In this document: in pieces, positions 1 to 64,000 of the stretch
Layout: every line of letters starts with the position of its first letter
Numbering within the stretch: position 1 is the stretch's first letter
Source: Flavobacteriaceae bacterium
GTDB taxonomy: Bacteria; Bacteroidota; Bacteroidia; Flavobacteriales; Flavobacteriaceae
Length of the DNA: 64,000 bases
Reading direction: 5' to 3'
Assembly (NCBI GenBank): GCA_947453885.1
Contig: CANGIF010000009.1
Span: forward strand, 1 to 64,000
Made by a program: the position numbers and the translations under genes
Notes under the pieces: generated by a model
Told to the model about the DNA's origin: nothing
Database searches by the model: none
What the model saw: the letters and a program-made list of their open reading frames with translations, nothing else

Positions 1-1822
1 CAACCAATCGTATTTTTCCATCTTTGTAAATATTCAATCCTTTTTCAGTTCCAATAAGTAAGTAGTCTTTATAGCATTCTAAAAACGAAATTGAATTACC
101 AATTAATTGATTGCGGTCAATTTTCTTAATGATTTTAAATTTTTGAGCATCTTCAATAAGAAATACATCACCAAAAGAATTTGCGATTACCAATTGATTT
201 TTATTGTTTACTGTAGCTTTAATAAGTTCCTTTTCATCCCAAATACCATTGGAATGATAGGAAGTAAAAGTATTATTTTGATAGGAAAATAGTCCCGAAG
301 ACCTTGATACTAAATATTTTTTATTATTTAATGACACTATAGCCATTACATCTCTAGGATTATTTTTGTTTGCTAAATAAAAACGATTGATTTTCAGCTC
401 TTTCTTTAACTTTTCTACAATTATAACATAGTAATAAGACTGTTGAAAAATTAATTTATTCGGATTTACAATACTAAATGAGCTAATATCAAATGGATAA
501 TACTCAGTTATATTACCATTTTCAGAAACTTTAAATAAACCAATATTTGTATTAACCCATATTTTGTTATCAATTATTTTTAACTCTCTAAATTCAAAAC
601 CGTCTATTTTTGCTTGACTAAAAATAGTATAATATTCATATTTTGAAATGTTTCTAAATTTATTAAGTTGGCTATGAGCAAAATCAAAAAAATCTTTTTG
701 AGTAATTTCGGTGTCTATTTTCAATTGATTTAGAAGAAGCAATCCATCTTTGTGTAAAATAATTCTTTTGTCATTTCTATTAGCAATTGAAACAACTTCT
801 AATTTATCCTTCTTGAAAAAAGAAGAATTATAATAATCTAATTGCTTTTTTAAATCAATTTCATAAAATCCTTTATCGGTAGTTCCAACATATAAAACAT
901 CGTTTTGTTTATCATAATTCAAGCACCAAACTTCATGGCTATCCACTCCAAATTGAGCACTTACATTTATTATCTTATCATTTTCTATCTTAAAAATGCC
1001 CCCTGTTGAAAAACTAATGCCATTTCCAGCAACATAAGTTGCAAACCTTTTGTCTGTAGCAAAATCCCAATAAATAGTATTTCCAAAATAGGTATTAGAA
1101 ATGTTGTTTTTGAAATAATCTTTAATATTGGTTTTGTTAATGGATTTGTTGTTTATATCTCCGTAGCAGAAAAACAGGCTATCCTTAGATTTGTGTAGCG
1201 AAAAAATATCGGGTTTGTTATGGTTTACAAGAATTATCTTCCTTGAATTTAAGTTCACTTCCCAAAAACCATCGTTAAAAGTTCCAAAATATACATTTGA
1301 ATTATCTTCAAAAAAGCCCATAACTTGAAATAAACCTCGACTGCCTTTATTCTTTATGTTTAAAACAATTTTTTTTGTATTTATGTCAATAACCGATATT
1401 CCAAACTCAGTTCCAACATAAATATAATTACCATAAAGGAATAATTTTCTGATTTTATTATTAATCAATCCATTTTGGTCATTAATAACACTAAACTTTT
1501 TGCCATTGTAAAAAGTTAAACCACCACCATAACTCCCAAACCATAAATTATTGTTTTTATCTTCAACTATTGCCCAACAGCTGTTATGGGCTAAGCCATC
1601 TGTTGTATATAAATTATGAATTTGATTGTTTTGTATCGTTGCAACACCGTTGGCAGTTCCCACCCATAAAATACCTCGACTGTCTTTTAAAATTGAGCAA
1701 ACACTATTGTTAGGAAGTCCGTCTAAAGTAGAATAATTTCTTGAAGGATATTGTTGTGCAATTGCTAACTCAACAAAAAGAAGAAATAGGAATAATAGCT
1801 TACTTTTTTTGAATGATAGCAT
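1..1822 (-). CDS. Two-component regulator propeller sensor protein, likely LytS-type histidine kinase (partial, runs off left edge)
   Basis: Not in the ORF track because it is open to the edge. Minus-strand reading from ATG at 1822: MLSFKKSKLLFLFLLFVELAIAQQYPSRNYSTLDGLPNNSVCSILKDSRGILWVGTANGVATIQNN...; frame remains consistent to position 1 (..LLIGTEKGLNIYKDGKIRLV). Reg_prop-like repeats; start overlaps the end of the LytTR regulator gene. Kinase domain itself is outside the window. Confidence 0.8.
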   Translation of the reverse strand, partial: MLSFKKSKLLFLFLLFVELAIAQQYPSRNYSTLDGLPNNSVCSILKDSRGILWVGTANGVATIQNNQIHNLYTTDGLAHNSCWAIVEDKNNNLWFGSYGGGLTFYNGKKFSVINDQNGLINNKIRKLFLYGNYIYVGTEFGISVIDINTKKIVLNIKNKGSRGLFQVMGFFEDNSNVYFGTFNDGFWEVNLNSRKIILVNHNKPDIFSLHKSKDSLFFCYGDINNKSINKTNIKDYFKNNISNTYFGNTIYWDFATDKRFATYVAGNGISFSTGGIFKIENDKIINVSAQFGVDSHEVWCLNYDKQNDVLYVGTTDKGFYEIDLKKQLDYYNSSFFKKDKLEVVSIANRNDKRIILHKDGLLLLNQLKIDTEITQKDFFDFAHSQLNKFRNISKYEYYTIFSQAKIDGFEFRELKIIDNKIWVNTNIGLFKVSENGNITEYYPFDISSFSIVNPNKLIFQQSYYYVIIVEKLKKELKINRFYLANKNNPRDVMAIVSLNNKKYLVSRSSGLFSYQNNTFTSYHSNGIWDEKELIKATVNNKNQLVIANSFGDVFLIEDAQKFKIIKKIDRNQLIGNSISFLECYKDYLLIGTEKGLNIYKDGKIRLV

Positions 1823-2555
1823 TGATAAAGATTTCTTTTTTACGGGTTGATACAGGAAGAATCTCACCATTTGTTAGTTCTACAAGAAGTCCATTAGATT
1901 TATTAAAACGATTTACATAATTCAAATTAACTAAATAAGACTTATGAATACGTTGAAAAATTGTGTTCGGTAAAAGTTCTTCAACATATTTTAAAGCTTT
2001 TGAAAGTATAATCTTTTTTCCATCAAGACATTTTAGGTAACAGTAACACCCATCGGCTTCACAATAAAGAATAGAATTGGTTTTAATTAATTCAAAACCT
2101 GTTTCAGTTGGAAAAGCAATTTTTTTAAATTCGGAACTTCCAGTATCAATATTTTCAATTAGGAGCATCAACTTGTCTTGCTGTGATGCTTTATGCAATT
2201 TGGAATCATACTTTTTTACCGTTTCCAATAAATCAATATAATTGATAGGTTTCAACAAATAATCTAAAGCACTACATTTTATTGCGTCAATTGCAAATTC
2301 AGAATGAGCAGTTGTGAAAATCACTTCAAAATTGATAGTTTTCAATGATTTTATTAACTCAAAACCGTTCTTATTGGGCATTTGAATATCTAAGAAAACC
2401 AACTCAGGATTGAAATTTTCTATTGCTATTAAGGCTTCATCAGTACTTTCACATTTTGCAAGTACCAAAAACTTATCTGGAAAATAATGATGTAACAGTT
2501 TCTCTAAAAACTCACTAGCATTATATTCGTCATCAACTATTATCGTCTTTATCAT
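1800..2555 (-). CDS. LytTR-family response regulator (REC + LytTR DNA-binding)
   Basis: MIKTIIVDDEYNASEFLEKLL...LVFLDIQMPNKNGFELI... and C-terminal FQRIHKSYLVNLNYVNRFNKSNGLLVELTNGEILPVSTRKKE. Confidence 0.93.
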   Translation of the reverse strand: MIKTIIVDDEYNASEFLEKLLHHYFPDKFLVLAKCESTDEALIAIENFNPELVFLDIQMPNKNGFELIKSLKTINFEVIFTTAHSEFAIDAIKCSALDYLLKPINYIDLLETVKKYDSKLHKASQQDKLMLLIENIDTGSSEFKKIAFPTETGFELIKTNSILYCEADGCYCYLKCLDGKKIILSKALKYVEELLPNTIFQRIHKSYLVNLNYVNRFNKSNGLLVELTNGEILPVSTRKKEIFINAIIQKK

Positions 2556-2691
2556 TCGATAAAAATAGTAAATTTTAAGCTTATATAATTCAATGAATAA
2601 TTTAACGTAGCAAAAATTTAAGTTAACGTCTAATTTTATCTACTGCTTTGGGAACTTTATATACTAATGCAAAGATTTGATTTATTTTAGC

Positions 2692-3005
2692 GCAACTATA
2701 ACTACTTTTCGTTCGACTATATTTCATTTTCAGTCCACTATATATACTTTTTAGTGGACTATATATACTAGCGTTAAAAAGTGCTACATTTTGGGGTCAA
2801 CCATATATACTTTTCAGTCAACTATATTTACAAGCGTAAAAAAATGATACATTTTGGGGTCAACCATATATACTTTTCAGCGGACTATATATACTAGCCT
2901 AAAAAAGTGCTGCATTTTGGGGTCCACTATATATACTTTTCAGCGGACTATATATAGTAGCCTCAAAAGAAGCAACATTTTGGGGTTGACTGTATAGTAT
3001 TGGGG
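2692..3005. repeat. Nested tandem repeat: four 63-bp units (2734-2796, 2797-2859, 2860-2922, 2923-2985) with partial units at both ends and 21-bp ACTATATATACT modules
   Basis: Unit consensus TCMACYATATATACTTTTCAGYGGACTATATATACTAGCSTAAAAAAGTGCTRCATTTTGGGG, counted as exactly 63 nt in each of four copies; 21-nt modules also at 2692 and 2713. Confidence 0.92.
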
Positions 3006-3198
3006 CAAAAAACGGAATTGTAAGCAGTTTAGAAATAGTTTTTAGTAGTCGGTTTTAGTATTGTAGTTTATTTAACATAATTTTTAATATAATTTAACGT
3101 AATGCCTTATACTATTGCTAGTATTGTTGTCGTTATTAGAAATATACTAGTATAATGAATTTTTATTTTTTTTTATTAATTATTAAACAACAAAAAGT

Positions 3199-3873
3199 AT
3201 GTTAACACAACATTGCACTTTAGGGTACCACCAATCTGGGACCTTAACATTAGAAACGTTTGCTATTCAAGTGGCTAACGGGATTTATACCAACCCTGCC
3301 ATTTTTACAGATCCAGTTATCAAACAAATTGAATTTGAAGCATTACAGCAAAAATTCAATGCCGCTGCATCGGATTATGCTACTTTTGGGAGTACCAAAA
3401 AAACAATTTTTAGTAACGCTAGAAAAGCATTAATAGATGCTTTGGATCTAATAGCAGATTATGTAGATGCTGTCGCTCTTGGTGATGAGTCAGTCATTGT
3501 ATTGAGTGGTTTTGTGCCTAGTTCGGCAGTGGCGCAAAGCAATATTCCAATTCAACAAATCAGTACGTTCTTTGTAAAACGAACAGCAGTTATGGGCGAA
3601 ATTGCAGTTGAAATTCCTGCAATAACGGGTCATGGTACGGTTAATTATTTTTGTATTTGTAGCGAAGGCTCTCCTTTAACGAGTCCTGTTATAGCAGACG
3701 GACAATTGTTACTTGACGCCACTTCCAACAAAGTGCGCTACGATTTTGCAAAATCGCGTAAAAAAGTATTTAGAGGGCTAACACCGGGTGTGTACTATTA
3801 TTTTTATGTTTTTGCTTGTAACACCGTTAGTGTTTCGCCACTTAGCGATGTTAAAAATTGTATGGCCGCTTAG
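3199..3873 (+). CDS. Hypothetical protein, fibronectin type III-like C-terminal region
   Basis: MLTQHCTLGYHQSGTLTLETFAIQVANGIYTNP...; C-terminus KSRKKVFRGLTPGVYYYFYVFACNTVSVSPLSDVKNCMAA resembles an FnIII strand pattern. Confidence 0.7.
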   Translation: MLTQHCTLGYHQSGTLTLETFAIQVANGIYTNPAIFTDPVIKQIEFEALQQKFNAAASDYATFGSTKKTIFSNARKALIDALDLIADYVDAVALGDESVIVLSGFVPSSAVAQSNIPIQQISTFFVKRTAVMGEIAVEIPAITGHGTVNYFCICSEGSPLTSPVIADGQLLLDATSNKVRYDFAKSRKKVFRGLTPGVYYYFYVFACNTVSVSPLSDVKNCMAA

Positions 3874-3905
3874 CCGCTTTTGATTATCAAAAGTAATGTA
3901 TTTAG

Positions 3906-3946
3906 AGCTGCTGGAACCAATAAATTCTGGCAGTTTTTGTTTTTTT
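3906..3946 (+). terminator. Rho-independent-like terminator
   Basis: AGCTGCTGGAA-ccaataaa-TTCTGGCAGTT stem (with G-U pairs) followed by a T-rich run. Confidence 0.6.
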
Positions 3947-4159
3947 AAACAGCAGTTGAATAGAATGTAGCACTACATTTGTAAAATAGAGAAGTAATTT
4001 ACTTTTTTGTAACAATTTATGTTATTTTTGGAACTACTTCCTTGAATTTAGGAAACTATGAAATAGTACTAAAATAATTGATAGCTAAAAGTGTACTCTT
4101 ACATAAGCTAATTTGTAGTATATTTATAGCCTAATTACTTCAATTTTAAATTGTTTATC

Positions 4160-5761
4160 ATGCGGAAATATATACTTCTAGCTTTCTTATTTTCAACAAC
4201 ATTATTTTATGCGCAACTTCAAACTATAAGTGACAATTTTGAAGGAAATGGCACTATTTTAAGTTGGTACGGAAGTGATTGCGGCATGGACAATCATTTT
4301 GTAAATCCATATCCATCAGGTAGTAATACTTCGGCTACAGTTTTAAAATATTCCGATACAGGGGGACTTTATGCAAATATTGGTTTTGACGGAGTGGGTA
4401 CTTTTAATTTAAATAACAATAGTACTTTTTCTTTAAAAATATACGTTCCTTCCAACGGACTTGTTGGCAATCAAACCAATCAAATTTCGTTGAAACTTCA
4501 AAATAGTTTGCTGACCGATCCTTGGACCACACAATGCGAAATCATTAAACCCATTGTATTGAACCAATGGCAAACGGTTACTTTTAATTTTGCTACTGAT
4601 ACTTTTGTCAATTTCAGTGCTGCCTCTCCCAATCCTCTAGTTAGATCTGATTTCAATAGAGTGCTCCTTCAAATAAATGGAGAAAACAATACGAGTCAAG
4701 TGGTTTCCTATATTGATGATTTTCAATATACAGTTACAAATACGGTTGTTTATGATCATTTGGTTTGGTCGGATGAATTTGATGGCAATGGGGCAGTAAA
4801 TTATTTAAAATGGTACCCTCAAACCCAATTCCCAGTAGGTTCTAGTTGGTTTGGCAATGAGCAGCAGCATTATACAAGCCGTGTGGATAATGCGTCTGTG
4901 AGTAATGGCACTTTAAAGATTGTTGCCAAACAGGAAGCCTATTTTAATCAAGGAGTTACCAAACAATATACTTCTGCACGGTTGAATTCCAAATTTTCTT
5001 TCAAATACGGTCGTGTTGAGGTACGCGCCAAATTACCTGACGGAAACGGAATTTTGCCTGCCATTTGGATGTTAGGAAAAAACATCAATGAGTTGGGTGC
5101 GTATTGGCAATTAAATGGGTACGGCACTGTTACTTGGCCTGCCTGTGGCGAAATGGACATTATGGAATTTTGGGGAGCCAATACCATATCAAGCGCCGTT
5201 CACCATCCAATTAATGGCGATTTAGGAACTGATGAATACACAGCAAATTCACAATATAAAAATGGGGTAACAAGTGATTTTCATGTTTATGCGGTGGAAT
5301 GGAATAATGAAAGAATAACCTTTAGTGTTGATGGAATAAATCATCTAAATTATGAACCATTACTTAAAAACCAATACACTTGGCCATTTGACGCCGAACA
5401 ATACATTTTATTAAACATTGCAGTTTTGTCAAATGTCACAACAAATTTTGTGCAAGCTACAATGGAAATTGATTATGTTAGGGTGTACCAACAAAGCAGT
5501 TTAGGAACTAGCAATGCAAGTAATGCAACTAATTTGGTGGTATTTCCAAATCCAGTTACTGACCAGCTACACCTCATAATTCCAGAAAATCAAATCGGAA
5601 ATAGCGCAACCATTTATTCTATTTTGGGACAAGAAATTAATTCGTATATTTTAAATACTAAACAAACCGTTATAGATGTTTCTACCTTTCAAAAAGGAAT
5701 TTATCTTGTAAAAATAGCGACCAGTTCGGGAATCAAAACGTATAAAATTAGTAAGGAATAG
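4160..5761 (+). CDS. Secreted glycoside hydrolase family 16 (laminarinase/beta-glucanase-like) with C-terminal T9SS type A sorting domain
   Basis: Signal peptide MRKYILLAFLFSTTLFYAQ; GH16 catalytic motif GEMDIMEFWG; C-term VVFPNPVTDQLHLIIPE...KGIYLVKIATSSGIKTYKISKE. ATG at 4160 preferred over the TTG at 4151. Confidence 0.92.
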   Translation: MRKYILLAFLFSTTLFYAQLQTISDNFEGNGTILSWYGSDCGMDNHFVNPYPSGSNTSATVLKYSDTGGLYANIGFDGVGTFNLNNNSTFSLKIYVPSNGLVGNQTNQISLKLQNSLLTDPWTTQCEIIKPIVLNQWQTVTFNFATDTFVNFSAASPNPLVRSDFNRVLLQINGENNTSQVVSYIDDFQYTVTNTVVYDHLVWSDEFDGNGAVNYLKWYPQTQFPVGSSWFGNEQQHYTSRVDNASVSNGTLKIVAKQEAYFNQGVTKQYTSARLNSKFSFKYGRVEVRAKLPDGNGILPAIWMLGKNINELGAYWQLNGYGTVTWPACGEMDIMEFWGANTISSAVHHPINGDLGTDEYTANSQYKNGVTSDFHVYAVEWNNERITFSVDGINHLNYEPLLKNQYTWPFDAEQYILLNIAVLSNVTTNFVQATMEIDYVRVYQQSSLGTSNASNATNLVVFPNPVTDQLHLIIPENQIGNSATIYSILGQEINSYILNTKQTVIDVSTFQKGIYLVKIATSSGIKTYKISKE

Positions 5762-5974
5762 CCATTGAAAAGTAAATAAATTGCTGTCAAAAAAGGGATG
5801 GTAATGGTGTTTATCGTTTGTTTTGCAACTTAAAAAGCAGTAAACTATTTTGAATTTTTTTTGTAAATCGAAAGCCAACTAAATTGAAAAAAGCAATAAC
5901 TTTTTTTCTTTTATTCTTATAGCGACATAGCTTGTCGTTGCTATGGTTTACTTTTGTTTCAAACATTTGGAATC

Positions 5975-6865
5975 ATGGCGAAGAAACAATACATACATCG
6001 ACATCTTTTAATTATCAATAAATTAAAAGCAAAACCTGCTACTTTTCAGGAAATACAAGATTTTCTGTTGAAACAACAAGAGATTTTAGACGACTATTTT
6101 GAGATTTCAAAGCGTACTTTTCAGCGGGATTTGAAAGAAATACTATCTATTTACGAAATTGAAATACAGTACAACAAAAAAGAAGGTTGGTATGAAATTT
6201 TGGATGACGACTTGGAAAAACCATTTGAACGCATCATTGAAGCTGTAGAAACTATCAATGCCATCAGCCTTTCTAATGCCGTTTCAAATAAATTGTTGCT
6301 AGAAAAAAAACGAGCCAGTGGTTCCGAACATTTACATGGATTGTTACATGCCATTGAAAACAAACTTGTCATACAATTTGAACATCAAAGTTATTGGAAA
6401 GAAGGCGTCACAAAGAGAATTGTTGAACCTATTGCTATCAAAGAAGCGCAACACCGATGGTATTTAATTTGTTTTGATGTTGCTAAAAATGAGATTCGAA
6501 ATTTCGGATTGGATCGTATTTTTAATTTAGAAATTACACTCACTACGTTTTTGCCAAAAATGATTAATGTAAACCAACTTTATGAAAATGCTTTTGGTAT
6601 AGAAACCTACGAACCTGCTGAGAAAGTCATTTTAAAATTTGACGAAAGCCAAGCGGTTTACCTGAAATCATTGCCCATACATCATTCACAAAAGATTTTA
6701 GAAGAAACTCCAAATGCCTTTAAAATTGAACTGTTTGTCCATCCCACCTTTGATTTTGTAATAGAAATTTTGAAATATGGTGAGTTGGTGGAAGTGCTAG
6801 CACCTTTAAAATTGAGGGAAACAATCAAATGGCGAATCGAAAGAGCGAATCAAATGTATCAGTGA
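5975..6865 (+). CDS. HTH/WYL-domain transcriptional regulator
   Basis: MAKKQYIHRHLLIINKLKAKPATFQEIQDFL...SKRTFQRDLKEI...; WYL-like segment RWYLICFDVAKNEIRNFGLDRI. Confidence 0.85.
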   Translation: MAKKQYIHRHLLIINKLKAKPATFQEIQDFLLKQQEILDDYFEISKRTFQRDLKEILSIYEIEIQYNKKEGWYEILDDDLEKPFERIIEAVETINAISLSNAVSNKLLLEKKRASGSEHLHGLLHAIENKLVIQFEHQSYWKEGVTKRIVEPIAIKEAQHRWYLICFDVAKNEIRNFGLDRIFNLEITLTTFLPKMINVNQLYENAFGIETYEPAEKVILKFDESQAVYLKSLPIHHSQKILEETPNAFKIELFVHPTFDFVIEILKYGELVEVLAPLKLRETIKWRIERANQMYQ

Positions 6866-7060
6866 TTATCGGTTAGGTTTTTAGAATGATGCATTTATTA
6901 AATTTACATATTCTAAAACTGCTAAAATGGCTCGATAAGATTAATTTTTAAGAAAATGAACACCATTATTGTTATAAATTTAGACATACTCTGTGGTAAA
7001 ACTAGTAGCTTATTTATCTAATAGTATGGCTTCGAGAGAAACTGCACTAATTTTGAATAT

Positions 7061-7110
7061 TTTTTCACTACGTCATACTTTGGCACTCACAACTTTTAGA
7101 TTTGCATTGT
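7061..7110 (+). promoter_or_regulatory. Conserved 5' element E1 (copy 1 of 4)
   Basis: TTTTTCACTACGTCATACTTTGGCACTCACAACTTTTAGATTTG; shares ACGTCATACTTTGGCACTC with copies at 11059 and 12118. Confidence 0.65.
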
Positions 7111-7179
7111 AAACCTTACTGCTGGAGATTTAAATAAACTCCAAAAGGCAATTAGAAATAGTGAATTACACAAAGTATT

Positions 7180-7629
7180 ATGAAGAAAAAGGGATATTAT
7201 AGCATTGGGGTTTTAAATCCAAAATCATCAGAAAATTGGGGAACGCTTTATAGAACAGCTCAAATATTAGATGCTGATTTTATTTTTATTATTGGTGCAA
7301 GATTTAAAATACAAGCATCCAACACAATGAATAGTAGCAAACACATTCCGCTATTTGAATATAAAGACTTTACAGATTTTAATGACCACAGACCTTTCGG
7401 ATGTAAATTAATTGGAATTGAAATAACGGACAAAGCCATTCCGATTCACAAATTTAAACACCCAAAACAAGGCTGTTACTTACTTGGTGCAGAAGATTAC
7501 GGATTGACAGAACAAGCCATTGAACAATGTCAAGAAATCGTTTTTTTAGAAGGAGAAAGAAGTATGAATGTTTCCGTAGCAGGAAGTATTGTTTTGTATG
7601 ACCGACACGTTAAGTTAAATTGTCGCTAG
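7180..7629 (+). CDS. SpoU/TrmH-family RNA 2'-O-methyltransferase (SPOUT), TrmL-sized
   Basis: SSENWGTLYRTAQILDADFIFIIGARFK; LLGAEDYGLTEQAI; ERSMNVSVAGSIVLYDR (SpoU motifs). Confidence 0.88.
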   Translation: MKKKGYYSIGVLNPKSSENWGTLYRTAQILDADFIFIIGARFKIQASNTMNSSKHIPLFEYKDFTDFNDHRPFGCKLIGIEITDKAIPIHKFKHPKQGCYLLGAEDYGLTEQAIEQCQEIVFLEGERSMNVSVAGSIVLYDRHVKLNCR

Positions 7630-7703
7630 TATTAGCATTGGCAAATGATTAAAATTCATACAAAAAACAACAAATTGTCTAATAAATTTTTATTAAAAAA
7701 AAG

Positions 7704-8093
7704 ATGGAAGCACTCTATACTAAATTCACACCCAATTATACCAATTTATACAACTTACTGAAAATTGAAGAATTCAATTGTGATTTAGCCTATATGGTTG
7801 ATAAAAAAAAGCATTCAGATCTCAAAGTCAGCTATAAAGAACATTATATTGAGGTTTCAAATGAAGCTATTACAATTGTCATATTGCTTTATATTGGATT
7901 TACAAATCAAGAATATAAAGAATTTGAAAGTAGAAATAATTTACACCTAATTACATTTGATAAAAACTTAGCAACCTATTGTACAGACGCAATAAATGTA
8001 ACCTATTACAATCAATTGTTATTGTTGTTTTTACCCGCAAAACTACCTGAAAATGAACAAACAAGACGACTCCGTATTTTAAATAATTTGTAA
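7704..8093 (+). CDS. Hypothetical protein, paralogue of the 11376-11798 product
   Basis: LAYMVDKKKHSDLKVSYKEHYIEVSNEAITIVILLYIGFTNQEYKEFESRNNLHLITFD aligns with LAYMVDFKEHKKLTVIPRNYSIEVSNDKITMIIILLIGFEIEEYDEIKSRPNLHIIAFD. Confidence 0.75.
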   Translation: MEALYTKFTPNYTNLYNLLKIEEFNCDLAYMVDKKKHSDLKVSYKEHYIEVSNEAITIVILLYIGFTNQEYKEFESRNNLHLITFDKNLATYCTDAINVTYYNQLLLLFLPAKLPENEQTRRLRILNNL

Positions 8094-8145
8094 TTTAAAA
8101 TGTTATATTTACAAAAAATAAAAACAAATACTAATAAATAATATT

Positions 8146-10029
8146 ATGGAAAAAGAGCAAACATTTGGAGAGTTTATAAAGAACTATTCTTTCGTAATAC
8201 CTGATTATCAACGCGCTTATTCTTGGGGAGAAAAACAGTTAAATCCATTTATCAATGACATTTTAGAACATTGCGATGAAAATGATAACCCTACTGATGA
8301 TACAAGATATTATCTTGGTCATTATATTCTTGAAAAGACAAATTATGATATAGCAAATTTACTTTCAGAAGAAGAATATATTCGAATTAAAAATGAGGGG
8401 TTTTCAATCTCATGCGATAAATTTGAAATTATTGACGGGCAACAGAGAATAACTACAGTATACTTGTTCCTGATGGTATGCGGATATAAAAAAAATAAAA
8501 ACTATATAAAAGATATTAGTTTTAAACCTGTTTCTTATGATTTAGAAGGTTTAGAAAAAATTAAAGCGATTCTAGAAGCCAATGAATTTGTTAATAGCAA
8601 ATTAGAAGACCTTTTGACTTCTGAAAAAACAATGTCGTTAGCAAGAATGGTTATGGCAGTTCAACTTTTTATAGATGCTTTTGAAGGTAAAATTCAAAAG
8701 TTAGATGTTAATAATATTGAAAAGTACGTGAAAGTAATTTATGATGCTTATTGCTCTCTTGCTTTATTTCAAGACAAGGCAGTAGCTTCCCAAATTTTCG
8801 AATTACACAATACTCGTGGAATTGCTTTGTCTGAAACAGAGAAAGTAAAATCTTTGTTGATGAAAAGTGTATATTTAAATTCACCAACTCCTGATACTGA
8901 TATTGAAAAAATTCAAGAAGCTTTTGCTTCTGTTTTTAAAATGGAAGAAAAAGTTAGTGAAAATTGGTTGCGTGGAGATATGCCTTTAGATACGGTACTA
9001 ATGTATCATTTACGAGCTGTAGAAGATGGTAAAAAAGATAATAATTTCAATTCTCCTAATTCAATTTCAGGTGAAAATGGTTCTTTTGAATATGTTCGAA
9101 AAGCAATCGCTTTAAAAGGTAATAATAAAAATCAAATTATAGAATATTCAAAAGATCTTGCGTTTGAATTGACCAAGACAATGAATATTTTAGTAAATGA
9201 AATTCCTGAAGCCGATAAAATAAATCATCTTATTGGAGATGTTTTACTATTAGATAAAAACAGAAGTATGCTATTTTTGTTACGTAGTTTCAGAATTGGA
9301 AATCCAAATGAAAATAATTTAATAGAGCGTTGGGAGAATTTTCTTTTATGTTATGAAATAATATATAACCGATATTATTATAATGCTAAAGCAAGTAGGG
9401 AAAATTTTGAAAGTATTTATAAATCTATTTCACCTGATTCTGATTTGAACGATTGCAATAATTTATTGATTAAATATTATAAAAATGAACAAGGTTTTTC
9501 ATACCATTGGGAGCATTTAGGGGAAAATGCAAAAAAACTATTTGATGAGGATAAGAATAAGTGGATACATTATGCTTATGGCTGGGAAAAGACAGCTTAT
9601 TTTCTATACAAATATGAAATTGGAAATAAAGGAGATTTAAAAAAAATTAGAGAAACTATTTTTAAGGGTAATACCGTTTCAATAGACCACATTGTTGCAA
9701 GAGGAATTGAATGGAAAGATTTAGGATTCGAGAATTATCCAAAAGAAAAAAAAGAGGAAGCAGATATAATTTGGAATAAAATCACAGAAGTAATAAATGG
9801 TATTGGGAATCTTTCTTTATCTACTGCAAGTGCTAATTCTTCTGATTCAAATAATCTGCCAAGCGAACATACTATCTCATATGAAAAATTTGGATTATTA
9901 AACACCGTTCAAGAAATAAATACTTGGAATGAACCAATTGATTTTGCTGATAGAATTGCTGATAGAACAAAAAACATAAGGAATTTTATTTCCAAAAGCA
10001 TTATCAACAGAAATGATATTTGGGAATAA
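8146..10029 (+). CDS. DUF262/DUF1524 (GmrSD-like) protein, putative type IV restriction / defence nuclease
   Basis: N-term FVIPDYQRAYSWGEKQLNPFINDI..., DGQQRITTVYLFL (DUF262 motif); C-term VSIDHIVARG...IGNLSLSTASANSSDSN (DUF1524 HNH-like). Confidence 0.88.
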   Translation: MEKEQTFGEFIKNYSFVIPDYQRAYSWGEKQLNPFINDILEHCDENDNPTDDTRYYLGHYILEKTNYDIANLLSEEEYIRIKNEGFSISCDKFEIIDGQQRITTVYLFLMVCGYKKNKNYIKDISFKPVSYDLEGLEKIKAILEANEFVNSKLEDLLTSEKTMSLARMVMAVQLFIDAFEGKIQKLDVNNIEKYVKVIYDAYCSLALFQDKAVASQIFELHNTRGIALSETEKVKSLLMKSVYLNSPTPDTDIEKIQEAFASVFKMEEKVSENWLRGDMPLDTVLMYHLRAVEDGKKDNNFNSPNSISGENGSFEYVRKAIALKGNNKNQIIEYSKDLAFELTKTMNILVNEIPEADKINHLIGDVLLLDKNRSMLFLLRSFRIGNPNENNLIERWENFLLCYEIIYNRYYYNAKASRENFESIYKSISPDSDLNDCNNLLIKYYKNEQGFSYHWEHLGENAKKLFDEDKNKWIHYAYGWEKTAYFLYKYEIGNKGDLKKIRETIFKGNTVSIDHIVARGIEWKDLGFENYPKEKKEEADIIWNKITEVINGIGNLSLSTASANSSDSNNLPSEHTISYEKFGLLNTVQEINTWNEPIDFADRIADRTKNIRNFISKSIINRNDIWE

Positions 10030-10051
10030 ATATTAGCGTAAATAATTCATC

Positions 10052-10084
10052 AAACGGCACTTAATCTAAGTGTCGTTTTTTATT
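10052..10084 (+). terminator. Rho-independent-like terminator after the DUF262 gene
   Basis: AAACGGCACTTA-ATC-TAAGTGTCGTTT stem followed by T-run. Confidence 0.75.
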
Positions 10085-10090
10085 GTAATA

Positions 10091-10140
10091 TTCTCAAAAA
10101 CGTCACCCTTTGGCACAATGACCGATTTACTTTGCCAATA
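10091..10140 (+). promoter_or_regulatory. Conserved 5' element E2 (copy 2 of 4, most divergent)
   Basis: TTCTCAAAAACGTCACCCTTTGGCACAATGACCGATTTACTTTGCC; same TTTG-N14-NNNNTTTG layout as the other copies. Confidence 0.55.
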
Positions 10141-10146
10141 AAAACC

Positions 10147-11058
10147 ATGAGTTATATATCATTCAAAACATGCACGGAACTGGGTGATGCATTTAAAGAA
10201 AGTCTAAAGAGTACTAACAAAAAAGACCAAACCGTTAATAAAATTCCTTCTGGATTTGAGAAATTAGATGCTATAATTAACGGTTTTCAATCTTCCAATT
10301 TAATATTAGTTGGTGCTGAGCAAGGAATGGGGAAAACTTCATTTGCAGTATCATTGATTACTAAAATGACAATTGAAAATCGATACTCCACATCGTTTTT
10401 TTCATTAGAAATTGCAGCTCAACAGTTTTTACTTCGAATCCTTTCGCAACTAACCAATATTACAACAGAACAATTGCGACTTGGGTTACTCAATGAAAAT
10501 GAAATCGATCTTGTTTCCAAAAGTATAGAAGCACTACAAAGCAATTCTTTACGGATATATGACTACCCTTTTGTAACTGTATCTGACATAGAAAAAACAA
10601 TTTTATGCGCTCCTTCAGGTTTTCCAAAATTAATTATCATTGACTCATTACAAAGCATTGCCACATCTAAAAACGATAAAACAGGCAAAGTTCTAAATAA
10701 GCGAGAGCTGACTAAAATAACTTTTGAATTAAAGCAATTAGCAGTAAAATATAATATCACAATACTTGTTCTTGTTCACTTTTCTTTACAAAAGGAAAGG
10801 TTAAATGAACTGTTTAATCGTCGACCGCTACTATCAGATTTAAGAAAATATGCTCCAATAGACGCTTTCGCTGATTTGGTTTTACTTTTATACCGACCTG
10901 AATTTTATAAAATTGATGAATGGGATGATGAACCCAAATTGCCTACTTCTGAAGAAGCAGAAGTTATCGTTGCCAAAAATAATAATGGAAATCTAGGCAA
11001 AACTAGATTACAGTTTAAAGGAAATATTTTAAAATTTGAAAATATTAAAGACAATTAG
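10147..11058 (+). CDS. Stand-alone DnaB C-terminal (RecA-fold) helicase-domain protein, lacks DnaB N-domain
   Basis: Walker A GAEQGMGKTSFAVSL; Walker B LIIIDSLQSI; RPLLSDLRKYAPIDAFADLVLLLYRPEFY; VIVAKNNNGNLGKTRLQF. ATG at 10147 preferred over TTG at 10132. Confidence 0.88.
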   Translation: MSYISFKTCTELGDAFKESLKSTNKKDQTVNKIPSGFEKLDAIINGFQSSNLILVGAEQGMGKTSFAVSLITKMTIENRYSTSFFSLEIAAQQFLLRILSQLTNITTEQLRLGLLNENEIDLVSKSIEALQSNSLRIYDYPFVTVSDIEKTILCAPSGFPKLIIIDSLQSIATSKNDKTGKVLNKRELTKITFELKQLAVKYNITILVLVHFSLQKERLNELFNRRPLLSDLRKYAPIDAFADLVLLLYRPEFYKIDEWDDEPKLPTSEEAEVIVAKNNNGNLGKTRLQFKGNILKFENIKDN

Positions 11059-11110
11059 TTTCACAACGTCATACTTTGGCACTCCACTCTACTTTCTTTG
11101 TGCTATGGGA
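11059..11110 (+). promoter_or_regulatory. Conserved 5' element E3 (copy 3 of 4)
   Basis: TTTCACAACGTCATACTTTGGCACTCCACTCTACTTTCTTTGTGCTATGGGA. Confidence 0.7.
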
Positions 11111-11155
11111 AAGCCAAAAACCAAATAGAGTAGGCAAAATTATATTATAAAATTC

Positions 11156-11374
11156 ATGAAAACAGTATCTTTAATTCTAGGAATCGTTTGTTTGTTGGCT
11201 ATGCTATTGGCATTTATACCTTTATTGGGTTGGCTAAATTGGATTGTTGTTCCAATGGCGGTTGTTGGTTTAATCATTAGTAGCGTTTCTAATGCGGAAA
11301 GTGGAAAGAAAATATGCGCCATTGTAATTATTGTAGGGATAATTAGATTAGCAATGGGAGGAGGTTTGTTTTAA
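11156..11374 (+). CDS. Small two-to-three-TM membrane protein
   Basis: MKTVSLILGIVCLLAMLLAFIPLLGWLNWIVVPMAVVGLIISSVSNAESGKKICAIVIIVGIIRLAMGG. Confidence 0.7.
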   Translation: MKTVSLILGIVCLLAMLLAFIPLLGWLNWIVVPMAVVGLIISSVSNAESGKKICAIVIIVGIIRLAMGGGLF

Positions 11375-11375
11375 T

Positions 11376-11798
11376 ATGGAAAATCTAGAATTTATATACC
11401 GTAGAATTGAACATTGTGTTTTACTAAATCTTCTAAAAAACAAAGATATCAATCAGTCTTTGGCATATATGGTTGATTTCAAAGAACACAAAAAGCTCAC
11501 AGTGATTCCTAGAAACTACTCTATTGAAGTATCAAACGATAAAATAACAATGATAATCATTTTGTTAATTGGTTTTGAAATAGAAGAATATGACGAGATA
11601 AAATCAAGGCCAAATTTACATATTATTGCATTTGATGATGCTTACCAAAGAGTAAATGAATTTAATAAAATCAAAAAAGACATCAGACAAATTGACTTTA
11701 TGTCTTTATTTTTTATGACATTATCCCGAACAAAATCTAAAAAACTGAATGATTTAATTTATCTAAGGAATTTAAGTTGTGGTAAATTTAGAAACTAA
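11376..11798 (+). CDS. Hypothetical protein, paralogue of the 7704-8093 product
   Basis: Shared LAYMVD..KH..L.V....Y.IEVSN..IT..I.L.IGF...EY.E..SR.NLH.I.FD core. Confidence 0.75.
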   Translation: MENLEFIYRRIEHCVLLNLLKNKDINQSLAYMVDFKEHKKLTVIPRNYSIEVSNDKITMIIILLIGFEIEEYDEIKSRPNLHIIAFDDAYQRVNEFNKIKKDIRQIDFMSLFFMTLSRTKSKKLNDLIYLRNLSCGKFRN

Positions 11799-11817
11799 CT
11801 ACTAAACAACAAATTCA

Positions 11818-12114
11818 ATGCTTATAGAAAAGGCAAATGCATTATATGCAATTGTTTCTGGCATTAATAGAGCTGAAAAAATTAATGTGCTCTTGCTTAA
11901 TGCTTCTTTATTTGATGAAATAGTAAACAAAAATTGCAATGCAATCCTGCTTGAAATATCTTGTTTTTCAACCGAAATTACAATTGAAGAAATTGGAACT
12001 ATCAACGATTGCATCCGAGAAAAAGTAAGTATGGAAACCCAAATTATTATGACTGTAAGTGAAGATGAAAATCTTGGAGAAAGCATGGGAGTATCAATTA
12101 AAATTGCAGTATGA
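11818..12114 (+). CDS. Stand-alone FtsZ C-terminal-domain-like protein (no GTPase domain)
   Basis: NAILLEISCFSTEITIEEIGTINDCIREKVSMETQIIMTVSEDENLGESMGVSIKIAV matches the FtsZ C-domain pattern (…LLLIvSG..EITIDEIGEIND.IQ.EAG..ANIIMGVGEDE.LGE.I.VTIIAT). Confidence 0.8.
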   Translation: MLIEKANALYAIVSGINRAEKINVLLLNASLFDEIVNKNCNAILLEISCFSTEITIEEIGTINDCIREKVSMETQIIMTVSEDENLGESMGVSIKIAV

Positions 12115-12117
12115 AAT

Positions 12118-12172
12118 TATTTTCAATACGTCATAGTTTGGCACTCGCTGCTACTTTCTTTGTGCTAGGGAA
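12118..12172 (+). promoter_or_regulatory. Conserved 5' element E4 (copy 4 of 4)
   Basis: TATTTTCAATACGTCATAGTTTGGCACTCGCTGCTACTTTCTTTGTGCTAGGGAAA. Confidence 0.7.
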
Positions 12173-12203
12173 AAACCCATTAACAGTAAATAAAAAAGAA
12201 ATT

Positions 12204-12434
12204 ATGGCACAAATGATTATCAAAGGAAAAGAAATGATTCGAATTAACCCAACGAACAAAACCAAAATTGAATATTCTACAACCCAAGGCAGAACATGGT
12301 TTGTAAGATATATAAGTTCTAATTCAGGTGATTTTAATGACTTGACCGATACGGGCAAAGAAATTTTAGCAATGACTACAAAAGGCTTGTATTATTCCAC
12401 TACTGATGGCAGGAGCTGGTTCAAACGGAATTAA
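12204..12434 (+). CDS. Small hypothetical protein with two Asp-box-like motifs
   Basis: MAQMIIKGKEMIRINPTNKTKIEYSTTQGRTWFVRY...LYYSTTDGRSWFKRN; ATG at 12204 favoured over the 12111 start, which overlaps element E4. Confidence 0.65.
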   Translation: MAQMIIKGKEMIRINPTNKTKIEYSTTQGRTWFVRYISSNSGDFNDLTDTGKEILAMTTKGLYYSTTDGRSWFKRN

Positions 12435-12438
12435 AAGG

Positions 12439-12464
12439 AAAGCGGTCATTGAACCGCTTTTTGT
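12439..12464 (+). terminator. Rho-independent terminator
   Basis: AAAGCGGT-cattga-ACCGCTTT followed by TTT. Confidence 0.8.
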
Positions 12465-12544
12465 AGTTTTAAATCCAACTATACTAAGAATTTTTTTAGA
12501 TATCTAAACTTAAATTAGAAATAACATGTGCATTAAGAAATTGC

Positions 12545-13303
12545 TTATTTCAAAGTAGCTTCGTACTTTTTTTGAACGTTTTCCCAATTGATACAATTAA
12601 AAAAACCATCTATATATTTCCCTCTTTTGTATTGGTAGTCCAAATAGTAAGCGTGTTCCCATAAGTCAAGGGCTAAAATTGGCGTGCCTTTTACAACTGC
12701 TTTAGGCATTAAAGGATTGTCTTGGTTTTGTGTACTTGTAATTACTAGTTTACCTGATTTGTCCACTAGGAGCCATGCCCATCCGGAACCAAATTGTTTT
12801 TCGGAGGTGTCTTTAAACAACGAACAGAAATTGCTAAACGATCCAAACTCTTTATTAATAGCTCCCGCAAGTGTGTCTTTAGGTTGCAACCCTTTTTTAG
12901 ACCCCATACTTTCCCAATACATATTGTGGTTGTAATACCCGCCAGCATTGTTTTTTAAATTGTCGTTTGAAGGATCCAGCTTTGCTAAAATTTCCTCTAT
13001 AGTAAGGTTTTCTTTGTCCGTTCCTGCAATTTCTTTGTTTAAATTGTTGGTATAGGTTAAATAATGTTTGGAGTAATGGTTTTCCAATGTTAAGGCATCA
13101 ATTGAAGGTTGTAACGCGTCATATAGATAGGGTAGTTTTACCATTTTAAAAGCACCTTTATCGGCTTTCACAGCGTCTGGACTGCTAATACTAACTTTCT
13201 CTTGAGCCGTTGGTAACGGTACTTCTACAACTTCAGTTAGTTTTTTATCCTGACACGCTTGTAAAATAAGAAGCAAACTACAAATAGCTACAATATTTTT
13301 CAT
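12545..13303 (-). CDS. Superoxide dismutase (Fe/Mn family) with lipoprotein signal peptide
   Basis: MKNIVAICSLLLILQACQDKK lipobox; NHYSKHYLTYTNNLN; YYNHNMYWESM; GSGWAWLL; LDLWEHAYYLDYQ. Confidence 0.92.
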   Translation of the reverse strand: MKNIVAICSLLLILQACQDKKLTEVVEVPLPTAQEKVSISSPDAVKADKGAFKMVKLPYLYDALQPSIDALTLENHYSKHYLTYTNNLNKEIAGTDKENLTIEEILAKLDPSNDNLKNNAGGYYNHNMYWESMGSKKGLQPKDTLAGAINKEFGSFSNFCSLFKDTSEKQFGSGWAWLLVDKSGKLVITSTQNQDNPLMPKAVVKGTPILALDLWEHAYYLDYQYKRGKYIDGFFNCINWENVQKKYEATLK

Positions 13304-13313
13304 TAGACTACAA

Positions 13314-13583
13314 TTATGGTTGTTTTAAAGCAGTAATGGCTTCAATATACTTTTCTTTAGCTTGATCAGTCGTGAGATGACTAATTTGCATCCAAGCATT
13401 TGTTTTAAAAGCATTACGTAAATCTAAATTTACATTCATTCTAGTATCAACAGTACCAATAGTAGCTTGTTTGTAAAAGGCATAAAGTCGCAATTGTACA
13501 TCTTGCGGAAGGGAATCTTGCGGAATCGTTTCAGCCAGCGCGACTGCTTCTTTAAATCTACTATTCAAGTCGAATTCAGCCAT
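13314..13583 (-). CDS. Acyl-CoA-binding protein
   Basis: MAEFDLNSRFKEAVALAETIP...RLYAFYKQATIGTVDT...KTNAWMQISHLTTDQAKEKYIEAITAL. Confidence 0.85.
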   Translation of the reverse strand: MAEFDLNSRFKEAVALAETIPQDSLPQDVQLRLYAFYKQATIGTVDTRMNVNLDLRNAFKTNAWMQISHLTTDQAKEKYIEAITALKQP

Positions 13584-14240
13584 TTATTTCAATGCAATTA
13601 TAGTTTTGTTTCCTACTGCTTTGTCGTTCAATTGTACATTAATTTTGGTGCCAAGTGGTAAAAAAAGGTCAACTCTTGAACCAAATTTAATAAATCCAGC
13701 ATCTTCTCCTTGAACTGCAACATCGCCTTCTTGAGCATAATTTACAATTCTTTTTGCTAAAGCTCCAGCAATTTGACGGTATAAAATTTCTCCAAATTGT
13801 GGCGTATCTATTACTACTGTTGTACGCTCGTTTTCTTCACTTGCTTTTGGATGCCAAGCAACTAAAAATTTTCCAGGGTGGTATTTGCTAAATTTAACAA
13901 TTCCACTTGCTGCATAACGAGTTACGTGTACATTTATGGGCGACATAAAAATGGAAACTTGGATTCTTTTATCTTTAAAGTACTCTTTTTCAAAAACTTC
14001 TTCAATTACAACTACTTTGCCATCAACAGGAGCAATAATACAGTTATCGTTGACTTGTAAAGTTCTTTTTGGATTTCTAAAAAATTGTAAAATAATAATT
14101 AAAAAAAGCAAACCAACAAGTTGGCACGTCATTTTTATCCAAGAGGTTTCGATGAATTTATCGCACAACAACACATAAACCGTTGTAACAAATGTTGCAA
14201 CTAAAATGATTTTCGCTCCTTCTTTATGAAAATGTAACAT
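13584..14240 (-). CDS. psd: Phosphatidylserine decarboxylase
   Basis: IAPVDGKVVVIEEV; MSPINVHVTRYAASG; GFIKFGSRVDLFLP (GS cleavage motif). Confidence 0.94.
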   Translation of the reverse strand: MLHFHKEGAKIILVATFVTTVYVLLCDKFIETSWIKMTCQLVGLLFLIIILQFFRNPKRTLQVNDNCIIAPVDGKVVVIEEVFEKEYFKDKRIQVSIFMSPINVHVTRYAASGIVKFSKYHPGKFLVAWHPKASEENERTTVVIDTPQFGEILYRQIAGALAKRIVNYAQEGDVAVQGEDAGFIKFGSRVDLFLPLGTKINVQLNDKAVGNKTIIALK

Positions 14241-14246
14241 ATATAA

Positions 14247-15044
14247 TTAGTGTAAAAATTTTATTATTTCTAAAAGTAAAACCAAAAATGGTGCTGCAAA
14301 TATAATACTATCCAACCGATCTAGAATACCGCCATGACCGGGCATTATTTTGCCACTATCCTTAACACCTGCCATACGTTTAAATTTGGATTCAATTAAA
14401 TCGCCACAAGTGCCAAAAAAGCTAATAGTAATAGCAAAAATTAACGCAACATACCAAGGTAAATTTGATTTAAAAAAACTAATGATTAAACCTGCAATCA
14501 ATGCAAAAACCAAACCACCCCAAAAGCCTTCAACCGTTTTTTTAGGAGAAATGGTTTCAAATAATTTTCTTTTTCCAAATTTTTTTCCAACTAGATAGGC
14601 AAAAGTATCATTTACCCAAATAATTATAAAAACATCTAAAATGGTAATAACGTTTTCCGAAAGGATGTTTGGAATTTGTGTAATCAATACTATTGGGAAA
14701 ATTATGTAACCAAACAAAATAGCATGTCTTGCTGTAAAATGTAAAGGGAAATTTTTATTTTTGAATAGGTAAAACATCAAAAATAAAGCAACTAGTAAGG
14801 CAAAAAGCAATAGAAACAGGACAACACTTTGCTTTAATGGTACAAAATATAAATTTAACATACCTAGTATTCCTAATAAAATAGGTGCTATTTTTCGGAT
14901 GCTAATAAGATTACAGAATTCGTAGGTTGTAATAATCAAAAAGCACCCAAAAAGTAATAAAGTAGAGTAGGGGGTTTGTGTTCCTACAATTAAAAGTAAA
15001 ATGTAAACAGCTCCAGACAGCGATCTAATAGTATTTTCGCCCAT
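14247..15044 (-). CDS. cdsA: Phosphatidate cytidylyltransferase
   Basis: WVNDTFAYLVGKKFGKRKLFETISPKKTVEGFWGG; GDLIESKFKRMAGVKDSGKIMPGHGGILDRLDS. Confidence 0.95.
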   Translation of the reverse strand: MGENTIRSLSGAVYILLLIVGTQTPYSTLLLFGCFLIITTYEFCNLISIRKIAPILLGILGMLNLYFVPLKQSVVLFLLLFALLVALFLMFYLFKNKNFPLHFTARHAILFGYIIFPIVLITQIPNILSENVITILDVFIIIWVNDTFAYLVGKKFGKRKLFETISPKKTVEGFWGGLVFALIAGLIISFFKSNLPWYVALIFAITISFFGTCGDLIESKFKRMAGVKDSGKIMPGHGGILDRLDSIIFAAPFLVLLLEIIKFLH

Positions 15045-15046
15045 TT

Positions 15047-15652
15047 TTATTGGTCTTCTAAAAGCAATAAATAAAGATTTTTTGCTGCGCTTCCATATTG
15101 CATAAAATTTTCTTCTTTTGCTTCTTCAAAGTATTTAATGGTTGTATTGTTAGTAGGGTAATTGGTTAAGTATTTCTTTTTAATTTCCCTTAAACCATCG
15201 CCTACACTTTCAATAATTTGACTTGTTTTAGCAAAAACAACCATATTTTTAGGTAATTCTTTTGGTTTGTTTTGTTTAATTTGGTTGGATGAAAATAGTA
15301 TAGACCCTTCCTCTGCAATTAAATTTTCACAAGTTGAAAAGAAGAATTTAGGATTTTCAGGCTTACAATTGTAATTCAATTTGTTTTCATCAAGCATACT
15401 ATTTAGATTGGACTCGTAACATAAGACATCACATTCAAACCAATCATTTTCTTCTAAAATATTTAAAAACTGTTCTTTAACTTCGTTTAGATTTTCACAA
15501 TAAATAAATTTACCGCCATTTTTCATAAAACGAGAGGTAAAGCGTTCCTCTAAAGTACTAGATAAATCTTGTGGAATGTCGTTGTATATTGAATTATTGT
15601 CATCGTTTGATGATACATCAGTAGGACCAAAAAATTTTCTAAAAAGACTCAT
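15047..15652 (-). CDS. LUD (LutC/YkgG) domain protein
   Basis: ENLIAEEGSILFSSNQIKQNKPKELPKNMVVFAKTSQII; LUD-like fold and usual cdsA/ftsH neighbourhood. Confidence 0.75.
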   Translation of the reverse strand: MSLFRKFFGPTDVSSNDDNNSIYNDIPQDLSSTLEERFTSRFMKNGGKFIYCENLNEVKEQFLNILEENDWFECDVLCYESNLNSMLDENKLNYNCKPENPKFFFSTCENLIAEEGSILFSSNQIKQNKPKELPKNMVVFAKTSQIIESVGDGLREIKKKYLTNYPTNNTTIKYFEEAKEENFMQYGSAAKNLYLLLLEDQ

Positions 15653-15696
15653 ATTAAAATTTAATGCTAGTATAGCGTTTGAAAACCTTCAAAGAT

Positions 15697-15739
15697 AAAA
15701 AAATCTTAATTCAAAATCATTTTTTGAATTAAGATTTTT
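15697..15739 (-). terminator. Terminator downstream of ftsH
   Basis: AAAAATCTTAATTCAAAA-tca-TTTTTTGAATTAAGATTTTT near-perfect inverted repeat. Confidence 0.75.
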
Positions 15740-15769
15740 ATTTTTTTTAATTTAAAGTTAAACTACTAT

Positions 15770-17698
15770 TTATAATGACGTTTCTATTTGTAAGTTCTTG
15801 TCAAACTCACGTTTCCCAAAAATTGCTTCAAGGTCGTCTTTAAAAATCACTTCTTTTTCAATTAAAATAGTAGCTAGTTGGTTTAACTTGTCTTTATTTT
15901 CAGTTAAAATCTGAATGGCTCTTTGGTATTGACTTTCTATTAAAATAGAAATTTCTTGATCAATTATCATGGCTGTATCTTCAGAATATGGTTTTGAAAA
16001 ACTATATTCGCTTTGACCAGAAGAATCATAATAGGTAATGTTTCCAATTTTATCATTTAAGCCATAAACTGTAACCATGGCTCTAGCTTGTTTGGTTACT
16101 TTTTCTAAATCACTTAATGCTCCAGTAGAGATGGTATCGAAAACAACTTTTTCGGCAGCTCTTCCTCCCATTGTAGCACACATTTCATCTAACATTTGAT
16201 CAGGTCTAACTATCAATCGTTCTTCAGGAAGGTACCAAGCAGCACCCAAGCTTTGACCTCTAGGAACTATGGTTACTTTTACTAGTGGAGCTGCGTGTTC
16301 CAAAATCCAACTTACAGTTGCATGACCGGCTTCATGTATGGCTATTGCTTTCTTTTCATCTGGAGTAACTATTTTATTTTTCTTTTCTAAGCCTCCTACA
16401 ATTCTATCTACTGCATCTAGAAAATCTTGTTTATCTACTGCTTGCTTGTTATTTCTTGCAGCAATTAATGCCGCTTCATTACATACATTTGCTATATCTG
16501 CTCCTGAAAAACCAGGTGTTTGTTTGGCTAAAAAGTCGGTGTCAAGACCTTCTACTTTTTTTAATGGAGCTAAATGGACTTCAAATATTTCTTTTCTTTC
16601 TCGAATATCTGGAAGGTCAACATATATTTGTCTATCAAATCTACCTGCTCTCATAAGTGCTTTGTCTAAAACATCTGCTCTATTTGTAGCTGCTAGTACT
16701 ATGACATTTGAGTTGGTTCCAAAACCATCCATTTCAGTTAATAGTTGGTTTAAAGTGTTTTCTCTTTCGTCATTACCACCTGACATATTGCTTTTTCCTC
16801 TTGCTCTACCTACAGCATCTATTTCATCAATGAAAATTATAGCAGGTGCTTTATCTTTTGCTTGTTTGAATAAATCTCTTACTCGTGAAGCTCCAACACC
16901 TACAAACATTTCAACAAAATCAGAACCAGAAAGAGAGAAAAATGGAACTTGTGCTTCGCCCGCAACTGCTTTTGCTAATAAGGTTTTTCCTGTTCCTGGT
17001 GGTCCTACTAATAAAGCTCCTTTTGGGATTTTACCACCTAAATTTGTATATTTTTCGGGATGTTTTAAAAACTCTACAATTTCTTGTACTTCTTCTTTAG
17101 CACCTTCTAATCCAGCAACATCTTTAAACGTAACTTTTATATCGGTTTTTTCATCAAATAATTTAGCTTTTGATTTACCAATATTAAATATTTGTCCTCC
17201 AGCTCCACCACCACCACTAGACATTCTTCTCATTACGTATATCCAGACACCAATTAAAACTATAAAAGGTAACGCGCTTAAAATGTATTCCAGAATATCG
17301 TTTTTTGGAGCAAAACTATAATCCTTTAAACGACCTTCTGTTTGAGCTTTTTCTATTTTTGTTTGGAACACTTGATCATTTCCAATTTCTACAATGTAAT
17401 GTGGTCCTTTGTTAGGTCTGTCAAATACGTCTTTTTCAACTTTTTTATTCGTTGCATCTTTTAAAGCTTCGCTAGTTAAGTAAACTTCAGCTTGAGTTTT
17501 GTCGAAAACTATTACTTTTTGAACTTCACCTTTATCTAAAAGTGTATTGAATTTAGCAGAAGATATTTTTATAGGCTCGCTATAATTAACACCTTTTGAG
17601 AAAATATTCCAAAGTATAATCAAAGCGAGAACACCTCCGTAAATCCAAAAAGGATTGAATTTTATTTTATTTTGATTGGGTTTATTATCTTTTGCCAT
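15770..17698 (-). CDS. ftsH: ATP-dependent zinc metalloprotease FtsH
   Basis: GPPGTGKTLLAKAVAGEA; HEAGHATVSW; FVEMFVGVGASRVRDLF. Confidence 0.98.
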   Translation of the reverse strand: MAKDNKPNQNKIKFNPFWIYGGVLALIILWNIFSKGVNYSEPIKISSAKFNTLLDKGEVQKVIVFDKTQAEVYLTSEALKDATNKKVEKDVFDRPNKGPHYIVEIGNDQVFQTKIEKAQTEGRLKDYSFAPKNDILEYILSALPFIVLIGVWIYVMRRMSSGGGGAGGQIFNIGKSKAKLFDEKTDIKVTFKDVAGLEGAKEEVQEIVEFLKHPEKYTNLGGKIPKGALLVGPPGTGKTLLAKAVAGEAQVPFFSLSGSDFVEMFVGVGASRVRDLFKQAKDKAPAIIFIDEIDAVGRARGKSNMSGGNDERENTLNQLLTEMDGFGTNSNVIVLAATNRADVLDKALMRAGRFDRQIYVDLPDIRERKEIFEVHLAPLKKVEGLDTDFLAKQTPGFSGADIANVCNEAALIAARNNKQAVDKQDFLDAVDRIVGGLEKKNKIVTPDEKKAIAIHEAGHATVSWILEHAAPLVKVTIVPRGQSLGAAWYLPEERLIVRPDQMLDEMCATMGGRAAEKVVFDTISTGALSDLEKVTKQARAMVTVYGLNDKIGNITYYDSSGQSEYSFSKPYSEDTAMIIDQEISILIESQYQRAIQILTENKDKLNQLATILIEKEVIFKDDLEAIFGKREFDKNLQIETSL

Positions 17699-17712
17699 TC
17701 TTGTTTTTTAAA

Positions 17713-18084
17713 TTAATATTTGTTAGCAATTGTAGTAATTTTTGCATCACCCCAAAGGCTTTCTATGTTGTAATATTCTCGAATGTGTTTTTGGAAAACA
17801 TGAACAACAATATGAACATAATCCATTAAAACCCATTCTGCATTATCAGCACCTTCAATGTGCCATGGTTTGTCTTTTATAGCTTTTGAAGCTGTTTTTT
17901 GGATAGAATTTACTATGGCATTAACTTGTGTGTTTGAATTACCATTACAAATTACAAAATAGTCGCATGCAGCATTATCAATTGCTCTTAAATCTAGGAT
18001 GTCAATATCGTTTCCTTTAACTTCTTCTATACCTTTTATGATGTTAGCTAACAAAACATCATTATTCGTTTCTTTTTTAGTCAT
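17713..18084 (-). CDS. rsfS: Ribosome silencing factor
   Basis: DLRAIDNAACDYFVICNGNSNTQVNAI; GADNAEWVLMDYVHIVVHVF. Confidence 0.93.
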   Translation of the reverse strand: MTKKETNNDVLLANIIKGIEEVKGNDIDILDLRAIDNAACDYFVICNGNSNTQVNAIVNSIQKTASKAIKDKPWHIEGADNAEWVLMDYVHIVVHVFQKHIREYYNIESLWGDAKITTIANKY

Positions 18085-18221
18085 TTATTTTTTTATATAA
18101 TTTGCAAAGTTACCATTTTTTGTGCTTATTTTTGATGCAAATAGCAATATAAAATTCAGTAATTTTTTAATTCAACTAATTTAGTTATTTAACTTTATTT
18201 TCAAACTATAAAATACCTTCC

Positions 18222-18953
18222 GTGACTGTAATCAAACTCGATGCCATAGATTCAACTAATGATTATTTAAAACAATTAGCAACTTTTCAAGATTTAAAAA
18301 GTTTTACAGTTGTAGCTACAGAAATGCAAACAGCTGGTAAAGGGCAAATGGGGGCTAAATGGTTTTCTGAAGCTGGTAAAAATTTGATGGTTAGTATATT
18401 GATAAATGAAAATAATTTAAAAAGCACAGAATTATTTTTATTAAATAGTGCTGTGGCATTATCAATTGTAAATGTATTAAATGCAAATTCAATACCTAAA
18501 GTTAGTATAAAATGGCCAAACGACATTATGGCAGATTCTAAAAAAGTAGCTGGAATACTTATTGAGAATAGTCTAAAAAGTAGTGGTACATTTGTTTCGA
18601 TTATTGGAATAGGATTGAATGTTAATCAAACCAATTTTGAAAATTTACCTCAAGCCAGTTCTTTAAAAAAGGTAACAGCAAAAGAATTTGATAGGGATTT
18701 GATTTTGGAACAGATTTTATTTGTTTTAAAGTCTTACGTTAAAGCGATTCAAAATGGCAATTATTTTGAAATTTGGAATGACTATCAAAACAATTTATTT
18801 AAAAAAGGAGTGCCTATGGTTTTTGAAGAAATTGAAGGAAATAAATTTATGGGTATTATAAAAGGTGTTACAAATGAAGGAAAACTAGAACTTCAACTTG
18901 AAAATGATTCTCTTAAAACGTATAGTATTAAAGAAATAAGAATGTTTTACTAA
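18222..18953 (+). CDS. birA: Biotin--[acetyl-CoA-carboxylase] ligase
   Basis: DSTNDYLKQL; TAGKGQMGAKWFSEAGKNLMVSIL; SIKWPNDIMADSKKVAGILIE. Confidence 0.93.
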   Translation: MTVIKLDAIDSTNDYLKQLATFQDLKSFTVVATEMQTAGKGQMGAKWFSEAGKNLMVSILINENNLKSTELFLLNSAVALSIVNVLNANSIPKVSIKWPNDIMADSKKVAGILIENSLKSSGTFVSIIGIGLNVNQTNFENLPQASSLKKVTAKEFDRDLILEQILFVLKSYVKAIQNGNYFEIWNDYQNNLFKKGVPMVFEEIEGNKFMGIIKGVTNEGKLELQLENDSLKTYSIKEIRMFY

Positions 18954-18956
18954 TTT

Positions 18957-20321
18957 TTAAATTGTCATTGAAAATAATTGTGTATTTGGAATTTTTCGTT
19001 TTAAGCGTAAATCAAAAGCCATACAAATATTACGTATAAAAGGTTTTCCATTTTCGGTTATAACAATATTATCGGAATAGATTTTGATAAATCCGTCAGT
19101 TTCCATTTCTTTTAATTGTGAAATAATTGTTGGTATTTCATTCAAATACATTGATGAATCACTCCATGAGGTTTCAAAAGTACACATTAAGTTTAAAATA
19201 TGTTTGCGAATTATCAAATCTTCGGAATTCAATAGATGGCCTCTTGTAATTGGCAGTTTTCTTTGAGCAAGTAGATCATAATATTCTTCGATACTTTTAA
19301 CATTTTGTGCAAAACTATACCAACTATCGCTAATTGAGGAAACTCCAAGACCAATCATTACCTGGGTTTTACTTGAGCTATATCCCATAAAATTACGATG
19401 TAACTTTCCATTTACAAAAGATTGAAATAAACTATCACTTTTTAAAGCAAAATGATCCATTCCAATTTCATAATAATTATTTTTAGCTAATAAATTTTTT
19501 CCGATTTCATATAGCAATCGTTTCTCGTCGTCTTTAGGGATGTCTTCGTCATTAAATCCACGCTGTCCATTTCCTTTAATCCATGGAACATGTGCATAAC
19601 TGTAAAAAGCTAACCTGTCTGGATTTAAAGATTTTGTTTTGTCTATAGTATCAATAACGTCATTAATTTTTTGAAATGGCAGTCCAAAAATTAAATCATG
19701 TCCAATTGAAGTATAACCAATTTCTTTAGCCCAAAAAGTCACTTTTGCTACATTGTGAAAGGATTGTTCTCTGTGAATTGCTTTTTGAACAGTAGGTGAA
19801 TAATCTTGTACACCAAAACTGACCCTTCTAAAGCCTAAATCATATAATCTTAGTAAATGGTTTCTTGTTGTATTGTTTGGATGTCCTTCAAAACTAAATT
19901 CATGATTTTCTGCAATTTTAGATTTAGCAAGTAAACCATGGATTAATTTTTCTAAATTGTTAGTTGAAAAGAAAGTTGGGGTTCCACCTCCTAAATGAAT
20001 TTCTTTAATTATAGGTTGAACTTCTAAAATTTCGCAATACAATTCCCATTCTTTTAAAAGTGCATCAATATAGGGGTTTTCTACTTCGTGATTTTTTGTA
20101 ATTCGTTTATTGCAACCACAAAATGTACAAATACTTTCACAAAAGGGGAGGTGTATGTAAAGACTAATTCCCTCATTATCGTTACTTTGAATAAAAGAAG
20201 TTTTCAATGAAGCAATCCAATCATTGTAACTAAACTGATCCTCTTCCCAATATGGAACCGTTGGATAGCTGGTATATCTTGGTCCTGGAACATTGTATTT
20301 TTGAATGAGTGAAGTCATCAT
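18957..20321 (-). CDS. hemN: Oxygen-independent coproporphyrinogen III oxidase
   Basis: PRYTSYPTVPYW; LPFCESICTFCGCNKRI radical SAM CX3CX2C; EIHLGGGTPTFF. Confidence 0.95.
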   Translation of the reverse strand: MMTSLIQKYNVPGPRYTSYPTVPYWEEDQFSYNDWIASLKTSFIQSNDNEGISLYIHLPFCESICTFCGCNKRITKNHEVENPYIDALLKEWELYCEILEVQPIIKEIHLGGGTPTFFSTNNLEKLIHGLLAKSKIAENHEFSFEGHPNNTTRNHLLRLYDLGFRRVSFGVQDYSPTVQKAIHREQSFHNVAKVTFWAKEIGYTSIGHDLIFGLPFQKINDVIDTIDKTKSLNPDRLAFYSYAHVPWIKGNGQRGFNDEDIPKDDEKRLLYEIGKNLLAKNNYYEIGMDHFALKSDSLFQSFVNGKLHRNFMGYSSSKTQVMIGLGVSSISDSWYSFAQNVKSIEEYYDLLAQRKLPITRGHLLNSEDLIIRKHILNLMCTFETSWSDSSMYLNEIPTIISQLKEMETDGFIKIYSDNIVITENGKPFIRNICMAFDLRLKRKIPNTQLFSMTI

Positions 20322-20409
20322 AATCTTTATTATTCATTTAATTTTCAAAGTTATTGTGTCCCCCTTTTTTTTTACATGATAATTGTCAGTTTTTTGTTGT
20401 TTAATAAAA

Positions 20410-20440
20410 AAAACCTCGAAAAATATTTTTTCGAGGTTTT
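20410..20440 (-). terminator. Terminator downstream of the DUF349 gene
   Basis: AAAACCTCGAAAAA-tat-TTTTTCGAGGTTTT perfect stem. Confidence 0.85.
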
Positions 20441-20465
20441 AAATAACTGTAAAATAATGGTATAT

Positions 20466-22463
20466 TTATTGAATACTTTTGACTTGTTTAAGTTTTTGTT
20501 TCAATATATTTAATTCTTCTTTGTGTTTTTCAATGTTTTTACGCACTTCTATTACAATTGAATTTTCTTTTTTAGCATTTCTAGTATTAGTAAAAAACTG
20601 AATGTTATTTTCTAATTGAAATATTTCACTTTGAACTTCTTCTATTTTTCTTTGTAAAAATATTTTCTCGTTGTCTATTTTACGGGTATCATTATTGTCT
20701 GAAAGTTGTTCAATTCTGTTTGAGAAACGCATCATATCGGTTTCTTTTTTACTCAAACTTAATTTTTCAAACAATGCATCTAAAATTTTATTGAATTTAC
20801 CTTCAATATGTCTTCTTGAAAAAGGCACTTTTCCAAAAGCTTTCCAATTTTCAATATGTAATTTAATAGCATCTAAATCCGTTTTATGATCACCAGACAT
20901 TTCAAAAAGTCTTAGGCTTTCTAAATATTCTTTTTTACTTTCAAATGATGCAATTTCTTCCGCGTTTTCCTCAGATTTTTGTTCCTTTAATTTTTCAAAA
21001 TAATGATTACAAGACTCTCTAAATTCTTTCCAAATTTTGTCAGAATATTTTCTTGGAACATGTCCAATAGTTTTCCATTCTTCTTGAATTTGTTTCATTA
21101 TTGGAGTAGTACTAGAAAAATCAGTACTTTCCTGCAATTCTTTTGCTTTTGCTACTAGGGCTTGTTTTTTTACAAGGTTGTCGTTTTGATCTTTTTTAAT
21201 ATCTTTATAAAAAGAATTTTTTAAAGAATTGAAATTTTTAACTGCAATTTTAAATGCCTTCCAAGTATCTTCGTTAACTTCTGATGGAACTTTTCCAGTT
21301 GCAAAAAACTCATTTCGAAGTGCTTCAATTTTTTCAATTTGCCCTAACCACAAATTGTGTGAATCCACTTTTATTGTAGCCAACTCTTCTATTTTGCTAA
21401 TTATTTCTTTTTTAGCATTTAGATTTTCTAACTCAGTGCCTCTTATTTTTTCAAAAAGGGATTCTCTTTTGTCATGAATTTGTTTTGTTAAATCACTAAA
21501 TTTAGTCCAAATTGCTTCTCGTTGTTCTCTTGAAACAGGACCTATATCCTCTTTCCAAATTTTGTGTAAGTCTTGTAATTCTCTAAAAGCTTTATTAATA
21601 TCAGTTTCATTTACTAACTCTTCACAGCGATTAATAATTTTTAACTTAAGGTCTAAATTGTGTTTAAAATCGATGTCTCTAGCTTCTCTATCTAAATGTA
21701 AAAAATCGTAAAAATTTTCAATGTGAAAATGATAGTTGTTCCAAACATGGTTGTATTTGTCTTTAGGAATTGGTCCCGCATTTTTCCATCGCTCTCTTAA
21801 TTCATTGAGTTGCTTTAATGAATTTGAAATGTTTTCTGGAGAATTTAAAAGATTTTTTAATTCTTCAACTATTGCTAACCGATTTTCTAAATTTGTTTTT
21901 AGATTATTTTGTAAGCTTTTGAAATGAATATTTTTTTTATCCCTGTAATTGGAGTACAGTTGATCAAATTTATTTTTTAAAGGAAAATGATAGTGAAATT
22001 CTTCATTAATGTCAATTCTGTCGGCTTCAAATTCATCTTTTTTCTCATCTATAAAATGATTGTATTTTGATAAAAATGCAGTTTTGATTTCTTCAACATG
22101 GTCTTTTACTGACATTATTTTTTCAAAAACAACTAATTTTTCTAATTCTGTAACTAAATCCTCCATCGACATCGCTTCGTAATCAAGCATTGGAATTTCA
22201 TATCGGTCCTTTAAGGATTCATCTTCACTCTCTTCAGCATTTACCTCAGCAATTGCTTGTATAGCGATGTTGTTTTGAGTTTCATTAGAATCTAATAGTT
22301 GTTTTGTATCGGGTTGTTCGTCAGTTGTTTGGGTTACTTCTAATATGATTTTTTCTTCTTCATTTACAACTTTAGAAGAGTCATTTGTAGTAATTTCATT
22401 TGTAGAAATTGATTCTAAATTTCCATCTGCGTTTTGCAGGTTATCATTCTGTTCTTCTAACAT
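20466..22463 (-). CDS. DUF349 domain-containing protein
   Basis: Repeated W-x-x-x-G-x-(I/V)-P-(R/K/S) segments: RWKNAGPIPKDKYNHVWNNY, IWKEDIGPVSREQREAIWTKF, EWKTIGHVPRKYSDKIWKEF. Confidence 0.9.
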   Translation of the reverse strand: MLEEQNDNLQNADGNLESISTNEITTNDSSKVVNEEEKIILEVTQTTDEQPDTKQLLDSNETQNNIAIQAIAEVNAEESEDESLKDRYEIPMLDYEAMSMEDLVTELEKLVVFEKIMSVKDHVEEIKTAFLSKYNHFIDEKKDEFEADRIDINEEFHYHFPLKNKFDQLYSNYRDKKNIHFKSLQNNLKTNLENRLAIVEELKNLLNSPENISNSLKQLNELRERWKNAGPIPKDKYNHVWNNYHFHIENFYDFLHLDREARDIDFKHNLDLKLKIINRCEELVNETDINKAFRELQDLHKIWKEDIGPVSREQREAIWTKFSDLTKQIHDKRESLFEKIRGTELENLNAKKEIISKIEELATIKVDSHNLWLGQIEKIEALRNEFFATGKVPSEVNEDTWKAFKIAVKNFNSLKNSFYKDIKKDQNDNLVKKQALVAKAKELQESTDFSSTTPIMKQIQEEWKTIGHVPRKYSDKIWKEFRESCNHYFEKLKEQKSEENAEEIASFESKKEYLESLRLFEMSGDHKTDLDAIKLHIENWKAFGKVPFSRRHIEGKFNKILDALFEKLSLSKKETDMMRFSNRIEQLSDNNDTRKIDNEKIFLQRKIEEVQSEIFQLENNIQFFTNTRNAKKENSIVIEVRKNIEKHKEELNILKQKLKQVKSIQ

Positions 22464-22754
22464 TTTATTAAATGTTTAAGGTTTATATTATTTTGGGCTA
22501 AAGATACTAAAGCCATGTTAAAATTCAAAGTTTTATTTACAAAACAAAAAACAATTGTAAAATTCAATTTTAGTAAATTATTAGTACGTTATTTTTCATT
22601 TACCTTTTTTATTTTTCATTTATTTTTTCAAAATATAAACTTATTCCAATATTTAAACTTTTAGACAGTTAGCATTCGACTGAAAATTAAGTTGAAAGTA
22701 CTTGCTTAAAAACACCTTTTTTTTATGCAACAATTCGATTTTTTAAATAAAAAA

Positions 22755-22783
22755 AAACCGCTTCAAAAAATTGAAACGGTTTG
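22755..22783 (-). terminator. Terminator downstream of icd
   Basis: AAACCGcTTCAA-aaaa-TTGAAACGGTTT stem with one mismatch. Confidence 0.7.
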
Positions 22784-22801
22784 TAATATATTTTTTAAAA
22801 T

Positions 22802-24025
22802 TTAAGCTAGTGCAATGTCCAAATTTTCTTTAATTGCAGCTAAAAATCCTTCAGTTGTTAAATAGTCAGCAGCGGTTAGTCCATCTGGTTTAACAAGCAT
22901 TGCTAAATCTTTAGTCATTTTTCCACTTTCAACTGTATCAATACATACTTGCTCAAGTTTGTGACAAAAAGCAACTAATTCTTCGTTTTCATCAAGTTTA
23001 CCTCTGTGTTCTAATCCTCTTGTCCAAGCAAAAATGGATGCAATTGGATTTGTTGAAGTAGCTTTTCCTTTTTGATGTTCTCTATAATGTCTAGTAACTG
23101 TTCCATGAGCAGCTTCTGCTTCAACTGTTTTTCCATCAGGCGTTACAAGTACAGATGTCATTAATCCTAAAGAACCAAATCCTTGAGCTACTGTATCAGA
23201 TTGAACATCACCATCATAGTTTTTACATGCCCAAACAAATCCACCATTCCATTTCATACACGAAGCTACCATGTCATCAATTAAGCGATGTTCATAAACA
23301 ATGCCATTTTTGTCGAATTCAGCTTTATAATGTTTTTGATATACTTCTTCAAAAATATCTTTAAATCTTCCGTCGTACGCTTTTAAAATTGTGTTTTTTG
23401 TTGACAAATAAAGTGGCCATTTTTTAGTTAATGCCATTTGAAAAGAAGAATGCGCAAATCCATAGATACTTTCATCTGTGTTGTACATAGAAAGTGCAAC
23501 ACCATCACCTTTGAAATCATAAACTTCCCATGTTTGTGTCTCGCCAGCTTCATTTGTAAAACTCATTGTCAAAGTTCCTTTTCCTTTAATAACAGTATCT
23601 GTAGCTTTGTATTGATCGCCAAATGCATGACGGCCAATTACGATTGGTTTGGTCCAACCTTGCACATAACGAGGTACATTTTTCATAATTATTGGCTCAC
23701 GAAAAACAGTTCCACCAACTATGTTTCTTATTGTTCCGTTTGGTGATTTCCACATTTTAGAAAGATTAAATTCTTTAACTCTTTCTTCATCAGGGGTTAT
23801 AGTAGCACATTTTATGCCTACATTGTATTTGTTTATTGCCTCAGCTGAATCAATTGTAATTTGATCTTTTGTTGCCTCACGACTTTCAATTCCTAAATCG
23901 AAATATTTAATGTCTAATTCAAGATAAGGCAGAATTAATTGCTCTTTAATAAATGACCAAATGATTCGAGTCATTTCATCACCATCCAATTCTACAACTG
24001 GATTTACTACTTTAATTTTTGTCAT
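22802..24025 (-). CDS. icd: Isocitrate dehydrogenase (NADP-dependent)
   Basis: [61 protein letters not shown]. Confidence 0.95.
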
Positions 24026-24219
24026 GAACTGTATTTTTTATTTTATTTTTTATACTATTTGTAAGCAAATGTACTAAATTCAAAATGAATTTAATTTGAC
24101 TTTAAGTACTATAACGATTGAATTATTAATTTCTTAAAAAACAAACCATAAATTATAGTATTCGCAATTTTAGTGTTGTATTTTTTTTGTTTTAAAAAAA
24201 ACAACTGTTTCAATTTTAA

Positions 24220-24627
24220 CTAAAAACTAAAAAAGAAAAATGTTACTGCTACCCATTCTTTTTTAATGCCTTTAGCATATCCTAAAGTGCTATAGCTACT
24301 GTTTTGAACTGTACCATCATCTTTAATATAACCTAAAGTACTGTAATTACTGCTTTGAACAGTACCGTCTTTTTTTAAAAAACCAACTGTAGAATAATTA
24401 CTGTTTTGAATTGTGCCATCACTTTTAATGTAGCCAATTGTAGAATAATGACTATTTTGAATAGTTCCATCGTTTTTAATATAACCTAATGTAGAATAAT
24501 TAGCACTTTGAATTGTACCGTCGGGTTTAATGGTACATTTTGTGCTAAAATTACTATTTTGAATTGTTTGGGCTTGTCCGCAAATTGATAAAATTACAAG
24601 AATTAAAATGTACGCTATTGTTCTCAT
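24220..24627 (-). CDS. Secreted short-repeat protein (six ~17-aa repeats), function unknown
   Basis: Signal peptide MRTIAYILILVILSICGQAQ then TIQSANYSTLGYIKNDG-TIQNSHYSTIGYIKSDG-TIQNSNYSTVGFLKKDG-TVQSSNYSTLGYIKDDG... Confidence 0.8.
   Translation of the reverse strand: MRTIAYILILVILSICGQAQTIQNSNFSTKCTIKPDGTIQSANYSTLGYIKNDGTIQNSHYSTIGYIKSDGTIQNSNYSTVGFLKKDGTVQSSNYSTLGYIKDDGTVQNSSYSTLGYAKGIKKEWVAVTFFFFSF
24262..24567 (-). repeat. Six tandem 51-bp coding repeats (T-[IV]-Q-x-x-x-[YF]-S-T-x-x-x-x-K-x-D-G)
   Basis: Direct reading of the ORF translation. Confidence 0.85.
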
Positions 24628-24632
24628 GTCTA

Positions 24633-25712
24633 TTATATTTTGATTGCTATTGAAGAGGTAATTATGTTTAAAGTGTTTGAATTGTTAAAAATAGTATCTC
24701 TTGCAAGATACGATTTTCCTTCAATTCGCCACAAAAAGTTGTTTGCTATTTGAAAGTCAAAATTTATAGATGTTCCAAAAGTTTGAAAGCCATTTTTTGT
24801 ATTTGTAATAATCATTAATTGATTTGGGTCACTATAATATTCTTCTCTTAAAGCGACACTTATTTTATCTTTTGGTTTGTATCTTAGAATTATTACTGGA
24901 GAAAACCACACTCCGTACTTTGATTTGTTGTACTTGTCAGTTCCAATGTCTAAACCTGAAATGCAACTAATTTTTTTGTTAGGTTCGTAAATTGCATATA
25001 AATTATGAAACAATCGGAAGGAGTGTAGGCTATCTGCTTTTTCAGTTCCAAAAAAATTACTATAATTTAAAGTTAAAAAAGTAGATGGTTTAAAGTTCAA
25101 TTGAAAGCCTAAAGCAGGATGTTTTGTAAATTTAGACGTTTCTATTTTTTGCCATCCGTTTACTATTAAAACGGAACCGTAAAAAGTTTCCGACTTTGAA
25201 GTGTATGTAATTTTTAGACCTGTTTCAAAATAGGGTGAGTTTTCGGCCAAAATACTTCTTGTTAAAGTATGACAATCAGTACTTATAGCACTTTCAAAAC
25301 CAATGTGAGAAGGGAGAACGCCGGCATCTATCCAAATATTTTTTGTTTTTGAAATTTTAAAACCGGCATTAGCTTCTAAAATTGGTTTTGCCCAATTTGG
25401 TTCGTTTTGCAAATTGTATCTACTATAATCTCCAAACATCATCGAAATTGTAGATCTAAAATTTTGTTTTGTATAACTTGCTTTAATAAAAGCAAGATTA
25501 ACTGAAAGTGAATTGTTTTTTTTATGATTGAAAATAAAGTCTGGTTTTTCGGAAGTTTCAAAATTTGGAAAAGATTCACTATAATACATTTCTCCATAAC
25601 CTTGAATTTTAAACTTGTTTTTTTGTTCTATTTGTGCACAAACAATAGAATAGTAAAACATGCTTATAAAGGTAAAAATTAGACTGTAAATAGAATGTTG
25701 TTTTTGCATCAC
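24633..25712 (-). CDS. Outer-membrane beta-barrel porin-like protein
   Basis: Signal peptide; alternating beta-strand pattern; AKPILEANAGFKISKTKNIWIDAGVLPSHIGFESAIS...TRSILAENSPYFETGLKITYTS. Confidence 0.75.
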   Translation of the reverse strand: MMQKQHSIYSLIFTFISMFYYSIVCAQIEQKNKFKIQGYGEMYYSESFPNFETSEKPDFIFNHKKNNSLSVNLAFIKASYTKQNFRSTISMMFGDYSRYNLQNEPNWAKPILEANAGFKISKTKNIWIDAGVLPSHIGFESAISTDCHTLTRSILAENSPYFETGLKITYTSKSETFYGSVLIVNGWQKIETSKFTKHPALGFQLNFKPSTFLTLNYSNFFGTEKADSLHSFRLFHNLYAIYEPNKKISCISGLDIGTDKYNKSKYGVWFSPVIILRYKPKDKISVALREEYYSDPNQLMIITNTKNGFQTFGTSINFDFQIANNFLWRIEGKSYLARDTIFNNSNTLNIITSSIAIKI

Positions 25713-26135
25713 ATTTTTTTATTGCTACAGATGCAAAACAAATCATTTTTTTATTACAACAATTTAATTATTGAAATTTATTTCAAAATAAATAAAGTTA
25801 TAAAATTAAAAGTAATATAAACTAAGCAAATCAGGCATTTACTGTTTTATTATTGAATTAGTAAATCTATTTTGGAATAACTGATTTTACAAACATTTGT
25901 ATGTTAAAAAACCAGTTATGCTATTTAATTTCCCATTTGTTAATTTATTCGTAATAAAATAATTAATTATTTAAATTTTAAAAAAAGTTACAATTACATT
26001 TGAATTGTTTTAAAAATACACCCCCAATAAAAATAAATTTTCCAAATTGAATTTTTATTTATTTAAAAACAATTTAACCCCCTAATTAAAATATGTAAAC
26101 AATTAATAAAATTAATAACCTTAAATTTCTGTGCT

Positions 26136-26966
26136 ATGTTAAAATTATCTCTACAATTTATCTGCATTGTTTCTAGTGTTTTTTGTAATTCAACTGAATT
26201 AAAAACTAATTTTAAAGACAACTCATCAGTTTTAGCTGAACGATTTAAGGTTCTCAATTCGAAATCAACTTCTTTAATACATACTGTGGCAAAAAATCGT
26301 TATTGGTTAGATCTTAAAAACACAAACAATCAATCATGTGGTAACATGATGATAATTTACATGCCAGGTACAACTACTGGCTATGATGATGGTTATGACG
26401 GTTTGTTTTTTAATGATACACAAACGGCTTTAACTACCATTATTGACAATCACGAATGTGTAATTAATGCAATGCCACCTTCAGCAACTCCAGATCCAAT
26501 TAATTTAAAGTTTAAAACCAATATTGCTGGAACATATTCAATTAATTTACAAAATGTTGAAGGAATTTTTGCAGGTTCGCAAACGGTTTATTTAATGGAT
26601 ACTTTTACTGGAAATTACCAAAATTTGAAATTAGGAAATTTAACCTTTACTTGTAATGCTGGTGTTTATTTAAATCGATTTGTTGTATTTTATGATACAG
26701 TTTATTTGAGTTCAACTACTTTTCTTAACACAGAAAACGCAATTTTGTTTGAATGTAATGCGAACTCTCTGCTGATTCGTGCTCTCAGCCAACTCATAGA
26801 ATCAGTTTTTATTTTTGATATATCCGGTAAAATGTTGCAAAGTCAATCAAAATTAAATTCCGAATTTGTACAATTTGACTCACAAAATAATATTAATCAA
26901 CTTCTAATTGCACAAATAATTTTGACTAATGGTGTTACTATTTCAAAAAAAATAGTGCTGAAGTAA
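26136..26966 (+). CDS. Secreted protein consisting almost entirely of a T9SS type C-like sorting region
   Basis: RYWLDLKNTNNQSCGNMMIIYMPGTTTGYDDGYDGLFFND...; C-term VFIFDISGKMLQSQSKLNSEFVQF...NGVTISKKIVLK. Confidence 0.7.
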   Translation: MLKLSLQFICIVSSVFCNSTELKTNFKDNSSVLAERFKVLNSKSTSLIHTVAKNRYWLDLKNTNNQSCGNMMIIYMPGTTTGYDDGYDGLFFNDTQTALTTIIDNHECVINAMPPSATPDPINLKFKTNIAGTYSINLQNVEGIFAGSQTVYLMDTFTGNYQNLKLGNLTFTCNAGVYLNRFVVFYDTVYLSSTTFLNTENAILFECNANSLLIRALSQLIESVFIFDISGKMLQSQSKLNSEFVQFDSQNNINQLLIAQIILTNGVTISKKIVLK

Positions 26967-27029
26967 TGTGTTTTTTATTAAAAGATGCAACATAAAAGTG
27001 TATATTACCAATTAATATAGTTGTTGCTT

Positions 27030-27066
27030 AAAATCAGATTGTTCTTAAAAGCAATCTGATTTTGTA
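27030..27066. terminator. Terminator after the 26136 gene / before the rlmF end
   Basis: AAATCAGATTG-ttcttaaaag-CAATCTGATTT. Confidence 0.7.
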
Positions 27067-27112
27067 TTTGTAAACTATCTAATTATATTTATATAAATGG
27101 AGTAGTAAATTA

Positions 27113-28057
27113 TTAAAACTTCCAATTCTGTTGTTGTTTTTCGCTTAAAAAAGTCCATGCTACAAATCTGCTTATTTTTTGTCCTTGAGCCATTTCAATT
27201 GTTTTAACTTCAACAGGACTTACTTTGTTTAAGGTTTTAAGGATACTTTTCAAGTGTTCTTTTCTAGAAATCAAGGTAGTAAACCAAAAACAATTTAAAG
27301 GATATTTTGCACTTTCGAAAATCATTTGTTGAATGAAAGCTAATTCACCGCCATCGCACCAAAGTTCGTTGTTTTTTCCTCCAAAATTAAGTGAGGTTTC
27401 TTTTTTGTTAGTGCCTTCAAGGTTATTTACTTTTCTTAGCGCTTCCTTTGTGGCTTCTTCTTGAGATGTATGATAGGGTGGATTACACATTGTGAAAGTA
27501 AATCGATCTTCAGGTAAAATTATATCTTTGAAAATGTAGCGAGAATTTAACTGTAATTGCATACTAACCGCATCAATTAAATGAAGATTTTTACCTATTA
27601 TTTTTTTGCAATTTTGCAACGCATCTTCATCTATATCAGTACCTACAAAACTCCATTCAAATAAAGCGTTTCCTATAATGGGATAAATACAATTAGCTCC
27701 AATTCCAACATCTAACCCCATAATTTGTTCGCCAATAGGAATTTTCCCCTGATTACTTTTAGCTAAAAGGTCGGCAATATAAAGTATATAATCAGCTCTA
27801 CCGGGAATAGGAGGACACAAATAATCAATTGGAATGTCCCAAAAAGTTACGTCATAATAGGTATACAAAAGCGCCCGATTTAGTTCTTTTACTGCTTCAG
27901 GATTACTAAAATCAATAGTTTCAATTTCTAAAGGATTAAGAATTACGAACTGTTTTAAATTGAGATTTTTTTCAATTAACAATTTAAAATCATAGCCTTT
28001 AATATGCTTGTTTTTGGGATGTAAATTGGTCTTTTCGATTGTCGATTCAGGTTTCAT
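27113..28057 (-). CDS. rlmF: 23S rRNA (adenine(1618)-N(6))-methyltransferase
   Basis: LHPKNKHIKGYDFKLL; LDVGIGANCIYPIIG; FTMCNPPYHTS. Confidence 0.93.
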   Translation of the reverse strand: MKPESTIEKTNLHPKNKHIKGYDFKLLIEKNLNLKQFVILNPLEIETIDFSNPEAVKELNRALLYTYYDVTFWDIPIDYLCPPIPGRADYILYIADLLAKSNQGKIPIGEQIMGLDVGIGANCIYPIIGNALFEWSFVGTDIDEDALQNCKKIIGKNLHLIDAVSMQLQLNSRYIFKDIILPEDRFTFTMCNPPYHTSQEEATKEALRKVNNLEGTNKKETSLNFGGKNNELWCDGGELAFIQQMIFESAKYPLNCFWFTTLISRKEHLKSILKTLNKVSPVEVKTIEMAQGQKISRFVAWTFLSEKQQQNWKF

Positions 28058-28130
28058 ACTTACTCATATAAAACAAAGATACTATTCTAAACCAATAAAT
28101 TATAGCATTTTATTACAATTTTATTAACTT

Positions 28131-28793
28131 TTAATCAACACATTCCATTAATACCAAATCACCGTCTGAATGCTCAATAGTAACAATTCCATCTTTTGAA
28201 ACATGATTACTGCTACCAGTTTTGTAACCTATTACTAAAGTTTCGTTTTGTAACGGATAAAATAAATTTTCAGAATAAATACCCGTAACTCTTCCAATTG
28301 GAATTAAAGACAAAGGCGTTTGAGCTGAAAACCATTTTTTAAACACTTTAGGTAACTGATATATTCTGGAATGATCGTCAAATATTACAATTTTTAAAAA
28401 TTCGCGGTACCGAACAATATTGGTTATGTTAGTTATGGTATGATCGGCTCTTTTTCCTGTAGCCCAAACTACGTTTACTGATGGAATTTTACGCTCAATT
28501 AGGTAGTCAAAAGCTTTTTCTAAATCTGTTTTGTTTTGATCTGGAGCATGAACAATTTCGATTGGGAATTGTGATTCTTTGTATTTTGAAACATCAAAAT
28601 CTCGGTCAAAATCGCCTAAAAGAACATCAATTTTTATTTCAAGCTGTAAAACCCTCTCAATAGCAGCGTCTAATACTATAACTATTGGCGACCATTCTAA
28701 CAATTGGTGGAGTAAATCAACTGAACAAGCAGCTCCATTTGCAATTATCAACGCAGGTTCTTGATCATCTCTAACTATATGATGTGACGACAT
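28131..28793 (-). CDS. Thiamine diphosphokinase
   Basis: IDVLLGDFDRDF; APDQNKTDLEKAFDYL; ATGKRADHTITNI. Confidence 0.85.
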   Translation of the reverse strand: MSSHHIVRDDQEPALIIANGAACSVDLLHQLLEWSPIVIVLDAAIERVLQLEIKIDVLLGDFDRDFDVSKYKESQFPIEIVHAPDQNKTDLEKAFDYLIERKIPSVNVVWATGKRADHTITNITNIVRYREFLKIVIFDDHSRIYQLPKVFKKWFSAQTPLSLIPIGRVTGIYSENLFYPLQNETLVIGYKTGSSNHVSKDGIVTIEHSDGDLVLMECVD

Positions 28794-28913
28794 TTTTCAG
28801 AAATTAATTGTGACAAATATACTATTGAAAGTTGTAATTTTGCTCGTTATTAAAAACTAAAACACAAGCTTTATTGGTTTTTTTCTATTCTTAATCAATT
28901 GTTTTTGTCAATT

Positions 28914-29717
28914 ATGAAATCATTTTTACTTTTTATTGCCTTACACATATCCTTTTTAGGTTATTCACAAACAACCCTTGTTTCTTGGAATATGGAAAAC
29001 TTTGGAAAATCAAAATCAGCTTATTGTATTGATTTTATGGCAAATACATTAAAAGAATTTGATATAATTGCAGTTGTTGAAGTTGTGGCTGGTCCAGGTG
29101 GAGCACAAGCTGTAGCTAAACTTACGGATGAATTGAATAGAAAAGGCTCCAAATGGGATTATAGAATCAGCGATCCAACTTTTAGTAGTGCTTTTAAAAC
29201 GGAACGTTATGCTTTCATATGGAAAACAAGCAAAGTAAAACTAAAAGGCAAACCTTGGTTGGAACAAAAATACAAATTGGAGATTGAGCGAGAACCTTAT
29301 TTTGCCACTTTTGAAATAGATGGAAAAACAATTACGATTGGAGCATTTCACGCTATTACAAAAAACAAAAAACCAGAAAACGAAATTAAATACTTTTCTT
29401 ATTTTCCTTTAGAATATCCTAAACTAAATTTCATTTTTGCGGGGGACTTTAATTGTCCACAATCCAATTTAAGTTTCGATGGATTAAAAAAAATGGGGTA
29501 TTCTCCCATTTTAATAAATCAAAAAACCTCTTTAAAGCAAAAGTGTGTAGTAAATGATTGTTTGGCTTCAGAATTTGACAACATGTTTTACAGTACTTCT
29601 AAAATAAAAGTGCGCCAAAAAGGAGTCATTTCTTTTTATAAAAGTTTTTCTACTTTAAAAGAAGCTAAAACAATATCCGATCATTTGCCCATTTGGATGG
29701 AATTTTCACTACAATAA
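28914..29717 (+). CDS. Secreted endonuclease/exonuclease/phosphatase family protein
   Basis: TTLVSWNMENFGKSKS; FAGDFNCPQSN; SDHLPIWMEF. Confidence 0.88.
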   Translation: MKSFLLFIALHISFLGYSQTTLVSWNMENFGKSKSAYCIDFMANTLKEFDIIAVVEVVAGPGGAQAVAKLTDELNRKGSKWDYRISDPTFSSAFKTERYAFIWKTSKVKLKGKPWLEQKYKLEIEREPYFATFEIDGKTITIGAFHAITKNKKPENEIKYFSYFPLEYPKLNFIFAGDFNCPQSNLSFDGLKKMGYSPILINQKTSLKQKCVVNDCLASEFDNMFYSTSKIKVRQKGVISFYKSFSTLKEAKTISDHLPIWMEFSLQ

Positions 29718-29802
29718 AAGGCTTGTTGAATTTTAGATAGTATCAGAATTAAATATTACCAAAATGTATTAGATTTGAAATCTAAATTAAAACATTCGCG
29801 TT

Positions 29803-31428
29803 ATGTTGACGAAAAATTATATTCTCATTCTATTTAGTTCTTTTACCGTAACTGCTTTATCACAAAAAGCTTTTACAAGAAAGGATTCGCTACAAGGTGG
29901 ATTGCGGTTTGAAAGAACTTGCTTTGACGTGCAACATTATAACTTGAACATAAAAGTAGACATTGACAAAAAAAGCATTCAAGGTTTTAATGAAATTGCA
30001 TTTAAAATTGTTAAACCCACTTCTAAAATTCAATTGGATTTGTTTGAAAACATGAAAATTGACAGCATTGTTTTTCAACAAAAAAAACTAAAATATACGA
30101 GAGAATTTAACGCAGTATTTATTGAATTTCCAATTGTTTTAGAAGCGAAAAGTAATCAAAACGTGTTTTTTTATTATTCAGGAAGTCCAAAAATTGCAAA
30201 GAATGCTCCATGGGATGGTGGTTTTATTTATTACAAGGACAGCAATGGAAAAAACTGGGTTGGTGTTGCTGTTCAAGGAACAGGAGCAAGTTTGTGGTTT
30301 CCAGTAAAAGATTCCCAATCTGACGAACCTGATTTTGGTGCTACGTTGAAAATAGCAGTTCCTAATGGTTTAATGGACGTTTCTAATGGAAGATTCAAAG
30401 GATTTGAAGATTTAAAGAATGGATATACACGTTGGGATTGGGAAGTAAAAAGTCCAATAAACTCCTATGATATTACTTTGAATATTGCAGATTATATTCA
30501 TTTCGGTGAGCAATATAAAGGCCTGGATTTGGATTTCTATGTTCTTAGAGAGAATGAAGCTAAAGCAAAAAACCAATTTCAGGAAGTAAAACCTATGATG
30601 GATTGTTTTCAATTAAAATTCGGAAAATATCCTTTTACTTCAGATGGTTATAAATTAGTGGAAACCTCTTATTTGGGAATGGAACACCAAAGTGCAGTTG
30701 CTTATGGGAACCACTATAAAAAAGGCTATTTAGGTAACGATCTTTCAGGTACAGGAATTGGACTTTTATTTGATTACATTATTGTACATGAAAGCGGTCA
30801 TGAATGGTTTGGTAACAGCATCACAAGCAAAGATATTGCAGATATGTGGATACATGAAGGTTTTACCATGTATTCAGAAGCAGTTTATTTAGAATGTCAA
30901 TATGGCTATGAAAAAGCACAAAATTATTTAGTAGGACTACACGAAATGGTTAGAAATGACCAACCAATAATAGGGCAATATGGTGTTAACAATGAAGGTT
31001 CTGGAGATATGTATCCCAAAGGAGCTTTAATGCTTAACACCATAAGACATGTAATAAATGATGATACAAAATGGTGGAATTTAATTTTAAAGTATTCCGA
31101 AACACATCGTCATCAAATTATTGATACTAATACGGTTATTACGTTTTTTAATGAAGAAAGTGGTATAGATTTAACAACTGTTTTCAATCAATATCTTAAA
31201 TACACCAAGATTCCTGTTTTTGAATATAAAATAGTAAACGGAAAATTAAATTATCGTTGGAATTGCAATCTATCAAAATTCAAAATGCCAATTGAACTAA
31301 CGATAAAAGGAAAAGAATTCAGACTAGAACCTACTACCAATTGGCAGGAAGTAACTATTGTTCCTACAGATTTTTCTGATATAAGTGTCAATACACAAAA
31401 GTTTTATGTAGAGGTAATTCGTCTATGA
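29803..31428 (+). CDS. M1 family metallopeptidase (secreted)
   Basis: HESGHEWFGNSITSKDIADMWIHEGFTMYSEA (HEXXH-X18-E). Confidence 0.93.
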   Translation: MLTKNYILILFSSFTVTALSQKAFTRKDSLQGGLRFERTCFDVQHYNLNIKVDIDKKSIQGFNEIAFKIVKPTSKIQLDLFENMKIDSIVFQQKKLKYTREFNAVFIEFPIVLEAKSNQNVFFYYSGSPKIAKNAPWDGGFIYYKDSNGKNWVGVAVQGTGASLWFPVKDSQSDEPDFGATLKIAVPNGLMDVSNGRFKGFEDLKNGYTRWDWEVKSPINSYDITLNIADYIHFGEQYKGLDLDFYVLRENEAKAKNQFQEVKPMMDCFQLKFGKYPFTSDGYKLVETSYLGMEHQSAVAYGNHYKKGYLGNDLSGTGIGLLFDYIIVHESGHEWFGNSITSKDIADMWIHEGFTMYSEAVYLECQYGYEKAQNYLVGLHEMVRNDQPIIGQYGVNNEGSGDMYPKGALMLNTIRHVINDDTKWWNLILKYSETHRHQIIDTNTVITFFNEESGIDLTTVFNQYLKYTKIPVFEYKIVNGKLNYRWNCNLSKFKMPIELTIKGKEFRLEPTTNWQEVTIVPTDFSDISVNTQKFYVEVIRL

Positions 31429-31497
31429 AATTAAGTTCAAATTAATTTTTTAAACTACATTTTAAAGGTGTAAAAATAGGTTAAACTATTTCCACTA

Positions 31498-32070
31498 TTA
31501 TTTTCCATCTACACAATGTAAATAATTAATAAAATAATTTTCAGGGGAATAATCTAATTTATCTAATTCAGAATGGAGTTTTTTAGATATTATATAGTCT
31601 TGGTTTTCAATAGAAAATTTGAATCTAATAAACGAAATAGGAACACTTTTTAACATTTCCATACTGCCTTTTAAAAATAAAAAAGCTCCTGATAACACAC
31701 GAACATTGTTCTTATTTTCATCCGTTAACATAGTGCCGCAATTGTCAATGTCTTGATACAACAAGGTTATAATTTTACCATTATTTAGTTGAATATACAT
31801 TTTCGATTTATTATTAAAACATTTTGCTTTTACAAAACCATTGTTTTTATTAATTAATTGAACTTTTAATGCGGGCATTCCATCGGTATTGACTAACGAA
31901 AAATAGATGTAATCTTTTTTAGAACCAAAATTGCTTTCATACATTAAGTACTCTTTTGTAGCTTTATAGGTTCCTAAACTGTCTTTTACATCAGTTCCAA
32001 AATCACAAGGTTTTTGGGCACTAACAAAATGGGCAATGCATAATAAGACAATTATAAAATATTTTTTCAT
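31498..32070 (-). CDS. Hypothetical secreted protein
   Basis: MKKYFIIVLLCIAHFVSAQKPCDFGTDVKDSLGTYKATKEYLMYESNFG; start moved from 32091 to the ATG at 32070. Confidence 0.7.
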   Translation of the reverse strand: MKKYFIIVLLCIAHFVSAQKPCDFGTDVKDSLGTYKATKEYLMYESNFGSKKDYIYFSLVNTDGMPALKVQLINKNNGFVKAKCFNNKSKMYIQLNNGKIITLLYQDIDNCGTMLTDENKNNVRVLSGAFLFLKGSMEMLKSVPISFIRFKFSIENQDYIISKKLHSELDKLDYSPENYFINYLHCVDGK

Positions 32071-32075
32071 GATTA

Positions 32076-33254
32076 TTAAATTTTGGTGCAAATTAAAACA
32101 ATTTTATCATTATTTGGTCCAGTTGTAAAGAAACAAAACACGTTACCTCCATCTTCAATTTTCCATTTGTTTCTAATTTGGGCTACAGTTTCAGGAAAAT
32201 TTCGAGTAGTTACATTGGCCTTTGATTGATACAAATGTTGTTTCATTTCTTTTTTTTGATATACAAACCACTTGTGGACTTGGAAAGTTCTACCAGGAAA
32301 CGCAACAAGTGCATCGGAGGTATATAAATGGGAATGTTGGTGTAATTTTTCTAAATTAAAAACCTGTGCAACATTAGAGAAACCACCTGATTTCATTATT
32401 GAACTATTAGGTTCAAATACATATTTTTTCGGTTCGGAAAACAAAATATTTTTTGAAGTTGCATGCATAACAAAATCAAAAAAGTCTGTTTTTTCTTTTC
32501 CAATATTTAGTGTCTTTATAGAAATAGGACCTTCATAATAGTTATTTAATTCCCATAGAATTTCTTTAACTTCATTATTAATTGCAACTATGTAAATGTT
32601 TTTTATATTTCTAAGTTCTGAAATTCCAGCAGCTAAATCTAATATTGGAGCAGTTTTAATTAAAATATTCGAGGTTTTTGTGAAATAAAATGGTAATAAT
32701 TCAGGTACATTAGGCAAACAATCTTGAAGCATAAAAACTTTGCCTTTGCTTTCCGATCTTCTAGAAGGATCAATATAAAGCCAATCAAATTGTGCGGAAC
32801 TATTTTCTAAAAAACAATTCCCATCTCCTTTATAAAAAGTACAATTTGTTTTAGATAATTCATTAAAATTATGTTTAGCAATATCTGATAATTCTTCGTT
32901 TAGCTCGCAATGTATAACATGTTTCATTACATTACAAAAATAGTAATCATCCACTCCAAAGCCTCCTGTTAAATCAACTAAAGTGTCACCATTTACTATT
33001 TTTGACTTAAAATTAGCTGTGATTTCTGAAGAAGTTTGTTCGATTGAAATTTTATTAGGATACAAAACGTTAATGTTTTCAAAAAAAGTAGGAAGTTTAT
33101 CCTTTGCTTTAGTTTTGGCATCAATTTGATTTAATATTGTTGCCCAGTCAATTTCTGGAAATGGCTTTTTTTGAAGTGCTATTTGCGAACTTTTCTTTCC
33201 TAAATTTTGGAAAATAAAGTCTTGAACCTCTTTTTGTAACAAGGGAGATTCCAA
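32076..33254 (-). CDS. Class I SAM-dependent methyltransferase with THUMP-like domain
   Basis: LVDLTGGFGVDDYYFCNVMKHVIHCELNEEL; FDWLYIDPSRRSESKGKVFML. Confidence 0.85.
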   Translation of the reverse strand: MESPLLQKEVQDFIFQNLGKKSSQIALQKKPFPEIDWATILNQIDAKTKAKDKLPTFFENINVLYPNKISIEQTSSEITANFKSKIVNGDTLVDLTGGFGVDDYYFCNVMKHVIHCELNEELSDIAKHNFNELSKTNCTFYKGDGNCFLENSSAQFDWLYIDPSRRSESKGKVFMLQDCLPNVPELLPFYFTKTSNILIKTAPILDLAAGISELRNIKNIYIVAINNEVKEILWELNNYYEGPISIKTLNIGKEKTDFFDFVMHATSKNILFSEPKKYVFEPNSSIMKSGGFSNVAQVFNLEKLHQHSHLYTSDALVAFPGRTFQVHKWFVYQKKEMKQHLYQSKANVTTRNFPETVAQIRNKWKIEDGGNVFCFFTTGPNNDKIVLICTKI

Positions 33255-33256
33255 AT

Positions 33257-34345
33257 TTATATGTTTTTGGTTATTATTTTAATAATTGTATTTTCAGGAA
33301 AAAATTCTTTAGCTACAACTTTCAACATGGTATAACAGGGAATAGCTGCAATCATTCCCAATATTCCAAAAAGAAATCCAGCAATCAAAATAACCAAGAA
33401 AATTTCTAAAGGATGCGATTTAATACTTTTTGAAAAAATGATGGGTTGGCAAACATTATTATCAACAACTTGAACCAAAACAAACCCAATTATAACATAA
33501 ACCGTAGTTGGTATAGCCACCAATTGAAAATCGACATTTAAATTATTGATGAGTGTTAAAAGGGCAGCCAAAACTGTAGCAATTAAAGGGCCAACGTAGG
33601 GTACAATGTTTAAAACGGCACATAGAAACGCAATAACAATTGCATTATCAATTCCGAAAATTAGTAATACAATAAAATAGAGCACAAAAACAAACGATAA
33701 TTGTATGATTATTCCAACAAAATAGCGGGAAAGCAAATGTTTGATTTTGTGTAATGAGTTTAATATTTTTTCTTCGTGATCATCCGGTAAAATGGTTTTA
33801 ATAGCACTTATGAAAAGCAATTTGTCTTTTAAAAAGAAAAAAGTAATAAATAAAATGGAAGCTAAAGCTATTCCAAAATCGCTAATCATACTTATTATAG
33901 TATTCAAAAATGAAGGAATTATATTGAAATCTAATTTTGCAGCCCAACTTGATATTTTCAATGATTTACCAATTGGAATGTGATGTTTAGTACAATATAA
34001 TTCAATTTTACTTATCAATTCCAAACAATTTTGTTCAATTTTTTGTGTATTTAGCAGTGATAAATTTTCACTTTGAGCAGCAATTAATGGAATGAAAAGA
34101 CTTATGAAACCTGCGATAATTAAAACAAAAAGCATAAGCGTAACAACAGTTGCTATATTCAATTTGAAATGCAAACGTTCCATTAAAAAATGTTGTATTG
34201 GATTACCTATTAACGTTACTAGTAAAGCAACAATTAAATAGCTTATTACAGCTGAAATTTTGTAAATAAAAAAAAAGATAAGCGCCAATCCAACTACAAC
34301 TCCAATGGCTTTTAAAATTCCGTAAGCAATTATTTTTGAATTCAT
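33257..34345 (-). CDS. AI-2E family transporter (UPF0118)
   Basis: Multi-TM; FGIDNAIVIAFLCAVLNIVPYVGPLIATVLAAL; VDNNVCQPIIFSKSIKSHPLEIFLVILIAG. Confidence 0.9.
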   Translation of the reverse strand: MNSKIIAYGILKAIGVVVGLALIFFFIYKISAVISYLIVALLVTLIGNPIQHFLMERLHFKLNIATVVTLMLFVLIIAGFISLFIPLIAAQSENLSLLNTQKIEQNCLELISKIELYCTKHHIPIGKSLKISSWAAKLDFNIIPSFLNTIISMISDFGIALASILFITFFFLKDKLLFISAIKTILPDDHEEKILNSLHKIKHLLSRYFVGIIIQLSFVFVLYFIVLLIFGIDNAIVIAFLCAVLNIVPYVGPLIATVLAALLTLINNLNVDFQLVAIPTTVYVIIGFVLVQVVDNNVCQPIIFSKSIKSHPLEIFLVILIAGFLFGILGMIAAIPCYTMLKVVAKEFFPENTIIKIITKNI

Positions 34346-34373
34346 AGTTATTGGATTTACTAATAAAAATCTA

Positions 34374-35018
34374 CTAGTTATTAAAAATGTAATTTAATAT
34401 ATTCGCACCCATTTTAAGCGCTTTTTCACGAACTTCAAATGGATCATTATGAACTTCTTGGTCTTCCCAACCATCACCTAAATCTGTTTCATAAGTGTAA
34501 AGTAAAACTAATCTATTTTCAATTATAATTCCAAAAGCTTGAGGTCTTTTACCATCGTGTTCATGAATTTTTGGTAAGCCATTAGGGAAAGGAAAAGGTT
34601 TTTGAAATATCTGATGAGAGGAAGGAAGTTCCACTAAATTATTATTTGGAAAAATTTTTTTAATTTCTTTTCTAATAAACTCATCCATTCCGTAATTATC
34701 GTCAATGTGTAAAAAACCTCCTGAGGTTAAGAAATTTCTAATATTCTCAACTTCTGAAGGGTTGAAAACTACATTTCCATGTCCAGTCATGTGCACAAAA
34801 GGGTAGGAAAACAAATCCGGACTGCCAGGTTCAACAAGTCCAGGTTTAGCTTTTATTTTGGTATGAATTGTTTGATTACTGTATTTAATTAAATTAGATA
34901 ATGAAGTAGGATTAGCATACCAATCTCCACCACCGCTATATTTCATCAATGCAATTTCTTGAGAAAAAACAGGATAACTAATTAAGAGAAAAAACAGGAT
35001 AATTTTAATATGTTTCAT
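34374..35018 (-). CDS. DUF4159 domain-containing protein
   Basis: MKYSGGGDWYANPTSLSNLI; GGFLHIDDNYGMDEFIRKEIKKIFP; YTYETDLGDGWED. Confidence 0.9.
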   Translation of the reverse strand: MKHIKIILFFLLISYPVFSQEIALMKYSGGGDWYANPTSLSNLIKYSNQTIHTKIKAKPGLVEPGSPDLFSYPFVHMTGHGNVVFNPSEVENIRNFLTSGGFLHIDDNYGMDEFIRKEIKKIFPNNNLVELPSSHQIFQKPFPFPNGLPKIHEHDGKRPQAFGIIIENRLVLLYTYETDLGDGWEDQEVHNDPFEVREKALKMGANILNYIFNN

Positions 35019-35046
35019 TTAGATATGTAATTATAGAATTGTTTTT

Positions 35047-35760
35047 TTATTCATCTTTTTCGTTTGAAAAAGCGACACTATGACAAGCAACTAATGCTGC
35101 AGTTTCAGTTCTTAATCTTGTATTTCCAAGTGTAACAGGAACAAAGGATTTTTCAATTGCAATTTTAATTTCAGAACTTGAAAAATCGCCTTCAGGACCT
35201 ATTAAAATAGTATAATTTCCATTTGGATTCAGTTGACTTTTTAATGATTTTTTAAAATTATCTTCACAATGAGCAATGAATTTTTGTCCAACAAATTCTT
35301 TTTTTGTAAAATCTAAAAATGTCATTTGTTCATTTAAAACTGGTAAAAATAATTGATTAGATTGCTTTAAAGCCGCCAATATTATTTTTTCAAACCGATC
35401 TATTTTTATATGTTTACGTTCAGAATGCTCACAAATTAAAGGAGTAATTTCAGTAATTCCAATTTCAACAGCTTTTTCTAAAAACCATTCAAAGCGATCA
35501 TTCATTTTTGTTGGTGCAACTGCCAAATGTAGCTGATAATTTGGTTTATTTGCAGTTTCGACATTTAGTATTTCAACAATACATTTAGAATCTGAACCTA
35601 ACACGATTTTAGTGGTAAATAGCTGACCTAAACCATTTGTAACGTATAATATATCGTTGTCTTTTTTTCGAAGAACTTTAACAATATGTTTACTTTCTTC
35701 TCTATCAAAAAAGAAGCTTTTAGATGTTGTATCTATTGCTGAATTATAAAATAATTGCAT
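35047..35760 (-). CDS. rsmE: 16S rRNA (uracil(1498)-N(3))-methyltransferase
   Basis: KMNDRFEWFLEKAVEIGITEITPLICEHSERK; ILIGPEGDFSSSEI; LGNTRLRTETAAL. Confidence 0.95.
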   Translation of the reverse strand: MQLFYNSAIDTTSKSFFFDREESKHIVKVLRKKDNDILYVTNGLGQLFTTKIVLGSDSKCIVEILNVETANKPNYQLHLAVAPTKMNDRFEWFLEKAVEIGITEITPLICEHSERKHIKIDRFEKIILAALKQSNQLFLPVLNEQMTFLDFTKKEFVGQKFIAHCEDNFKKSLKSQLNPNGNYTILIGPEGDFSSSEIKIAIEKSFVPVTLGNTRLRTETAALVACHSVAFSNEKDE

Positions 35761-35766
35761 GTTATA

Positions 35767-36789
35767 TTAAAATAAAATTCGTGATTTCGAAACCACTGAT
35801 GTTGTTTCAAACTTTTGGGTTAAAAATTTATGGTACCCTACAATACCAATCATTGCTGCATTGTCTGTAGTGTATTCAAATTTAGGTATATAAGTCCTCC
35901 ATCCATATTTTTGCTCGCCCGATTTTAGAGTAGTTCGAATGCCTGAATTTGCAGATACACCACCTCCAATTGCAATTTTATTTATACCTGTTTGAGCTAC
36001 TGCCATTTTAATTTTTTCCATTAAAATTTCAATTATTGTATTTTGAATAGAAGCACAAATATCATTTAAATTTTCAGAAATAAAGTTTGGATTTTCAAGA
36101 GTCTTTTTTTGAATAAAATAAAGAATAGCAGTTTTTAAACCAGAAAAGCTAAAATCCAATCCAGGAACTTTTGGTTTTGTAAAAGCGAAAGCCTTTGGAT
36201 TTCCTAATTGTGCATATTTATCAATTAAAGGTCCACCTGGATAAGGAAGACCTAATATTTTAGCAGATTTATCAAATGCTTCACCAACGGCATCGTCAGT
36301 AGTTTCACCAATTATTTCCATATCAAAAAAATGATTTACTTTAACAATTTGTGTATGACCTCCTGATATTGTTAACGCTAAGAAAGGGAAAGTTGGTTTT
36401 TCGAAACCAATTTCGTCAATAAAATGAGCTAAAATATGTGCCTGCATGTGATTGACAGCAATTAATGGAATTTTTAATGCCATTGCTAACGATTTTGCAA
36501 ATGAACTACCAACTAGCAATGATCCCATTAAGCCAGGTCCTTGTGTAAAAGCAATAGCGGCTAACTGTTCTCTATTTACAGCTGCTTTTTTGAGTGCTGC
36601 ATCAATAACAGGAACTATATTTTGTTGATGTGCACGAGAAGCAAGTTCAGGAACTACACCGCCATATTGATTGTGAATGAGTTGATTAGCAACAACATTT
36701 GAAAGTACAATATCATTTTTCAAAACAGCAGCGGCAGTATCGTCACACGAACTTTCAATTGCAAGAATAAAAACCTCTGAATTTTGCAT
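35767..36789 (-). CDS. tsaD: tRNA N6-adenosine threonylcarbamoyltransferase
   Basis: ILAIESSCDDTAAAVL; NHMQAHILAH; ALTISGGHTQIV; AIGGGVSANSGIR; start at ATG 36789 rather than the ORF-track 36912. Confidence 0.96.
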   Translation of the reverse strand: MQNSEVFILAIESSCDDTAAAVLKNDIVLSNVVANQLIHNQYGGVVPELASRAHQQNIVPVIDAALKKAAVNREQLAAIAFTQGPGLMGSLLVGSSFAKSLAMALKIPLIAVNHMQAHILAHFIDEIGFEKPTFPFLALTISGGHTQIVKVNHFFDMEIIGETTDDAVGEAFDKSAKILGLPYPGGPLIDKYAQLGNPKAFAFTKPKVPGLDFSFSGLKTAILYFIQKKTLENPNFISENLNDICASIQNTIIEILMEKIKMAVAQTGINKIAIGGGVSANSGIRTTLKSGEQKYGWRTYIPKFEYTTDNAAMIGIVGYHKFLTQKFETTSVVSKSRILF

Positions 36790-36832
36790 AGTTAGGCACA
36801 AATTTTGAATTATATTTGACAAAAATATAACA

Positions 36833-39800
36833 ATTATAGGTATCAAAAAATTAAAAAAAATAGTATTTCGATCCTTATTAGCGCTAGTTTTACTTTTATT
36901 AGTAATTGGCATAGTACTTTCTTTACCATTTGTACAAACTAAAATTGCTCATTATTTCACTAATAAGTTAAATCAACAGTACCACACAAGTATAAATGTT
37001 GATCAAATTGCGATATCGGTTTTTGGCGGAGTTAAATTGAAGCAAGTTTTAATCAAAGATTATAAATCCGATACATTAATAGCAGCAAATAGGATAACAA
37101 CTTCTATTTTAGATATAAAAAAAGTACTAGATGGCGATTTATTATTTGGAACAATAAGAGCTGACGGACTTTATTTGAATTTGAAATATTATAAAGGCTC
37201 AAAAAAAGATACTAATTTAGACAAGTTTATTGAACTTTTTGAAACAGGTAAACCTTCAACAAAACCTTTTTTTATGAGTTCAGATAAAATTATTTTATCG
37301 AACTCAAAATTTTTATTGTCAGATGAAAACAATAAAGTTCCTGTAGATTTAAGCATTAAAAGCATGAATGGTGTTATTAAGCAATTTAAAATTATTGGTC
37401 CAAATGTATTTATTGATGTTACAAAATTGTCTTTTTTAGACGCCAATGGATTATTTGTAGAAAATGTAACTACAACTTTTTCATACACCAAAAAGCAAAT
37501 GAGGATTGACAAGCTTCATTTAAAAACACGAAATTCTTTTGTACATGGCTATGTAATTATGAATTATGATAGAAAAGATATGTCCAATTTCATAAATAAA
37601 GTACAATTTGATGTGAAAATTGATTCCTCAAACATTGCAACCGCTGATTTGAATTGTTTTTATAATGAGTTTAGTAAAACGCAACATTATTCAGTTAAAA
37701 CAAAGTTTAAAGGTACTTTAAATAATTTTAAACTAATAAATCTTCATGTAAAAGATATAAAAATCACTCAAATTATTGGCAATGTCACCTTTAAAAATAT
37801 TTTTGGAAAGGAAAAAGACACCTTTTCAATGGATGGCGATTTTGAGAAAGTAGCGTCTAATTATACTAATTTAACGGTACTTTTACCTTCCATTTTGGGG
37901 AAAAATTTACCAAGTTCATTAAAGACATTAGGACAATTTAATTTTAAAGGAACAACATTTCTAACAACTTCATTTTTTAAAACAGCAATGGAAATGAAAA
38001 CTGAGTTAGGATTTATACAATCTAATTTAGAATTATCAAATATCAAAACAATTGATAAAGCATCTTATGTGGGAACTTTAATTTTGGATAATTTTGATTT
38101 AGGCACTTTTTTGAATCGAAAAGAAGTACGAAAAGTGAGTTTAGATGTAAATGTAGTTGGAAAAGGATTTACAGAGCAATATTTAAAAACTAGTTTTGAT
38201 GGTACCGTTAGTAAAATGTACTATAATGGTTATACTTACACAAACATTCTTACAAAAGGAAATTTTGAAAAACCTATTTTCAACGGACAAATAGTTGTAA
38301 ATGATCCAAATCTTAAAATGAATTTTTTAGGTACAATTGATTTAAATGCAAAATCTAATATTTTTGATTTTAAAGCAAATATAGACCATGCAAACCTAAA
38401 AAAGATGAACATTTTAAATGATTCAATATCAAATTTTAAAGGCGATTTTGATATTAAAATTAAAGGAAATTCTTGGGATAATTTAGAAGGAAAAGTTGAT
38501 ATTAAAAACACAGCCTATCAAAACACTAAAGACACTTATAAATTTACAGATTTTGATGTTCAATCTAGTTTTGACGATAACAAAGTAAGAACTATTTCTA
38601 TAAATTCACCAGATATAGTTGAAGGTAAAATAGTTGGAAAATTCCATTATTTACAATTAAGAAAAATGTTGGAAAATTCAGCAGGTAGTTTGTACACCAA
38701 TTATCATCCTAATAAAATTGATAAGGGACAATTTATGAAGTTTGATTTTAGAGTAAACAATAAATTTATAGATATTTTATTTCCAGAGGTTGCAATTGGA
38801 AAAAACACTGAATTTCATGGAGCAATTAATTCTGATAATGATGATTTTAAATTTAATTTTAATTCTTCTCAAATTGTAGCATATAATAATTTTTTTGATC
38901 ACGTAAAAGTTTCAATAGATAACAAAAATCCCATTTTCAATACCTTTATTGAAATGGATAGCATTCGAACTAAGCATTATAAAGTTAGAGATTTTAGTTT
39001 GATCAATGTCACAATGAAAGATACACTATATGTTCGAACGGAATTTAAAGGAGGTTCAAAAGGCGAAGATGTTTTCAACTTGAACATTTTTCATACAATT
39101 GATGCTAATAATAAAAACGTAATTGGATTAAAAAAATCAGATGTTAAGTTTAAAAATAATTTGTGGTATTTTAATGAAAAAGATGCTTTTGACAATAAAA
39201 TGATTTTTGATAAAAACATGCATGAATTTACTTTTGACAATTTCGTATTATCTCATGAAAATGAAGAAATATCTTTTTATGGCAACCTACAAAGTAAAAC
39301 CAATAAAGATTTAAAAATTAATTTCAAGGAGGTCGATTTAACTAAAATTTCACCTGAAATTGAAAAATTCAAATTAGAGGGTTTACTAAACGGACTAGTT
39401 AATATTAAGCAAAAAGAACAAATTTACCAACCAACTTCTTGTCTTCAAATTGAAGAGTTGAAAATAAACGCTATTAAATTGGGACTTTTAAATATTGATA
39501 TTTCCGGAGATGACAGTTTTAGTAATTTTGGAATTAAATCTACTTTGAAAAACGACGGATTTGAATCTTTTTCTGCAAATGGAAATTTGAACGTTGTAAA
39601 CAACAAATCGCAACTTGATTTAGATTTAAATTTTAATAAATTTAATTTAGGAATTTTGAGTGGAGTAGGAGGTTCAGTAATAACAAAAATCAGAGGTTTT
39701 GCAAATGGAACTGCAAAATTGAGTGGTAATATTTTAGCACCAGAAATTGATGGAAAATTAACAATTGAAAATGCAGGATTGAAAATTCCTTACTTAAACA

Positions 39801-41344
39801 CGGATTATGCTTTTCAAGATAACTCAGAAGTTAGTGTTTCAACCAATCAATTTAGATTTAATTCAATTCAAATAAAGGACACAAAATACTTTACTACAGG
39901 AGTGTTGAATGGTGCTATATCTCACAAAAATTTTGGTGATTGGAAATTAGATTTAAATGTTAAATCGGATAATATTGTTGCTATTGATACTAAAGAGAGT
40001 GATGATGCCATTTATTATGGAACTGCGTTTATTAAAGGGGAAGCTACAATTTCTGGACCAACAGATGCACTTTTTATTAATGTAAATGCAAAATCGAATA
40101 AAAATACCTCATTAAAAATCCCAATTAATAATTCTGAAACAATGGGAGATAATAATTATATTCATTTTCTTAATCCAAAAGAGAAATACAATTTAAAACG
40201 GGGAATTGTTGAAAATAGAAATTACAATGGACTAGAATTGAATTTCGATTTAGATATAACTAAAGATGCTGAAATAGAAGTAATTTTAAACAAAGAATCA
40301 GGTCATAAAATGATTGGTTCTGGATATGGAACTATAAATTTATCTATAAACACTTTGGGTAAATTTAATATTTTTGGGGATTTTAAAGTTTATGATGGTA
40401 AATATTTTTTTAAATACGGTGGATTAATTAACAAAACATTTGATGTCAAAAAAGGGGGGTATATAAATTGGTCAGGTGACCCAATGCGTGCTGATATCAA
40501 TTTAGAAGCTGAATACAAAAATTTGATTGCGAATCCAGGTGTATTACTAGAAAATCCATCTTTTAACAAGAAAGTTCCTGTTGTGGTTACTATTGGAATT
40601 AAAGGAAAATTAAATGTTCCTGATCCTGATTTTAATATTGATTTTCCAACAGTGTCTTCGGTTTTAAAATCTGAAATTCAAACAAAGTTGGACGATAAAG
40701 ACGTTCGTCAAAAACAAGCATTGATTTTACTTTCAACAGGAGGTTTTTTAAGTGCAGAAGGGCTAAATCAATCATCATTAGTTACAAGTAACTTATTTGA
40801 AAAAGCAAGCAGTTTATTTGACGATTTATTTCAGGACAAAGACAGTAAAGTAAAGTTAGGAGTAGCTTATAATGCTGCGGATAAATCCATAGCTGGTACA
40901 CAGACAACAGGTAGGTTTGATGTTAATTTTACTACCCAAGTAAACGAAAGAATTTCAATAAATGGAAAGTTAGGAGTGCCAGTTGGTGGTGTAAATGAGT
41001 CGGCAATTGTTGGAAATGTTGAGGTACAATATAGAGTAAACGAAGATGGAACCTTAAATTTAAGAATGTACAATAGAGAAAATGACATAAATTATATAGG
41101 TGAAGGTATAGGATATACACAAGGACTCGGAATATCTTATGAAGTGGATTTTGATACTTTTAAAGAACTTATAAACAAACTTACTAATAAAAAAGGACTA
41201 GATCCAGAAAAGAAAGCTAAAATAAAAGATTCTATTGAAAAAATAGAAAAACCTAATTATATTAATTTTCCTTCAAAAAAGAATGATAATAAGAATAATC
41301 AAAAAGTAATTATTCAAGGTGTATTAAACGATAAGAAAAAATAA
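36833..41344 (+). CDS. TamB/DUF490-type translocation and assembly module protein; N-terminus uses an apparently non-canonical start
   Basis: C-terminal DUF490 features (YNGLELNFDLDITKDAEIEVILN...GDFKVYDGKYFFKYGGLINKTFDVKKGGYINWSGDPMRADINLEAEY). In-frame upstream of the TTG at 37037: IIGIKKLKKIVFRSLLALVLLLLVIGIVLSLPFVQTKIAHYFTNKLNQQYHTSINVDQIAISVFGGVKL. Confidence 0.9.
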   Translation: MIGIKKLKKIVFRSLLALVLLLLVIGIVLSLPFVQTKIAHYFTNKLNQQYHTSINVDQIAISVFGGVKLKQVLIKDYKSDTLIAANRITTSILDIKKVLDGDLLFGTIRADGLYLNLKYYKGSKKDTNLDKFIELFETGKPSTKPFFMSSDKIILSNSKFLLSDENNKVPVDLSIKSMNGVIKQFKIIGPNVFIDVTKLSFLDANGLFVENVTTTFSYTKKQMRIDKLHLKTRNSFVHGYVIMNYDRKDMSNFINKVQFDVKIDSSNIATADLNCFYNEFSKTQHYSVKTKFKGTLNNFKLINLHVKDIKITQIIGNVTFKNIFGKEKDTFSMDGDFEKVASNYTNLTVLLPSILGKNLPSSLKTLGQFNFKGTTFLTTSFFKTAMEMKTELGFIQSNLELSNIKTIDKASYVGTLILDNFDLGTFLNRKEVRKVSLDVNVVGKGFTEQYLKTSFDGTVSKMYYNGYTYTNILTKGNFEKPIFNGQIVVNDPNLKMNFLGTIDLNAKSNIFDFKANIDHANLKKMNILNDSISNFKGDFDIKIKGNSWDNLEGKVDIKNTAYQNTKDTYKFTDFDVQSSFDDNKVRTISINSPDIVEGKIVGKFHYLQLRKMLENSAGSLYTNYHPNKIDKGQFMKFDFRVNNKFIDILFPEVAIGKNTEFHGAINSDNDDFKFNFNSSQIVAYNNFFDHVKVSIDNKNPIFNTFIEMDSIRTKHYKVRDFSLINVTMKDTLYVRTEFKGGSKGEDVFNLNIFHTIDANNKNVIGLKKSDVKFKNNLWYFNEKDAFDNKMIFDKNMHEFTFDNFVLSHENEEISFYGNLQSKTNKDLKINFKEVDLTKISPEIEKFKLEGLLNGLVNIKQKEQIYQPTSCLQIEELKINAIKLGLLNIDISGDDSFSNFGIKSTLKNDGFESFSANGNLNVVNNKSQLDLDLNFNKFNLGILSGVGGSVITKIRGFANGTAKLSGNILAPEIDGKLTIENAGLKIPYLNTDYAFQDNSEVSVSTNQFRFNSIQIKDTKYFTTGVLNGAISHKNFGDWKLDLNVKSDNIVAIDTKESDDAIYYGTAFIKGEATISGPTDALFINVNAKSNKNTSLKIPINNSETMGDNNYIHFLNPKEKYNLKRGIVENRNYNGLELNFDLDITKDAEIEVILNKESGHKMIGSGYGTINLSINTLGKFNIFGDFKVYDGKYFFKYGGLINKTFDVKKGGYINWSGDPMRADINLEAEYKNLIANPGVLLENPSFNKKVPVVVTIGIKGKLNVPDPDFNIDFPTVSSVLKSEIQTKLDDKDVRQKQALILLSTGGFLSAEGLNQSSLVTSNLFEKASSLFDDLFQDKDSKVKLGVAYNAADKSIAGTQTTGRFDVNFTTQVNERISINGKLGVPVGGVNESAIVGNVEVQYRVNEDGTLNLRMYNRENDINYIGEGIGYTQGLGISYEVDFDTFKELINKLTNKKGLDPEKKAKIKDSIEKIEKPNYINFPSKKNDNKNNQKVIIQGVLNDKKK

Positions 41345-41493
41345 CAATCTCGTTAAAAAAACACTTTATAACTAGCAAAAATTAAAAACTTATCAACGAA
41401 AACGTTTGAAAATTCCATAATTTTTAGTTTTATTGGTCTTCAGTTTTTTATATACAATAGTATTATTAATTTTACATTATTAATTTATTTTAA

Positions 41494-42480
41494 ATGTCAA
41501 CAATGATTAAAAAAATTGGCGTATTAACATCTGGTGGAGATGCTCCTGGAATGAATGCGGCTATTCGTGCAGTTGTAAGGACTTGCGCCTATCACAATGT
41601 GGAATGTGTTGGTATTTACCGAGGCTATCAAGGCATGATCGAAGGTGATTTTAAAGAAATGGGTCCAAGAAGTGTACATAATATAGTAAATAAAGGAGGT
41701 ACTATTTTAAAATCAGCTCGCTCAAAAGAATTTATGACAACTGAAGGACGTAAAAAAGCATTTGAAAATTTATCAAAATCAAACATTGGCGGTTTAGTTA
41801 TAATTGGAGGAGATGGAAGTTTTACTGGAGCAGAAATTTTTAATAAAGAATTTGGATTTCCAGTAATGGGAATTCCAGGTACTATCGATAATGATATTTA
41901 TGGAACAAGTCATACATTAGGATACGACACCGCTTTAAATACGGTAGTAGAGGCTATAGATAAAATTAGAGATACTGCTAGTTCACACAATCGATTGTTT
42001 TTTGTAGAAGTAATGGGGCGTGACGCAGGACACATAGCTTTAAATGCAGGAATTGGAGCAGGAGCTGAAGAAATTTTAATACCTGAAGAAGATTTAGGAT
42101 TGGAACGATTGTTAGAATCATTAAAGAAAAGTAAGGCTTCCGGCAAATCTTCAAGTATAGTTGTTATTGCTGAAGGAGATAAAATTGGAAAAAATGTATT
42201 TGAATTAAAAGACTACGTGGATGAGAATCTTCCTGAATACGATGTTAGAGTCTCTGTTTTAGGTCACATGCAAAGAGGTGGAGCACCTTCTTGTTATGAT
42301 AGGGTTTTGGCTAGCCGATTAGGTGTTAAAGCTGTTGAATCATTGTTAGAAGGTAAATCAAATTTCATGGTAGGTATGATGAACGATAAAGTTGCACTAA
42401 CTCCTTTAGAGCAAGCAATAAAGGGTCATACAGAAATTGATAGAGAATTATTGAGAGTTTCCGAAATAATATCAATATAA
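41494..42480 (+). CDS. pfkA: 6-phosphofructokinase
   Basis: KKIGVLTSGGDAPGMNAAIRAVVR; GGDGSFTGA; GIPGTIDNDI. Confidence 0.97.
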   Translation: MSTMIKKIGVLTSGGDAPGMNAAIRAVVRTCAYHNVECVGIYRGYQGMIEGDFKEMGPRSVHNIVNKGGTILKSARSKEFMTTEGRKKAFENLSKSNIGGLVIIGGDGSFTGAEIFNKEFGFPVMGIPGTIDNDIYGTSHTLGYDTALNTVVEAIDKIRDTASSHNRLFFVEVMGRDAGHIALNAGIGAGAEEILIPEEDLGLERLLESLKKSKASGKSSSIVVIAEGDKIGKNVFELKDYVDENLPEYDVRVSVLGHMQRGGAPSCYDRVLASRLGVKAVESLLEGKSNFMVGMMNDKVALTPLEQAIKGHTEIDRELLRVSEIISI

Positions 42481-42502
42481 TTAGATTAAAATAAATTAAT
42501 AA

Positions 42503-43564
<1,062 letters not shown>

Positions 43565-43576
43565 TTTAAGAGTTAG

Positions 43577-43614
43577 AAAATCCTATCAAACGAAAGTATG
43601 ATAGGATTTTTTTT
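43577..43614 (+). terminator. Terminator of gapA
   Basis: AAAATCCTATCA-aacgaaagta-TGATAGGATTTT followed by T-run. Confidence 0.88.
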
Positions 43615-43674
43615 GACTTTCATAGTTAATATTTATACTAAATCAATTCAAATTTCTTCAAACTCAAAACCAAT

Positions 43675-44526
43675 ATGAAATTACTAGTAGATAGTGGCTC
43701 AACTAAAGCCGATTGGATTTCTATCGATGAAAACGGTAAAGTTTTATTTACAACTCAAACATTAGGATTAAACCCTGAAGTTTTAGAAAAGGAGGAAATA
43801 ATTGCACGACTTGAAGATAAATTTGATATTTCTCACAACAGAAATGAAGTAACCCATTTATTTTTTTATGGAGCTGGTTGTGGTACAGATAGAATGAAAA
43901 ATTTTCTATCTGATGTTTTTTCAGAATATTTTTCAAAGGCAATAGTATCAGTTCATGAGGATACATATGCTGCAGTATATGCTACAACTCCAAAAAACGA
44001 GGAAGCAATAGTTTGTATACTTGGAACTGGTTCAAATTGTAGTTATTTTGATGGAACAGTTCTACATCAAAAAGTACAATCATTAGGGTATATTGCTATG
44101 GATGATTGTAGTGGAAATCGCTTTGGTCGTCACTTGTTAAGAGGCTATTATTTTAATAAAATGCCAAGTGAACTTGCACGCGAATTTGAAGAAGAATATA
44201 TTGTAGAACCCGATTACGTTAAAAGCAATTTATACAAAGAACCTAATCCAAATGCTTATTTGGCTACATTTGCTAAGTTTTTGATCAAACATAAAGACAC
44301 AGAGTTTTGTAAGAAATTCATAAAATTAGAAATGGAAGATTTTGTTGAAAATTACATAAAGCAATACGAAAACTATAAAGAAATTCCAGTACATTTTGTT
44401 GGATCTATAGCATTTTATTTAAAAGATGAATTGCAAGAAATTTTATCGCAGCATTCAATTATTTTGGGTAATGTACTTCGAAGACCTATAGATGGTTTAA
44501 TAGCATATCATATATTGAACAAATAA
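43675..44526 (+). CDS. BadF/BadG-type ATPase, N-acetylglucosamine kinase-like
   Basis: LLVDSGSTKADWISID; ILGTGSNCSYFDG; YIAMDDCSGNRFGRHLLRGYY. Confidence 0.85.
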   Translation: MKLLVDSGSTKADWISIDENGKVLFTTQTLGLNPEVLEKEEIIARLEDKFDISHNRNEVTHLFFYGAGCGTDRMKNFLSDVFSEYFSKAIVSVHEDTYAAVYATTPKNEEAIVCILGTGSNCSYFDGTVLHQKVQSLGYIAMDDCSGNRFGRHLLRGYYFNKMPSELAREFEEEYIVEPDYVKSNLYKEPNPNAYLATFAKFLIKHKDTEFCKKFIKLEMEDFVENYIKQYENYKEIPVHFVGSIAFYLKDELQEILSQHSIILGNVLRRPIDGLIAYHILNK

Positions 44527-44530
44527 ATTT

Positions 44531-44558
44531 TTAACCACGAATATTTCGTGGTTTTTTT
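44531..44558 (+). terminator. Rho-independent terminator
   Basis: AACCACGAA-tat-TTCGTGGTT + T-run. Confidence 0.88.
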
Positions 44559-44571
44559 AACTTAATACAGT

Positions 44572-44940
44572 ATGGAAATTGCACTTATTGCTCATGATGG
44601 AAAAAAAGCTGATATGGTTCAGTTTTTAAACAAAAACAAGGAACAACTTAATCATCAAAATATTAGATTAATTGCAACTGGAACTACAGGAAGTAAAGCC
44701 GAAAGTGCTGGAATAAAAGTAAAAAAAATGCTCTCAGGACCTTTAGGAGGAGATGCACAAATTGCTGCCCGAGTTGCTGAAGGGAAAACAAACATGGTTA
44801 TTTTTTTTAAAGACCCAAATTCAAGTCATCCACACGAACCAGATATAAATATGCTTATTAGAATTTGCGATGTACACAATATTCCCTTAGCAACTAATGA
44901 GTCAACTGCACAATTGTTATTAAATGCATTAAAACAGTAA
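44572..44940 (+). CDS. mgsA: Methylglyoxal synthase
   Basis: EIALIAHDGKKADMVQF; ATGTTGSK; LSGPLGGDAQIAARVAEGKTNMVIFFKDP. Confidence 0.95.
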   Translation: MEIALIAHDGKKADMVQFLNKNKEQLNHQNIRLIATGTTGSKAESAGIKVKKMLSGPLGGDAQIAARVAEGKTNMVIFFKDPNSSHPHEPDINMLIRICDVHNIPLATNESTAQLLLNALKQ

Positions 44941-45239
44941 TTCTTTCTCGAAATAATTTTAATTTTAATTTTTTTTAAAGTAACTTTTTTTAATTTTCAT
45001 TGTAACAAATTAAATTTATAATCGTCTTATTTATAAATAATCATAGATATATATTTTTATTAATTTTGGTTGTTTGTAATGTGTAATTTAATAAAAATAG
45101 GACATTGTTTTTACAGGATAAATTTAAATCAAAGTTAATTAAAAGTTAAATATAAGTACTATGCAATACAAGATACAGTGTTTAGAATGTATATTTGCAT
45201 AGAATATTACTAAAAGGAATAATTTTAAAAAATAATAAA

Positions 45240-45650
45240 ATGAAAACATCAATGTTACTTATCGCGATTTTAGTTCTTTGTGGAACATCAGCTTCAGCAA
45301 AATCTAATAATCAAAAGGAATCACAAATCAACAACTATGGTTTTATTGAAGTTGTAAAAATGTTGACTTTGGGAATTGAAATAGGAGATGATTTGGACTT
45401 GTCTAATCTAAGAAATGTAAATTTAAACGAAAATATTGTAGAAATTGAAAATAGAATTGAAGAAAACAATAAAATTATTGAAGCTAATATAGTGCAAATT
45501 CAGCCCTTATGTTCTGATAAATGTATTGAAGATGTTATAAGTGAAGATCGTAAAATTATAGAAAATGCTATCCCTGATATTTTATATCCATTAGATTTTT
45601 CTAGGATAAATGTTCAGAAATTAGAAAATAGTAACCTGGTTACTTTCTAA
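45240..45650 (+). CDS. Small secreted hypothetical protein
   Basis: MKTSMLLIAILVLCGTSASAKSNNQKES... signal peptide; start moved from 45195. Confidence 0.65.
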   Translation: MKTSMLLIAILVLCGTSASAKSNNQKESQINNYGFIEVVKMLTLGIEIGDDLDLSNLRNVNLNENIVEIENRIEENNKIIEANIVQIQPLCSDKCIEDVISEDRKIIENAIPDILYPLDFSRINVQKLENSNLVTF

Positions 45651-45691
45651 AAAAGAGAATTAAAAAATTGAGTTAGTTGGTTGTTATGTTA

Positions 45692-45730
45692 AAGCTCCAC
45701 TTCCTTTTGGAAATGGAGCTTGTTTTTTTT
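45692..45730. terminator. Terminator between convergent genes
   Basis: AAGCTCCActtccttttggaaaTGGAGCTT + T-run. Confidence 0.75.
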
Positions 45731-46818
45731 TATTTAAAATATGAAAAAGTTTCGTTGTTTTCAATTTTTAATAAACTTTCATAAATTAATTTGATTACAT
45801 TTTCAACGTCGTTTTTATGAACCATTTCTACAGTGGTGTGCATATAACGCAACGGTAAAGAGATTAATGCAGAAGCGACTCCACCATTGCTGTAAGCAAA
45901 AGCATCTGTATCTGTACCAGTTACTCGTGAAGAAGCATTTCTTTGAAATGGAATTTCATTTTCTAAAGCAGTGTTAATAATTAATTCTCTTAAATTATTT
46001 TGAACTGCAGGTGCATAGGTAATAACAGGTCCTTTACCAATTTGTGTTTCACCTTCTATTTTTTTATCAATCATAGGTGTTGTTGTATCGTGGCATACAT
46101 CTGTAATTATGGCAACGTTAGGTTGTATAGTTTGAGTAATCATTTCTGCTCCTCGTAAACCAACTTCCTCCTGTACTGCATTTGTAATATATAAACCAAA
46201 GGGTAGTTTTTTGTTGTTTTCTTTTAAAAGACGGGCAACTTCTGCAATCATAAAACCACCTAAACGATTATCTATGGCTCTACAAACAAACTTATCTTCA
46301 TTCAAAATCATGAATTCATCTGGATAGGTAATTACGCATCCAACATGTACTCCTAAATTTTCAACTTGTTCTTTTGTCTCACATCCACAATCTACAAAAA
46401 GATTGTCAATTCTGGCTACTTCCTCTTTACCTCTATTTCTAGTATGAATAGCAGGCCACCCAAAAACACCTTTAACAATTCCTTTTTTAGTGTGAATATT
46501 TACTCGTTTTGAAGGTGCGATTTGATGATCAGAACCTCCATTTCTAATTACATAAATCAATCCATTATCTGTAATGTAATTTACATACCAAGAAATTTCA
46601 TCTGCATGGCCTTCAATTACAACTTTATAGGGTGCATCTGGATTTATAACACCAACAACAGATCCGTAAGTGTCTGTAATAAATGTGTCTACGTAAGGTT
46701 TTAAATACTCCATCCATATTTTTTGACCACCCGATTCGTATCCAGTAGGGGAAGCATTGTTTAAATAATTTTCTAAAAATTGAAGGGAACTTTGATTTAA
46801 TAGCGATGTTGTACTCAT
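45730..46818 (-). CDS. M42 family metallopeptidase
   Basis: NYLNNASPTGYESG; VVIEGHADEISWYV; RAIDNRLGGFM; QEEVGLRGA; start at MSTTS (46818). Confidence 0.9.
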   Translation of the reverse strand: MSTTSLLNQSSLQFLENYLNNASPTGYESGGQKIWMEYLKPYVDTFITDTYGSVVGVINPDAPYKVVIEGHADEISWYVNYITDNGLIYVIRNGGSDHQIAPSKRVNIHTKKGIVKGVFGWPAIHTRNRGKEEVARIDNLFVDCGCETKEQVENLGVHVGCVITYPDEFMILNEDKFVCRAIDNRLGGFMIAEVARLLKENNKKLPFGLYITNAVQEEVGLRGAEMITQTIQPNVAIITDVCHDTTTPMIDKKIEGETQIGKGPVITYAPAVQNNLRELIINTALENEIPFQRNASSRVTGTDTDAFAYSNGGVASALISLPLRYMHTTVEMVHKNDVENVIKLIYESLLKIENNETFSYFK

Positions 46819-46901
46819 AGTATACTTTTTTTTGCTAAAATAGAAATTTGGCACTACAGTTGTATACTATTTCTGTAATTTTGAATATTAATTTTTTTTA
46901 T

Positions 46902-47582
46902 ATGAAATTTATAATAGTAGCATTCGTTTTTTTGTTATTTGGTTTTAATTCGTTGGCTCAAATTGTTAAAGATTCAACTAAAATGGGATATACTATACAA
47001 GAGAATGATAGTATCCTTAGTGAACCTATACTGTTGCAAGAGGTTATTATTCATAAAGAAAAATTAGATCCGGAAGCAAAAAAACAATTTTTAATTCTTC
47101 AAAACAGAGTCTATAGAGTTTATCCTTATGCAAAAATTGCTTCTGAACGCTTATCTGTTCTAAAAAGAAACATGGAAAGTTTAACGTCAAATCATGATAA
47201 AAAAAAATATTTTAAAATTGTGGAGGACTACATGGAAAATGAATTTACTGCTCAATTAAAAAAATTATCACATAAACAAGGGCAAATTTTAGTCAAGTTA
47301 ATTTGTAGACAAACTGGTTTCACGGCTTATCAATTGATTAAAGACTATAAAAGTGGATGGAAAGCATTTTGGTCCAATAACACTGCTCGTATTTTTGAAA
47401 TTAATTTAAAAGTTGGTTATGTTCCATTTGAAAATAATGAGGATTATTTAATTGAAACAATTCTTTACCGAGGATTTAACAGTGGAAGGTTAGTAAAACA
47501 AGAAGCTGCATATCCTATTGATATTGACGAATTAAATACAGCTTGGGAAGAAAAGGCTAAAAAGTTGAGTAAAACAAATTAG
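46902..47582 (+). CDS. DUF4294 domain-containing secreted protein
   Basis: MKFIIVAFVFLLFGFNSLAQ; QNRVYRVYPYAKIASERL...; GQILVKLICRQTGFTAYQLIKDYKSGWKAFWSNNTARIFEI. Confidence 0.85.
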   Translation: MKFIIVAFVFLLFGFNSLAQIVKDSTKMGYTIQENDSILSEPILLQEVIIHKEKLDPEAKKQFLILQNRVYRVYPYAKIASERLSVLKRNMESLTSNHDKKKYFKIVEDYMENEFTAQLKKLSHKQGQILVKLICRQTGFTAYQLIKDYKSGWKAFWSNNTARIFEINLKVGYVPFENNEDYLIETILYRGFNSGRLVKQEAAYPIDIDELNTAWEEKAKKLSKTN

Positions 47583-47630
47583 GGTTTACTAGATGGTTTC
47601 GTACCTTTGCACCTTTAAAATAATAGATTT

Positions 47631-48461
47631 ATGATACACATTGGACAATACAATACTTTAACAATTGCAAGAGATACAAAAGTTGGTTTGTTTTTAACCG
47701 ATGGAACAGACGATATACTTTTACCAAATAAATATGTTCCTAATGTTTTTGAAATTGGAGAAGAATTAATTGTATTTGTATATTTAGATCATGAAGAGCG
47801 TCCAATTGCTACCACTCTTGAACCCTATATTTTACTTAATCAATTTGCATTATTAAGAGTTAATTATGTCAATCAAGTTGGAGCTTTTATGGATTGGGGA
47901 TTAGAAAAGGATATTTTGGTTCCTTATAAAGAACAAGCTCGCCCAATGGAAAAAGGAAAAAGGTATTTAGTTTATCTTTATTTGGATAATAAAACAAATA
48001 GGTTAGTAGCTTCGAGTAAAACAAATCAGTTTCTAAATAATGAAAATTTAACTGTTTCACTACATGAAGAAGTTGAATTAATTGTTTCGCATATTACCGA
48101 AATTGGAATTAATGTAATAATAAATGAATTGCACAAAGGATTAGTTTACAAAGATGAAGTTTATGATGATGCAATTAGAACAGGAGATAGAATTAAAGGA
48201 TATATAAAAAACATTCGTCCTGACCACAAAATAGATGTTTCATTGCACAAAATTGGTTTTGAAAATATTGAATCAAATGCTGCAATAATTTTAAACGAAT
48301 TAAAAGCAAGTAGAGGTTTTCTTAGGTTGAATGACAATAGTCACCCTGAGGATATTAAAACAGTTTTAAAAATGAGTAAAAAAACATTTAAAAAAGCAAT
48401 CGGGACGCTCTACAAAGAAAAATTAATTGAACTTAAAGAGGATGGTATTTATTTAATTTAA
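47631..48461 (+). CDS. CvfB-like S1 RNA-binding protein
   Basis: RDTKVGLFLTDGTDDILLPNKYVP; VNQVGAFMDWGLEKDILVPYKEQ; ASRGFLRLNDNSHPEDIKTVLKMSKKTFKKAIGTLYKEKLI. Confidence 0.9.
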   Translation: MIHIGQYNTLTIARDTKVGLFLTDGTDDILLPNKYVPNVFEIGEELIVFVYLDHEERPIATTLEPYILLNQFALLRVNYVNQVGAFMDWGLEKDILVPYKEQARPMEKGKRYLVYLYLDNKTNRLVASSKTNQFLNNENLTVSLHEEVELIVSHITEIGINVIINELHKGLVYKDEVYDDAIRTGDRIKGYIKNIRPDHKIDVSLHKIGFENIESNAAIILNELKASRGFLRLNDNSHPEDIKTVLKMSKKTFKKAIGTLYKEKLIELKEDGIYLI

Positions 48462-48463
48462 TT

Positions 48464-50767
48464 TTATCTTTTTAAGGTAAAATGACTTTTAATTATCCTG
48501 TTTGCCCCTAAATTCAAATAAAACCAGTAATCATCAGCAGGCATTTGCACATTGTTAAAATTTCCGTCCCAACCACTACTAAAAGGACTTATTTGCTTTA
48601 ATAATTTTCCATATCTATCAAAAAGTAATATGGCTGCTTTAGGATATTTATCTAAATTTTTTATTTGCCAAAAATCATTAAAACCATCATTATTTGGAGT
48701 AAAATAATGTGGGTAATCCAGAACCGTAACAAGATTTGAAATGGTGATTCCGCAATTATTTATGTCTTTGACCCAAACAGTGTATGTTCCAATTTCTAAA
48801 TTTGAAAAAATAGGGCTATTTTGATAATGAATACCGTCCAAAGAAAATACATAGTTTCCATTTCCAGTAAACTTTACTTCAATACTGTTAGAATCGTTAT
48901 TAAAGTCTATAACATCAACTCCAGTAATAATAGCGCTTTCTGAAGAATTTACAATGTAATTCTTGGTATTTGTACAACCATTTGAATCTGTAATTAGTAC
49001 ACTATATGCACCCGGATTTTGTACTGAAATGGCATTTGAAGTAGAAGTTGTATTCCACAAATAGTTTGTATATCCAATTGGTGCTTGAAGCAAAACAGTT
49101 GATGAATAACAGATATAATCCGTTACTGTTTCGAGTAATTGTGGCGTAAATTTATTTATTAAAAGTGTTAGTGGAATAATGGAATAGCATGCAGATCCAT
49201 TAACAATTCGTGCATAAATGACTTGTTGATTCGCAGTAGTGTTTGTGAAACTAGTAGGCAACAAATTTATTTGTAACAACGCTTCGTTTTCAGTAAGATA
49301 ATATTCAACAACAGTACCTAAAGGCAAACCATTTAAGATTTGAGGAGTAGCTAGTATTTGTAGATTAAAAGTACTAATTCCATCTTTAATTGAATCAGTA
49401 TCACAAATGGATATTGGATTTTGTGAAGCTACTGCAGTATTTGAAACTTGTAATTGAATTGTTGCAACTGCCCAACAGCCTGTTAAACTTGACGTAATTC
49501 TAACATAAACGGTGTTGGCAACTGTATTTGAAAAGGCACTATAGTTAACAATAACATTGTTTTGATTTTGAGCATCTAGTGCGTTTACATAAAAACTATA
49601 TGCATTTAAAGTTGTGTCATTATTTGTTATTAGTGGAATTGCTTTTGTGAGATTGTAAATTGCAAACCCATCATTATTCAAATCACATTGAATTAGTGTT
49701 GTATTTTGTAATGAAAGTTGTGGATAGTATTCAATTTTAATACTCCCAAAAGCACCACAAATTGAATTTAACGGTGTTACTCTAACGGAATAATCTCCAG
49801 GAGAATTTACAGTATAGGAAGCATTGGTAGCATTAGTTATAGCAACATTATTTAAAAACCATTGGTAGGAATTTGTGCCATTTTGAGTTGCATTTAAAAC
49901 AGTAGTTGCTCCATTACAAAGTGCTGTTTTAGTTGAAATTAATCGATCAGGCCCTAAGTTTAACCCAATTTTAAAACTACTTCCTCCTAAAAAAATAGCG
50001 GAATCATATTGTGGGTTTGTTTCATCAGCAATAACTAATTTTATATGGTAACTTGTTCCAGGAGTGACAGCACTAGTAGCAGTCATTACAACAGTTTGAC
50101 CATTAAAGTTTATAGGTGCATTACTTCCATTGTAGCTTCCAAAATAAGTTTCGTTTTGAGCAGCACAAGCACCTGTAATTTCAGGATGTACAGTGGTTAC
50201 TTTTACAGGAATAGTAGTATTGGGTATTAGAGCTAAATTTTGATAGGCATTGGAAGAACCACTCTCTTTCAATAAAAAAGCAAATCCATCGGAATACTTG
50301 CAAGGCGCATTACCATGATATTCTTCTGAAGCAAAAATGTAATTAAAACTAATTGTACTAGTTAACGGAATAAAATCAAATTCTAAAAGCGTAGCATCTG
50401 AGGTGTTTGAAATAAAAAGAGCTTGTTCTAAATCAACATCTCCCATCCAATTATTTGCCGTTTCACTTAAAATTGAATCATTTGGTCCCATAGTTGAAAC
50501 GGCCCTACTCGTACTTAAAATAACCCCATCAGTAAACGGAAAACCACTAGTTCCTGCTGTAAAATAACCATAACTTTTCTCGCCATTGTTGAAATTACCA
50601 CCCTGTACTGAAAAATTGGAAACATTGGCACATGGACTGTTAATTAATACGTTTTCAACTAATTGTTGTGCAGTGTATGTGTCATTAACTTGAATATATT
50701 GTGCTTGACTTTTGTAAATACTACTAGTAAAAAGTAGTATTATAAAAATGGTTTGTGTTAACCTCAT
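48464..50767 (-). CDS. Choice-of-anchor L domain protein with gliding-motility-associated (T9SS type B) C-terminal domain
   Basis: FNNGEKSYGYFTAGTSGFPFTDGVILSTSRA; FNYIFASEEYHG; YFTPNNDGFNDFWQIKNLDKYPKAAILLFDRYGKLLK. Confidence 0.9.
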   Translation of the reverse strand: MRLTQTIFIILLFTSSIYKSQAQYIQVNDTYTAQQLVENVLINSPCANVSNFSVQGGNFNNGEKSYGYFTAGTSGFPFTDGVILSTSRAVSTMGPNDSILSETANNWMGDVDLEQALFISNTSDATLLEFDFIPLTSTISFNYIFASEEYHGNAPCKYSDGFAFLLKESGSSNAYQNLALIPNTTIPVKVTTVHPEITGACAAQNETYFGSYNGSNAPINFNGQTVVMTATSAVTPGTSYHIKLVIADETNPQYDSAIFLGGSSFKIGLNLGPDRLISTKTALCNGATTVLNATQNGTNSYQWFLNNVAITNATNASYTVNSPGDYSVRVTPLNSICGAFGSIKIEYYPQLSLQNTTLIQCDLNNDGFAIYNLTKAIPLITNNDTTLNAYSFYVNALDAQNQNNVIVNYSAFSNTVANTVYVRITSSLTGCWAVATIQLQVSNTAVASQNPISICDTDSIKDGISTFNLQILATPQILNGLPLGTVVEYYLTENEALLQINLLPTSFTNTTANQQVIYARIVNGSACYSIIPLTLLINKFTPQLLETVTDYICYSSTVLLQAPIGYTNYLWNTTSTSNAISVQNPGAYSVLITDSNGCTNTKNYIVNSSESAIITGVDVIDFNNDSNSIEVKFTGNGNYVFSLDGIHYQNSPIFSNLEIGTYTVWVKDINNCGITISNLVTVLDYPHYFTPNNDGFNDFWQIKNLDKYPKAAILLFDRYGKLLKQISPFSSGWDGNFNNVQMPADDYWFYLNLGANRIIKSHFTLKR

Positions 50768-50783
50768 GATGGTTACAAAGATA

Positions 50784-51632
50784 CTACAAATCTCGTTTTT
50801 CCAATAATTTGTAGGACATAAATACAAATAAAGCTGTCCAAACTAATACAACAAAAATATTTGAAAAATGTACGGAATAATCTTTAGTGAAATTTGCTCC
50901 CATAGTATTTCCTACAGACTTAATAAAATTTAATCGAGTTACAGGTTCTACAATAAGATTTGACATTGATTCTAATGGAAAATAATGTTTTATTGTATCA
51001 AAAATAGTTACATCATTATATTTATAGCCAAAAATTTTATGTTTCAATATACCTATAAAAACGTTTTCAAAAATCCACCAAATGAATAAAAAACCTAGGG
51101 CAAATGCAGAACGTTTTATTAACACACCTAAAAACAAACAAAATGAAAAGAATCCTATTAGTTTAACAAAATAAGCTGCAAAGTATTCTAAATCAGAGGT
51201 AATAATACTAAATTCATTATACGATGAAAAATTTAATCCTAAAACTAGACAAATTAAAAATAAAAAAAGTGTTGAAATAAATGCGAAAAAAATTATGGTA
51301 TAAAATTTAGACAGAATAAATTCTTTTTTACTTAATCCATCAATTAAATTTTGTTTTAATGTGCCATAACTATATTCATTGGCAATCATAGAAACAATTA
51401 CTACAGCTAAAAATAATTTTAACCAAGAAGCAAAATAAGTGCTCATGTGCCAAATGTATGGAAAATTGAAAATACCGCTTTTGGCTGCTTCAAATTTGAT
51501 TGGACCTAATTCAAATTCAATTGAGCCTATTAACGCAATTAATGTTAATGTTAAAAAATAGGTAATAGTTAATATTCTACTAGCTCTATTTTGCCAAGTT
51601 TTTTGTAATTCTATAGAAAGTAATCGTATCAT
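50784..51632 (-). CDS. ABC transporter permease (ABC-2 type)
   Basis: Multi-TM, MIRLLSIELQKTWQNRASRI...NEYSYGTLKQNLIDGLSKKEFILSKF; adjacent ATPase. Confidence 0.88.
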   Translation of the reverse strand: MIRLLSIELQKTWQNRASRILTITYFLTLTLIALIGSIEFELGPIKFEAAKSGIFNFPYIWHMSTYFASWLKLFLAVVIVSMIANEYSYGTLKQNLIDGLSKKEFILSKFYTIIFFAFISTLFLFLICLVLGLNFSSYNEFSIITSDLEYFAAYFVKLIGFFSFCLFLGVLIKRSAFALGFLFIWWIFENVFIGILKHKIFGYKYNDVTIFDTIKHYFPLESMSNLIVEPVTRLNFIKSVGNTMGANFTKDYSVHFSNIFVVLVWTALFVFMSYKLLEKRDL

Positions 51633-51676
51633 TTTAATAGTTTAAATGGTGAAAGGAAAAAGGAATGGATTTAAAA

Positions 51677-52573
51677 TTAAGATTGTTTCGTTAATTCTAA
51701 AAATTGTTCTTCTAAACTGTGTTTGCGTTTCACCAAATGTGTAAGTATAATATTTTGTTTGAACAAATAAGAATTTAATTCAGAAGGTTCTAAATTATTT
51801 TTTAGATAAACTAATAATTTTTTATCCTCTTTTTCAATTTTTTCAATTTGAGAAAAGTGTTGCAAAGCCGATTTTAATTGTTCTAAATTATCTGATTCCA
51901 ATTCAAAGAAACCTTCGTTAGCAGTAATTCCATTAACTGTACCTTGATATAAAGTTACACCATTTCGAATTACAATTACGTGGGAACATACTTTTTCAAC
52001 TTCATCTAACAAGTGAGATGCTAACAGAATAGTTGTTCCTTGATTGGCAATAATTCGGATTAAATCTCTAATTTGTCTAATTCCTTGTGGGTCTAAACCG
52101 TTAGTTGGTTCGTCTAAAATTAAAATTTCAGGATCGTTGAGTAGGGCAGAGGCAATGGCTAAACGTTGCTTCATTCCTAAAGAAAACGTTTTGAAGTTGC
52201 TGTTTTTTCTTTCTACTAAACCTACTAATTCTAATTTTTCTGTCACTTTAGAATAATCGATTCCTTTGATTTTACAAACCAATTCTAAATTTTCTTGCGC
52301 CGTCATGTACGGATAAAAATTAGGTCGTTCAATAATGGCGCCTACTTTTTTCAACGCCTCATGAGTAGAATATTTTCCACCAAACCATTCAAATTCTCCT
52401 GAAGTTCTATTCACAACATTCAAAACAATGCCTAAAGTGGTTGATTTTCCAGACCCATTAGGGCCTAAAATGCCATAAACAGCTCCCTTTTCTATTTCCA
52501 AGGAAAGATTGTTAACGGCATGTAATTTTCCGTAAAATTTATTCAAATTCTGAATCGAAAGTATTGTTTTCAA
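51677..52573 (-). CDS. ABC transporter ATP-binding protein
   Basis: GILGPNGSGKSTTLGIVLNV; FSLGMKQRLAIASALLNDPEILILDEPTNGLDP. Confidence 0.95.
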   Translation of the reverse strand: MKTILSIQNLNKFYGKLHAVNNLSLEIEKGAVYGILGPNGSGKSTTLGIVLNVVNRTSGEFEWFGGKYSTHEALKKVGAIIERPNFYPYMTAQENLELVCKIKGIDYSKVTEKLELVGLVERKNSNFKTFSLGMKQRLAIASALLNDPEILILDEPTNGLDPQGIRQIRDLIRIIANQGTTILLASHLLDEVEKVCSHVIVIRNGVTLYQGTVNGITANEGFFELESDNLEQLKSALQHFSQIEKIEKEDKKLLVYLKNNLEPSELNSYLFKQNIILTHLVKRKHSLEEQFLELTKQS

Positions 52574-52791
52574 GTTCTTTAATTTTAGTAGTATTAGGAC
52601 GAAATAGTTTGCTATTTGTTACAAACATATGTTCAATTTGAGTTTATATGCATAAATTTGAACATAATCATTTAGACAAATTATTTTTTTTATTTTTATG
52701 AGACATACTAAAAACATACTATACCTAAAAACTAATAAATTCATAGCGAGTAGTAACCAATTTTTCACGATGTATAAATTCCTTAATTTAT

Positions 52792-52826
52792 CCATTAGTC
52801 TACACTTTTCTACCATTGGTCTATAC
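52792..52826 (+). promoter_or_regulatory. 21-bp-phased direct repeat CCATTRGTCTAYAC x2 upstream of the NO-sensor cluster
   Basis: CCATTAGTCTACAC at 52792 and CCATTGGTCTATAC at 52813 (12/14 identical, 21-bp offset). Confidence 0.55.
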
Positions 52827-52908
52827 TAAATAGGTGTTAAACGAAAAGTATTGAGTAAAGAGCCAACTATAATCTAGTTTTGAGTTTGGATAATTATACA
52901 TATACAAC

Positions 52909-53322
52909 ATGCCTAGATCATTAAACATATTATTCATAGAAGACGACGCAATTGAGGTGATGAAATTCAATAGAGTGCTAACTACATTGAAAATGAACCA
53001 CAAAATTATCGAAGCCAATAATGGGGAAGAAGCTTTGGCAATTCTAAATGGAAAAGAAATCATTCCTGATATTATTTTCTTAGATCTGAATATGCCTCGC
53101 ATCAACGGCATTGAGTTTTTACAAATTTTAAAGAAAGACGATTATTTAAAATACATTCCTTCTATTATTTTAACTACTTCAAACAATCATAAAGATGTTA
53201 TGGAATGTTATAAAATTGGGATAGCAGGGTACATGTTAAAACCATTAAAGTATGATGAATACGTAGAACGCATCAAGAGAATGTTAGACTATTGGAGTTC
53301 AAATGAATTAATTTCTCAATAA
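52909..53322 (+). CDS. Single-domain (REC) response regulator
   Basis: LNILFIEDDAIEVMKFNRVLTTLK; IIFLDLNMPRINGIEFLQILK; ILTTSNNHKD; GYMLKPLKYDEY. Confidence 0.93.
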   Translation: MPRSLNILFIEDDAIEVMKFNRVLTTLKMNHKIIEANNGEEALAILNGKEIIPDIIFLDLNMPRINGIEFLQILKKDDYLKYIPSIILTTSNNHKDVMECYKIGIAGYMLKPLKYDEYVERIKRMLDYWSSNELISQ

Positions 53323-53329
53323 AAAAGTC

Positions 53330-53872
53330 ATGTACGGTATTGTCAATAAAGCTATTGAAGATTTAGTAATTGCAAATTTTGGAGAAGAAAAATGGGAAGC
53401 AATTAAAGATAGAAGCGGTATCGATATCGATTTTTTTATTAGTAGCGAGCCATACGATGATGACGTTACGTTTAAATTAGCAATAGCTGTTTCGCAAGAA
53501 ATGCACATGACTGTTGAAGAAGTTCTTATTGCTTTTGGCGAATGGTGGGTTATTAAAACTACCTCTGAAAAGTATACTGGATTAATGCAATCAGGCGGAA
53601 ATAACCTTAAAGAATTTTTACTAAATTTACCCAATTTTCACAATCGAGTGATGTTAATTTATCCAAAACTAACGCCTCCTGAATTTAAAGTAAGTGACGA
53701 AACTGAAAACAGTATACAGTTGCATTATTTTTCTAAACGACAGGGATTGCAAGAATTTGTGAGAGGATTAATTCAAGGATTGGGGAAAATGTACAATACA
53801 CCGGTCGTTATCAAATTAATGCAAACCCGAAACGAAGGAAGTAGTCACGAAATATTCAAAATAAGCTGGTAA
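53330..53872 (+). CDS. H-NOX (heme NO-binding, HNOB) protein
   Basis: MYGIVNKAIEDLVIANFGEEKWEAI; proximal His in LNLPNFHNRV; Y-x-S-x-R in LHYFSKRQGL. Confidence 0.95.
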   Translation: MYGIVNKAIEDLVIANFGEEKWEAIKDRSGIDIDFFISSEPYDDDVTFKLAIAVSQEMHMTVEEVLIAFGEWWVIKTTSEKYTGLMQSGGNNLKEFLLNLPNFHNRVMLIYPKLTPPEFKVSDETENSIQLHYFSKRQGLQEFVRGLIQGLGKMYNTPVVIKLMQTRNEGSSHEIFKISW

Positions 53873-53876
53873 AAAA

Positions 53877-56486
53877 ATGAATGGATTAGAATTTAAGTTT
53901 CAAGAAGAATCTTTTAATAAATTATTCCCTTATTTTATTCTAATCGACGCCACTTTTCAAATTCAAGGATTTGGAAAAAGTATAGCTAAAATTTGTCCTA
54001 CCTTAAAAAAAAGGGTTTCGTTTAAGGACTTTTTTGCACTTAAAAGACCACATGCAATTACCACTACTTTTCAAGAATTATTAGGTTTAAGTGGACAATT
54101 GATAATAATTGAAAGTACTCGCGATGGTATTTCACTAAGAGGGCAGTTCGAACTTCACAATGACCAATTGTTATTTGTAGGTTCACCTTGGTTCAACTCA
54201 ATGAACGAGGTTGTGAATATGAATTTGACATTAAACGATTTTGCTATTCATGACCCATTATTGGATTTATTACATGTACTAAAGAATCAAGAAATTTCGG
54301 AAAAAGAATTAAAGGAAACGCTAATTACAATAAACAAGCAAAGAAAAGATCTAAAAAAAGCAAATAAAGAAATTCATGATATTGCTTTGTTTCCCACCCA
54401 AAGCCCCGATCCATTACTTCGTATAGATTTTGAAGGTAATTTACTTAAAAGAAATCCTGCAGCAGAAACACTTTTATCCTTTATTTATGAAGGCAAGGAA
54501 TATGATGAAGAGACTTTTTTCAAAATTATTAGCAGTCAAATTGATGTAGACCAAGAGCGCTTTATTTTTGAAGCACAATCAGGATCTATTGATTATTCTT
54601 TTGTTTGTAAAAGCCTTAAAGAGGAAAAATACATCAACATTTATGGACGTGACATTACAGAACAGAAAAAGAACAGCGCAGAATTAGAAAGATTATCTCT
54701 AGTAGCCAGTTCGAATGAAAACGGAATTGTATTTACGTATCCAAATGGAATTGTATTTTGGTGTAATGATGCCTATACTTCCCTTACAGGTTATCCAAAA
54801 GAATTTATTATTGGCAAGACTCCAATAGAAATCGGTAAATGTGAGCCTACTAAAACCGAAGACCTTTCAAAAATGCTCACACCTTTTTATAGAGGAGAAC
54901 CATTTGAAATAGAGCTCTTTCATGGCAAAAAAGGCGGTGGTCATTTCTGGTCACGAATCAAAGGGCAACCCATTTTTGATGCGCAAGGTAATGTGAAGCA
55001 GTATTTTGCCATGCTCGAAGATATTTCTTTAAAAAAGAGATATGATGAAAGTTTAGAAATAGAAAAAAACAAATACCAGAATATTATTGCGAACATGAAT
55101 TTGGGCTTACTAGAAGTTGATTTAAATGATGTAATTACTTTATCTAACAATAGTTTTAGTGAAATAAGTGGTTATTCATCCGGAGAGTTGATTGGTAAAA
55201 AAGCAGCTGAATTATTGATGCCAACTGAAAGCCAACAAATTATGGATTCCAAAAACGAAATGCGTTCAAAAGGTGTTACCGATTCATACGAAATAAAAGT
55301 AGTCGATAAAAAAGGGAAAAAAAGAAGTTGGTTAATTAGTGGTGCCCCCAATTACGATCTTAATGGAAATATAATTGGTTCAATTGGAATACATTTAGAC
55401 ATTACGGATCAAAAAGCCCAAGAAGAACAATTATTAATGTTGTCACTTATCGCGGAAAAGAATATTAATTCTGTTGTAATTACTGATAAAGATGGATGTA
55501 TTGAATGGGTTAATACCAGTTTCTTAGAAATGTCAGGCTTTTCGATGGAGGAAATAATAAAAAAAAAACCAGGTCATTTATTACAAGGCGTTGAAACTAA
55601 TCCAGAAACTGTTGCTTATATAAAGGATCGTATCCAAAAAGGATTGCCTTTTAATTGCGAAATCATTAATTATTCAAAATCGGGCGAAAAATATTGGGTT
55701 AACATTCAAGGACAAGCGTTGTATAATAAGAATAACAAAATAGTTAAATTTTTTGCAATCGAGGAAAATATTACCAAGAAAAAAGAATACGAACAGCAGC
55801 GAGAGTTTTTATTGGATAGTTTAGCGAAAAGTAATAAAGAACTCGAAGATTATGCGGCCATAGTTTCACATGATTTAAAATCACCATTGCGGAGTATCCA
55901 TTCTTTAATTTCTTGGATTAAAGAAGATAATGATAAAGAATTTAATGACCAAACTTTGCAGTATCTAAGAATGATGGAAAACAAAGTTGAAAAAATGGAT
56001 CACTTAATAGAAGGAATTCTAACTTATTCCAAAATTGATAAAGCCAATATAGCACTTGAAAATGTAAATACTAATGAAATTATTCAAAATATCATCAATA
56101 TAATTCATATTCCACCACACATTTCTGTTGCTATAAAAACTGGTTTGCCAGTCATTAAAGCAGATCGTTTCAGAGTTCAACAATTATTTCAAAATATCAT
56201 CAGTAACGCTGTAAATTATATTGATAAACCAGTCGGAATCGTTGAAATTGCTTGTCAATCGTTGCCAAAACAGTATCTTTTTTCAATAAAAGATAACGGA
56301 CCAGGAATTGCTAAAGACAATCAAGAAAAAATATTTAAAATATTTCAGTCTTTGAGTTCAAGTGATAAATCAACCGGACTCGGACTTTCAATTGTAAAAA
56401 AAATAATCGACTTATACCAAGGTGAAATCTGGATTGAAAGTGAAATAGGTCAAGGAACCACTTTTTTTATAAAACTTAACAAATAA
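53877..56486 (+). CDS. H-NOX-associated sensor histidine kinase: N-terminal HNOBA-like region, multiple PAS domains, HisKA-HATPase
   Basis: FPYFILIDATFQIQGFGKSIAKICP...FKDFFALKRPHAITTTFQEL (HNOBA-like); PAS: FSEISGYSSGELIGKKAAELL, FLEMSGFSMEEIIKKKPGHLLQG; YAAIVSHDLKSPLRSI; DNGPGIAKDNQEKIF; GLGLSIVKKI. Confidence 0.93.
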   Translation: MNGLEFKFQEESFNKLFPYFILIDATFQIQGFGKSIAKICPTLKKRVSFKDFFALKRPHAITTTFQELLGLSGQLIIIESTRDGISLRGQFELHNDQLLFVGSPWFNSMNEVVNMNLTLNDFAIHDPLLDLLHVLKNQEISEKELKETLITINKQRKDLKKANKEIHDIALFPTQSPDPLLRIDFEGNLLKRNPAAETLLSFIYEGKEYDEETFFKIISSQIDVDQERFIFEAQSGSIDYSFVCKSLKEEKYINIYGRDITEQKKNSAELERLSLVASSNENGIVFTYPNGIVFWCNDAYTSLTGYPKEFIIGKTPIEIGKCEPTKTEDLSKMLTPFYRGEPFEIELFHGKKGGGHFWSRIKGQPIFDAQGNVKQYFAMLEDISLKKRYDESLEIEKNKYQNIIANMNLGLLEVDLNDVITLSNNSFSEISGYSSGELIGKKAAELLMPTESQQIMDSKNEMRSKGVTDSYEIKVVDKKGKKRSWLISGAPNYDLNGNIIGSIGIHLDITDQKAQEEQLLMLSLIAEKNINSVVITDKDGCIEWVNTSFLEMSGFSMEEIIKKKPGHLLQGVETNPETVAYIKDRIQKGLPFNCEIINYSKSGEKYWVNIQGQALYNKNNKIVKFFAIEENITKKKEYEQQREFLLDSLAKSNKELEDYAAIVSHDLKSPLRSIHSLISWIKEDNDKEFNDQTLQYLRMMENKVEKMDHLIEGILTYSKIDKANIALENVNTNEIIQNIINIIHIPPHISVAIKTGLPVIKADRFRVQQLFQNIISNAVNYIDKPVGIVEIACQSLPKQYLFSIKDNGPGIAKDNQEKIFKIFQSLSSSDKSTGLGLSIVKKIIDLYQGEIWIESEIGQGTTFFIKLNK

Positions 56487-56497
56487 ATTTTTGATCA

Positions 56498-57631
56498 ATG
56501 AAAATAGTTCAAGCTTCAAAATTGGAAAACCAGCCTTGGAAATTCATGCAAGAAAATACAGTATTGCATAATCCTTTGGTTTTAATTTTTGCTAATCGGT
56601 TTTTATTAGAACAAGAGGAAGTCATTTCGGATATTCGCAAGCAATTTCCTTACGATCATCTTGTTTTTGGCTCCACTTCGGGTGAAATTATGTGTTGTCA
56701 TGTCAATGAAAATTCTATTTCGGTTACCGCAATCGAATTTGAGAAAAGTAGTTTTGAAGTCATTACCGAAAATATTTTAAATTTCGATAAAAAGGCAAAA
56801 CCACTTGGAGAAGCGTTATATGCTAAAATACCAAAAACCAATTTAAAGCATTTATTTGTTTTATCTGAAGGAAGTTTCGTTAACGGTAGTTCATTGATTG
56901 ACGGCCTTGAAAATCAACTATCCGATGCTATATCTATTACAGGCGGAATGTGTGGAGATGATACCCGATTCTTAAAAACATTGGCGTCGTATAAAGAAAA
57001 TCCAAAAGAAGGGGAAGTCATTCTAATTGGATTTTATGGAGAATCGCTTGAAATCACTTTTGCTAGTTTTGGAGGTTGGATTCCTTTTGGTCCTGAACGT
57101 AAAATCACTAGATCTAAAGCCAATATTCTTTTTGAAATTGATGATCAACCTGCACTTGATTTATATAAAAATTATTTGGGTGAAAAATCCAGCGAATTGC
57201 CTCAAGCGTCTTTATTATATCCATTGAATGTTACTCCTGAAGGCAAAAATGAGCCAGTTGTTCGGACTATTCTTAGCATCAATGACGATACTAATTCAAT
57301 GGTGCTTGCTGGAGATGTTCCAGTAAATTCAAAAGTACAACTCATGATGGCTTCTGTAGATGGAATAGCCGCTGGTGCGCAACATGCCGCAGAAATCGCT
57401 ATGGAAAACAGAAAATCACCACCCCAAATAGCCTTACTGGTAAGTTGTATCGGAAGAAAATTGGTTATGAATCAAAGAGTCGAAGAAGAAATTGAAAATG
57501 TTCAGGAAATCATAGGAAAACAAACTGCCATTACAGGTTTTTATTCGTATGGTGAAATGGCACCTATTAACGGTCATAAGTCTTGTGAATTACACAATCA
57601 AACGATGACTTTAACATTAATTAGCGAATAA
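56498..57631 (+). CDS. FIST N/C-domain protein, candidate NosP-type sensor
   Basis: HLVFGSTSGEIMCCHVNENSISVTAIEF; ISITGGMCGDDTRF; C-term TAITGFYSYGEMAPINGHKSCELHNQTMTLTLISE (FIST_C). Confidence 0.9.
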   Translation: MKIVQASKLENQPWKFMQENTVLHNPLVLIFANRFLLEQEEVISDIRKQFPYDHLVFGSTSGEIMCCHVNENSISVTAIEFEKSSFEVITENILNFDKKAKPLGEALYAKIPKTNLKHLFVLSEGSFVNGSSLIDGLENQLSDAISITGGMCGDDTRFLKTLASYKENPKEGEVILIGFYGESLEITFASFGGWIPFGPERKITRSKANILFEIDDQPALDLYKNYLGEKSSELPQASLLYPLNVTPEGKNEPVVRTILSINDDTNSMVLAGDVPVNSKVQLMMASVDGIAAGAQHAAEIAMENRKSPPQIALLVSCIGRKLVMNQRVEEEIENVQEIIGKQTAITGFYSYGEMAPINGHKSCELHNQTMTLTLISE

Positions 57632-58656
57632 TGAACTCTTTATTAAAAAGACAAATTGCGAAACATTTAGATACAGGACTCAATAATATTGACTTGTTTT
57701 TTAAAGCTGTTGACAATTCTTATGAAAATTATGAGGAGCAAATTGCCATGTTACAACGCGCTATGAAAATTAGTTCCGATGAACTGTATGCTGCCAACCA
57801 AAAACTAAGAGAAGAAGCAGAAAGCTTGAAAGATATCAATAGAAATCTACAATCAATACTAAATTCAATGAATCTAGATGCAACAAAATTTTCAAATACC
57901 GATACACTCAAATCTTCTGAGTACATCAAACAACAAGCTGTTGAAATAATTAAAATTAACAAGCAAAGAGAAGAATTGTTAGTTAACCTTGAAAAACAAA
58001 ACCAAGCGTTGAACGAATATGCACACATGGTTTCGCACGATTTAAAAGCACCATTACGAAGTATTGACACTTTAATTAATTGGTTTATTGAAGATAATGA
58101 ACCAATGATGAATGTAGATAATAAAAAAACATTGCAAACAATTTTATCTAATGTTGAAAAAATGGATTTGTTGATTAAAGGCATTTTGGTATATTCTTCA
58201 GTAGAAAACCAAGAAGTGGAAGACCGGACAATTGATTTAAACATTTTAATTGATGAGGTAGTTCGTACGTTACATGTTCCCAATCACATTAAATTGACCG
58301 TGAACAATACATTACCTAAAGTTTTTGGAAACCAATATCGTTTCAAACAGTTGTTTCAAAATCTGATTCAGAATGCAATAAAATACAACGATAAAGTAGC
58401 AGGAACAATTGCAATTGGAAGTTCTGAAAACGAAACAGCTATACAGTTTTATATCAAAGACAACGGTATTGGAATAGCTGAAAAATACCAAGATAAGATT
58501 TTTAATGTTTTTTCTAAACTTCAAAACAACGATCCTTCATCAGGAATTGGACTTTCAATTGTCAAAAAAATAATTGACTTATATAAAGGCAAAATTTGGT
58601 TAGAAAGCCAAGAAAATAGTGGTACTACATTTTATTTTACAATACCCAAAAACTAA
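57631..58656 (+). CDS. Soluble sensor histidine kinase (coiled coil + HisKA-HATPase)
   Basis: YAHMVSHDLKAPLRSI; DNGIGIAEKYQDKIF; GIGLSIVKKIIDLYKGKIWLES; no TM or PAS seen; stop/start overlap with the FIST gene. Confidence 0.93.
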   Translation: MNSLLKRQIAKHLDTGLNNIDLFFKAVDNSYENYEEQIAMLQRAMKISSDELYAANQKLREEAESLKDINRNLQSILNSMNLDATKFSNTDTLKSSEYIKQQAVEIIKINKQREELLVNLEKQNQALNEYAHMVSHDLKAPLRSIDTLINWFIEDNEPMMNVDNKKTLQTILSNVEKMDLLIKGILVYSSVENQEVEDRTIDLNILIDEVVRTLHVPNHIKLTVNNTLPKVFGNQYRFKQLFQNLIQNAIKYNDKVAGTIAIGSSENETAIQFYIKDNGIGIAEKYQDKIFNVFSKLQNNDPSSGIGLSIVKKIIDLYKGKIWLESQENSGTTFYFTIPKN

Positions 58657-58973
58657 TGGAACAACCTAATAACAATTACATCATTCAGTTAGCTGGCGAC
58701 AATCTTGAATTCAAATCAAAAATGATTGCAATTTTGAAGAAAGAATTGCCCGAGGAGATTGAAAATTATCATAAGCAGCTTTTAAATAATGACCTACTTG
58801 AAGCAGCACAATGCGTTCATAAATTAAAACACAAAATTTCTATTCTTGGTCTTGAAAAAAGTTATTATATTGCTGAACAATTTGAAGCGCATTTAAATAA
58901 CAAAAATACTGTTTTGCAATCTGACTTTGAAGCTATTTTAAAAGTGATGTTGCAGTTTGTTCGGGAATTATAA
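58656..58973 (+). CDS. Histidine phosphotransfer (Hpt) protein
   Basis: LLEAAQCVHKLKHKISILGLEKSYYIAEQFE; position between kinase and regulator; start overlaps the kinase stop. Confidence 0.85.
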   Translation: MEQPNNNYIIQLAGDNLEFKSKMIAILKKELPEEIENYHKQLLNNDLLEAAQCVHKLKHKISILGLEKSYYIAEQFEAHLNNKNTVLQSDFEAILKVMLQFVREL

Positions 58974-58987
58974 TTTTAAGCTAAGAT

Positions 58988-59701
58988 ATGAATTGCATTA
59001 TTATTGACGACGAAGAATTGGCAAGAGCTATTATAGGACAAATGATTGAAAGAAGTCCTCAATTGAAGTTATTACAAGTGTTTTCAAATGCAATGCAAGC
59101 TATCAAATTCTTAAATCAAAATGAAGTTGATTTAATTTTTCTCGACATTCACATGCCAGATTTTACAGGTTTCGATTTTATTCAATCCATTAAAAATCCA
59201 CCCAAAGTAATTTTAGTTACTGCCGATAGAAACTTCGCCATCGAAGCTTTCGAATACGAGTGCATTGTAGATTATTTAGTAAAACCCATAACTGAAGATC
59301 GCTTTCTTAAGTCCGTTCAAAAAGCCAATTCTAAGCAGTTAATCGATAGTAGTACAATTTCAGATAAAGAGGCAGCAGAGGAAGACAATGCAAACGAATT
59401 TTACATCAATATCGACCGTCGTTTAATCAAAATAGAATTTGCATTAGTCAACATTGTAGAAGCCAAAGGTGATTATATTCACATAAAAACCGAAGGAAAA
59501 AACTACATTGTGCATTCAACACTTAAAAAAATTGAAGACAAATTGCCTAAAGATTTGTTTTTAAAAGTACACCGTTCCTTTATTATCAATACCAAAAAAA
59601 TCATTGATATAGAAGATAATACAGTCTTAATTGACAAAGAAGTAATTCCGGTAAGTCGTGCCAATCGCCCCGAATTGATGAAACGCTTGAATTTGCTCTA
59701 A
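58988..59701 (+). CDS. LytTR-family response regulator
   Basis: MNCIIIDDEELARAIIGQMI; LIFLDIHMPDFTGFDFI; FLKVHRSFIINTKKIIDIEDNTVLIDKEVIPVSRANRPELMKRL. Confidence 0.94.
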   Translation: MNCIIIDDEELARAIIGQMIERSPQLKLLQVFSNAMQAIKFLNQNEVDLIFLDIHMPDFTGFDFIQSIKNPPKVILVTADRNFAIEAFEYECIVDYLVKPITEDRFLKSVQKANSKQLIDSSTISDKEAAEEDNANEFYINIDRRLIKIEFALVNIVEAKGDYIHIKTEGKNYIVHSTLKKIEDKLPKDLFLKVHRSFIINTKKIIDIEDNTVLIDKEVIPVSRANRPELMKRLNLL

Positions 59702-59895
59702 TTTATTCGTCAGCATACTTTACAACAACTTAAATTTCCATTACGATGATCTTTCCTGCCTTGGGAAGGTTGTTTTTATTGATAAATAAATTTTTAAAAG
59801 CATTTTTTAAATTACCTTAAATTCAATAAATACTAACGATTAAGTAAATTGTAAAATCATTTAAAGTAGCCTTCTTTGGTTGTGTTTGCTACCTT

Positions 59896-60858
59896 CTATA
59901 AAGCTAATTGCATTGTTGTTCCTGCTAATACAGTGTAAAGTGTATCGTTAATTTTTATACAAATGTTTATAGCACTTGTGTTGGTAACGCTATTTTTGTT
60001 AACAGCAAATTTAAGGTTGCTAAAAGCATTGATGTAATCCACCAAATCAATTTGTTTAGTGTAATAAATACTTGGATTATTGGCTAGTATTTTAAAGAAT
60101 TTTTCGGTTTCGTTCCATTTTTTTGAATCGGTTCCCATTTCCCAACTGTGTCCCCAAATGTCTAGTACTGCTAGCTCTTTGGTTTGTAAAAAAGCAGTAA
60201 CTGTAGTGTAAAATTGCGCCAGTTCATTTTGGTCTTTTTCGGGTTGGTTGGGTTCCCAGTAAGCTTTTCCAAACTGATGAATGGTGGGATGCCATCTTAA
60301 AAAATCTTTAGGGATTTCAAAATTATAAGAATCTCCAACGGTTCTGGCATATTCAATTCCTAATCCATTTAAGTCCTCAACTACAGCATCGTTGGTATTG
60401 CCAAAGGGATAAGCCATTCCTCTTACGGGGTAACCCATCAAGCGTTCAAGTTCTTTTCGGTCTTCTACAATTTCATAAATAACGTCTATTTTAGAAATAT
60501 CCGGTAAATTGGGATGATTAGCCGAATGTACCGAAACTTCGTGGCCTGAAAAAAGCGGCTTGATTTCCTCTTTATTAAGATAGGTAGTTGTTCCTAACTT
60601 GTTAGAATTCAAATGAAAAGTTCCCACAAGATGGTACTTATTCATCAATTGCACCAACTGTCTGTCTTCGGTTCTTCCATCGTCATAACTTAAAATTAAA
60701 GCTTTTGTTTTTCCTTCAGGGAAAAGCATATCAACTTTTAGGGCACTTTTAGTAATTTCAGGATTGGTTTGCGCTACTGTAGTCAAAGCAACCAATAGTA
60801 GCAGTAAAGTTGTTTTTTTCATTGTTACTTGTTTAACTGTCCAACCATTTTTTGACAT
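59896..60858 (-). CDS. Secreted polysaccharide deacetylase family protein
   Basis: GKTKALILSYDDGRTEDRQLVQLMNKYHLVGTFHLNSNKLG; HEVSVHSANHPNLPDI; GMAYPFGN. Confidence 0.9.
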   Translation of the reverse strand: MSKNGWTVKQVTMKKTTLLLLLVALTTVAQTNPEITKSALKVDMLFPEGKTKALILSYDDGRTEDRQLVQLMNKYHLVGTFHLNSNKLGTTTYLNKEEIKPLFSGHEVSVHSANHPNLPDISKIDVIYEIVEDRKELERLMGYPVRGMAYPFGNTNDAVVEDLNGLGIEYARTVGDSYNFEIPKDFLRWHPTIHQFGKAYWEPNQPEKDQNELAQFYTTVTAFLQTKELAVLDIWGHSWEMGTDSKKWNETEKFFKILANNPSIYYTKQIDLVDYINAFSNLKFAVNKNSVTNTSAINICIKINDTLYTVLAGTTMQLAL

Positions 60859-60945
60859 CGCAGACTCTTTCTCTTCTTATTATTTTAGCCTCGGTATCTA
60901 AAAATTAGAAATACAAAACTATTCGTTTTTTCTTTACTAATAGTC

Positions 60946-62286
60946 CTAATGTGTAATTATGACTTTTTTTGTAATGGTAGTTGTAGTATCGGATATTTTT
61001 ACAAAATACGTTCCTGAATAGATGGTTTCTATATTCAAGTAACACATTGTGCTGCCTTGTTTTAAAATATCTTCTAAAATTAATTTACCGTTTACATCTA
61101 TTAATTCTATTTTTATTTCATTTACTGCTGGTGCATACGATTGAATAACCAAGATGTCGCTTGATGGATTAGGAAATAAAGACAAGCCAATTTGATCTAA
61201 ATTAGTATTAGCTACCGATAAAGCTGGTGTGTAGGTTGTTACGGTTTCACTTATGGTTGCATGTAAAGTAGTTTGAACTGTACCATGATAATATTTTCCT
61301 AAAAGATACGGATATACAGGTTTATTATCGGCATCAATAGTAGCAAAATAACAATAAATTCCGTTGGGATATTCAGGAGTTTTACAAAATCTTCCGTTGC
61401 TCTCATCTAAATCACCCAAACCAGCAACATATTCAAAATCTTCTAAATAAGCCCCCAAAACTGCTTGAATTTGTGGAGCTCCTGGCCCCATAATTTGAAC
61501 CATTTCTGTTAAAGTTGGCCCTACAGCAGCAGTTCCATCAGGCAATGTAGTTCTTGCCGTAATATTTCTTAATCGATAACTAGGAGTGATTCTCTTTATA
61601 GGTGATGTTGGATCCAATGGATCGGTATATCCAAAAGCTCCATAAATAGGAAAACCGTCCGCTGCAAAACCAATAAGCGGGCCGTGTGCGGCTGCGTTTG
61701 GAACATAAAGTCCATCGGCTAAATAAATATTGCATATTGAGGATGTAGGTACAGTTTCAATATTAAAGGCCGAAGGATTTTGATGGTGATGATAATCGGA
61801 AGTCATGGGTCCTGGATGACCATGCGCGCAATCAAAACCAATATTTTCAAAGTAAACGGCATTAGAATGCCATTTATTTAGATTGTTATAAGATCCCCCA
61901 TCTCCTGCAGTGTAAGCCACTGTACCATTAATAAAAGCGGCGACTGCACCCATGCCCACTAAGGTATTGGTTGTAGCTACTGTTGGATTTAAAGGCATTT
62001 TAATAATATAATTGTTATTTAATGCGGTTGAAACGGGACCTGTAGCAAATGGCCCAGTTACAAAAGCTGGAACTCCAGTGGCAGTTACATAAACATAATT
62101 TGCAGAATATTGCACCTTCTGAACGTTGGCGTTGATTGAAGTGGTGACTGGGGTTGGATTTCCAGTTAAATAATACCTTCCTTTGGTATTATTAGTGTTT
62201 TGCAACCAAGACAAAATCGCAGGATTGGTTTGAGCAAAAGTGGTACTACTTACAATTAACAGTAACAAAATTAGTTTTGATTTCAT
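60946..62286 (-). CDS. YHYH-domain protein with T9SS type A sorting domain
   Basis: NIGFDCAHGHPGPMTSDYHHHQNPSAF; LIGFAADGFPIYGAFGY; C-term LSLFPNPSSDILVIQSYAPA...SGTYFVKISDTTTTITKKVIITH. Confidence 0.9.
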   Translation of the reverse strand: MKSKLILLLLIVSSTTFAQTNPAILSWLQNTNNTKGRYYLTGNPTPVTTSINANVQKVQYSANYVYVTATGVPAFVTGPFATGPVSTALNNNYIIKMPLNPTVATTNTLVGMGAVAAFINGTVAYTAGDGGSYNNLNKWHSNAVYFENIGFDCAHGHPGPMTSDYHHHQNPSAFNIETVPTSSICNIYLADGLYVPNAAAHGPLIGFAADGFPIYGAFGYTDPLDPTSPIKRITPSYRLRNITARTTLPDGTAAVGPTLTEMVQIMGPGAPQIQAVLGAYLEDFEYVAGLGDLDESNGRFCKTPEYPNGIYCYFATIDADNKPVYPYLLGKYYHGTVQTTLHATISETVTTYTPALSVANTNLDQIGLSLFPNPSSDILVIQSYAPAVNEIKIELIDVNGKLILEDILKQGSTMCYLNIETIYSGTYFVKISDTTTTITKKVIITH

Positions 62287-62508
62287 AATATAAATATTTA
62301 TTTTAATAGGTTATATGGTATCGCTTTATTTTCATTGGTGTTTGTTTGCAACAAACTTTTTGTTAATGGCGATTTCATATTCTAAAGTTTTATTTGGATA
62401 ATTACTGCCAAATGTACTTTTAGAACGAAAGGGTAAAAAATGAAAATCGGTTGAGTTGTAGAAAAAAAGGATTGAATTGTAATAATAAAAGAATAGAGGT
62501 GTAATTCC

Positions 62509-63264
62509 TTAATTATCCAACCATTTTTTAAAATCAGTAACGCGATCTCGGCTTACAATTCGGGTATCATTATCCAGAAACTTTGTAGCAATAGACAAAC
62601 GGCTATTGAAATACGTATTCACTTTTTCAATAGAATGAATATTTAGAATTATTTTTCTATTGATTCGGAAAAAGTTTTTGGGTTGCAACATCGTTTCCAA
62701 CTGATCTAAGGTGTAATCGATGAGGTAATTATTGCCTTTGTTGGTTACTAAAAAAGACAAACTTTCTTTGGTTTCAAAATGATGAACGTCTTCAACGGGA
62801 ATGGTAGCTATGGTTTGTCCTAATTTGACTAAAAAACGGGTTTTGTATTCTTTGTTTATTTGTTGATATGCGTTTGTAATACTAGAAATCAAGTCTTTAT
62901 TTGCGGACTGTTGTTGTTTTTTAAATTTATCAATTGCAAATTGTAAATCTTGTAAATCAATGGGTTTTAATAAATAATCAATACTATTTTGTTTGAAAGC
63001 TTGAATAGCATACTTGTCATAAGCAGTAGTAAAAATAACTGGAATTTCTAGTTGTATTTGGTTGAAAATTTCAAAACTATTGCCATCAGCCAAATGAATA
63101 TCCATAAAGATTAAATCGGCTTGCAGTCCTTGTTTGAAAGCCGCTACAGAAGCAGTAATGGTATCAAAATAGTGACCAACTACTATTGATGCATCCATTT
63201 TTTGCAACAGAACAGTGAGATGTTCTGCCGAAAGTTTTTCGTCTTCTATAATTATAACCTTCAT
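62509..63264 (-). CDS. LytTR-family response regulator
   Basis: MKVIIIEDEKLSAEHLTVLLQKM; LIFMDIHLADGNSFEIF; FFRINRKIILNIHSIEKVNTYFNSRLSIAT. Confidence 0.94.
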   Translation of the reverse strand: MKVIIIEDEKLSAEHLTVLLQKMDASIVVGHYFDTITASVAAFKQGLQADLIFMDIHLADGNSFEIFNQIQLEIPVIFTTAYDKYAIQAFKQNSIDYLLKPIDLQDLQFAIDKFKKQQQSANKDLISSITNAYQQINKEYKTRFLVKLGQTIATIPVEDVHHFETKESLSFLVTNKGNNYLIDYTLDQLETMLQPKNFFRINRKIILNIHSIEKVNTYFNSRLSIATKFLDNDTRIVSRDRVTDFKKWLDN

Positions 63265-64000
63265 TTCTTTTGAATTAATGGCAAAATTACTTTAAAAGTG
63301 GCTCCATTGGTACTAACTGTTACTTTTTCATCGGTAAAATAAGAATAACGTTTTTCGATGTTTTTTAAACCAGTTTTAGTACTGTCCGTAACGTTGCTTC
63401 TTGGTTGTATTGGATTTTCAATTACTAACGATTTGTTTTCCGTATAAATCAATACTTGTAACGGATGGGCTTGCGATGTTTCGTTGTGTTGAATGGTATT
63501 CTCGACCAACATTTGCAAACACATGGGCAATATATAAACTGAATTTGTATTTTCTTCAATTTTAATTTCAAACGAAATGCTGTCTTCAAACCGAATTTTT
63601 TGCAAATAAATATAATGGTTTAAAAACGTCAATTCTTCTTGCAACGGAACCAATTCTGCATTTTTAGTGTCCAAAACATACCGATACACTTTGGCTAATT
63701 CATTGATAAAATCGGCCGCTTTGTCTTGGTTTTTATAAACTAACGAAGTCAAGACGCTTAAATTATTGAATAGAAAATGGGGATTCAGTTGGTTTTTCAG
63801 GTTTTGCAATTGTGCATTGGCACTTTCGGTTTTGTGTTGTTCCAATTCTACAATGCTTGTTTTCCATGATTTTAAAAACTGTAAGCAAGTAAAAACCATT
63901 AAAATAATGAACGTAATAAGTAAAGTGGGCACAAATACTTCTTTCAACTTTGGACTAAAAACGTCTACTTCTCCAAATTTTAAATAATTGATAATTAGAA
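63261..64000 (-). CDS. LytS-like sensor histidine kinase (partial, runs off right edge)
   Basis: LKNQLNPHFLFNNLSVLTSLVYKNQDKAADFINELAKVYRYVL; LVENTIQHNE; frame stays open from the TTG at 63947 to the edge (..LIINYLKFGEVDVFSPKLKEVFVPTLL). Confidence 0.92.
   Translation of the reverse strand, partial: LIINYLKFGEVDVFSPKLKEVFVPTLLITFIILMVFTCLQFLKSWKTSIVELEQHKTESANAQLQNLKNQLNPHFLFNNLSVLTSLVYKNQDKAADFINELAKVYRYVLDTKNAELVPLQEELTFLNHYIYLQKIRFEDSISFEIKIEENTNSVYILPMCLQMLVENTIQHNETSQAHPLQVLIYTENKSLVIENPIQPRSNVTDSTKTGLKNIEKRYSYFTDEKVTVSTNGATFKVILPLIQKK

Follow-up and report, generated by a model that had tools for sequence, protein, structure and literature searches.

The locus occupies positions 52909-59701 of the window, the whole 64,000-nucleotide stretch of Flavobacteriaceae DNA analysed here, and contains seven genes on the forward strand. 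It begins with a 137-aa REC-only response regulator (52909-53322; Pfam Response_reg, 3e-22) whose phospho-acceptor is D59, followed by a 180-aa H-NOX protein (53330-53872; HNOB, 3e-50) with the proximal His104, Y133-S135-R137 and W73. Kinase 1 (53877-56486) is an 869-aa protein with the Pfam architecture HNOBA-PAS-PAS-PAS-HisKA-HATPase_c, HNOBA covering residues 8-82. A soluble 377-aa FIST/FIST_C protein (56498-57631; Pfam FIST, 7e-39, and FIST_C, 1e-35) is the second candidate sensor, and its gene overlaps by 1 nt that of kinase 2 (57631-58656), a 341-aa protein in which an N-terminal region (residues ~1-115) precedes Pfam HisKA and HATPase_c domains, with H136. The last two genes encode a 105-aa Hpt phosphotransfer protein (58656-58973; Pfam Hpt, 6e-7; H55) and a 237-aa LytTR-type response regulator (58988-59701; Pfam Response_reg and LytTR, 8e-20; D53), the proposed DNA-binding output. 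The starts and strand of the ORFs and their Pfam domains agree with the first-pass annotation, which had described seven co-directional genes, and the gaps between them range from -1 to +14 nt. A weak terminator-like hairpin lies 3' of the operon (59745-59774, forward strand), in a region where such sites do not exceed the number expected by chance. A second gene for a REC-LytTR regulator lies on the reverse strand close to the window's end (62509-63264).

Judged by its heme-pocket residues, the H-NOX protein looks like an intact NO sensor. It aligns over its full length, end to end, with Nostoc Alr2278, and its HNOB match covers model positions 1-162 of 163. The heme motifs reported in the first-pass annotation hold up: H104 and YFSKR are in register with the Nostoc protein, which has YQSTR, and H104 is kept in 73 of 74 H-NOX homologues. 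This H-NOX is the only one found in the assembly (95.8% complete). The kinase 1 gene adjoins that of H-NOX, and the HNOBA domain of the kinase scores 74 bits against a Pfam cut-off of 23. That the two proteins work as a pair, as had been proposed, is supported by the decay of HNOBA where H-NOX has been lost or has itself decayed. Flavobacterium operons with H-NOX give HNOBA scores of 172-228 bits, compared with 173, 155, 155, 146, 93, 86 and 0 bits in operons lacking it. Arg occupies position 57 of HNOBA in 69 of 71 kinases where the locus has H-NOX but in 0 of the 6 where it does not; the two exceptions are a kinase with Lys and the kinase of locus L139. This joint decay, including the loss of R57, connects kinase 1 with H-NOX and speaks against a partnership between FIST and HNOBA. 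In L139, the H-NOX (gene at 9346) has lost its proximal His (H104I), Y133 and S135, and its partner kinase lacks the HNOBA Arg57.

The FIST protein shares with NosP the FIST and FIST_C domains and a gene position beside a soluble kinase. It scores 56 bits against the NosP equivalog model NF041558 and is not filed as a NosP here because this lies below the curated cut-off of 450 bits. None of the 346 sampled Bacteroidota genomes passes that cut-off, the best score being 327 bits, and plasmid FIST proteins, searched for a bona fide NosP with which to compare heme residues, scored 50-95 bits. Conserved C317, Y223 and H366 are candidate heme-ligand residues only. An AlphaFold model (pLDDT 92.6) has human FBXO22 as its closest solved fold in a fold search, and comparing the sequence with solved structures gave nothing meaningful. 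Within the same relay, FIST may sense heme or another small ligand instead of NO, with the operon integrating NO and a second cue. The low NosP score here and across sampled Bacteroidota fits this view, as do the persistence of FIST arms without H-NOX, the occurrence of stand-alone FIST arms, and the description of Burkholderia thailandensis NosP as heme-responsive (PMC13259868), while the recurrent linkage to H-NOX suggests related cues and the NosP-type FIST proteins described in the literature use heme to bind NO (PMC12570481). We consider this reading of the ligand evenly balanced; it is compatible with the explanation of the operon preferred below, and the balance concerns the ligand alone. 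NO sensing by the FIST protein has slightly less than an even chance of being correct.

FIST and kinase 2 are always jointly present or jointly absent in these operons, which agrees with the earlier proposal that FIST is the likely input of kinase 2. The accompanying statement that kinase 2 has no sensor domain of its own does not stand, given its conserved N-terminal region of ~115 aa. All 59 matches to this region lie beside FIST, so kinase 2 has a likely input region; an Azospirillum kinase linked to FIST matches it too. The same assembly contains a second FIST gene on contig 5 (L104), adjoining a PAS-HK-REC-Hpt kinase, and its product is without His366.

Comparative analysis covered 63 H-NOX loci from GTDB genomes and about 50 further stretches from sampled genomes, in which all nearby ORFs were assigned by profile. 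The full seven-gene order occurs in 30 Flavobacterium loci, the window included, and in two loci beyond that genus, L177 from another genus of the family and L176 from another family of the class; with related loci and some genomes present twice, these counts and the motif counts below do not equal independent events. Such recurrence of one order, in 29 other Flavobacterium loci as well as L177 and L176, argues against a chance arrangement. In L176 and L177, kinase 1 starts with a coiled-coil/PAS region and HNOBA is unrecognisable, yet the gene order is kept. A genome survey for H-NOX and FIST in one operon, suggested in the first-pass annotation, found their co-location to be recurrent: in the genus sample, 18 of the 31 genomes bearing H-NOX have FIST no more than about 3.5 kb away from it, and in the phylum sample 11 of 26 do. 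One H-NOX group was already known to have FIST genes close to hnox (PMC8738867). Recurring upstream neighbours, namely a HemN-type radical SAM protein with a cyclase and a GNAT protein with YjbR, were judged ordinary. One record titled Candidatus Nitrotoga (L082) carries a Flavobacterium-type operon on a contig matching one of the same-genus genome G126, and probably represents contamination or mislabelling.

Each arm of the operon has been gained or lost separately. The order REC-HK1-FIST-HK2-Hpt-LytTR, without H-NOX, is found at five loci, and at a further two H-NOX and LytTR are both missing; no H-NOX match was found anywhere in the seven genomes of these operons. The opposite form, REC-H-NOX-HK1-Hpt-LytTR without FIST and HK2, is found at 11-12 loci, depending on whether L048 is counted. 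On a tree of Hpt and LytTR, H-NOX presence changes at least two times and FIST presence about five times, and a H-NOX remnant with many stops is still visible between REC and kinase 1 in one locus (L109:6093-6455, reverse strand). L048 was considered as a recent natural loss of FIST-HK2 and rejected, its 208-nt junction being GC-rich and looking like an assembly join.

Because REC-Hpt-LytTR persists whichever arm is absent, this pattern favours two inputs feeding one shared relay. Hpt and LytTR remain beside kinase 1 where FIST and kinase 2 are absent, H-NOX-less loci keep REC, and one locus (L083) has REC fused to Hpt, all of which speaks against two separate pathways sharing a transcript, with kinase 1 signalling to a stand-alone REC and kinase 2 through Hpt to LytTR. 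Such a division would suit the adjacency of REC to H-NOX and of Hpt to kinase 2, and it has a parallel in Legionella hnox2, which adjoins a kinase and a CheY-like REC (PMC11237717), but we regard it as rather unlikely. The shared relay was part of the first-pass topology and is retained here, whereas its convergence on Hpt, with a split to REC-only and DNA-binding outputs, is not.

In His-Asp chemistry, kinases normally hand phosphate to Asp first. For this reason, and because REC-Hpt and HK-REC-Hpt fusions exist, the most likely place of REC is after the kinases and before Hpt, giving the order HK > REC > Hpt > LytTR. The fusion protein of L083 is located between the H-NOX kinase and the LytTR regulator, and other H-NOX or FIST kinases, including that of the second FIST system in this assembly, end C-terminally in REC-Hpt. 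The acceptor set expected of a His-Asp-His-Asp relay is intact and conserved, comprising H136 of kinase 2, D59 (conserved in 44 REC orthologues), H55 (in 48 Hpt orthologues) and D53. We infer the direction of phosphotransfer from these fusions and from His-Asp chemistry.

Alignment of the promoters shows two copies of TTCGTCTACAC with starts 21 bp apart, lying ~110 nt before the operon in most loci. In the window, the predicted LytTR site (52795-52826, forward strand) consists of the half-sites TTAGTCTACAC (52795-52805) and TTGGTCTATAC (52816-52826), 21 bp from start to start, and is followed on the same strand by a degenerate third repeat, TTAAACGAAAA (52837-52847), and by a predicted sigma-A -7 box, TAGTTTTG (52875-52882; consensus TAnnTTTG), 48 nt past the motif. 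It is the only motif match in the window, against a chance expectation of 0.00. Orthologous operons place the motif nearly always at -109 to -117 from REC. A TAnnTTTG box, known as the sigma A -7 box in F. psychrophilum (PMC9723704), lies 47-48 nt past the motif at 18 REC promoters and at 8 further promoters with the motif; F. psychrophilum is itself among the species that have the operon (L068). A site scoring 15 or more precedes REC in 24 of the 30 seven-gene loci, compared with 40 of 2000 random windows (2%). Most H-NOX loci without FIST have no clear motif. Because the motif was first seen in these operon promoters, its independent support comes from sites elsewhere. Scanning 2.22 Mb at 17 or more of 22 matches gave 74 sites versus 10 in a reversed-letter control, some genomes being present twice, and an earlier scan of 2.04 Mb gave 64 versus 1 in shuffled sequence. 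Half-site pairs number 26 at offset 21 and at most one at any other offset up to 60.

LytTR sites consist of two repeats of 9-11 nt with 11-13 nt between them (PMC4847170), and LytTR regulators often bind their own promoters (PMC6193735). The 21-bp period of the motif corresponds to a 9-10 nt core and an 11-12 nt spacer, which fits this architecture. Since both the architecture and the own-promoter location match known LytTR regulators, the LytTR protein is the obvious reader of the motif, an assignment that we infer from architecture and synteny. The motif could instead belong to another regulator, with LytTR acting elsewhere; its tie to LytTR is by synteny only, and two loci (L126 and L127) keep the motif with no LytTR gene adjacent. 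However, the two direct repeats with a 21-bp period are those of a LytTR site (PMC4847170, PMC6193735) and the motif stands in the operon's own promoter in most loci, so we regard another reader as improbable, more so than separate pathways.

Binding by LytTR being preferred, the genes that follow the motif in relatives indicate what the relay may control. In G231 and G061, a polysaccharide cluster lies directly 3' of the operon and includes a flippase, a Wzy/ligase, glycosyltransferases and a UDP-sugar dehydrogenase, with the motif before a Wzc-like gene and further genes of the cluster. The motif is also found upstream of genes for T9SS-secreted surface proteins beside LytTR (L046, L048, L050, L058 and L081), glycosyltransferases (L133, L190 and L193) and small STAS proteins, and, in another genus, before an isolated FIST-HK2 pair (L182). 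The kinds of gene that it precedes suggest an output in surface polysaccharide, so that the relay probably controls exopolysaccharide, surface and biofilm state. In this strain, no motif-bearing target besides the operon was found in the window or in the 20 kb beyond the operon. A DUF4114 search of this genome returned 0 matches, with the search controls silent as well. NirK, NosZ and Hcp likewise gave no match in the 95.8%-complete assembly, which thus offers no evident source of endogenous NO; of its two COX1-family matches, one is a cbb3 oxidase.

Taken as a whole, the explanation that we regard as reasonably probable is a phosphorelay operon with two inputs, conserved in Flavobacterium and in some further Bacteroidota, with a LytTR site and a surface output. 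H-NOX would bind NO and control kinase 1 via HNOBA, and FIST would bind its ligand, with NO via heme or heme itself as leading candidates, and control kinase 2 via the N-terminal region. Both kinases would phosphorylate the small REC, from which phosphate would pass through Hpt to LytTR. Phospho-LytTR would then bind the two repeats just upstream of the core promoter and activate its own operon; in relatives, it may also activate neighbouring exopolysaccharide genes, glycosyltransferases (response-regulator fusions included) and T9SS surface proteins. The sequences themselves show the gene content and its conservation, the gain and loss of each arm, the joint decay of H-NOX and HNOBA, and the motif with its constant spacing and the genes behind it. 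The direction of phosphotransfer, the nature of the ligands, LytTR binding to the motif, activation as opposed to repression, and targets beyond the operon in this strain are the conjectural elements of this scheme.

Most of what is known about H-NOX and NosP signalling comes from Proteobacteria, in which c-di-GMP usually acts as the intermediary. The operon described here belongs to a different lineage and places H-NOX and FIST together, apparently connecting them to surface polysaccharide by way of a relay and a predicted binding site. Spo0F-Spo0B-Spo0A is a split phosphorelay in which a separate REC and a phosphotransferase stand between the kinases and a DNA-binding regulator; the present operon differs from it in having a canonical Hpt instead of Spo0B, LytTR instead of Spo0A, and unrelated inputs. 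Further related systems are those of Vibrio, H-NOX/HqsK > LuxU > LuxO in V. harveyi and NosP/VpsS > LuxU in V. cholerae (PMC3759921, PMC11237717), in which an NO sensor similarly controls a soluble kinase feeding a shared Hpt and a DNA-binding regulator. Unlike the present operon, which holds both sensors and ends in LytTR, those systems use hybrid kinases, have the two sensors in different species, and act through LuxO. Legionella pneumophila also has H-NOX and NosP in one genome, including an hnox2-kinase-REC operon (PMC11237717), but in separate operons and with c-di-GMP enzymes as the known outputs. The NosP-NosK-NosR system of Burkholderia pseudomallei likewise has a FIST gene beside a kinase without a recognised sensor domain (PMC12570481), although its output is a degenerate HD-GYP protein and the curated cut-off excludes the present FIST from NosP. 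The published genome neighbourhoods of H-NOX group 1 neither dissect the operon nor give a relay order, a binding site or targets. No description of the seven-gene arrangement, the binding site or the apparent slime output was found in the open literature searched; the parts are already known, and the arrangement and the regulon site are apparently undescribed. Natural losses of H-NOX or FIST lend themselves to comparison, and the predicted site opens the regulon to direct tests.

In L190 and L193, the motif also precedes genes for fusions of a receiver domain to a family-2 glycosyltransferase (L190:7073-8248, reverse strand; L193:15171-16349, forward strand). A sugar transferase controlled by phosphorylation would be unusual. 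As a tentative extension, which we consider doubtful, LytTR would govern transcription of matrix and surface genes while the receiver-glycosyltransferase fusions would put polysaccharide synthesis under direct phosphorylation control, linking two soluble sensors to exopolysaccharide through a single NO-responsive relay. Receiver-glycosyltransferase fusions also occur near the operon in L126 (12253-13422, reverse strand), L188, L191 and L194. Additionally, FIST systems that stand alone and include a sigma-54 regulator lie before genes of the Wza and Wzz types; at L124:7934-16937 and similar loci, FIST, the sigma-54 regulator and an HK-REC-Hpt kinase lie directly upstream of polysaccharide export genes.
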